This document shows positions 1 through 25,260 of a stretch of DNA of 25,260 bases, piece by piece. The first letter of the stretch is position 1. Every line of letters begins with the position of its first letter. This stretch comes from a virus. The DNA lies in the IMG/VR virus record IMGVR_UViG_3300032238_001497, positions 1-25,260 of that record. The stretch is one strand, 5' to 3'. A program made the position numbers and the translations under genes. The notes beneath the pieces are model-generated. The model was given only the letters and a program-made list of their open reading frames with translations, was not told the DNA's origin and made no database searches.

Positions 1-789
1 AAGTCTAAAACGTTCTCTTAGAGATGGAGTTCTTTCTCTAGGTCCACCACTACGACCTCTTCTATTACGACCTCTTCTATCACCACCTCCTCCATTAGAA
101 CTTGCTGCAATAAGTCCTGCGATTATCGCAAGATTCATAAACTTATTCAAGTTACTAGAGAATGAATCAAATTGTTTTGCTAATCCTTCACCACCTATAC
201 CCTTAATAAATCCACGAGTTGCATCATAAGCTTTATATCCCCAATCTACAAATGTTACTAATCCATCTAATAATTTTCCACCAACATCTATAATAAAATC
301 TCCAACTTTAGCAGTTAATGCTAAAAATGAAGCTAATTGCGGAGTAAACTGAAGTAATCTTACTGCAAAAAACCCAAGAACTGTATTTAAAATAAATTTT
401 TTAATAGTATCAAGAATACCAATTCTAGGCAGACGCACCTTAGATAATTTTGGATCTTTTCCTGAAGGTTTTTCTTCTAATTTACTTTCTTTTTTATCAA
501 ATTTATCACCTTCTCTTTTTCTTCTTTTTGCTTCTAAAAATTTTCTTTGAGAAGAAAAACTACTCTTTAATAATTTTTCAATACTAATAACGCTAACTTT
601 TATTTCATAGATATCTTCCTGAAATCTATCAGAAAAGTCTTGTTTTCTTATATTTTGATTTTCACTCGAAGAAATAGAAACTCTTTTAGAGTCAACCAAT
701 TTAGATTTTGGTACAATAAAACTCGTTTTTGTTTTCGCCAAAAAACTTTTTGACGACGGAAGCATTTTTTTGGGATCTAAGTTAGCCAT
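1..789 (-). CDS. Virion/tail structural protein, paralogue of the downstream tape-measure candidate (partial, 3' end outside window)
   Basis: The frame opens with ATG at 789 and stays open for 263 codons to the window edge, so the C-terminus is missing. It starts 4 nt after the stop of the 893-aa gene and is probably translated with it. Residues 55-110 are a charged, probably coiled-coil stretch ending in KESKLEEKP. Residues 120-185 hold hydrophobic segments (about 130-160 and 160-182). Residues 215-230 are hydrophobic, followed by a Gly/Arg-rich tail (GGGGDRRGRNRRGRSGG). The coiled coil plus hydrophobic order matches residues 140-235 of the neighbouring 893-aa protein, so I infer a paralogue. 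Its position next to gp26 and a tape-measure-like gene suggests a tail-interior or tail-length protein. I cannot assign it to a named T4 gene. Confidence 0.75.
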   Translation of the reverse strand, partial: MANLDPKKMLPSSKSFLAKTKTSFIVPKSKLVDSKRVSISSSENQNIRKQDFSDRFQEDIYEIKVSVISIEKLLKSSFSSQRKFLEAKRRKREGDKFDKKESKLEEKPSGKDPKLSKVRLPRIGILDTIKKFILNTVLGFFAVRLLQFTPQLASFLALTAKVGDFIIDVGGKLLDGLVTFVDWGYKAYDATRGFIKGIGGEGLAKQFDSFSSNLNKFMNLAIIAGLIAASSNGGGGDRRGRNRRGRSGGPRERTPSLRERFRL

Positions 790-793
790 TTAC

Positions 794-3475
794 TTATTTG
801 ATTCCATGTGTTGCTTTTGCATGTCTAGTTCCTTTAGAATGTTGTGCAGACATTGCAGGAACTTTGGAATGCGCTTTTGTTGTAGATGCACTATCACCGG
901 ATTTTTTACTATTTTTAGATGTATTGAGAACAACTACTTTTTGTTTTGGTGGTGGAGGTGGTGCAGATGATTTTGGTTTTGAATTACCAAGTTTTGCATT
1001 TGTTGTTTTGGGTTTATTCAAGTTATCAGCAACAACTATACCGCTTCCACCAGGACGTAAATTTGCCCATCCTTTAGCCTGAAGAATTCTAAGAACTCCA
1101 GATAATCCTTTAAAAGCAGCTTCTCCAACATTTCCATTTCTTAATCCTTTTCTACTTTCTTTGAAGTATTGAGTTGCAGTTTTATTTGAATCATAAACAT
1201 CATTAGTTCTTGCTTTCCCATCTTTTCCAACTTTAAAACTAAATTGACCAAGTGCAAGATTTGCGAGTTTATCATTCATAAACTTATTATAAGTCTCCTG
1301 ACCCAAACCAGCCGCACCAACTCCAGACTGTCCATGTTTTCTATAATATTCTACAGCTGGTTGTGTATACCTTTTTAATGCGTCATTATTAATTCTAAAT
1401 CCAGCACCAAGAGGTCCTAATAATCCCTTTGCTGCATATTGCAAACCTGTAATTTTTGCTCCTAGGTTTTTAATTCTTCCTCCAGATAGTTTTTCCGCAA
1501 GATTTTCAACACCTTCACTTTTTAAACCCTTTAAGAAATCAGGAATTGCCCCTTTATTTCTTATATCTTGATATAATTTTTTAATATTCCCACCGATGCC
1601 GGTGTCTCTTTTTGGATCATATATTGAAGCAATATCTTTATCACTTTCTCCCAATCTTTTTGTTACTGCAGCATATTCTTTCTTATAATCATTTTTTTCA
1701 AATTTTTCTGCCCATTTTTCAATTCCCCACCTGCTATCTTGAGTTTTTTGAAGTCTGTCTTTTATACCACCAGCAGCATTTCTTAAAGATTTTAATCCAC
1801 GATTTACAATATTGAAAGAAGCAGGACCTGAACCTCTTCCAAGATTTTGCAATTGATCTTGTCCATATTTTAATAGTCCACCCATTCCTCCTTTTCTGGC
1901 TGATAACGCTGCTTGATTGATACCGCCCATCATTCCAGAAATATTTGGTCCAGAAAAGCTTGGAGATTTTCCATTTTTCATGGTCGATATTAAATTATTA
2001 ATGGACCCTATTAAACTTTTATTTCCAGATAAAGATTGTCCTCTAGCATAGTTTTCTAATGATCTTACAAGATTATCTCTATTGTTTAATAAAGGATCTA
2101 CATATCTTTTTTCTACATCACCAATAAAACCACCACCAGCTGCATGAGGAATTCCAGAAAGAATTTTTGGTCTATTTGTTCCACCACCTGCAGAATTTAA
2201 TCTTTCTAAATATGAAACTCCATATTTATTGACTGCTCCGCGAGACATGACGAACTCGCCATCACTAAGCATTGCAGGAATTTTATCAACTCCTCTTTCT
2301 CCACTTACAAATCCACCTGAAGCATATGCAGAAGTTTTTCCAGATTTTAAATACGAAATTTGCTCATCAATCTCAGCACCTTTTCCTTGAAGTTTTTCAA
2401 AAAGATTTAAATTTGCTTTCTGCTGTTCAAGTTGCTTAAGTTTATCTTCTGTACTTCCAGGTGCTCCTTTCGTTTCTCTTTCTTGCTCATCTACTGTACC
2501 AGGAGCCATTGCTGGAATCAATGCTCCAGCAGCAAATAATCCTATTCCTGCTGCTGCTACTTTATTTCTAGCTATAAATCTCAATAATGATGGAATTGCA
2601 AATCTAGTAAGTCGAATTAATCCTCTAGCTACAATTCCGGTAATTGAACGAACAAATGCGCCAAAAGATGTTCCAAATAATAAGTATGATCCAAGAAGAG
2701 CTGGCCACCAATCTTTAACAAATCGAATAATACTTTGGATTTTTCCTTGATTTTTAGGATCCCCAAACCATCCAACCAATTTATACATGACTCTTCCTAA
2801 GAAGGTCATCACAAAGAAATGGATAATTTTATCCCAGATTGATTTAACCGGTGCTAAAATCCCAGTAATAATTTTTTGTATTTTTTCAAAAGGTTTTTTC
2901 TCTAATTGAGATTCTTTTTCTCTTCTTTTATTATACTCTGAGTTTTTTCTTTCTAAATCTTGCTCTTTACTTGTTAATTTAAATTGATCTTTAAGTATAT
3001 TTGCAATAGACTCTACAGATTTTCTAATTGCTGATATATTATTTTCTAATTCATCTCCAAGTTGAGGTCCAATTTTATCAATTTTATCCTTAGATTTTGC
3101 TGATGGTAATAATTTTTGTGGAGATACTACAGAAACAGGTGTTGCAATAAAATATCTTTCCTTTGTAATTCTTAAAGGACTGGTTGCCTTTACCTTATTT
3201 GCATTAATTTTTTTGGTATTGACTTTAAATCTTCCTTTTCCAGTGTTTCTCTTAATTCTTAATAATTCTTGTCTTAATAACTCAACTTCTTCGTGAGGTA
3301 TTTTTTCTTTTCCAATCGAACTATATTTTATAGTCGCTTCTTTTAAAAGAGTAAAATAGGTATCATAATCCAAGTCAAAAACATCTTCTAATCCAAGAAG
3401 TCTCAGAATTCTTTCGTCAATCTTTTCTGAGACGTTTCCTGAACGCGAATTTTGACTTGGATTACCAACTACCAT
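794..3475 (-). CDS. Candidate tail tape-measure protein (893 aa)
   Basis: A long basic protein with alternating coiled-coil and hydrophobic parts. Residues 140-195 are heptad-like and highly charged. Residues 200-325 carry several hydrophobic segments (about 215-233, 258-285, 305-325). At residues 386-418 there is GGFVSGERGVDKIPAML, then DGEFVMSRGAVNKYG, a Gly-rich GVDKIPAML..GEFVM pattern that recurs in phage tape-measure proteins. Residues 430-893 are Gly/Lys-rich and end in a Pro run and a Ser/Thr/Lys/His-rich tail. It is longer than T4 gp29 (590 aa), with no convincing alignment to it by eye. It lies directly after gp26 and the 53-aa ORF, the usual place for a tape measure after tail-assembly chaperones. 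The role is inferred from motif and position. The start is ATG, 1 nt after the upstream stop. Confidence 0.7.
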   Translation of the reverse strand: MVVGNPSQNSRSGNVSEKIDERILRLLGLEDVFDLDYDTYFTLLKEATIKYSSIGKEKIPHEEVELLRQELLRIKRNTGKGRFKVNTKKINANKVKATSPLRITKERYFIATPVSVVSPQKLLPSAKSKDKIDKIGPQLGDELENNISAIRKSVESIANILKDQFKLTSKEQDLERKNSEYNKRREKESQLEKKPFEKIQKIITGILAPVKSIWDKIIHFFVMTFLGRVMYKLVGWFGDPKNQGKIQSIIRFVKDWWPALLGSYLLFGTSFGAFVRSITGIVARGLIRLTRFAIPSLLRFIARNKVAAAGIGLFAAGALIPAMAPGTVDEQERETKGAPGSTEDKLKQLEQQKANLNLFEKLQGKGAEIDEQISYLKSGKTSAYASGGFVSGERGVDKIPAMLSDGEFVMSRGAVNKYGVSYLERLNSAGGGTNRPKILSGIPHAAGGGFIGDVEKRYVDPLLNNRDNLVRSLENYARGQSLSGNKSLIGSINNLISTMKNGKSPSFSGPNISGMMGGINQAALSARKGGMGGLLKYGQDQLQNLGRGSGPASFNIVNRGLKSLRNAAGGIKDRLQKTQDSRWGIEKWAEKFEKNDYKKEYAAVTKRLGESDKDIASIYDPKRDTGIGGNIKKLYQDIRNKGAIPDFLKGLKSEGVENLAEKLSGGRIKNLGAKITGLQYAAKGLLGPLGAGFRINNDALKRYTQPAVEYYRKHGQSGVGAAGLGQETYNKFMNDKLANLALGQFSFKVGKDGKARTNDVYDSNKTATQYFKESRKGLRNGNVGEAAFKGLSGVLRILQAKGWANLRPGGSGIVVADNLNKPKTTNAKLGNSKPKSSAPPPPPKQKVVVLNTSKNSKKSGDSASTTKAHSKVPAMSAQHSKGTRHAKATHGIK

Positions 3476-3476
3476 T

Positions 3477-3638
3477 TTATTCTAGTTGCTGTTTAGACTT
3501 TTCTTCTTCTAGGTGATTTTTAAGCATAGCAACATAGATATCCCTCTCCCAAGGTATCATATTTTCAATCTCCCATAAAGAGTATTTATGATACTGCATT
3601 AGAGAAAAATTGAGAGTATAATAGTTCTCTAGGTCCAT
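3477..3638 (-). CDS. 53-aa ORF between gp26 and the tape-measure candidate; possible -1 frameshift extension of gp26
   Basis: The ORF codes for 53 aa and begins MDLENYYTLNFSLMQYHKYS. It contains WEIENMIPWERDIYVAML and ends in a charged tail (EEEKSKQQLE). It has no signal peptide or membrane segment. The ...Y..W...E...MPWE pattern is typical of small proteins beside gp26 in T4-like phages, and it resembles the C-terminal half of frameshifted tail-assembly chaperones. It starts 11 nt after the gp26 stop and ends 1 nt before the next start. An AGGA lies upstream, but the ATG sits inside a perfect palindrome that could block ribosome access. The reading frame continues upstream of the ATG to the end of gp26, where a slippery heptamer could join the two. 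It could be made alone, as a fusion, or both. Confidence 0.75.
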   Translation of the reverse strand: MDLENYYTLNFSLMQYHKYSLWEIENMIPWERDIYVAMLKNHLEEEKSKQQLE

Positions 3639-3662
3639 ATGGACCAATCCTATCCGAAAAAA
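3632..3662 (-). promoter_or_regulatory. Putative programmed -1 frameshift signal: slippery heptamer plus hairpin
   Basis: On the minus strand the gp26 codons TTT TTC are preceded by T, giving the heptamer T TTT TTC (3662-3656), which fits X XXY YYZ exactly in the gp26 frame. Ten nt downstream is the perfect palindrome GGTCCATATGGACC (3645-3632), a 5-bp stem with an ATAT loop. The gp26 stop comes two codons after the heptamer. A -1 slip would read CGG ATA GGA TTG GTC CAT and then the 53-aa ORF, giving a fusion of about 297 aa. The hairpin is short and its spacer is slightly long, so efficiency cannot be judged. Confidence 0.6.
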
Positions 3663-4369
3663 CTAGACAGACCCTCCAGAACTACTTCACTTTCAACATT
3701 TGTGACTGGATTTGAAACCTTAACAGTATGTGAGAGTTTAGGCATTGTTTCAAAGAATTTTTCAATTTCTTTGAACTGAGAAGAATTCATTTGATCTAAG
3801 AAATCTGAAATTTCTTTTTTTGTTACATCTCCAGAAGCCCACACTTCATCTTCTGTGTAAATTTTATCTACACAATCTGCAATAAGATCAAAAGACTGTT
3901 CAATATTAGAATTCTTCGACAGATCAAAATTATTTTTAATGAATTGATCTAATGATGGATATTTCATATCCATCGAAATTGAGTTGTCTACCTTAATACT
4001 CTTTTTATGATCTTCATTTTTTTGGACTTTAATATCATCAATATTAATTTTGACTAAAACATAAGTTTCTTCATCATCTGGGCAAATAATATTGACTTCT
4101 ACTTCTTCTCCAACAGACTTTCCTCGAATGTTTAAGAAGAGATATTCAATATCAAATGTAGGAAGTGCTTCTACTTTGATACCTTTTGTTTGAATACAAC
4201 TTTTAATTACTGTTTTAATTGCGGTTGTAATTTGCTTCATGTCTTCGCTTTCTAATGCTAAGACTAAAAGTTTTTCTTCACGAACTAAAAATGGTCTATA
4301 TTGAATTGTTTCTCCCGTAGATGGTAATTCCAACTCATATGTCGGCGTAGAAATTTTTGGTAAAGGCAT
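3650..4369 (-). CDS. 26: Baseplate hub protein gp26 (T4_baseplate family)
   Basis: A 239-aa protein that begins MPLPKISTPTYELELPSTGE and continues IQYRPFLVREEKLLVLALES, the signature of cyanophage gp26 (T4 gp26 is about 208 aa). The N-terminal third is the conserved core. The C-terminal part is acidic and helical, with QMNSSQFKEIEKFFETMPKL and then SFFG at the end. T4 gp26 is needed for baseplate hub assembly and is not clearly a permanent virion part, so a chaperone role is plausible. A good ribosome site (TAGGAG) lies 4 nt before the ATG. The last codons form a slippery heptamer that may give a longer frameshifted product with the following ORF. Confidence 0.88.
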   Translation of the reverse strand: MPLPKISTPTYELELPSTGETIQYRPFLVREEKLLVLALESEDMKQITTAIKTVIKSCIQTKGIKVEALPTFDIEYLFLNIRGKSVGEEVEVNIICPDDEETYVLVKINIDDIKVQKNEDHKKSIKVDNSISMDMKYPSLDQFIKNNFDLSKNSNIEQSFDLIADCVDKIYTEDEVWASGDVTKKEISDFLDQMNSSQFKEIEKFFETMPKLSHTVKVSNPVTNVESEVVLEGLSSFFG

Positions 4370-4395
4370 AATCTCCTATAAAATTCAGATAACAT

Positions 4396-4403
4396 TATTT
4401 AGG
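4396..4403 (-). promoter_or_regulatory. Possible late promoter variant upstream of gp26
   Basis: The minus-strand octamer CCTAAATA lies 27 nt before the gp26 ATG. It differs from the T4-type late consensus TATAAATA at the first two positions. The distance matches that of the exact octamers before the fibre genes. The two mismatches make this a weak call. Confidence 0.35.
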
Positions 4404-4448
4404 GGGTGTCCAGAAAGAAAACTGTCCACTCACCCTCCATTTTCAGGA

Positions 4449-4476
4449 ATTTACCTGCTATAATAAACAGGTAAAT
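4449..4476 (+). promoter_or_regulatory. Extended -10 promoter inside a 9-bp perfect inverted repeat
   Basis: ATTTACCTG (4449-4457) and CAGGTAAAT (4468-4476) are exact reverse complements. The 10-nt spacer holds TATAAT (4459-4464), and the left arm ends in TG, giving TGCTATAAT, a perfect extended -10. No good -35 is visible. Transcription should start near 4471, only about 16 nt before the small membrane-protein gene. The symmetric arms around the -10 look like an operator for a dimeric repressor, which is an inference. Confidence 0.6.
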
Positions 4477-4486
4477 AAAAATTCCA

Positions 4487-4735
4487 ATGAAGCGAGCATT
4501 TTCTTCTCTTGTCGTCCTTTACGGTCTAGGTCTTTCAACTTTGTTTTTCTGTGGTCTAGTCGCAGATATGGGTGCTCTTGATGCAGCATTTCGCAATGGA
4601 AGTGAGCGAGCAGAACTCCGCCATCGAATTAATGTCTTTGCTGATGGTACTTGGTTTATGCTTGCAAACCTAATTACAATCGCAGGTGCTTACGGAACTT
4701 ATTCAAGCGTCAAGAAGAAAAAAGAAGAATCTTGA
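4487..4735 (+). CDS. Small two-helix membrane protein in a single-gene cassette
   Basis: An 82-aa protein with a hydrophobic helix at about residues 6-27 (SSLVVLYGLGLSTLFFCGLV), a charged middle (FRNGSERAELRHRINVF), a second hydrophobic stretch at 56-72 (FMLANLITIAGAYGTYS) and a Lys-rich end (KKKKEES). I do not recognise a named family; similar small proteins are common in cyanophages. It stands alone on the plus strand between minus-strand tail genes, with its own extended -10 promoter and its own terminator overlapping the stop codon. Its first 120 bases are about 44% G+C, against about 23% in a sampled 60-nt line of gp26. No Shine-Dalgarno is visible in the short leader. The layout is that of a phage moron gene. 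Function unknown, perhaps acting on the host membrane. Confidence 0.72.
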   Translation: MKRAFSSLVVLYGLGLSTLFFCGLVADMGALDAAFRNGSERAELRHRINVFADGTWFMLANLITIAGAYGTYSSVKKKKEES

Positions 4736-4756
4736 GGAGGGAAACCTCCTTTTTTT
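4735..4756 (+). terminator. Intrinsic terminator after the small membrane protein
   Basis: AGGAGG (4735-4740), tetraloop GAAA, CCTCCT (4745-4750), then a T run to 4756. The stem begins at the last base of the TGA stop codon. The T run also holds the end of the convergent gp54-like gene. Confidence 0.85.
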
Positions 4757-5603
4757 ATGCAACACCAAGGAAGTTTGCGGTATTAGTTGCATCTTGAGAT
4801 CTCTGTCCAAAATTATTATAATACTCGTTTGTAACCACAGTACTTTTTGTAAGTCCGTTATATCCAACTGTTCCGCCAGGATTATTTGTCTGATTACTTG
4901 TATTTAATTCTGGATTTCCTGTAGCGTTTGGTTGTGGAGTTGTTTGAGAAATACTTTTAGAATTTTGAATAAAATATCTAGAATATGAAAAAGAAACAGT
5001 AACCTTTAATAAAGAAGCTGTTTCGTAAGATACAGGCATTGATGTAATATTGGTAGGAAAAGCCTGAATAAATCGATAAGTTAAAGGACTTGCTGCAGGA
5101 AGTTGACCAACTGCTCCAAGATCTTTTTCAAATTTTGTAATGTATAAATCACTTGTTTGATAATCATCTGGCCAATTAACTCTATAAGAATAGTAATTAT
5201 TTGTTATGTTATTTTCAAGATCACTTGAAACATTTTCATTTACAATATACCTTAACCATGTTTCAAAAAATTTAATCTGGTAGTAAGCACTATCAACATA
5301 AAAAGTAAAATCTGCTTTATCGTCATATAATCTTCTATATCCGTGCCTTTCAGTTACTCCGGTGTGATCATTGGTAATTTCATGAGTAGCAATACTTGAT
5401 CCAGGAAGACTTGCCTCTGAACAAGATAATATAAGTCTATTTGTATCTAAATTTACACCATTTAAAGAAAGCGCCTTCCCCATATTAGGTGGTGACGCTA
5501 CATATACTTCAAAGTTATTTGTTAACGCAGGCCTCATAATCATTGAAGCCTTGAGTTCAGTTATTGTTCTTGCTCTTGCTGGTGTAGAACCGTTGCTAGC
5601 CAT
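4755..5603 (-). CDS. 54: gp54-like baseplate tail tube initiator (gp19 fold)
   Basis: A 282-aa protein. Residues 20-120 follow the T4 gp19-family pattern: RPALTNNFEVYVASPP, then CSEASLPGSSIATHEIT, then ERHGYRRLYDDKADFTFYVD and KFFETWLRYI. The C-terminal 60 residues are Asn/Thr/Gln-rich and probably flexible. At 282 aa it is closer to T4 gp54 (320 aa) than to the major tube protein gp19 (about 160-210 aa), and the nearby gp26, gp48 and gp53 support gp54. gp54 sits on the baseplate hub and starts tube polymerisation. A divergent tube protein is the alternative. The ATG at 5603 is followed by MASNGSTPARARTITELKAS. It converges with the small membrane-protein gene and diverges from gp4. Confidence 0.72.
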   Translation of the reverse strand: MASNGSTPARARTITELKASMIMRPALTNNFEVYVASPPNMGKALSLNGVNLDTNRLILSCSEASLPGSSIATHEITNDHTGVTERHGYRRLYDDKADFTFYVDSAYYQIKFFETWLRYIVNENVSSDLENNITNNYYSYRVNWPDDYQTSDLYITKFEKDLGAVGQLPAASPLTYRFIQAFPTNITSMPVSYETASLLKVTVSFSYSRYFIQNSKSISQTTPQPNATGNPELNTSNQTNNPGGTVGYNGLTKSTVVTNEYYNNFGQRSQDATNTANFLGVA

Positions 5604-5604
5604 C

Positions 5605-5612
5605 TATAAATA
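5605..5612 (+). promoter_or_regulatory. Late promoter TATAAATA for the gp4-gp53 operon
   Basis: An exact T4-type late octamer TATAAATA on the plus strand, 32 nt before the gp4 ATG at 5645. It abuts the start codon of the divergent gp54-like gene. It should be read by gp55-type sigma with gp33 and the clamp, as in T4. Confidence 0.75.
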
Positions 5613-5644
5613 GTTTTACTTTGATATATTATGTAGCACAGATA

Positions 5645-6088
5645 ATGGCAGAAAGTATCAAAAGCAAGTACCGACCAGTATTTCCAAATAAGTATAAAGG
5701 AAATCCAAATAATATTATTTGCAGAAGTACTTGGGAAAGAAAATTTTGTCGTTGGTGTGATTTGAATGAAAATATTTTAGAATGGGGAAGTGAAGAATTT
5801 TGGATTCCATATCGATCACCAATCGATAAAAGGGTTCATAGATATTTTCCCGACTTTTACATTAAAGTTAAAGAGTCAAATGGAGAAATAAAAAGTTACG
5901 TTGTTGAAGTGAAACCTAAAAAACAAACTGTTCCTCCAAAACAACCATCTAGAGTTACAAAATCATATATTCATGAAGTTAAAACATATGTTGTAAACCA
6001 AGCAAAGTGGGAAGCAGCAACAGAATTTTGTAAAGATAGACTTTTGGAATTTAAAGTTATCACAGAAGACGAACTAGGAATTAAATGA
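5645..6088 (+). CDS. 4: Head completion protein gp4 (PD-(D/E)XK / TnsA-like fold)
   Basis: A 147-aa protein with the cyanophage gp4 signature KYRPVFPNKYKGNPNNI, then RSTWERKF and LEWGSEEFWIPYRSPID. The residues expected for a restriction-type nuclease fold are present: E31 in WERKF, D70 in YFPDFYI, and E88 and K90 in VEVKPKK. In T4, gp4 is needed to finish the filled head before tail joining. The frame extends upstream to a TTG at 5621, but the ATG at 5645 matches where homologues begin and sits 32 nt after a late promoter, so I chose it. No clear Shine-Dalgarno is seen. The TGA overlaps the next ATG (ATGA), implying coupled translation. Confidence 0.88.
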   Translation: MAESIKSKYRPVFPNKYKGNPNNIICRSTWERKFCRWCDLNENILEWGSEEFWIPYRSPIDKRVHRYFPDFYIKVKESNGEIKSYVVEVKPKKQTVPPKQPSRVTKSYIHEVKTYVVNQAKWEAATEFCKDRLLEFKVITEDELGIK

Positions 6089-6435
6089 ACAGACTTGCTT
6101 TTCTAAAAGAACACATCGGTGATTTTCAAAATGTTTCAGAAATGATGAGGGAAGTTTTTAATATTTTAAATGAAACCGATAGATTCCCAATCGCTGGTCG
6201 AAATTATACCTTTTCATATCGTCCAAAAACTCGAAATATAGTTTATGATCCTTATCCAATTGTAGCAGTTTTTGCTGTTGAAGATTGGGGAATTAAAGGA
6301 ATTAATTATCATTGGAAAAAACAGAAAAATTATAGTTGGAAAGAAATTAAAAGTCCTCTTTATATTGTTAAACAATCTGAGGTTGCAGAATTGGAAGCAC
6401 TTCAAAGTTTCTTCAAACCAAAGATTAACGTCTAA
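6085..6435 (+). CDS. Conserved hypothetical between gp4 and gp48
   Basis: A 116-aa soluble protein with MNRLAFLKEHIGDFQNVSEM, then FSYRPKTRNIVYDPYPIVAVF, WGIKGINYHWKK, and SPLYIVKQSEVAELEALQSF. It has no membrane segment or signal peptide. I do not recognise a named family, although a protein of this kind commonly sits here in T4-like cyanophages. It overlaps gp4 by 4 nt and is followed by gp48 in the same late operon, so a late role in head completion, neck or baseplate assembly is likely but unproven. Confidence 0.75.
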   Translation: MNRLAFLKEHIGDFQNVSEMMREVFNILNETDRFPIAGRNYTFSYRPKTRNIVYDPYPIVAVFAVEDWGIKGINYHWKKQKNYSWKEIKSPLYIVKQSEVAELEALQSFFKPKINV

Positions 6436-6438
6436 ATA
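6431..6438 (+). promoter_or_regulatory. Possible late promoter variant before gp48
   Basis: TCTAAATA lies 35 nt before the gp48 ATG and differs at position 2 from NATAAATA. Its TAA is the stop codon of the upstream gene, as at three other late octamers in this window, which raises confidence somewhat. Confidence 0.45.
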
Positions 6439-6473
6439 ATTAGAAAACTTCCCAATCTTAATAAAAACTTCTA

Positions 6474-7838
6474 ATGGCGACACCAATTACTGCTCCTACT
6501 GGTTGGGTTAAAGATGGAAATAATGGATATTATTCTGCTGAATTTAGATCGGTAACAAAAAGTTCTGCTTTACCCGGAGCTAATCCAAATTTAGACTACG
6601 CATATTCAGTAAATCCACAGACGGGAGACAGAATTGTTTATGCAATTGCACCAAAAATATCTACTGGATTAAGAAATCAAGTAACTGGACAAAGTTATGA
6701 TATTGGAGGTAGTAGAACAGCGGTAATGTCCATTGATTCAACTGGAAAGGTAACTCCTCTTTCCGGATACACTCAAATAAAACAAAGTTTTGGAGATGCA
6801 GGAATACAAACATTAAAGAATGGTAGTAAAGATGCTGCAGTAAACTTAATGGCGAAAACAAATGCAGCATCAACAGCAACTAAGCAATCTGCCGAATATA
6901 AAAGTGCCTTAGATAATGCTACCAAACAACAAGCAACAGAAGCAGCAGGATTAAAAGATATTCCCAATCTAAAGTTAGAAGATTCTAAAGGAACAAGAAC
7001 TTCTTATGGATCAAATATTACATATCCAATTGATCTTAATCAAAAATTTCAAGATTGTTTGAAATTTACAATGCTTAAATATGAACCAACACCATTATCT
7101 GCTCAAAATATTGCAACAGGTGGAGGATTTTCTTCAAGAAGTAGTAACAGAAATGGATTAGGATCAGTAATTCTTCCAATTCAATCTCAGGTTGTTGATA
7201 CAAATACTGTTGATTGGGGAGGACAAACAGTCAATCCAATGCAAGCAATGGGAGCAGCAGCGTCAGCAGAAACTATTGTGGGTGGTGGTGAAGGTGCTCA
7301 AAAATCAGCACAAGATTTAATTAAATTGGTTGGAGGTAATAAATCAGATATTCAAAAAGCAATCGCAGTAAGTGCTGCGGGAGAAGCAGTAGGAGCACAA
7401 AATTTACTTGCTAGAACTTCTGGTGCAATTTTAAACCCTAATATGGAATTGTTGTTTAACGGACCTCAGTTAAGACAATTTGCATTTGTTTTCAGACTAT
7501 CTCCAAGAAATAAACCAGAAGCAGAGAACGTTAGAAAAATCATCAGATTCTTTAAACAAGGAATGTCCGTAAAAAGAGCAGCATCTGCACTTTTTCTTAA
7601 GGCTCCAAATACTTTTTCTATTCAATATCTTAATAAAGAAAAAGATCATCCCTACATAGGAAAGATAAAAGAATGTGCATTATTGAGTTGTTCTGTTAAT
7701 TATGTTCCAGATCAAACATACATGACTTTCCAAGAAACTCCAAGTATGACTTCATATGAAATTTCTATGACTTTCCAAGAATTAGAACCCCTTTACGATG
7801 ATGATTATGGTAATGACGATAGTAACGTAGGATTCTAA
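6474..7838 (+). CDS. 48: Baseplate tail tube cap gp48
   Basis: A 454-aa protein, longer than T4 gp48 (364 aa). The C-terminal 150 residues carry the recognisable core: NPNMELLFNGPQLRQFAFVF, RLSPRNKPEAENVRKIIRFF, then LFLKAPNTFSIQYL and YMTFQETPSMTSYEISMTFQ before an acidic tail. The N-terminal region (residues 1-180) is Ala/Thr/Lys-rich and probably specific to marine phages. Gp48 caps the baseplate hub and, with gp54, is the platform for tube growth. It is followed 2 nt later by gp53, so the two are co-translated. The start gives MATPITAPTGWVKDG, usual for the family. Confidence 0.87.
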   Translation: MATPITAPTGWVKDGNNGYYSAEFRSVTKSSALPGANPNLDYAYSVNPQTGDRIVYAIAPKISTGLRNQVTGQSYDIGGSRTAVMSIDSTGKVTPLSGYTQIKQSFGDAGIQTLKNGSKDAAVNLMAKTNAASTATKQSAEYKSALDNATKQQATEAAGLKDIPNLKLEDSKGTRTSYGSNITYPIDLNQKFQDCLKFTMLKYEPTPLSAQNIATGGGFSSRSSNRNGLGSVILPIQSQVVDTNTVDWGGQTVNPMQAMGAAASAETIVGGGEGAQKSAQDLIKLVGGNKSDIQKAIAVSAAGEAVGAQNLLARTSGAILNPNMELLFNGPQLRQFAFVFRLSPRNKPEAENVRKIIRFFKQGMSVKRAASALFLKAPNTFSIQYLNKEKDHPYIGKIKECALLSCSVNYVPDQTYMTFQETPSMTSYEISMTFQELEPLYDDDYGNDDSNVGF

Positions 7839-7840
7839 CC

Positions 7841-8512
7841 ATGGCCAATCCCTATTTTAGACAAGTTCCCGATTTTGAGTATATCAGCAGAAATACTGGT
7901 AGAACAAATATATCAGATTATGTTGCAGTAAAAAATCTTTTTAAGAGAGCAAAAATTCGTGATGATATTGGAAATAATCTTTCTTACTTTACAAAGTACA
8001 AAATTATTGGAGATGATAGACCAGATACTGTAGCATATAAACTTTATGAAGATTCCACTCTTGATTGGGTAGTATTACTATCTAATAACATTCATAATGT
8101 ATATACAGAATGGCCTTTATCTCAGGATGCCTTTTTTAAATACATTGATAAAAAATATGGATCTATCGAAAATTCCTATCAAGTAAAGTATTATGAGACT
8201 ATAGAAGTAAGATCTTATGATGGACAACTTATTTTACCTGCAGGTTATAGAGTTCCAAAAGATTATCAAATTACTTATTATGATGCTGGTGTTGGTGCAG
8301 AAGAAACTAGAACTAATATAGTCAAAGAAGTTACTTTTTTTGAATGGGAAAATGCACAAGAGGATAAGAAAAGAAATATATTTGCTTTGAAAAAGAATTA
8401 TCTGACTGTTATCTTTAATGATATGGATTCGATCATGCCATATAAAGAGGGTTCCACTCAATATAAGAGTGAAACCCTGAAACGTGGTGAAAATATTAGA
8501 CTTTATAGTTAA
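7841..8512 (+). CDS. 53: Baseplate wedge protein gp53
   Basis: A 223-aa protein (T4 gp53 is 196 aa). The N-terminus MANPYFRQVPDFEYISR and residues 60-110 (DTVAYKLYEDSTLDWVVLLS, then NNIHNVYTEWPLSQDAFFKY) are diagnostic of gp53, whose wedge role is to lock the six baseplate wedges together. The C-terminal half holds an insert around IEVRSYDGQLILPAGYRVP and ends with KSETLKRGENIRLYS. It is the last gene of the plus-strand late operon. Its TAA overlaps the stop codon of the convergent gp32 gene in the shared tetramer TTAA, and no terminator hairpin is visible. Confidence 0.9.
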   Translation: MANPYFRQVPDFEYISRNTGRTNISDYVAVKNLFKRAKIRDDIGNNLSYFTKYKIIGDDRPDTVAYKLYEDSTLDWVVLLSNNIHNVYTEWPLSQDAFFKYIDKKYGSIENSYQVKYYETIEVRSYDGQLILPAGYRVPKDYQITYYDAGVGAEETRTNIVKEVTFFEWENAQEDKKRNIFALKKNYLTVIFNDMDSIMPYKEGSTQYKSETLKRGENIRLYS

Positions 8513-9447
8513 CTTTCTGCAAGTTTCTGGAAGTAACTCAGAGCATCATCCTCATCTTCATCCTGACTTGCTACAGGAGTAGCAGGAACGGACTTACTAC
8601 GAGCATAGGATTGCTCAAGTTCCTCTAGAACTTTTGTCTCTTTTGAAGGAGTCTGAACATAAGAATCATATTCTTCTTCCTGTTCTGCAACAGAAGAACG
8701 AATGTTAGATTTTTGACCCAACACATTCTTCAGGCGATTATCAAGTTCATCATAAGATTTGAACTGATCGGGAGCAATGAGAGCATTCAAAGAATATTGC
8801 TTTTTCCACAGTGCTTCCAAAGCATCATCATCACTAAGAAGAGGAGCAGGAGATTCGAACTCTGACTTATCATAGTTCCAATAACCATCAACCTTACGGA
8901 TCTTCAGTTTGAAGTTAGCACCCTGCCAGAAATCGAAAGGATTGATAGGAGTTTCATCTTCAAACTCAGGTTGCATTGCAGCCATAATTTTGTCGAAGAT
9001 TTTCTTACCAAATTTAAACAGAAAGACCTTACCCTCATTTCCAGGATTAGTGGGGTCTTTAACAACATAAATGTTGCTGTAATAAGACAGTTTACGTTTT
9101 TGTTTACGGACAGTTTCTTTATCCTTCTCACTTCCGCTATTCCAGAGTTCACGATTATACTCTGCAACAGGGTCTTTTTGTCCGATGGTTGTAAGAGAAT
9201 TCTCAATGTACCATCCGCCAGGACCTTGGAATCCATGAGAATACATTTTTACCCAAGGAATTTCCTCACCTTCAGGTGCAGGGAGGAATCGAATAATTGC
9301 AAAACCATTACCAGTTTTATCCATTTCTGGTTTCCAAAGACGATCATCAGTGGAACTGGTAGTATTGTTCATCTTTTCAACTTCCTTTACAAGACGTTGA
9401 GTAAGAGAACCAATAGAAGATTGTTTTTTAAGATCTGAAAAAGACAT
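8509..9447 (-). CDS. 32: Single-stranded DNA-binding protein gp32
   Basis: A 312-aa protein (T4 301 aa). Domains in order: a basic N-terminus (MSFSDLKKQSSIGSLTQRLV) for cooperative binding, a core with WVKMYSHGFQGPGGWYIENS, KRKLSYYSNIYVVKDP (117-132, matching T4 KRKTSYWANILVVKDP) and EGKVFLFKFGKKIFDKI, and an acidic C-terminus (DEDEDDALSYFQKLAES) that contacts partner proteins. There is no cysteine anywhere: the T4 zinc ligands are replaced, so it cannot bind zinc in the T4 way. The gene is G+C-richer than its neighbours (47% in a sampled 60-nt line). A strong sigma70-type promoter lies 48 nt upstream. It would coat ssDNA at the replication fork. Confidence 0.93.
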   Translation of the reverse strand: MSFSDLKKQSSIGSLTQRLVKEVEKMNNTTSSTDDRLWKPEMDKTGNGFAIIRFLPAPEGEEIPWVKMYSHGFQGPGGWYIENSLTTIGQKDPVAEYNRELWNSGSEKDKETVRKQKRKLSYYSNIYVVKDPTNPGNEGKVFLFKFGKKIFDKIMAAMQPEFEDETPINPFDFWQGANFKLKIRKVDGYWNYDKSEFESPAPLLSDDDALEALWKKQYSLNALIAPDQFKSYDELDNRLKNVLGQKSNIRSSVAEQEEEYDSYVQTPSKETKVLEELEQSYARSKSVPATPVASQDEDEDDALSYFQKLAES

Positions 9448-9494
9448 TAGATTAATTCGGATTACGTTGGATTTGGCCTTTGTGTACCTCGTTT

Positions 9495-9523
9495 ATTCTA
9501 CCAGGGAGGTCAGGATTTGTCAA
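9495..9523 (-). promoter_or_regulatory. Sigma70-type promoter for gp32
   Basis: On the minus strand there is a perfect -35 TTGACA (9523-9518), a 17-nt spacer and -10 TAGAAT (9500-9495). The -35 lies in the last codons of the DUF1825-like gene and that gene's stop is in the spacer. Transcription would begin near 9488, leaving a leader of about 40 nt before gp32 that could hold a translational operator. Confidence 0.75.
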
Positions 9524-9842
9524 TCTGTTTTTTCATGGACTCAATGATTTTATTCATATTGTTAAAGATAACAGACATATCAACATTTGGAGGCAGTCCC
9601 ATCATGCGAGCAGACTCCATGATACGAACTTTCATATCCTTTGCTTCGGGATCATCCGATAAACTCAGTCGAGTATAAAGAACTTGTTGTTTCTCCAAAA
9701 GTCTCTGAAGTAACTCAACGTGTTTAATTTTTTCTTCTTTTTTCATTGAATGAAATTTAAACACACTGGAGTAAACTTCTTCCTGAAGTTCTGTGATCTC
9801 AGTCATTTCAGCCCGAACGACTTCGGAATCAAAAAACTTCAT
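9510..9842 (-). CDS. DUF1825-like protein
   Basis: A 110-aa helical protein with MKFFDSEVVRAEMTEITELQ, then LLQRLLEKQQVLYTRLSLSD, MMGLPPNVDMSVIFNNMNKI and MKKQIDKS at the end. The FFDSE(I/V)V start and the overall length resemble the cyanobacterial DUF1825 family; that link is from memory and needs a profile search. The frame opens earlier at GTG 9851, but AAGGAG (9857-9852) gives a 9-nt spacer to ATG 9842, which fixes the start. The ATG overlaps the gp59 stop (ATGA). Its place between gp59 and gp32 points to replication or late transcription. It is not gp33, which I find elsewhere. Confidence 0.75.
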   Translation of the reverse strand: MKFFDSEVVRAEMTEITELQEEVYSSVFKFHSMKKEEKIKHVELLQRLLEKQQVLYTRLSLSDDPEAKDMKVRIMESARMMGLPPNVDMSVIFNNMNKIIESMKKQIDKS

Positions 9843-10429
9843 AAAATACACTCCTTAAGTATTTTCTTAAAACGAAATACATCAATATTTAGGAATGGAG
9901 AGTACTTTTTCATACGATTTGAAGTAAGTGCCCAAATTGGATCACTCATTTGCTTATCAAATTTTTCTCTAAATCCAAGAATTTTATCCAAAATTAACAA
10001 AGATTCGAGAGAAAGATTATTTTGCAAATGTTCCTTTAAAATTTGTGGATGACGATTACTCTCAATTTTAAACATATCGTCAAAATTTTTATTTACAAAT
10101 ACACTATCGATTTCTTCTTTAAACAAGTAAGAAAGAGATTGAACTTTCTTCATCCATTGACGATAAGTTCCTTCTCCTTCCTTTATAATTTCCCCAATCC
10201 ATAAAGATTGGGGATCGTTACAGGAAACAAAATTTGCTACAAAAAAGTCTATGATTTCCAAATCACTTTTTTGCCTAGAAATTTTTTCAAACCAAAATCT
10301 ATCCTTTCTTTTATAAAAGGCTTGCAAACTTACTTTGATTTTTCCACAATATTTGTGATAATCATAATTATCACGAGTAAAGTGGTTTTTTAAAGAAAGG
10401 TAAGTTTTATAACAATCAAAGGGCATCAT
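9839..10429 (-). CDS. 59: Loader of gp41 helicase, gp59
   Basis: A 196-aa protein (T4 217 aa). CYKTYLSLKNHFTRDNYDYH, FYKRKDRFWFEKISRQKSDL and EIIDFFVANFVSCNDPQSLW align with T4 gp59 (VYKLYLMIKQH, then RRDKYFFQKLSEKYKLKELA). Later IGEIIKEGEGTYRQWMKKVQ and LILDKILGFREKFDKQ agree. Gp59 binds fork DNA and gp32 and loads the replicative helicase gp41. It starts with two ATGs (10429 and 10426); no clear Shine-Dalgarno helps choose. It is preceded by gp33, keeping the T4 order 59-33. Confidence 0.88.
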   Translation of the reverse strand: MMPFDCYKTYLSLKNHFTRDNYDYHKYCGKIKVSLQAFYKRKDRFWFEKISRQKSDLEIIDFFVANFVSCNDPQSLWIGEIIKEGEGTYRQWMKKVQSLSYLFKEEIDSVFVNKNFDDMFKIESNRHPQILKEHLQNNLSLESLLILDKILGFREKFDKQMSDPIWALTSNRMKKYSPFLNIDVFRFKKILKECIL

Positions 10430-10485
10430 TCAAAAAAACATAATGGTAAAAATTTTTGCCGGAGATTTTTTCGCCCAAAAATGGA

Positions 10486-10749
10486 TTAAAAAACCAATTT
10501 TGCTCTGGAAGTTCTTTTTAGAAAATTTAATTCCATTGCATCATATTTAATTTTTTCCTTAAGTGGTTTTGAAATCAGTTTTGGTACTGATTCTAAATCT
10601 AAATTATTTGATTCGCAAAAATGAATAATTGCGTCAATATAATTCATTTCATGATTATTTTTCACAAGAATTTCAATCTCTTGTGAGAACTTTGATGGAC
10701 AGAAAAACTTACTTTCTAAAGCCTTTTCTAATTCTATTTCATGTTCCAT
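10486..10749 (-). CDS. 33: Late promoter transcription co-activator gp33
   Basis: An 87-aa protein starting MEHEIELEKALESKFFCPSK. The pattern EIEILV...MNYIDAIIHFCESN, then PLKEKIKYDAMELNFL, follows T4 gp33 (EKMVEEFGMSYLEATTAF, then IIEKIQSEAIDENLL). The C-terminus (AKLVF) is hydrophobic, as in T4 gp33, where the end binds the sliding clamp. Gp33 bridges the clamp and RNA polymerase to switch on late promoters. The frame is open further upstream, but that part lies inside the nuclease gene. ATG 10749 gives only an 11-nt overlap with GGAAG just upstream, so I chose it. It is somewhat shorter than T4 gp33 (112 aa). Confidence 0.82.
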   Translation of the reverse strand: MEHEIELEKALESKFFCPSKFSQEIEILVKNNHEMNYIDAIIHFCESNNLDLESVPKLISKPLKEKIKYDAMELNFLKRTSRAKLVF

Positions 10750-11419
10750 ACGCTTCCAGTTTGGATTGAATAAACTCTCTAATATACTGGACGAGTAACT
10801 TGATGTATTTTCTTTTGTCGTATTCTTCATAAACAATGCATTCTCCATTTTCGCAAGACATAATAATTACAAATTTTTTCACAGAAAGACCAGTCAATTC
10901 ATGCAACATACATGCATAAGCACAACACTGAACAAAATAATGTTCGATCCACGCCCTTGGTTTTGGTTTTTTTGAAGTCTTAAAATCTATGATAGAAAGT
11001 TCGCCATTATATTCAGCAATACAGTCTACTGTACCAGCAATACCTAAGAATTTGCTGTATAGTGAACTTTCAAGTGCATAGATATTATTTATAAGATCTA
11101 AATAGGGCACTGCATTTTGAAAAAGCATCTCAGATATTGGTAACACATCTGAGGGGCAATCCAAGTTCTTTAAATAAAATTCTGAAAGAGTGTGCATATC
11201 TGTACCACGACTAGTAGCAGCCTTAGTAATTCGATCTGCCTCTTCTTCACCAACTTTTTTTCGCCATCCTTCAAAGAATTTGCGGTTTTTATGACTGGTT
11301 ACAGAAGTAATAGAGACCAACTTTAGAAGTTGGTCTTCATCAGGAACTTTATAATAGCGGACCCCATCAATTGTCTCCCTTTCAAGTTGAGGAAGATCAA
11401 GATTAATATGATTGAACAT
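10739..11419 (-). CDS. PD-(D/E)XK nuclease (Cas4/RecB-like)
   Basis: A 226-aa protein. It contains SRGTDMHTLSEFY (H76, E80), GTVDCIAEYNGELSIIDFKT (D132, then D145-x-K147) and YFVQCCAYA (Q164 and Y168). These match the motif order H...D...DxK...QxxxY of Cas4, AddB and RecB-type exonucleases. All key residues are present, so it should be active. Phage nucleases of this type may degrade host DNA or process phage DNA ends; which applies here is unknown. No Cys cluster typical of Cas4 iron-sulphur domains is evident. It overlaps phoH by one base (TGATG) and gp33 by 11 nt, so it is in the same transcript. Confidence 0.85.
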   Translation of the reverse strand: MFNHINLDLPQLERETIDGVRYYKVPDEDQLLKLVSITSVTSHKNRKFFEGWRKKVGEEEADRITKAATSRGTDMHTLSEFYLKNLDCPSDVLPISEMLFQNAVPYLDLINNIYALESSLYSKFLGIAGTVDCIAEYNGELSIIDFKTSKKPKPRAWIEHYFVQCCAYACMLHELTGLSVKKFVIIMSCENGECIVYEEYDKRKYIKLLVQYIREFIQSKLEAYGT

Positions 11420-12177
11420 CAGAGATTTAATTCAGTTTTAGCAATAATGTATTCTTTAACCAGACCAGATCTTACAATATCTTCGATACCAAATTCGATT
11501 ACATCAAAAGAAGGCATTGCTCTCAGAATAGACATAAAATCAATGATACCATTTCTTTCATTTGTTTTTGTAAGATCTGACTGAGTTGCATCACCACAAA
11601 AACAAATGCGACTGTTCTCACCAACCCTTGTAATTATACTATCTAACTCGTGAAAATTCAAGTTTTGAAATTCATCGACAATAATAATTGCATTATCTAG
11701 AGTTGTACCACGAAGAAACGATGTACTCCAAAATTTAATTGTTTCTTGTGCCTTTAGATTACCATAAAGCATTTCAAAATCTGCATCTGAAGGCATTGAG
11801 AACATGTATTTTACCATGTTCTTATATGGGATTTGATACAGAGAAGATTTGTCTTCATGATCACCAGGAAGAAATCCGATTTCTCTTGTAGCAACTAAAG
11901 AACGAACAATATAAACTTTTTCGTATGGAGAGTTCTCGTCAAGAACATCTTGAAGTGCATTATAAAGAGTAATAAATGTCTTACCTGTTCCTGCACATCC
12001 ATAAGCAACTAAATGCTTACCTTTTTTATATGCACTGAATAATCTATTTTGATTATCAGTTAAAGGATCTACATTTAAAAGAAGATTATTACTAATCGGT
12101 TTCTTACGTTTCATTTGCTTAGTGGTCATACCAACGCCGATAGGTTGGTCACTTCCTCTTCTTCTGTTTCTAGCCAT
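11419..12177 (-). CDS. phoH: PhoH-like P-loop ATPase
   Basis: A 252-aa protein with Walker A GCAGTGKT (in YGCAGTGKTFITLYNAL), IVRSLVATREIGFLPGDHED, Walker B IIIVDEFQN and a later FCGDATQSDL (sensor-like). This is the PhoH ATPase core without extra domains, the usual form in marine phages. The N-terminus is basic (MARNRRRGSDQP). PhoH is phosphate-responsive in E. coli, but its role in phages is unsettled; a nucleic-acid ATPase or helicase role has been suggested. It follows the 80-aa gene by 6 nt and overlaps the nuclease start. Confidence 0.93.
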   Translation of the reverse strand: MARNRRRGSDQPIGVGMTTKQMKRKKPISNNLLLNVDPLTDNQNRLFSAYKKGKHLVAYGCAGTGKTFITLYNALQDVLDENSPYEKVYIVRSLVATREIGFLPGDHEDKSSLYQIPYKNMVKYMFSMPSDADFEMLYGNLKAQETIKFWSTSFLRGTTLDNAIIIVDEFQNLNFHELDSIITRVGENSRICFCGDATQSDLTKTNERNGIIDFMSILRAMPSFDVIEFGIEDIVRSGLVKEYIIAKTELNL

Positions 12178-12183
12178 ATAAAA

Positions 12184-12426
12184 TTAATAAGGTTTTACTA
12201 CTGATCCTGGAGCTTGTGATGCTTTTCTAAGGACATCATTCCACCCAGGATTTTTTTGAATGAGTTTGTTTTGCCAGTCACCAACTTCTCCGACACCAGC
12301 GCAACCTTTGGACCAATCCTTATCCCATTCAGGATTTTCTTTTCTCCATTCTTCATAAGAAGCAACAGTCATGACGAGTTCTTTTGTCTCGCCAGTATTT
12401 TTATTTACGACAGGGTAGGTAGGCAT
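12184..12426 (-). CDS. FmdB-like small protein lacking the zinc ribbon
   Basis: An 80-aa protein starting MPTYPVVNKNTGETKELVMT, then YEEWRKENPEWDKDW, WQNKLIQKNPGWNDVL and KASQAPGSVV. The N-terminal MPTY...TGE pattern resembles phage proteins related to FmdB regulators, but only one Cys is present, so the usual zinc ribbon is absent. It aligns without gaps to the first 35 residues of the next gene upstream, so the two are paralogues. A late-type octamer AATAAATA lies 23 nt before the start. Function unknown; the family link is tentative. Confidence 0.75.
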   Translation of the reverse strand: MPTYPVVNKNTGETKELVMTVASYEEWRKENPEWDKDWSKGCAGVGEVGDWQNKLIQKNPGWNDVLRKASQAPGSVVKPY

Positions 12427-12448
12427 AAATTACAAATGTTAACAAAGG

Positions 12449-12456
12449 TATTTATT
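12449..12456 (-). promoter_or_regulatory. Possible late promoter AATAAATA
   Basis: The minus-strand octamer AATAAATA matches NATAAATA and is 23 nt before the 80-aa gene. Its TAA (12454-12452) is the stop codon of the 52-aa gene. It could give late expression to the phoH-gp33 segment. Confidence 0.5.
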
Positions 12457-12610
12457 CGATACAAATAGATGGTGCATCATCACATTCAATGCAATCAATA
12501 CATTCATCTATATCTGGATTTCTTCTCAGAAATTCCTGAAAGTTTTCTTCACTAAGAAAAACTTTAAATATATGACCAGTAAGATGGTCTTTAACACAAT
12601 ACGTTTTCAT
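12452..12610 (-). CDS. Cys-rich 52-aa protein, paralogue of the downstream FmdB-like protein
   Basis: A 52-aa protein: MKTYCVKDHLTGHIFKVFLS, then EENFQEFLRRNPDIDE and a C-terminus with CIDCIEC and a further Cys (C37, C40, C43, C50), which could bind a metal. The first 35 residues align gaplessly with the 80-aa gene product (M1, T3-Y4, V6, T11-G12, N31-P32, D35). The frame continues upstream into thyX, but ATG 12610, 4 nt after the thyX stop, matches the paralogue's start. Function unknown. Confidence 0.7.
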   Translation of the reverse strand: MKTYCVKDHLTGHIFKVFLSEENFQEFLRRNPDIDECIDCIECDDAPSICIE

Positions 12611-12614
12611 TGAT

Positions 12615-13370
12615 TTAAGGGGAAAGTCTTGCTTTATGCAGTCTTTTCTCTTCATAATAATGGAAAACTTCAGGAACCCATTCTTTAATAATTGGAACCA
12701 TACCTTCACAAAGGGCCTGAATTTCAACTTGAGCATCGAGTTTTGCTCTTAGATCAAGAAAGTGAAGTGCTGCACGGAGAGAAAATGATACCACGAAATT
12801 CTGACGGATATTCTGCGGAAGATAATCCCTCAGATGTTCTTCAGCCATACCACGCTTCTCATACCCCTCTGCATACCGCTCAGATGCCGCTAGACAGAAC
12901 TTTAACTGCCTTTCATAGTCTTCCCTTGTCCATTCGTATTTGTGCCCCTTACGGTCCAAATACAGACCCTCTGGGCGAACGTAATAAACTTGCTCAGGTT
13001 TAAGTTCTCCCTTTGCAACTTTGAGAACACGGCGACCCGTATAACGTTGAGACTGAACATCGAACGATACACCAACGCGATGAGTCCGTGCTTGGACAAT
13101 TACATTATGAACAAATCCAACGCAGTCCATAGTAATCGCAGGATGCTCCAACGGACCCCAGTGTCCACGTTCATTTGCAAGTAACTGCTCAATAACCCAT
13201 TTACCACATTCTGCTTCCCTTGGTGGAAACTTAGTATGAATAGGTTCCTCAGAGTAATCATTTTTTCCTGCTTGGTAAATGAGTGTCTGTGGGAGTTGTG
13301 TCTGCCTAAGCATCACAACTTTCATTTCTTTATCTAGTTCTAAAAGATCTTTTGCTTTAATTGGTTTCAT
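12615..13370 (-). CDS. thyX: Flavin-dependent thymidylate synthase ThyX
   Basis: A 251-aa protein. It makes dTMP from dUMP using methylene-tetrahydrofolate, FAD and NADPH. The ThyX motif is at residues 95-110: RTHRVGVSFDVQSQRY, a slight variant of RHRxxSxNExSxRY with Thr after the first Arg. Further signatures are NERGHWGPLEHPAIT (flavin site region) and HFLDLRAKLDAQVEIQ near the end. It supplies thymidine for phage DNA in a host that may also use ThyX. The frame extends to a TTG at 13379, but ATG 13370 is preferred, 5 nt after the 55-aa gene. The gene is clearly richer in G+C (45% in a sampled 60-nt line) than most neighbours. Confidence 0.95.
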   Translation of the reverse strand: MKPIKAKDLLELDKEMKVVMLRQTQLPQTLIYQAGKNDYSEEPIHTKFPPREAECGKWVIEQLLANERGHWGPLEHPAITMDCVGFVHNVIVQARTHRVGVSFDVQSQRYTGRRVLKVAKGELKPEQVYYVRPEGLYLDRKGHKYEWTREDYERQLKFCLAASERYAEGYEKRGMAEEHLRDYLPQNIRQNFVVSFSLRAALHFLDLRAKLDAQVEIQALCEGMVPIIKEWVPEVFHYYEEKRLHKARLSP

Positions 13371-13375
13371 AATTT

Positions 13376-13543
13376 TCAATCAGGATATCCATCGTCATCT
13401 TCAAAAATTTCATCATAATCTTCAACATAAGGAGCAATTTCCTCATACTTATAAGAATCTGTATCTGAATAAATTTCAGACTTTAAACATTCTACCAAAG
13501 ATTCTAAATTTTTAACGATGAGTTTGAGTTTTTCTTTTTCCAT
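13376..13543 (-). CDS. Acidic 55-aa hypothetical protein upstream of thyX
   Basis: A short ORF: MEKEKLKLIVKNLESLVECL, then KSEIYSDTDSYKYEEIAPYV and an acidic tail (EDYDEIFEDDDGYPD). It has a helical N-terminus and a very acidic C-terminus. An AAGGAG lies 11 nt before the ATG, and a promoter (TTGACT-17-TAGAAT) ends just upstream. It is 5 nt from thyX, so it is likely the first gene of the thyX transcript. I recognise no family. Confidence 0.65.
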   Translation of the reverse strand: MEKEKLKLIVKNLESLVECLKSEIYSDTDSYKYEEIAPYVEDYDEIFEDDDGYPD

Positions 13544-13564
13544 AATTTTAGTTTCTCCTTCTTC

Positions 13565-13593
13565 ATTCTACACAAAAAAAGAGAGGCAGTCAA
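13565..13593 (-). promoter_or_regulatory. Promoter embedded in the speD terminator
   Basis: The minus-strand -35 TTGACT (13593-13588) forms most of the terminator loop. After a 17-nt spacer that includes the T run comes -10 TAGAAT (13570-13565). Transcription would begin near 13558, just before the AAGGAG of the 55-aa gene. It restarts transcription for thyX and beyond. Confidence 0.7.
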
Positions 13594-13600
13594 CCTCTCT
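13574..13600 (-). terminator. Intrinsic terminator after speD
   Basis: On the minus strand AGAGAGG, loop TTGACTG, CCTCTCT, then a T run. The stem begins within the last codons of speD, and the loop contains the speD stop codon. Confidence 0.85.
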
Positions 13601-13919
13601 CAATATAACTTAGAGTATGATCATTTGCATAAAGTTGGTGGATAATAATATCACATCCAATCTTGGGATTACAATCACCACAAGTATAAACATCAACTGC
13701 TGCTTTGCCTTCTTCAGGCCAAGTATGAATGCTTATATGACTCTCAGAAAGTAAACAAATTACAGTAACTCCTTGAGGATCAAATTTTTTTGAAATTGTT
13801 TGAACTACAGTAGCACCACTAGCAACTGCTGCGTTTTCTAAAAGTTCTATAAGATAATGTTCATCGTCTAAAAGTACGAATGAACATCCATATAAGTTAA
13901 GTAGATAATGCTTTCCCAT
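13590..13919 (-). CDS. speD: S-adenosylmethionine decarboxylase proenzyme SpeD
   Basis: A 109-aa protein. It decarboxylates S-adenosylmethionine to give the aminopropyl donor for spermidine. The self-cleavage site is intact: LLSESHISIHTWPE with S60 as the future pyruvoyl residue, H65 as the processing His and C80 in DVYTCGD. These equal S63, H68 and C83 of the bacterial class, with a constant offset of 3. The length is normal for the short bacterial/archaeal type. No spermidine synthase is in the window, so it probably feeds the host pathway. A TTG start exists at 13928, but ATG 13919 gives the usual MGKHYLLNLYGC. It overlaps the upstream 66-aa gene by 23 nt. Confidence 0.94.
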   Translation of the reverse strand: MGKHYLLNLYGCSFVLLDDEHYLIELLENAAVASGATVVQTISKKFDPQGVTVICLLSESHISIHTWPEEGKAAVDVYTCGDCNPKIGCDIIIHQLYANDHTLSYIERG

Positions 13920-14097
13920 CTTCTCCAAGTTCTTTTAATAAATTTGTGACGATCTTTTCGGATCCATCCATCATTTTTACAGCGAACAAAGGAGACTTCA
14001 TATATTTTTTAATTTTTTTATAGTCTTTTAAAATCTTCTTTACTTCGTCTTTATTGATTTCGACTTCAATCTTTTCTTCGCTAAATCCTTCACTCAT
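13897..14097 (-). CDS. Hypothetical 66-aa charged protein
   Basis: A 66-aa protein, MSEGFSEEKIEVEINKDEVK followed by KILKDYKKIKKYMKSPLFAV and KIVTNLLKELGEDGKALST. It is highly charged, probably helical with a short beta segment, and has no membrane part. It begins inside the stop codon of the upstream gene (ATGA overlap) and overlaps speD by 23 nt, so translation is coupled on both sides. I recognise no family. Confidence 0.65.
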   Translation of the reverse strand: MSEGFSEEKIEVEINKDEVKKILKDYKKIKKYMKSPLFAVKMMDGSEKIVTNLLKELGEDGKALST

Positions 14098-14396
14098 CTT
14101 TTTTTCCTTTCAGGTTTTTTATATCCCCAGAGTTTTGGGCTAGTTTTACCATATCCCCAAATAATATTTTTAATTACTCCAGGTCCAAATTTATCATAAT
14201 AAAGATCAAAAATTCTTACTCTTGATCCCCTACAAATATCCGTATAAACTTTTCCAGAAATTTCATAAATTACCTGATAAGCATCATTTGGAAGAGACTG
14301 GTCTTTAATTTGCTCTTCATTTGCTTTCTCATGAATCAATTCGCATCCATATTGAGAAGGAATATCTTTCTTTTCATCTGCTGTCCATTGATTCAT
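14094..14396 (-). CDS. Conserved hypothetical 100-aa protein
   Basis: A 100-aa protein starting MNQWTADEKKDIPSQYGCEL, with DAYQVIYEISGKVYTDICRG, SRVRIFDLYYDKFGPGVIKN and IIWGYGKTSPKLWGYKKPER. The end is very basic (PERKKR). The frame opens at TTG 14435 inside the upstream gene, but ATG 14396 has GGAGAAG 4 nt before it. The C-terminal WGYGKTSPKLWG block looks conserved in cyanophages by memory. Function unknown; the basic end suggests nucleic-acid or polymerase contact, which is only a guess. Confidence 0.72.
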   Translation of the reverse strand: MNQWTADEKKDIPSQYGCELIHEKANEEQIKDQSLPNDAYQVIYEISGKVYTDICRGSRVRIFDLYYDKFGPGVIKNIIWGYGKTSPKLWGYKKPERKKR

Positions 14397-14416
14397 GGTC
14401 TTCTCCACAGTAGTAT

Positions 14417-15031
14417 TCAAGATCTCCCTCCCCAAGAGATATCGGGATAGGATTCTTTTACATTTTCAATGGTGATTTTATATTTATCCGAAAGTTTTTT
14501 ATCCTTTATCAGACAAACAATTTCAGCTTCCTTAGGATGAAGTCCTTGAAGAAGATTAATAAACATCATTTCTCTACGAATAGTAGACAAAGTATCATTA
14601 CCACCTTTTACATAATGATAAAGATTTTGATACTCTCTTCTCAAAGATGTTTTACCTCTACCATCCAAATCTTGTCCAGTAGCAGACTCTCCACCCATTG
14701 CTTCTTTGGAAAGATTATCAGATAAATTTCCAGAGTAAACATTTTGATCTTTCAGATCTCCATAAGGAACTTCTCCAGTAGGAAGTAATGAAATTACTGA
14801 AGGATCAAAATTCCAAACAAAAATTACTTTCAAAGAATCATGTTCATATTTTTTTAGAACTTCAACCTTTTTTGCATCAGATTTTTGTTTTGAAACAAGT
14901 TCAAGAATTTCAAATACAAATGGGTTTGATGGAAGATCTAAAATTGGTTCTTCAATTACTTTTGGTTTTGACGAAGAGGTTTTAGTAGTTCTATTCGTCG
15001 TCGTCTTCTTCGTTGTCGTCGTCATAGTCAT
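14417..15031 (-). CDS. DUF6433-like conserved phage protein
   Basis: A 204-aa protein. After a low-complexity Thr/Lys N-terminus (residues 1-30) comes FVFEILELVSKQKSDAKKVE, LKVIFVWNFDPSVISLLPTG, LRREYQNLYHYVKG and EMMFINLLQGLHPKEAEIVC, ending ESYPDISWGGRS. The order (helical start, F-DP-I, short loop, REY.N.Y.Y, then LL..LHP.EA..I) matches what I recall of DUF6433 in T4-like phages; a profile search would settle it. ATGs lie at 15031 and 15025; the first is used here. Its 5' end overlaps the upstream gene by 41 nt within an (ACG)-rich tract. Confidence 0.7.
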   Translation of the reverse strand: MTMTTTTKKTTTNRTTKTSSSKPKVIEEPILDLPSNPFVFEILELVSKQKSDAKKVEVLKKYEHDSLKVIFVWNFDPSVISLLPTGEVPYGDLKDQNVYSGNLSDNLSKEAMGGESATGQDLDGRGKTSLRREYQNLYHYVKGGNDTLSTIRREMMFINLLQGLHPKEAEIVCLIKDKKLSDKYKITIENVKESYPDISWGGRS

Positions 15032-15218
15032 TTTCAAATCGTACTGCTAATATTTCGTCTGGTAATACATTACCATGTTGATCAAACATTTCTGGGTGCA
15101 TAGAAGGGAAATAATTTCTTTCATAGAAATGTTGCTTTGCTATCCACCCTAACATACATCCAACAATTAAAAACATTATTGAAACTAATGTTGTGATGGT
15201 CAATGTTACTGCTAACAT
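14991..15218 (-). CDS. Small membrane-anchored protein with acidic tail
   Basis: A 75-aa protein with one membrane helix at about residues 3-27 (AVTLTITTLVSIMFLIVGCM), then a cytoplasmic-type segment RNYFPSMHPEMFDQHGNVLP and DEILAVRFEND, and an Asp/Glu-rich end (DYDDDNEEDDDE). GGGAG lies 8 nt before the ATG. Similar single-helix proteins with a HPE..D..G pattern occur in T4-like cyanophages, but I know no function. Its acidic tail is encoded by the same bases that encode the Thr-rich start of the next gene. Confidence 0.72.
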   Translation of the reverse strand: MLAVTLTITTLVSIMFLIVGCMLGWIAKQHFYERNYFPSMHPEMFDQHGNVLPDEILAVRFENDYDDDNEEDDDE

Positions 15219-15219
15219 T

Positions 15220-15441
15220 TTACTTCTCCCGAGAGTTATTTTTCCTTAAGTCCAAAGAAATTTCAAAATATAAATCAATCTCTCGATAGAAGAGAGAAAA
15301 AATCTTACCAAACCTAATTTGAAAGAACTTTGGTTTGTCTGGTTTTCTCCTCCTATTTTTTAATAATAACTCAAATCCTCGATTAATATGAGGATCTCTA
15401 TTATTTAGATCCCTTCTTTCTCCTTCCTGGTCTCTTGTCAT
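15220..15441 (-). CDS. Hypothetical 73-aa basic protein
   Basis: Starting from ATG 15441 it gives MTRDQEGERRDLNNRDPHIN, then RGFELLLKNRRRKPDKPKFF and QIRFGKIFSLFYREIDLYFE. It is basic, with an aromatic beta-like C-terminal half. It overlaps the upstream 119-aa gene by 41 nt and ends 1 nt before the next ATG, so it may be translated by coupling. Other in-frame starts exist at 15459 (ATG) and 15465 (TTG). No family is recognised, and the overlap lowers confidence that the N-terminus is right. Confidence 0.5.
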   Translation of the reverse strand: MTRDQEGERRDLNNRDPHINRGFELLLKNRRRKPDKPKFFQIRFGKIFSLFYREIDLYFEISLDLRKNNSREK

Positions 15442-15760
15442 GATTATACTTCCATGCATCTTCAAGAATACCGTAAAGGTAATTCCTTATTTTTCTTGCC
15501 TGTGGTTTTGGAATATGTCCATATGCTTCACGAAGTTGCTTATGATCGTTATCAGAACCACCTTCTAGATAAGCATCAAGGTCCATTACGAGATTATTGA
15601 TATTTGAAGCTGTTGCGCTTTCAATAAATTGTTCTACTTCTAATCTTTTAGTGCCTCTGATTTTCAAATAATCATAAAATTTAAGAACAAAATGACCATC
15701 AAAAGCAAGATCTATTGCTCTTTCTACATCAAAATAAACTTCGTTAAATGTTGTTTCCAT
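15401..15760 (-). CDS. Conserved hypothetical 119-aa protein
   Basis: A soluble, mostly helical 119-aa protein: METTFNEVYFDVERAIDLAF, then GHFVLKFYDYLKIRGTKRLE, LVMDLDAYLEGGSDNDHKQL and REAYGHIPKPQARKIRNYLY, with a basic end (KRPGRRKKGSK). I do not recognise a family. The ATG overlaps the glutaredoxin stop (TAATG), so it is the second gene of that transcript. Confidence 0.72.
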   Translation of the reverse strand: METTFNEVYFDVERAIDLAFDGHFVLKFYDYLKIRGTKRLEVEQFIESATASNINNLVMDLDAYLEGGSDNDHKQLREAYGHIPKPQARKIRNYLYGILEDAWKYNHDKRPGRRKKGSK

Positions 15761-15999
15761 TAAACCAATTTTTGCTCCTTTAGATACTTAACAGTTTCTG
15801 TACAACCACCAAGATGTTCTTGATCATTTAAGAGAACTTGTGGAAATGTTGAACCCTCACCAAACTCAGCATAAAACTGATCCCTATTAAAGTGTTCTCC
15901 CAATTTGTAGATAACATGTTCAAGGTTTGTTAATTGTAGCACCTGTTCAATTTTACTGCAATAGGGGCAGCCACTTTTCGAATAAACAGTGAATTTCAT
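15760..15999 (-). CDS. nrdC: Glutaredoxin
   Basis: A 79-aa protein with the redox motif C11-P-Y-C14 (SKSGCPYCSKIEQ), a cis-Pro loop in STFPQVLLND and the C-terminal LGGCTETVKYL glutathione-site motif. It reduces disulphides and in T4 the analogous NrdC donates electrons to ribonucleotide reductase. An added Cys lies in the GGC motif. It is the first gene after a terminator-promoter element and heads the block running to speD. No clear Shine-Dalgarno is seen in the AT-rich leader. The symbol is by analogy with T4 NrdC. Confidence 0.9.
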   Translation of the reverse strand: MKFTVYSKSGCPYCSKIEQVLQLTNLEHVIYKLGEHFNRDQFYAEFGEGSTFPQVLLNDQEHLGGCTETVKYLKEQKLV

Positions 16000-16021
16000 A
16001 TGTTTTAAAATTGTATTTACA

Positions 16022-16029
16022 TATTTAGA
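16022..16029 (-). promoter_or_regulatory. Possible late promoter variant in the glutaredoxin leader
   Basis: The minus-strand octamer TCTAAATA is 22 nt before the glutaredoxin ATG, identical to the octamer before gp48. A second similar site, TGTAAATA, lies a few bases downstream. It may add late expression to the sigma70-type promoter. Weak. Confidence 0.3.
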
Positions 16030-16039
16030 GCATCATATA

Positions 16040-16068
16040 AGTATACAAAAAAAGGAGGAAAAAGTCAA
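16040..16068 (-). promoter_or_regulatory. Promoter embedded in the fibre-block terminator
   Basis: The minus-strand -35 TTGACT (16068-16063) is exactly the terminator loop. After a 17-nt spacer comes -10 TATACT (16045-16040). Transcription would begin near 16033 and serve glutaredoxin through speD. Confidence 0.7.
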
Positions 16069-16078
16069 TTTTCCTCCT
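16047..16078 (-). terminator. Intrinsic terminator after the 1029-aa virion protein
   Basis: On the minus strand AGGAGGAAAA, loop TTGACT, TTTTCCTCCT (a perfect 10-bp stem), then a T run. It lies 22 nt after the stop of the virion gene. Confidence 0.9.
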
Positions 16079-16099
16079 CAAAATTTATTTTGATTAAAA

Positions 16100-19000
16100 T
16101 TATGCCTGCGCTTCAGTCCAAGCAATACGACCAAGACATGTAGCAATACCAGCACCAACGTTTGTTACTATGATTGTAAGAGTATCTGGACCATCTGGAT
16201 AGATACCACTATTTGCAAATGTTGTGCCTCCGCCAATAACACAGTTACCAAGATCTCTAACTTTATCAAGTTCAACACTATTCGAACCCGCTCCAACGAA
16301 GAATCCAGCAGTAGTTTCTCCACCAAAAACTGAAACTGAAGTTCCTGCTCCAGGGTTTGCACCATAGTCTGCGATTTGAGCAAGACTAGAGTTAGCTATA
16401 TTTGCGACGTTTCCTACAGCATTTGTCCAAGGAGTTGCTGATGAAGGAACACCATTTAGAATCGCTTTAACAAGAAGGTTTGCGTTCGCACTAGAACCAC
16501 CATTAACTGTAATATCAAGAGTACGGAGAACTAATTGCATTCTATTAACCAAATCTCTTTGCCCAAAGTTTGCAGCAATTCCATTATCAACAGAAGGAGC
16601 AACGCGAATTGAGAATAATGCTCTAGTAGCACCACCAGTAACAGGTAAACCAACAGTTTGTCCATAAGTAAAGACCAATGATTTATCATCATCAAATCTT
16701 CCATCCATAATTGCGGATGTTCCCCAGTGAGAAATTGCAGGGGCAAAGGTTGGGTAAGCAAGTTCAACAATTGTTGGTCCAGTTGCAGAATATGAGAATG
16801 TTTGGGGAGCACCAGAAAGACCCATTGGAGTAAACGTCATTCCAATTCCAGAAATAGATGCTAAAGCACCTTGAGAAAGTCTTACGTTTCCTACTCCAAT
16901 CGAAGTGATAAAAGCATTCTCTGGAAGTGCATGACTAAATGCTCTTTGCCCAACTTGAAGATTAGTTGTTGCAGCGACAGCAACAAGATTATCAGATGTA
17001 GTTGTACTCGCAGCAATTCCTGCAGGTTCTCCTGCTTTTTCTCTGATTACTCCAGTCAAACAAGTTGTACCAACACCAGTATAATTAACAAATTCAAAAG
17101 TTGTATTTCCAATTGATACTGTGCCTGCTGGCGGAAATCCTCCAGTGCTTGCAATTCCAATAAAAGTATCTCCCGGATTTATTTGTTGTGTTGTAATAGT
17201 GGATGGGGGTTTTGTTGTTGATTCATACCTTGCAGGTAAGTTACCCGATCTCATATAAGCTTCACTGTTAACATTGTTGTTAACAAGTTTATGAACATAG
17301 AAAACATTACCATCTGGTCCACGGAATCCCCAACGAATAAATCCTGCACCATACCAAGAATAGTCAATGTAGAACATCTGCATCTTGGATAGATCAAGAT
17401 TATATCCAGAAGGACCTGTACCATCGCACTTATCAAGGTTCCAAGATGCTTGTGGCATTCTTGTATCTATTGTTTTAGAAATTGTTACATAATCTGATGA
17501 TGCTCCTCGATAAGAAGGAGAAATTACCATTGAAGTATCACTATCAATATCAATTACACGATAAGAAACTCCACGAATTACAACATAATCACCAACTACC
17601 AATTGCCTTCCAAAAGAAGTTGGAAATGCTGCATTGGTTTGAGTAACTGTATTTTGTCCTGCTGTTACACTTACTTTACCACCAATTTGATATGTTGAAT
17701 TGCGACGAACTGCATATAAAGTTTGCCCATCAAATTCAAAGAATAACCCATTTTGTCCATCAAAAATACCAAGACGATTTACACAACCATACCATTTTGT
17801 AACTGCAACAGTATAAGTTCCAGATGCTGTAGTTGAAGATGGAGTTGTAAGTGGTTGATAAGTGAAAGTATTATATCCAGTTACAGAAAAAATACTAAAA
17901 GTTCCATTATATGCAGATTCGTTTGCACCAACAACTGTAATTTGAGATCCTGGAACTACATATAAAACGCCATGAGGTTCTTTAGTTTGAACAGTAACCA
18001 ATCCACTACCACTATCATATGCTAGTTTATCCACTTGGAAGTTTGGTTTCATGAGAGTACCAGAACTCATCTGAATACCCTTACCTGATTGATATCGGAA
18101 ATATCTTCTGGTTTGACGAATTGCCTGTTCATAGTTAGAAGATGCTCCACTACCAAAAAGAACACCTCCATCATAAGGTCTATGTAAGAAATATGCATTA
18201 GATCTTACAAATAGTGAAGAAGATGCTGTGTATGCAGCTCCAGGATTACCCGTTCCGGCGGTGTATGCTACAGGAACTGGGAATGGAGAATAGAATGTAA
18301 ATCTATTCTGATCTAATACTCTATGAATCACATAAGATCCATTTAAATTTTGATCGGTACGAGAGTTAACTCCAACAACAGCAATTGAATTTCCAAGAGA
18401 AAGTCCATGAGGAACAGTCGTTGTTACTGTTACAGCAAATCCAGTAGTATCACTTCTTCCAGTAAACTTAGGAGGTCCTCCAATTGCTGCACCAGTAAAC
18501 GTAGTACCACTGTAAATACCCGTTTTATTTGGATCAAAAATATTAGTAATTCCTGTAGTATTAATCGCTTTTGCACTATATGTTACAACCCCTGCGGCAA
18601 CATTAGCATCTTCAATGATGAAGTTTCCATTTGCAAATTGTAAAAAAGTATCTTGAACAGTAATTGCGGAACCAATACCAGGCAACGGTAATGTTGATGC
18701 AACGCTAACTTTTTTACTATTTGCAGACATTGTTACTGTTCCAATTCCACTCAAGGGAACTGATTGTGAATATGCAAATGGGCGATTATCTACTAATGCT
18801 ACATTTTCCCATTTAGAAACTTGTGTACCATATTCAAAGTCAGTATCAATCAGAGCCTGTGGAGTAGAAGTTCTAAATTTGTTAACTGGATCATAGAGAG
18901 ATGCAACTGGTTCAATTTGAGTAGCTGAAGTTTCCGTAAAAATTTGAAGTATATCACTAGAGCTCATTAATGAGCAATCATATTTTAAAGTAATAGTAGT

Positions 19001-19189
19001 TGCATTACTTACGGAATCATAACTAATAGAATTTGCAATCGCAGTAGTATCACTAAAATTATAAATTATCTTTCCTTTTGTAACGTTTGTAATGAGAAGT
19101 AACTCATTCAATGAAATATTAATTCCACTAACAACAACTTGATTTGCTGATGGGACAAAAGTATAACTAAAATTTAATTTTTTTGCCAT
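16100..19189 (-). CDS. Large virion structural protein, probable tail or fibre component (1029 aa)
   Basis: The N-terminus MAKKLNFSYTFVPSANQVVV and residues 100-145 (LYDPVNKFRTSTPQALIDTD, then FEYGTQVSKWENVALVDNRP) belong to a large structural protein common in T4-like cyanophages. The middle carries Ig- or beta-sandwich-like repeats of the type TTTVPHGLSLGNSIAVVGVN and VQTKEPHGVLYVVPGSQITV, followed by YNGTFSIFSV-like closings. Residues 595-650 hold a conserved SWYGAGFIRWGFRGPDGNVF block. It has no membrane segments. It is probably surface-exposed on the tail or baseplate. A late octamer CATAAATA lies 40 nt upstream and a strong terminator follows. The exact virion location cannot be told from sequence. 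Confidence 0.8.
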   Translation of the reverse strand: MAKKLNFSYTFVPSANQVVVSGINISLNELLLITNVTKGKIIYNFSDTTAIANSISYDSVSNATTITLKYDCSLMSSSDILQIFTETSATQIEPVASLYDPVNKFRTSTPQALIDTDFEYGTQVSKWENVALVDNRPFAYSQSVPLSGIGTVTMSANSKKVSVASTLPLPGIGSAITVQDTFLQFANGNFIIEDANVAAGVVTYSAKAINTTGITNIFDPNKTGIYSGTTFTGAAIGGPPKFTGRSDTTGFAVTVTTTVPHGLSLGNSIAVVGVNSRTDQNLNGSYVIHRVLDQNRFTFYSPFPVPVAYTAGTGNPGAAYTASSSLFVRSNAYFLHRPYDGGVLFGSGASSNYEQAIRQTRRYFRYQSGKGIQMSSGTLMKPNFQVDKLAYDSGSGLVTVQTKEPHGVLYVVPGSQITVVGANESAYNGTFSIFSVTGYNTFTYQPLTTPSSTTASGTYTVAVTKWYGCVNRLGIFDGQNGLFFEFDGQTLYAVRRNSTYQIGGKVSVTAGQNTVTQTNAAFPTSFGRQLVVGDYVVIRGVSYRVIDIDSDTSMVISPSYRGASSDYVTISKTIDTRMPQASWNLDKCDGTGPSGYNLDLSKMQMFYIDYSWYGAGFIRWGFRGPDGNVFYVHKLVNNNVNSEAYMRSGNLPARYESTTKPPSTITTQQINPGDTFIGIASTGGFPPAGTVSIGNTTFEFVNYTGVGTTCLTGVIREKAGEPAGIAASTTTSDNLVAVAATTNLQVGQRAFSHALPENAFITSIGVGNVRLSQGALASISGIGMTFTPMGLSGAPQTFSYSATGPTIVELAYPTFAPAISHWGTSAIMDGRFDDDKSLVFTYGQTVGLPVTGGATRALFSIRVAPSVDNGIAANFGQRDLVNRMQLVLRTLDITVNGGSSANANLLVKAILNGVPSSATPWTNAVGNVANIANSSLAQIADYGANPGAGTSVSVFGGETTAGFFVGAGSNSVELDKVRDLGNCVIGGGTTFANSGIYPDGPDTLTIIVTNVGAGIATCLGRIAWTEAQA

Positions 19190-19228
19190 TGGAAATACTT
19201 CTCTTTCTTACTTACTTTTAATTAATAG

Positions 19229-19236
19229 TATTTATG
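19229..19236 (-). promoter_or_regulatory. Late promoter CATAAATA for the 1029-aa virion gene
   Basis: The minus-strand octamer CATAAATA fits NATAAATA and is 39 nt before the ATG. Its TAA (19234-19232) is the stop codon of the 62-aa gene. Confidence 0.6.
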
Positions 19237-19420
19237 ATCCAAGGACAATTGAAAAAGCAATTGCATTATTTTTTGATGCAATTTCATTACCTGCTTGAGT
19301 TACTCCATCATGAGTAATCAATGTTCTTTTGTCCGTATCATATGTAACTTCACCGATTGCACCAGTAAAAGTAGCATGATCAGTCGTTGTACCTCTTCTT
19401 AACTGAAGTTGTTTGGACAT
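19232..19420 (-). CDS. Stand-alone fibre N-terminal adaptor domain (62 aa)
   Basis: A 62-aa protein: MSKQLQLRRGTTTDHATFTG, then AIGEVTYDTDKRTLITHDG and a short end AFSIVLGS. The LRRGTT..HATFTGA.GE...DTDK....HDG pattern is the same adaptor found at residues 1-40 of the two large fibres upstream, but here there is no shaft or tip. It has its own late octamer 37 nt upstream. It may be a short fibre, a connector, or the remnant of a fibre that lost its distal part. Confidence 0.78.
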   Translation of the reverse strand: MSKQLQLRRGTTTDHATFTGAIGEVTYDTDKRTLITHDGVTQAGNEIASKNNAIAFSIVLGS

Positions 19421-19456
19421 TTTTGGGTTCCTATGAGGTTTTTATAATTTTTTAAA

Positions 19457-19464
19457 TATTTATG
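19457..19464 (-). promoter_or_regulatory. Late promoter CATAAATA for the 62-aa gene
   Basis: The minus-strand octamer CATAAATA is 36 nt before the ATG at 19420 and lies just after the stop of the 793-aa fibre gene. Confidence 0.6.
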
Positions 19465-19469
19465 GATAA

Positions 19470-21851
19470 TTATGCAACAAATGTACCTGTTGAGGTGCCT
19501 ATTTTTTCTACTGTATAAAAACTACCGGCAAGTGGCGTTGCAGTACCAGCACTTTGAGTCAACTGAAGTCTCCAGTTAGCAGCAGCATTAGTGACTACAA
19601 ATATTTCAAATTGTGCAAAATGGTTAACACCAGTTGTTAATGATGCTGTTGCAGCATGAGCCATTGATGCAGTGGCTTGGCCGGCAGAGTTTGAAATTAC
19701 AAAAGTCTGTGTTCCGTTTGCAATACCAGTAACTGGAGAATATGCAAGAATTGCTTCAAATACAGTAGGAGCACTAGAGAATGTATGTGTCCAGGTTGCA
19801 GTACCTGCTGTGGTTTTTAAATAATATGCAAAGCAACTAATTTTATAAGCAGAAGATGCTTCTAAACTTAATGAACTTGGTGTTGTAAAGAAATCTGCAA
19901 TTGCGGCACCAATTGCAGCACCATTAGATGTTCTTCTAAAGGTATAGTAAGGTGGAATATATGCTCTACCAGAAGTAGTGTTTGGAGTCTGATATAAGAA
20001 AGAACCATCATATTCAACTGCACCTGCTTCGGGAGTTCCTAAGTTAGTACCAGAAGTAAATTTAAGTGGTGCTGTACCCGCAGTTGCAGTACCTGCAGCA
20101 GGTTGAAGAGTTTTATTAGTTAAAGTTAAAGTATTACTAGATGTTGCAATAGTAACACCTTCAATAGTTACTGCACCCGCAGCACTTCTAGCAAGAGTAG
20201 TATCAGATGCGTTACCAAGTTCAATACTACCTACACCTAAAGCAGTAGTAGTATCAGATAATAGTTTAGTTAATGCAATACTACCAGCAAGCATACCATT
20301 TGTAACTTTAGTAGCACCAATAGTAGTTGCTCCAGTATTATCAATGGTAATATCACCAGACATTGCTACAGCAGCACCAACGTTTGATGCATTACCAACA
20401 ATAATGTTAGCACTGTTTAAAGTCAATTTACCTGCAGCAATTGATCCAGCAAGCATACCATTTGTAACTGTTCCACTATCACTAGTACTTACAATAGTAA
20501 CATTAGCATCAGGTAATGTATAAGTTCTTGCAACAGTAGGACCATTGAAAGTTAACTGTTGAGATGCTATAGGTAATGTGGTATTTTGATCAGGAACAGT
20601 TATGGTTCTTGTGTTTCCAGCAGTAATACCAGATAACTGGAACTGCATCTTTCTTGTATTATCACCATCATCTACAAAAACTGTTGTGCTATCTACAAAA
20701 GTACTAAAACCAGTTTTAAAGAATGTATTACCGGTAAAAGTAGCAACACCAGAAATATTGTTACTTCCAGCTAAAGTAACAAAACCATTAGATCCGAAAG
20801 TAGAGATTCCAAGTGCGCTAAAATTATTATTAACTCTTTCATCATTACAATTAAAGAATCCGTTACCGAATGTAAATCCAGCACCAACAGTTAAGTAACT
20901 TCCATTTAAAACTGATGCAGTATTACCAATCGAAACTCCATAATTAGATACCCATGCATCAGTGCCCATTCCAGAGTAATTATTTTGTTTAATCCACATC
21001 CATTGCTTATATGTGGATGGATTGCTATTAATTCCAATTTGAAGTGGAAGAGTAAGTATTGGAGTTCCTACTGTACTTGCAACTGAAATACCACCGTGAT
21101 TTGCAGTATCGTCTGTAGAAACATCATTATTTAAAGCGTCTGTAGTATAACCAACTACAATATCTTTATCTTTTACTTGTAATTGTGCTGCATTTAATAT
21201 TGCTGTTGTACCACCAATACTTAAAGAACCTGAAACATAAAGGTTATTTCCAACATTAAAATCTCCAGCAGCAGCAGTTATCCTAGCACTAGGAACTATT
21301 CCTGTTGATAAACTAGAAGCATTTAAGTCGGTAAGATATGTTCCAGCCCCAACAAACCCACCACCAGTAGTTGTTACAACACCAGTAACATTTATACCTT
21401 GAGCAAAGGTTGATATTCCAGATACGTATAGATTTGGTACTTGAGTATTTCCTAAGGTAGAAATACCAGAAGCAAATAATGTCCCGTTTATAGTAGTATT
21501 TGTAGCCGTTACAATACCAGAGATATTAAGATTATTAACTTGAGTATGAGCAAGAGTGCTCATACCAGTTACACTTATAGAAGATGATTGAACAGAAGTA
21601 AATGTACTTACTCCAGATACATTTACACCTCCACTCACACTAACATCATTAAAAGTTGTAATTCCGGAGAATATTTTATTTGATAATGTTTGAGTTACAG
21701 CAACACCTACAAGTTCATAACCAGAAACTTTATTTCCGTCATGAACTACTGCGATCTTTTTATCAGTATCTACAATAATTTCTCCCTGGGCTCCCAAGAA
21801 AACTGCCGCTTGTCCGGATGTTCCCCTTCTAAACTGAACGCCTTTAGTCAT
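19470..21851 (-). CDS. Tail fibre protein (793 aa)
   Basis: Residues 1-40 are the fibre adaptor (VQFRRGTSGQAAVFLGAQGE, then DTDKKIAVVHDG), followed by TQTLSNKIFSGITTF and a shaft of short VSG(V/I)STF-like repeats to about residue 150. The middle has ITVPDQNTTLPIASQQLTFN and two copies of VTNGMLAGSIA, each followed by a TKL or GKL segment. The C-terminal 180 residues (from PPYYTFRRTSNGAA on) form a compact, Thr/Ala-rich domain likely to be the tip. Fibre shafts of this kind are usually trimeric. A perfect late octamer lies 28 nt upstream. It is probably a receptor-binding or accessory fibre; the receptor is unknown. Confidence 0.82.
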   Translation of the reverse strand: MTKGVQFRRGTSGQAAVFLGAQGEIIVDTDKKIAVVHDGNKVSGYELVGVAVTQTLSNKIFSGITTFNDVSVSGGVNVSGVSTFTSVQSSSISVTGMSTLAHTQVNNLNISGIVTATNTTINGTLFASGISTLGNTQVPNLYVSGISTFAQGINVTGVVTTTGGGFVGAGTYLTDLNASSLSTGIVPSARITAAAGDFNVGNNLYVSGSLSIGGTTAILNAAQLQVKDKDIVVGYTTDALNNDVSTDDTANHGGISVASTVGTPILTLPLQIGINSNPSTYKQWMWIKQNNYSGMGTDAWVSNYGVSIGNTASVLNGSYLTVGAGFTFGNGFFNCNDERVNNNFSALGISTFGSNGFVTLAGSNNISGVATFTGNTFFKTGFSTFVDSTTVFVDDGDNTRKMQFQLSGITAGNTRTITVPDQNTTLPIASQQLTFNGPTVARTYTLPDANVTIVSTSDSGTVTNGMLAGSIAAGKLTLNSANIIVGNASNVGAAVAMSGDITIDNTGATTIGATKVTNGMLAGSIALTKLLSDTTTALGVGSIELGNASDTTLARSAAGAVTIEGVTIATSSNTLTLTNKTLQPAAGTATAGTAPLKFTSGTNLGTPEAGAVEYDGSFLYQTPNTTSGRAYIPPYYTFRRTSNGAAIGAAIADFFTTPSSLSLEASSAYKISCFAYYLKTTAGTATWTHTFSSAPTVFEAILAYSPVTGIANGTQTFVISNSAGQATASMAHAATASLTTGVNHFAQFEIFVVTNAAANWRLQLTQSAGTATPLAGSFYTVEKIGTSTGTFVA

Positions 21852-21879
21852 TATAGTGAGCTATTATTTTTCTTAAATC

Positions 21880-21887
21880 TATTTATA
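21880..21887 (-). promoter_or_regulatory. Late promoter TATAAATA for the 793-aa fibre
   Basis: An exact TATAAATA on the minus strand, 28 nt before the ATG at 21851, in the intergenic space between the two fibre genes. Confidence 0.75.
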
Positions 21888-21916
21888 AACTCAAAAAATA
21901 ACTTTAGAATATAAAT

Positions 21917-24256
21917 TCAATTTCCAGCCATTATAATCCAAAGAGAACCATTTGATACAAGAGTTGCCCATTTTCCTGCAGTTCCTGAAGCTAGAATTGC
22001 AGTTCCTGTAGTTCCGGTTAAACTACTTACATTAGATGATGCAGAGTTTACAGCATTTGTTGAAACAGTTTTAATCATCAACTCTCTTCCAACCCAAGTT
22101 GATGCTGAAGGAAGGGTAAGTGTAATTGTTCCAGCACGACTACAAATAATCCAACTCCAATTATCCGCTACAGTAGCAGTTGCTGCAGTAACTGTAACCG
22201 GAGCATTTCTTCCAATTGAACCATTTACATAAAGACCTGCTGTAGGAACATCGGTATTAATACCAACCGATCCATCACTTGTACCAACAATCCAAGAAGT
22301 TGTTGTAGTTCCATCATTACCAGAAATTCTAAGTTGCCTGCTTCCTGTAGTATTTACAGGATCAATATTAGAACCAATTATAACATTTCCAGATCCAGCA
22401 GTAAGATTTGCAGCAGCATTATATCCAACTGCAATATTATTATTTCCCGTAGAATATTGCAAAGCTTTGGATCCAAAAGCAGAATTATTAATTCCCGATA
22501 CGTTTGAATATAATGCATTAGATCCAAATGCAGAATTTTCATTTGCATTAACATTATTTTGTAGGGCGTCATCACCAAACGCTGAATTTAAATTACCATT
22601 AATATTTGAAGATAAAGTAAGCGCACCAAAAGCATTATTACCATATCCTGTAGTATCAACTGATAGGGATAAATATCCTACAGCATTATTATTATTAGAA
22701 TCAGCATCATGAAGTGCGCTATATCCTATCGCAACATTATCATATCCAGTATTATTTGAATATAGTGCTCGATATCCAATTGCTACATTCTCATATCCAC
22801 CAGTATTCAAATATAATGGTTGATCTCCAATTGCTACATTCTCATATCCATTAGTATTTGAATTAATAGCCTGATATCCCAATGCAACATTATTATTTCC
22901 AGAAACATTACCAACAGTAATACTATTAATTAAAGCATCACCATTTACATTTAATCTATATTTTCCTGGATTTGTAAGTCCTATACCAACAGAACCAATA
23001 CCAGTAATAACAAATGTAGTTGTTCCGCTCCCAACTTGAAATACTGATATTGGATTAGCAGTAGCAATGCCAACTCTACCAGAAATATAAGCACCACCAG
23101 TTACTTGAAGTCTTTGTAGTGCAGTTCCTGTTGATGTTCCAGAACCAATTAATACTGGTCCGTTAGTAAATGTAGAGACTCCGGAAACATTAAATGTTTG
23201 GGCATTAAGATTTGTAGTTGTGGTATATCCTAAAGTACTTACACCAGAAACATTTATAGACTGAGCATTAAGATTTGTAGTTGTGGTATATCCTAAGGTA
23301 CTTACACCAGATGAATTTACATTGGAAACTATAACATTTCCTAAAGTACTTAATCCAGAAACATTTAAAGATTGTGTATTAAGATTAGTTGTTGTGGTAT
23401 ATCCTAATGTACTTATACCAGATGAATTTATATTGGAAACTATGATGTTTCCTATTGTAGTTATTCCAGAAATATTAATATTTTGTGTATCAAGATTAGT
23501 TGCTGTAATATAAGATACAGTACTTACACCAGAAACATTTAGAGACTGAGTATTAAGATTTGTTGTTGTGGTATATCCTAAGGTACTTATACCAGATGAA
23601 TTTACATTGGAAACTATAATGTTTCCTAAAGTACTATTTCCTAAAGTACTTACACCAGAAACATTTAGAGACTGAGTATTAAGATTTGTAGTTGTGGTAT
23701 ATCCTAAAGTACTTGCACCAGAAACATTTATAGACTGAGCATTAAGATTTGTAGTTGTGGTATATCCTAAGGTACTTACACCAGATGAATTTACATTGGA
23801 AACTATAATATTTCCTAAAGTACTTACACCTAGAACATTGAGTGTTTGGGAATTAAGGTTAGTTGTTGTGGTATATCCTAAAGTACTTATACCAGAAACA
23901 CTTAATGTCTGAGCATTAAGATTTGTTGTTGCAGTATATCCTAAGGTACTTACGCCAGAAACACTTAATGTCTGAGAATTAAGATTTGTAGTTGTAGTAT
24001 ATCCTAAGGTACTTACGCCAGAAATATACAAATTTCCAGAATTATAAACATTTACAAAAGTCGTAATTCCAGAGAAAGTTTTATTTGATAATGTTTGAGT
24101 TACTGCAGTACCTACTAATTCATATCCACCAACTTTGCTTCCATCATGAACTATTGCGATCTTTTTATCAGTATCTACAATAATTTCTCCAACAAATCCA
24201 GTGAAGACCAAAGATTCTGCTGTACTACCTCTCCTAAACTGGAATGCTTGAGCCAT
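21917..24256 (-). CDS. Tail fibre protein with tandem shaft repeats and beta-roll repeats (779 aa)
   Basis: Residues 1-70 are the fibre adaptor (QFRRGSTAESLVFTGFVGE, DTDKKIAIVHDG, then TQTLSNKTFSGITTF), nearly the same as in the 793-aa fibre. Residues 79-357 are 14 tandem units of 21 or 16 residues (SGVSTLGYTTTTNLNAQ type and SGVSTLGNIIVSNVNS type). Residues about 450-629 carry N.A.G..AL...N repeats (for example NVAIGYRALYSNNTGYDN), which resemble the beta-roll of trimeric adhesin heads. The last 120 residues (from VTVTAATATVADNWSW) are a Thr/Ser-rich tip. It is probably a trimeric host-recognition fibre. A perfect late octamer is 28 nt upstream. Confidence 0.85.
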   Translation of the reverse strand: MAQAFQFRRGSTAESLVFTGFVGEIIVDTDKKIAIVHDGSKVGGYELVGTAVTQTLSNKTFSGITTFVNVYNSGNLYISGVSTLGYTTTTNLNSQTLSVSGVSTLGYTATTNLNAQTLSVSGISTLGYTTTTNLNSQTLNVLGVSTLGNIIVSNVNSSGVSTLGYTTTTNLNAQSINVSGASTLGYTTTTNLNTQSLNVSGVSTLGNSTLGNIIVSNVNSSGISTLGYTTTTNLNTQSLNVSGVSTVSYITATNLDTQNINISGITTIGNIIVSNINSSGISTLGYTTTTNLNTQSLNVSGLSTLGNVIVSNVNSSGVSTLGYTTTTNLNAQSINVSGVSTLGYTTTTNLNAQTFNVSGVSTFTNGPVLIGSGTSTGTALQRLQVTGGAYISGRVGIATANPISVFQVGSGTTTFVITGIGSVGIGLTNPGKYRLNVNGDALINSITVGNVSGNNNVALGYQAINSNTNGYENVAIGDQPLYLNTGGYENVAIGYRALYSNNTGYDNVAIGYSALHDADSNNNNAVGYLSLSVDTTGYGNNAFGALTLSSNINGNLNSAFGDDALQNNVNANENSAFGSNALYSNVSGINNSAFGSKALQYSTGNNNIAVGYNAAANLTAGSGNVIIGSNIDPVNTTGSRQLRISGNDGTTTTSWIVGTSDGSVGINTDVPTAGLYVNGSIGRNAPVTVTAATATVADNWSWIICSRAGTITLTLPSASTWVGRELMIKTVSTNAVNSASSNVSSLTGTTGTAILASGTAGKWATLVSNGSLWIIMAGN
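22370..22900 (-). repeat. Beta-roll repeats within the 779-aa fibre gene
   Basis: About ten imperfect units of the type N.A.G..AL.....G, roughly 14-22 residues each. The hydrophobic/Gly spacing is regular while the loops differ, unlike the near-identical shaft repeats, so this part is older or under different selection. Confidence 0.65.
23186..24022 (-). repeat. Tandem shaft repeats, 63-bp and 48-bp unit types
   Basis: Fourteen units: eleven of 63 bp (21 aa) and three of 48 bp (16 aa), all starting at the SG(V/I)STLG-type motif. Within one of the 63-bp-long units (23622-23651) a 15-bp stretch, tttcctaaagtact(a/t), is duplicated in tandem, so that unit is really a 16-aa type plus 5 aa. Confidence 0.85.
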
Positions 24257-24284
24257 TTATAATTTTCAAATTTACCTATAAGAA

Positions 24285-24292
24285 TATTTATA
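24285..24292 (-). promoter_or_regulatory. Late promoter TATAAATA for the 779-aa fibre
   Basis: An exact TATAAATA on the minus strand, 28 nt before the ATG at 24256. Its TAA (24290-24288) is the stop codon of the upstream repetitive structural gene. Confidence 0.75.
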
Positions 24293-25260
24293 TTATTTGA
24301 ACGAATGTTCCGCCTGGAATAAATGGTGGAATATATGGATTTGTACTATCAATATCTGCACCAAAGATAGTTGTGATTCCAGATGCAATATATGTTGATC
24401 TTGTATAACTTTCTTTTGCTTTTCCGAGGATGTTAAGAAGTACAATATTCTCTGGTGGATTTGCCCCAAAGACATTTGCAGATCCTGCAATAGCAGATAG
24501 TCTTCCAACACCAACAATAGCATGTCTAATCTTAATGTTAGAAACAGTTCCAGTGATTGAAACAGATCCTGATCCTCTATAAGTAAAGACATTAAAGTGT
24601 CTGGTATTTGCAGATCCAGAAATAGTTCCGAGAGCAATATTCTCTGGCGGATTTGCTTCAAGTTTATATACAGAGCGACCAGAAATAGTGATATTTCCAA
24701 TACCAACATATCTCTTAGTTCTCTTTTCAATCTTAGTACCAGAGATCGTGATCTGTACTGAGTTCTCTGGTGGGTTAGGATCAAACTTATATGATGCAGA
24801 ACCAGAAACATTAATGGTTCCAGATGCTGTATATTTACGTGGAGCAATAATACGAACAGAACCAGAAACTCTTGCAGTTCCGATACCAATGTATTTCTTA
24901 GTTCTCTTCTCAACCTTGGTTCCAGAAATGGTTCCAAGAAGAATATTTTCTGGTGGATTTGCTTCCAGTTTATATGAAGAACGACCAGAAATAGTGATAT
25001 TTCCAATACCAACATATCTGTGTGGATATCTGGTCTTAGCAGATCCAGAAACATTAATAGTTCCAGATCCATTATATTGATAAGTATTCTTAAGACGAGC
25101 AGAACCAGAAACTCTTGCAGTTCCGATACCAATGTATTTCTTAGTTCTCTTCTCAACCTTGGTTCCAGAAATGGTTCCAAGAAGAATATTTTCTGGTGGA
25201 TTTGCACCAAAGGCAATTGAAGATCCAGAGATTGCAAATAGAGTTCCAATACCAACATAT
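24288..25260 (-). CDS. Repetitive virion structural protein (partial, start outside window)
   Basis: The frame is open from the window edge to TAA 24290-24288, giving the last 323 residues; no ATG, GTG or TTG lies in this frame, so the start is further upstream. The sequence is built of beta-type repeats: KRTKKYIGIGTARVSGSARL, ANPPENILLGTISGTKVEKR and RYVGIGNITISGRS, ending in STNPYIPPFIPGGTFVQII. GIG and ISG turns every 20-30 residues suggest a beta-solenoid or fibre shaft. A leucine-rich open frame on the same strand (24293-25258) is a shadow of this one. It precedes the 779-aa fibre and is likely another tail or fibre part. Confidence 0.78.
   Translation of the reverse strand, partial: YVGIGTLFAISGSSIAFGANPPENILLGTISGTKVEKRTKKYIGIGTARVSGSARLKNTYQYNGSGTINVSGSAKTRYPHRYVGIGNITISGRSSYKLEANPPENILLGTISGTKVEKRTKKYIGIGTARVSGSVRIIAPRKYTASGTINVSGSASYKFDPNPPENSVQITISGTKIEKRTKRYVGIGNITISGRSVYKLEANPPENIALGTISGSANTRHFNVFTYRGSGSVSITGTVSNIKIRHAIVGVGRLSAIAGSANVFGANPPENIVLLNILGKAKESYTRSTYIASGITTIFGADIDSTNPYIPPFIPGGTFVQII
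24857..24962 (-). repeat. 106-bp perfect direct repeat, copy 1
   Basis: Identical base for base to 25100-25205; the offset is 243 bp, which is 81 codons. Both copies are in the same frame of the repetitive structural gene. Confidence 0.9.
25100..25205 (-). repeat. 106-bp perfect direct repeat, copy 2
   Basis: Second copy of the repeat at 24857-24962. No base differs within the 106 bp, while the surrounding parts of the repeat unit do differ. Confidence 0.9.

Follow-up and report, generated by a model that had tools for sequence, protein, structure and literature searches.

The -1 signal of E. coli dnaX consists of a Shine-Dalgarno-like element about 10 nt upstream, a slippery heptamer and a hairpin downstream, and the slip heptamer of phage lambda is GGGAAAG. 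Frameshifting in lambda G/GT and related tail-assembly chaperone (TAC) genes was described by Xu, Hendrix & Duda 2004 (as cited in PMC5009743), and the 2016 review that cites their work refers to the G-T shift as conserved "except T4" (PMC5009743). For the T4-like phages, Vladimirov, Gautam & Davidson 2022 (Virology 566:9-15) is cited in PMC10885494 for phages that have a short gene and a longer fused gene, with no frameshifting, and in PMC12846349 for slippery sequences of the poly-T kind in TAC-N genes of T4-like phages. The latter paper also presents, for phage Adele (Vandenendeviridae/Andersonviridae), a TAC frameshift with a conserved GTTTTT and a -1 frame that is open in all relatives.

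The window, by which we mean the whole 25,260-nt stretch of viral DNA analyzed here, contains a gene 26 homolog (gp26) followed by a 53-aa ORF (ORF2). Our main reading, to which we assign a probability of about 0.9, is that the two probably constitute, in this ocean phage as in hundreds of related ones, a single tail-assembly-chaperone gene read in two ways through a -1 slip on T TTT TTC. A programmed -1 frameshift at this junction had been proposed in an earlier note on this DNA, and the conservation of the site, the junctions free of start codons and a coding signature in the -1 frame all argue for it. The 3' end of gp26 reads AGT TTT TTC GGA TAG, with the heptamer in frame and the -1 frame open into ORF2 as the note had described (Table 1). 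A single codon (GGA) separates the heptamer from the gp26 stop, which lies 4-6 nt downstream of the heptamer, and a -1-frame TAG is located directly 5' of it. Any shift is thus confined to this interval, and the room for a -1 shift leading to a fusion is about a dozen bases, heptamer included. The -1 frame translates as V, a stop, FFRIGLVHMDLEN and onward to QLE and a second stop, and it is open from the heptamer via RIGLVHMDLENYYTLNFSLMQYHKYSLWEIENMIPWERDIYVAMLKNHLEEEKSKQQLE to the ORF2 stop at 3479-3477 on the minus strand. The predicted fusion is 238+59 = 297 aa long, as the note had estimated, and its predicted junction peptide is SFFRIGLVHMDLEN, while that of S-PM2 is predicted to contain LEGLQSFFRISMFYNNLENYYR. 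Of the window's 16 coding ORFs, gp26 alone was found to contain an X XXY YYZ site in its last 170 nt.

Table 1. Coordinates of the proposed recoding signal and of the surrounding genes in the window.
Feature	Position	Strand	Remarks
Gene 26 (gp26), TAC-N / G-like short product	3650..4369	-	239 aa, zero frame
Shine-Dalgarno-like GGAGGG, proposed stimulator	3672..3677	-	inside gp26 codons, 9 nt upstream of heptamer
Slippery heptamer T TTT TTC	3662-3656	-	zero frame, X XXY YYZ phase
gp26 stop TAG, bypassed in proposed fusion	3652-3650	-	
Hairpin GGTCC-ATAT-GGACC, proposed frameshift stimulator	3645-3632	-	starts 10 nt after heptamer
ATG usually annotated in GenBank as start of separate gp51	3638-3636	-	
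-1-frame segment RIGLVHMDLEN...QLE + stop, C-terminal part of proposed fusion (TAC-NC / GT-like)	3477..3656	-	
893-aa tape-measure candidate	794..3475	-	begins 1 nt past ORF2 stop
Tail-tube family protein, upstream of gp26	4755..5603	-	PHROG_45 tail tube 5e-35; Pfam PF23849 4e-15

A comparison of this junction across relatives, along the lines suggested in the note, revealed conservation of both the heptamer and the open -1 frame. In a close set of 80 IMG/VR relatives with 77-84% identity, TTTTTTC is located 10 nt before the gp26 stop and followed by an open -1 frame in every case (80/80). In a wider set of 226 distinct junctions, collected in two profile scans and extending down to about 25% gp26 identity, 224 contain an in-frame TTTTTT[C/T/A] with the -1 frame open. 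The heptamer is found in phages ranging from cyanophages to those of Vibrio, Pseudomonas, Stenotrophomonas and Acidovorax, and named examples that have the signal are S-PM2, P-SSM2, Bellamy, S-PRM1 and BUCT-ZZ01, as well as Pseudomonas Astolliot, Stenotrophomonas Ps15, Acidovorax ACP17 and Vibrio V05. Furthermore, a run of at least six T is present at the equivalent place in HTVC008M, Cr30, phiM7 and ME01. The two exceptions are CC31, a T4-type phage in which both domains are encoded by a separate gene 51, and Vibrio phage K476. In K476 (locus L090, 1390-1430), the gp26 relative lacks the T6 heptamer and the -1 ORF begins at a stop-start overlap, TAATGATG; possibly, this lineage swapped frameshifting for coupled initiation. 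At two other loci (L194 and L209), gp26 continues beyond the slip site for a few codons more than in almost every other relative, with the -1 frame still kept.

The codons at the slip site point to selection on the heptamer itself. The first Phe codon is TTT at all 218 loci tallied, whereas TTC makes up 29% of the Phe codons elsewhere in gp26, and the pair TTT TTC occupies the slip site at 195 of the 218 loci as compared to 16 of 217 Phe-Phe pairs elsewhere in the gene; these loci were taken where a six-T run had been found, only two junctions being without such a run, and the counts come from related sequences and are not independent trials. The preceding codon ends in T in 218/218, although the residue it encodes varies (Ser, Asn, Asp, Ala, Thr, Gly).

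In GenBank records, gp51 is usually annotated as a separate gene that starts at an ATG in the -1 frame. According to this interpretation, ORF2 would be a small gene of its own, started at position 3638 through translational coupling to gp26, and the -1 phase and the T-run would be incidental. An ATG is indeed present in 96 of the 163 distinct junction peptides, and in the window an AGGA lies 9 nt upstream of it, which could start ORF2 independently where the ATG exists. However, the segment from the heptamer to the conserved core contains no ATG in the other 67 junctions, 40 of the 163 have neither ATG, GTG nor TTG there, and a close relative of the window phage (L060) has lost the ATG. ORF2 is thus found in a conserved -1 frame rather than in an unrelated one, and a quarter of its junctions are start-free, which is contrary to the strong separate start that the note had named as evidence against a fusion.

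The strongest evidence against a separate ORF2 gene is the coding signature upstream of the ATG. In the 35 junctions whose first ATG does not precede the annotated gp51 start, the mean entropies over the three codons after the gp26 stop are 0.75, 0.28 and 1.27 bits at the first, second and third bases of the -1 frame, and one of these codons encodes Leu in 35/35, with an entropy of 0 bits at its second base and 1.67 at its third. This stretch evolves as -1-frame codons. Initiation of ORF2 at the ATG would leave it untranslated, which argues against a separate gene. The slip-site codons are moreover fixed beyond the need of the amino acids, and T4 encodes a fused form of the N- and C-terminal parts. 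We therefore consider a separate gp51 gene highly improbable and favor the hypothesis that ORF2 is translated as part of a fusion, not from a start of its own.

We also considered that both could be made, a frameshift fusion and a free ORF2 peptide from the ATG in the lineages that keep it. In many cyanophages, the ATG sits at one of two fixed codons (57 junctions each), and in that group access to it could be tuned by the hairpin that follows the heptamer. On the other hand, the ATG has been gained and lost while the heptamer and the frame have persisted, and in the group with gp26 scores of 265-300 the hairpin is about equally strong without the ATG (mean z -2.47) and with it (mean z -2.36). 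A dual output of this kind thus seems unlikely to us.

Two further elements flank the heptamer. The first is the Shine-Dalgarno-like GGAGGG, at which the Glu codon is GAG in 52 of 76 lineages, as compared to 292 of 1571 Glu codons elsewhere (19%). Pairing with the anti-Shine-Dalgarno sequence exceeds the synonymous null here (mean z -1.39), whereas control segments range from -0.61 to +0.12. The second is the perfect 14-nt palindrome that the note had placed 10 nt after the heptamer, GGTCCATATGGACC, with a 5-bp stem, a 4-nt loop and a folding energy of -8.3 kcal/mol. When the 45 nt after the heptamer were compared to synonymous resampling of the -1-frame codons, an excess of folding was observed just after the heptamer, with a mean z of -1.42 over 89 sequence clusters (lineages) as compared to -0.78 to +0.14 in segments clear of the signal, and a mean z of -2.0 over all 222 loci.

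In the group of 68 sequences to which the window belongs, all five stem pairs change on both sides, with 26 double-change cells as compared to 12.0+-2.8 in shuffles (0/500), and the covariation signal is abolished if the partner is slid. The hairpin is built from different sequences in different lineages: the stem is GGTCC/GGACC in the window phage, 10 bp long in the P-SSM2 group, 13-14 bp in S-PM2, 9 bp at locus L111 and 8 bp at locus L218. The P-SSM2-type group adds little to the covariation, since its 10-bp stem hardly varies and double changes are few. In distant relatives the hairpin is weak (mean z about -0.5 at 48 loci without ATG and with gp26 scores below 265), and we therefore regard it as an aid in this clade rather than a requirement of the family.

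It may be argued that the hairpin has another role, in mRNA stability, start-site masking or as a DNA element, and that the heptamer and the Shine-Dalgarno-like element alone drive frameshifting. The distant relatives that retain the heptamer with a weak hairpin, or none, are consistent with such a role, which is however harder to reconcile with a hairpin that occupies the stimulator position and has been re-formed from different sequences across lineages, and with a folding excess that declines away from the heptamer. We find this alternative possible but doubtful. As for masking of the ORF2 ATG in particular, the hairpin is weaker overall at start-free loci (mean z -0.51 vs. -2.43), but we did not adopt this explanation because the difference vanishes within the intermediate cyanophage-like loci. 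The hairpin and the Shine-Dalgarno-like element are both under selection, as they would be in a dnaX-type signal, and the hairpin is strong in the cyanophage relatives and weak in the distant ones. We are inclined to believe, with some reservation, that the marine T4-like phages have the full three-part signal, that the heptamer and its phase were already fixed in a common ancestor of many T4-like lineages and have not changed since, with a hairpin rebuilt repeatedly from different sequences, and that the T4 lineage later swapped recoding for genes 26 and 51.

The relationship to T4 is seen in the domain matches. The gp26 protein matches Pfam PF12322 T4_baseplate (8e-75) and positions 5-232 of the 282 in PHROG_150 (6e-80), while the matches of ORF2 are to PHROG_634 ("baseplate hub assembly catalyst", 8e-25) and to positions 241-280 of PHROG_150. 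T4 gp51 matches PHROG_150 over 13-280/282 (2.6e-84) and also covers PHROG_634. Since gp26 covers the N-terminal part of PHROG_150, ORF2 the C-terminal part and T4 gp51 both, the fusion would be the cyanophage counterpart of T4 gp51 and gp26 alone that of T4 gp26. In hhalign, where the E-values refer to single comparisons, the gp26 profile aligned with T4 gp26 (7e-18), CC31 gp51 (1e-6) and Aeromonas gp51 (2.5e-6). The profile comparison of ORF2 with chaperone C termini, also suggested in the note, gave matches to the C terminus of T4-type gp51 (Aeromonas 8e-10, T4 9e-5), and no match to the ORF2 domain was found in T4 gp26. Compared directly with T4 gp51, the gp26 profile yielded only a short match that is probably out-of-register, and the claim of an N-terminal domain in T4 gp51 itself therefore rests on PHROG_150. 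Judging from these profiles, T4 gp51 has a gp26-type domain in its N-terminal part and the ORF2 domain at its C terminus.

The idea that gp26 is a tail-assembly chaperone gains support from this homology to T4 gp26 and gp51 and from the cited literature, where it had already been put forward (Vladimirov et al., 2022, as cited). The gp26 profile had no match among the sequences of solved structures. A search of PDB with the predicted gp26 fold (pLDDT 88) gave no significant match, and the HK97 chaperone (gp13, 2ob9) in fourth place (E 0.79, probability 0.30) is only suggestive of a similar fold. No NCBIfam match was obtained for gp26, ORF2 or the 893-aa gene.

The gene order in the window is tail-tube family protein, gp26, ORF2 and a large candidate tape measure, which is equal to that of lambda-type tails (tube, chaperone, tape measure). 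The note had taken the junction as support for the 893-aa gene as the tape measure, which holds for its position; the matches to PHROG tail-length tape measure families are weak (best 2e-4). In HTVC008M and Cr30, an annotated tape measure is also located downstream, with one extra ORF between, and a BLASTP comparison of the 893-aa gene with these two genes gave no match. From its position and the weak family matches, the 893-aa gene is likely the tape measure. An 82-aa membrane-like ORF (4487-4735, plus strand), with no family match better than 0.13, is located between gp26 and the tail-tube gene. Elsewhere on the minus strand, two large proteins (21917-24256 and 19470-21851) have a similar N terminus, and the 779-aa one contains numerous repeats, nearly identical to one another, of the type GYTTTTNLNAQ(T/S)LNVSGVSTL and is probably tail fibre- or adhesin-like. 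One ORF (24288-25259, minus strand) is open-ended, running off the window, and contains tandem repeats around NPPENILLGTISGTKVEKRTKKYIGIGTARVSG.

We propose that most ribosomes would stop at the gp26 TAG and yield a short chaperone of 239 aa, and that a minority would slip by -1 on T TTT TTC, helped by the upstream GGAGGG and the downstream hairpin, to yield the 297-aa fusion. The additional C-terminal domain of the fusion would be the one at the end of T4 gp51, and both forms, short and long, would serve like lambda gpG/gpGT in coating the tape measure protein and recruiting tail tube protein. What the sequence comparison shows is selection on the heptamer, a rigid -1 phase, translation upstream of the ATG, the hairpin and the equivalence of the domains to those of T4 gp51, and we infer from there the frameshift efficiency, the stimulatory roles and the chaperone function, the last with the help of the literature cited above.

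If the main reading is correct, several hundred cyanophage genomes are in need of re-annotation, as their records give ORF2 as a gp51 of its own, call it hypothetical or omit it, and a joined CDS that includes ribosomal slippage would describe it better. ORF2 is present and unannotated in the records of S-PRM1, S-CAM1, ACG-2014b, ACG-2014d, ACG-2014i and ACP17, and in other phage records it is a separate "gp51" or a hypothetical protein. Furthermore, the recurring hairpins offer a natural series for determining what stimulates -1 slippage in cyanobacterial ribosomes.

Compared to known systems, the signal in the window phage resembles that of E. coli dnaX in its Shine-Dalgarno-like element, heptamer and downstream hairpin, but the gene is another one and the hairpin is weaker. 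The heptamer is unlike that of lambda G/GT, and the likeness to that system is one of arrangement, with no apparent sequence similarity. The Adele TAC follows the same logic, including a downstream ORF mis-annotated as separate, but the account of it in PMC12846349, in the part available, describes neither a hairpin nor a Shine-Dalgarno-like element. The T4-like chaperones gp26 and gp51 of Vladimirov et al. (2022), as cited, are seemingly the same genes, with a T4 gp51 that carries both domains like our fusion. The idea of a frameshifted T4-like chaperone thus appears correct but substantially anticipated by their study, which is represented here by the papers that cite it; the literature searched yielded no cyanophage-specific report of this frameshift. 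To that work, as known second-hand, we add how widespread the pattern is among marine phages, the junctions that lack any start codon, the -1-frame coding pattern that precedes the ATG and a signal made up of three parts. In T4 and its close kin, the short and long forms are two separate genes, whereas the window phage has one gene and a -1 frame, and these phages thereby show, for a phage that had long counted as the one without the conserved G-T shift (PMC5009743), a recoded gene that matches T4's two.

Follow-up and report, generated by a model that had tools for sequence, protein, structure and literature searches.

The element at positions 13565-13600 (minus strand) is very probably a composite of an intrinsic terminator and a sigma70-type promoter nested within it, which would cut off a variable upstream gene and start an operon of replication genes. 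It lies in a DNA stretch of 25,260 bp, here called the window, which is a complete record and comes from a marine virus of cyanobacteria. The observations behind this reading were the anatomy of the element, its enrichment, the pairing-preserving variation of its stem and its fixed site; more than 100 related viruses retained the layout despite differing letters in the hairpin.

Anatomy of the element and its gene context

Read on the minus strand, the element runs AGAGAGG-TTGACTG-CCTCTCT, followed by a T run and by TAGAAT, within the sequence ...GAGAGAGG TTGACT GCCTCTCT TTTTTTGTG TAGAAT GAAGAAGGAG AAACTAAAATT ATG.... The terminator hairpin (13580-13600) consists of a 7-bp stem, with arms at 13594-13600 and 13580-13586, and the loop TTGACTG (13587-13593). 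The fold of 13579-13601 gave -12.9 kcal/mol, and in relatives the pairing was kept with changed letters. Seven T's (13574-13580), also T in relatives, come next and fill the promoter spacer's downstream half. The -35 box TTGACT (13588-13593) lies inside the loop, and the -10 box TAGAAT (13565-13570) stands at a spacer of exactly 17 bp.

A G+C-rich stem, a short loop and a T run define an intrinsic (Rho-independent) terminator, and all three were present. The two boxes, with a spacer within the 16-18 bp of a sigma70-type promoter, scored 10 of 12 matches to that promoter type on sequence only. The original prediction of this stem, of TTGACT in its loop and of a 17-bp spacer that includes the T run before TAGAAT was thus correct base by base, and so was its placing of the speD stop codon within the loop, since the TGA at 13590-13592 is part of TTGACT. 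As read from these features, a single 37-bp element combines the signal that ends one gene with the signal that starts the following one. An Rfam search of the window gave no match.

The upstream gene is speD (S-adenosylmethionine decarboxylase; 13590-13928, minus strand; PHROG 3125, E=5e-41), and the hairpin should end its transcript. Downstream, a small gene of 55 aa and unknown function (13376-13543, minus strand; PHROG 878, E=1.4e-18) is placed under the putative promoter, with the ribosome binding site AAGGAG at 13555-13560. The transcript start is predicted near 13558-13560 and the start codon is at 13543, so that the leader would be only 15-18 bases long. The same strand then carries thyX, the second gene of the operon (12615-13379), PhoH (11419-12177), an exonuclease (10739-11419) and a gp33-like late-transcription protein (10486-10848). 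The annotation of the isolate S-SRM01 has the identical gene order in this operon.

Among the relatives, the upstream genes differed and the downstream gene was constant, the PHROG 878 gene following most of the nested modules. The element goes with the operon that follows it (PHROG 878, thyX, PhoH, exonuclease and gp33), and speD is incidental. The design had been described as one found after speD; it is indeed present there, but it is not specific to speD and is anchored to the gene downstream.

Other signals were seen on the minus strand of the window. One of its two best sigma70-type matches, TTGACA-17-TAGAAT with a TG before the -10 box (9495-9523; 11 of 12), immediately precedes gp32 and lacks a hairpin. 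A terminator (AGGGTTTCACTCTTATATTGAGTGGAACCCT) follows gp32 at 8448-8478, and four relatives (L009, L028, L102 and L165) keep a TTATATT-type loop.

Enrichment in related viral contigs

The sample comprised 249 IMG/VR loci of relatives, gathered by searches for speD, glutaredoxin and PhoH plus one DNA pattern, together with the window, 2.5 Mb in all. TTGAC[AT] was found in or at the apex of 112 of the 425 distinct terminators (TTGACA in 49, TTGACT in 63). The reverse complement was found in 2, and permutations of the same letters gave a mean of about 1. With looser removal of duplicates there were 136 modules among 462 terminators, and in 122 of these 136 the -10 box stood at exactly 17 bp.

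The full geometry, that is TTGAC[AT] in the apex and a -10 box at 17 bp, was present in 106 of the 147 terminators before the PHROG 878-thyX operon, a count that reflects one site retained in many phages and not 106 independent events, since these copies are orthologous. At other sites it was present in 16 of 315 terminators. The reverse-complement control gave 0 at the main site and 0 elsewhere, and permuted hexamers with the full geometry averaged 0.05 each at the other sites. The enrichment expected of TTGAC[AT] in loops with a -10 box at 16-18 bp was therefore very strong.

These AT-rich genomes yield many promoter-like matches, and the element could on that ground be a plain terminator whose promoter boxes arose by chance. 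Nevertheless, the controls gave 0-2 against 106-112 and the spacer was almost always exactly 17; as a general account this explanation was refuted by the enrichment, and for the present element it is extremely improbable.

The window holds a second nested element, GAGGAGGAAAA-TTGACT-TTTTCCTCCTT with a T run and the -10 box TATACT (16040-16079, minus strand; fold -14.9 kcal/mol), upstream of a glutaredoxin gene (15760-15999, minus strand). The two elements agree at only 13 of 28 variable positions, which makes a recent duplication unlikely. The view that their stems are unrelated, with a shared design and no simple duplication, was borne out by this figure and by the 90 different stems at the main site. 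Duplication of one cassette within a genome was unsupported except in two contigs (L099 and L119). Glutaredoxin was also considered as a conserved second site and was rejected, as just 3 of the 157 regions upstream of glutaredoxin had the nested layout.

The results supported a recurring module in which the design is common and the stems are unrelated. The recurring regulatory module that had been proposed does stand before several different genes, but it occurs mostly at one conserved site and in only 0-3 copies per genome.

Conservation of the pairing, the spacer and the T run

The 158 distinct upstream regions of the main site contained 144 hairpins, with TTGAC in 120 and a spacer of 17 in 132 of the 144. 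In anchored relatives the arms around the fixed TTGAC paired in five registers; many arm positions were paired in every anchored sequence, whether by G-C, A-T, C-G or T-A, and T occupied five spacer positions in 115 of 115.

Since these counts were drawn from sequences in which a hairpin had already been found, two tests free of this circularity were run. Stems of at least 7 bp formed with their own arms in 48 of 52 distinct cases, compared with 18.0 when the 5' flanks were swapped among sites. In a set chosen without regard to hairpins, namely IMG/VR promoters with an internal T run, a nested hairpin was found in 67 of 120, compared with 1.0 after shuffling of the 5' flanks. On the strength of these two tests, selection appears to act on the hairpin as well as on the promoter boxes, with the stem sequence itself largely free to vary.

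This pattern bears on the possibility that the inverted repeat is an operator, at which a protein would bind the dyad over the -35 box and no terminator would exist. A dyad centred on the -35 box is a common operator position. Nevertheless, a protein that reads sequence would hold the letters and not the pairing, and here one site carried 90 different stems with the pairing retained and a T run in all anchored members; an operator is thus very unlikely.

In a variant seen in six loci (L364, L371, L382, L388, L392 and L406), a second small hairpin (CTGG...CCAG) lies directly 5' of TTGACA, within arms such as GGAGGT/ACCTCC.

Distribution among phages and genes

At the PHROG 878-thyX site, the isolates Sf-CH11, S-SCSM1, S-SCSM2R, S-RSM4 and S-SRM01 had the nested layout with a full or nearly full -35 box, and SynMITS9220M01, S-CAM3 and ACG-2014h had the hairpin with a weaker one. 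The site was not nested in S-CAM9, S-8S55, S-RIM2, S-RIM32, S-SSM6a and P-HM2; some relatives had no hairpin there, or had the hairpin and the promoter apart, and S-PM2 had a terminator and no clear promoter. The phage Bellamy (L589) showed a reversed order before position 401, in which the promoter TTGACT-16-TAGAAT comes first and a terminator hairpin, ending 5 bases short of the start codon, comes after it. Judged from its sequence, this arrangement would look like a leader attenuator.

Scans of whole genomes found 0-2 modules in S-PM2, Syn9, P-SSM2 and S-SRM01, direct scans of four large IMG/VR contigs found 1-3 modules each, and most terminators in these phages were not nested. Other genes downstream of modules were hli and, judged by eye from the translations, those for the clamp loader gp44, the DNA polymerase gp43 and the helicase UvsW. 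A single, fully specified version of the module, which covers just part of the loop registers, turned up in 113 stretches of viral contigs; species-level bacterial and archaeal genomes gave only 2 stretches, both from Clostridia, and one of the two was nested. Nested hairpin-promoters were also seen in five loci (L359, L367, L373, L409 and L425) whose first genes are unlike those of T4-type cyanophages; the layout may therefore have arisen more than once.

The variable genes upstream and the constant gene downstream would also suit a mobile cassette, similar to the promoter early stem-loops (PeSLs) discussed below and kept mainly as a site of recombination between phages, and L099 and L119 each carry nearly identical copies at two sites. 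Against this, copies within a contig were hardly more alike than copies in different contigs (16.6 versus 15.7 of 28 positions), and a genome holds so few copies that this explanation seems unlikely.

Proposed function

Termination, initiation, early timing and an insulating role are the functions that we propose for the composite element, which would work as follows. A polymerase arriving from the upstream gene, here speD, would make the RNA hairpin and the U's and would stop in the T run. On the same DNA, the sigma70-type holoenzyme of the host would bind TTGACT in the loop and TAGAAT beyond the T run, and the PHROG 878, thyX, PhoH, exonuclease and gp33 operon would be transcribed from this promoter. 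Such an operon for replication and nucleotide metabolism would stay under its own early promoter, whichever gene sits upstream. One 37-bp element could do both tasks, since the 17-bp sigma70 spacer is filled by an 8-9-bp 3' arm with the remaining loop bases, about seven T's and a further 2-3 bases.

A further, tentative possibility is that the nesting is a tuned switch, in which a polymerase halted within the T run occupies the promoter and either occludes it or is recycled after release of the RNA. The termination point does fall within the promoter, and the RNA polymerase of Escherichia coli often stays on the DNA after intrinsic termination and can restart nearby (PMC6978380), with reinitiation at 37% of terminations and at 55% with added sigma. 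This evidence on recycling comes, however, from E. coli and not from a cyanobacterial polymerase; compactness alone explains the geometry, and many related phages do without the nested layout. Selection of the nesting for itself, with the terminator delivering polymerase to the inner promoter or blocking it there, and with the end of the upstream operon setting the rate at which the replication operon starts, is just as doubtful a suggestion.

The composite of terminator and promoter, which remains the preferred reading, gives a simple rule, based on sequence alone, for locating early operon starts in T4-like cyanophages. Many phages hold the two signals in 37 bp by fitting a hairpin arm and a T run into the 17-bp spacer. 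The question of polymerase occlusion or recycling lends itself to study at the conserved site upstream of thyX, PhoH and gp33, and the element might be of use in cyanobacterial genetics as a compact insulator-promoter.

Comparison with known systems

A literature search for a promoter inside a terminator loop did not find this layout, which is weak evidence, as few subscription papers were covered. In the passages found of a 2010 comparison of cyanophage genomes, promoters and terminators were predicted separately and nesting went unmentioned.

Early T4 promoters, which use the host sigma70, belong to the same TTGACW-17-TATAAT class, but they normally lie outside hairpins. Intrinsic terminators of the ordinary cyanophage type, which have UUCG or GAAA loops, likewise consist of a hairpin and a T run, often with a -10-like box next, but carry no -35 box in the loop. 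In many cyanophage terminators (L264, L270, L565, L571 and others) the T run leads directly into a late-promoter-like TATAAATA; by its sequence, this is a second putative kind of fused stop-start element.

The closest known system is the promoter early stem-loop (PeSL), a composite promoter-terminator of T4-type phages (Arbiol 2010; Comeau 2014; both cited in PMC4503421). The cyanophage paper PMC4503421 found few PeSLs in S-PM2. A PeSL combines, within a short stretch between genes, an early promoter of sigma70-like type with an intrinsic terminator, next to variable genes; judged by sequence, the present element shows this combination too. The strong sigma70-like promoter of a PeSL was found here. 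For the terminating stem-loop of a PeSL, the element offers a hairpin and T run with conserved pairing, which are predicted to end transcription. Numerous similar copies that bring about modular shuffling are a further PeSL trait; here each genome held 0-3, and those within one contig were not clearly more alike than those of different contigs.

The order of the parts differed. RB49 places its hairpin and T run ahead of a complete promoter, whereas the present element has its -35 box within the loop and uses the T run as spacer. When the RB49 genome was read directly, 12 of its 31 terminators were in tandem with a complete promoter and 0 were nested, and the composites legible from the T4 genome were also tandem and not nested. 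The relatives of the window had 140 nested elements versus 20 with the -35 box downstream. Given this contrast between tandem and nested order, the element is called a nested variant that would work like a PeSL, and not a proven member. The most fitting description is that of a nested form of the T4-type PeSLs already known, from whose tandem order in the directly read RB49 and T4 sequences it appears to differ.

Follow-up and report, generated by a model that had tools for sequence, protein, structure and literature searches.

Two putative boundary elements in the window

The window analysed here, the whole 25,260-nt stretch of IMG/VR virus record IMGVR_UViG_3300032238_001497, carries genes for gp32, PhoH, ThyX, SpeD and glutaredoxin, and at the DNA level it best matches phages of Synechococcus and Prochlorococcus; judged from its sequence, it represents part of a T4-like cyanophage genome. 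A virion structural gene and the glutaredoxin gene nrdC flank a minus-strand site at which a predicted terminator hairpin and a set of promoter boxes occupy the same bases:

16100..19189 (-), virion structural gene (PHROG 5838), whose transcript is presumably ended by the hairpin
16052..16079 (-), terminator hairpin with 10 Watson-Crick pairs, a closing G-U and loop TTGACT (pattern scan, RNA folding)
16079-16069, 16068-16063 and 16062-16052 (-), 5' arm, loop TTGACT and 3' arm of the hairpin (sequence)
16063..16068 (-), -35 box TTGACT, identical with the hairpin loop (pattern scan)
16047..16053 (-), terminator T-run within the promoter spacer, its first two T's also closing the stem (sequence)
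16040..16045 (-), -10 box TATACT, 17 bp from the -35 box (pattern scan)
16022..16028 (-), CTAAATA, late-promoter-like motif just downstream of the element (sequence)
15760..15999 (-), glutaredoxin (nrdC), first gene past the element (Pfam PF00462)

Read along the minus strand, the element consists of GAGGAGGAAAA-TTGACT-TTTTCCTCCTT, then T's, a G and TATACT. It has the features of an intrinsic terminator, namely a stable GC-containing stem, a short loop and a T-tract directly after; RNA folding gives a minimum free energy of -14.9 kcal/mol (z = -4.2), and between 8000 and 25260 the pattern scan lists 22 terminator-like sites, of which it is the second, after one with a weaker T-run. It also has those of a sigma70 promoter (a TTGACA-like -35 box, a spacing within 16-18 bp and a TATAAT-like -10 box), with a 10/12 match to consensus at spacer 17 in the pattern scan, and transcription would be expected to start at about 16033. 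The first-pass annotation had described a TTGACT loop followed at 17 bp by TATACT, which we confirm on the minus strand (10 Watson-Crick pairs plus the G-U), and had proposed that one set of bases serves both the terminator and the promoter after it, for which the boxes, stem and spacing at 16079-16040 provide support. Its naming of the downstream gene as glutaredoxin is borne out by PF00462; its upstream “fibre” gene matches a virion structural family (PHROG 5838), which makes a fibre plausible, but PHROGs does not label this family as fibre.

The CTAAATA at 16028-16022, which we take to be late-promoter-like, also follows the nrdC composite in another locus (L335, about 12730-12736), and its position behind the nrdC composite suggests that nrdC may have both an early and a putative late start. 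Strong minus-strand hairpins with weak T-runs also lie at 8478-8448 (12 pairs) and 11336-11314 (10 pairs).

At the junction of speD and the thyX block lies a second minus-strand composite, 13601-13565, which the first pass missed:

13590..13928 (-), speD, S-adenosylmethionine decarboxylase, upstream of the second copy (Pfam PF02675)
13579..13601 (-), hairpin GAGAGAGG-TTGACT-GCCTCTCT and the start of the T-run, which runs over 13580-13574 (pattern scan, RNA folding)
13588..13593 (-), -35 box TTGACT, enclosing the speD TGA stop at 13592-13590
13565..13570 (-), -10 box TAGAAT, 17 bp from the -35 box (sequence)
13376..13543 (-), small leader ORF immediately after the second copy (PHROG 878)
12615..13379 (-), thyX, thymidylate synthase, in the block past the second copy (Pfam PF02511)

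The window thus holds two composites with 17-bp spacing, whereas 200 dinucleotide-shuffled versions of its full length contain none; together with the pattern-scan controls given below, this rules out a chance origin of the composite. A search of Rfam with window positions 13300-16400 returned two matches far below their gathering scores, neither of them on the elements.

Recurrence and genomic placement

IMG/VR viral contigs and bacterial genomes were scanned for the pattern TTGACW-N-T7-N-TANANT, and a stem was sought around the -35 hexamer. The pattern-scan figures derive from five scans in which all listed loci except L015 were used, their proportions refer to the matches listed, and all counts in this study cover related phages rather than independent events. 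Among the matches listed, a strong stem surrounded the -35 box in 116/222 distinct viral matches (55/108 with TTGACT and 61/114 with TTGACA), as against 5/104 with a reversed hexamer, 1/106 with an A-tract and 6/118 in bacterial genomes. Spacing was exactly 17 bp in 107/116 of the listed cases with a hairpin, compared with 61/106 of those without. This is the scan of related phage DNA for a stem enclosing TTGAC[AT], a T-run and a -10 box that the first-pass annotation had proposed, and relative to the controls the element recurs. That annotation had also held that its reading would fail if loop sequences proved random among terminators. Eighty glutaredoxin loci, taken from IMG/VR regardless of whether the element was present, contain 147 terminators at the thresholds of our custom finder, on which all terminator counts below likewise depend (those of the nrdC loci, the named genomes and the pooled set); TTGAC forms the loop in 54, and every one of these 54 lies on the nrdC strand and is followed by TANNNT exactly 17 bp on, so that the refuting condition of random loops does not hold. 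The element therefore looks like a recurring family in viruses of aquatic cyanobacteria, not a one-off.

To characterise the carriers, their ORFs were compared with those of eight Kyanoviridae genomes. Among the matches listed, 116/125 hairpin loci have two or more Kyanoviridae-like ORFs, compared with 34/114 pattern loci lacking a hairpin and 45/240 control loci, and from this gene content the hairpin loci mostly look like T4-like cyanophages (Kyanoviridae). The finder reported two TTGAC-loop terminators in S-SM2, one in P-SSM4, two in Bellamy (one without a -10 box), two in S-SRM01 (counted without its first 20 kb and last 1.8 kb), one in S-B43 and two in contig G020, and none in Syn9, S-CRM01, T4 or the searched 219 kb of P-SSM2. 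The strict form is therefore rare, at 0-2 per named or long genome by the finder, which counts against the explanation that we favour below. The pattern scan found no match in HTVC008M, P-SSP7, Ma-LMM01 or P-SS2.

Two wider origins were considered and rejected. A host-derived feature is ruled out by 98 genomes of the cyanobacterial phylum, whose 19 pattern matches include none with a strong GC-containing stem, and a general T4 trait by the 12 terminators that the finder reports in T4, among which there is neither a TTGAC loop nor an in-register -10 box. Of two pattern matches in KVP40, one was inspected: in this Vibrio phage terminator near 150227 (L254, about 924-957), TTGACA sits in the stem rather than the loop, with TATGCT past the T-tract. 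The -35/T-tract/-10 pattern occurs seventeen times in the 236-kb contig G022, whose locus L147 has no Kyanoviridae-like ORF; these sites may be a series of promoters in a different type of phage.

Conservation is strongest at the speD/thyX boundary, where speD adjoins the small leader ORF of the thyX block; in most loci this site lies 2.2-3.1 kb downstream of nrdC. Downstream sequence was available in 64 of the 80 loci (16 lack it), 12 of these 64 having no recognisable leader ORF. Among the 52 evaluable loci, 46 carry the composite, six a promoter without a strong hairpin and none lacks both, so that the promoter is kept at this orthologous site in 52/52 relatives, while 22 different 9-nt sequences precede TTGAC there. 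The element at the nrdC position is sporadic, being found in the window, in P-SSM4, where it stands before nrdC, and in a single IMG/VR locus (L078) of the 74 that could be counted, the other six of the 80 beginning too close to a contig end. One copy in S-SM2 stands before hli03.

A longer form lies between hsp20 and the DNA polymerase (gp43) block, also in S-SM2 and Bellamy. Folding gives it an outer stem that varies, an apex CTGGCAAAATCCAG that is conserved, a TTGAC that lies partly at the end of the inner stem and partly in a bulge, and then a T-tract and a -10 box; the finder takes short loops only, and the long form was found by folding. In the 75 of 80 hsp20 loci that were long enough (five were too short), this form is present in 35, a TGTATCA-N3-TGATACA module in 22 and neither in 18. 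An inner repeat, ACTGG-N6-CCAGT, is conserved at the site. The apex occurs in hsp20 loci L714-L793 (for example L714, 4440-4560), and it is also a possible protein site beside the -35 box. The TGTATCA-N3-TGATACA sequence lies just upstream of a TATAAT-like box past hsp20 (for example in L727, L729 and L780) and resembles an operator, as an alternative module. The long form in L714 has no match in Rfam to a curated RNA family, attenuator or riboswitch.

Selection on the stem and the choice of loop

Exchanging 5' arms between elements reveals how closely the two arms of each stem belong together. In 500 shuffles of the non-near-identical elements among the matches listed, the number of strong hairpins fell from 26 to a mean of 2.8 (maximum 9) for TTGACT and from 39 to a mean of 3.5 (maximum 8) for TTGACA; by this comparison of sequences, the stems covary. 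In 119 elements, mismatches to Watson-Crick pairing comprise 22 G-T but only 4 A-C pairs (p = 0.0005, with detection treating G-T and A-C alike). Because only G-T can pair in the RNA of the promoter's sense strand, this preference indicates that pairing has been selected in that RNA. Covariation and the excess of G-T over A-C are the RNA-level signature of an intrinsic terminator, and the hairpin seems to be maintained for its form in the RNA of a polymerase coming from upstream; a terminator accounts for this better than an operator or cruciform in DNA would. There are 100 distinct 5' arms among the 119 elements, and the conserved palindrome of a DNA operator was not found; the exception to these variable arms is the conserved apex of the long form.

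These results bear most directly on the reading that the element is only a promoter, with a DNA inverted repeat at its -35 box that acts as a repressor or activator operator or as a cruciform. Such a reading would account for a palindrome centred on the -35 box, for the conservation of ACTGG-N6-CCAGT at the hsp20-gp43 site and for the TGTATCA-N3-TGATACA that some relatives carry there. The diversity of the arms and the 22-to-4 bias disfavour a DNA palindrome, however, as does the association of the hairpin with a T-tract rather than an A-tract (55/108 against 1/106 among the matches listed), and we consider a promoter without a terminator very unlikely.

The promoter side of the element is best seen against other terminators. 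We pooled 297 sequence-distinct terminators from nrdC loci, hsp20 loci and Kyanoviridae genomes. An in-register -10 box follows 45/52 TTGAC loops, 7/54 UUCG or GNRA loops and 39/191 other loops, while a late-like TAAATA motif follows 3/52, 22/54 and 49/191 of the same classes, respectively. The -10 box is of the extended type in 4/45 TTGAC fusions as opposed to 25/46 fusions with other loops (p = 3e-6, a value that overstates independence since pooled sets hold related phages). Terminators and the next promoters thus seem often to be fused in T4-like cyanophages, and the relation of loop class to -10 type suggests that a -35 box is placed in the loop where the promoter has nothing else to assist it. 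Terminators whose loops lack TTGAC and which run into extended -10 promoters (TGNTATAAT-like) are found in S-CRM01 (L329-L331), P-SSM4 (L268) and P-SSM2 (L346-L347).

That the element is only a terminator, with TTGAC a stable or inherited loop and the -10 box a chance word, would suit the recurrence of stems with this loop and the A/T-rich flanks in which TATAAT-like words are common (60 promoter-like sites in the window scan, 70 in shuffles), but is hardly credible given the 17-bp spacing of all 54 TTGAC loops among the nrdC loci, the scarcity of an in-register -10 box in other loop classes, and the speD/thyX boundary, where 6/52 loci keep the promoter without a strong hairpin and none lacks both.

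On the sequence evidence, the element is most probably a fused intrinsic terminator and sigma70-type promoter on the same strand, a module of about 40 bp at operon boundaries of T4-like cyanophages. The single sharing locus at the nrdC position, the six speD/thyX loci lacking a strong hairpin and the hsp20-gp43 relatives with another module or neither weigh against it. A further motif, ACCTTTGTC..GGTTGA, is conserved at the expected start site, in the first 20 nt past the -10 box (L090, L104, L009 and others), and might pair with the ribosome-binding region; TTTGT lies at most 14 nt from the -10 box in 37/125 composites compared with 22/719 plain promoters.

Possible action and relation to known systems

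T4-like phages use the host RNA polymerase. At the fused element, a host polymerase arriving from upstream would form the hairpin and halt at the T-tract, and a host holoenzyme would initiate the next block slightly further on. The position of the -35 box can be explained by geometry: a 3' arm of about 8 nt, a T-tract of 7-8 nt and 1-3 further nt add up to the usual 17-bp spacer, which leaves the loop as the only place for the -35 box if the -10 box abuts the T-tract. Terminators with other loops would then be those fused to promoters that need no -35 box there, being of the extended -10 or late TAAATA type. From their footprints, use of the terminator and use of the promoter should exclude each other in time, as an arriving polymerase would be stopped by one at the promoter before any hairpin could form, and a terminating polymerase would cover the promoter. 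A switch, whether by mutual exclusion or by polymerase hand-over, is plausible from this arrangement.

Within the fused reading, mere compaction is quite possible, though we stop short of favouring it: fused signals would save space with no regulatory coupling. The genomes are dense, and other terminators also run directly into extended -10 or late-like promoters; against this, the few copies per genome would save very little. Alternatively, polymerase could free its RNA at the T-tract, stay on the DNA, where it would already sit on the next promoter, and restart there. E. coli polymerase is described as usually staying on the DNA after intrinsic termination and restarting nearby in a distance-dependent manner (PMC6978380, PMC6978322), and terminator and promoter in the cyanophage element are about 15-20 bp apart. 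A promoter overlapping its terminator could, on the other hand, simply be occluded, and sigma would have to be retained or rebound, so we think such a relay unlikely. It is likewise doubtful that a family-specific relay physically couples successive blocks in T4-like cyanophages, with the loop kept as TTGAC for that purpose.

The fused element provides a compact and recognisable boundary signal of abundant aquatic phages, one that annotation software breaks up into a terminator and a promoter with no connection. It allows the limits of operons with replication, nucleotide and host-derived genes to be read from sequence, and it is a natural substrate for asking whether polymerases recycled at a terminator supply the promoter that follows. 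Cyanophage promoters and terminators are predicted separately in PMC3037559, and the literature searched yielded no description of a fused terminator-promoter family in cyanophages.

Terminators and sigma70 promoters are ordinary, and their overlap has precedents in Clostridium and in Kayvirus. With intrinsic terminators the cyanophage element shares the GC-containing stem, short loop, T7-8 tract and RNA-level selection, and it differs in having TTGAC as its fixed loop, at a distance of 17 bp from a -10 box. With sigma70 promoters (T4-type early promoters in phage annotation) it shares TTGAC[AT]-17-TANNNT, whereas its spacer is the 3' arm and T-tract of a terminator and its -35 box is a hairpin loop or, in the long form, the end of an inner stem and a bulge. 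Hairpin and promoter also coincide in the hairpin promoters of phage N4, where a DNA hairpin is read by the virion polymerase; in the cyanophage element it is RNA pairing that appears to be selected.

Post-termination recycling and reinitiation (PMC6978380, PMC6978322, PMC11347151), reported for E. coli polymerase in vitro, offers a possible coupling of a terminator to a nearby promoter, and PMC11347151 argues that recycling would be of little benefit to T7-like phages with their own polymerase. In the Clostridium sol operon, a promoter region likewise overlaps a terminator loop, according to PMC9402939; there the Assolrna promoter is antisense and belongs to a single locus, while the cyanophage element points in the sense direction and forms a recurring family. 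The Kayvirus early promoter p98, mapped by RNA-seq, similarly sits at a terminator, directly after t97 (PMC7698491); that pair is described as adjacent, whereas the terminator and promoter of the cyanophage element share bases.
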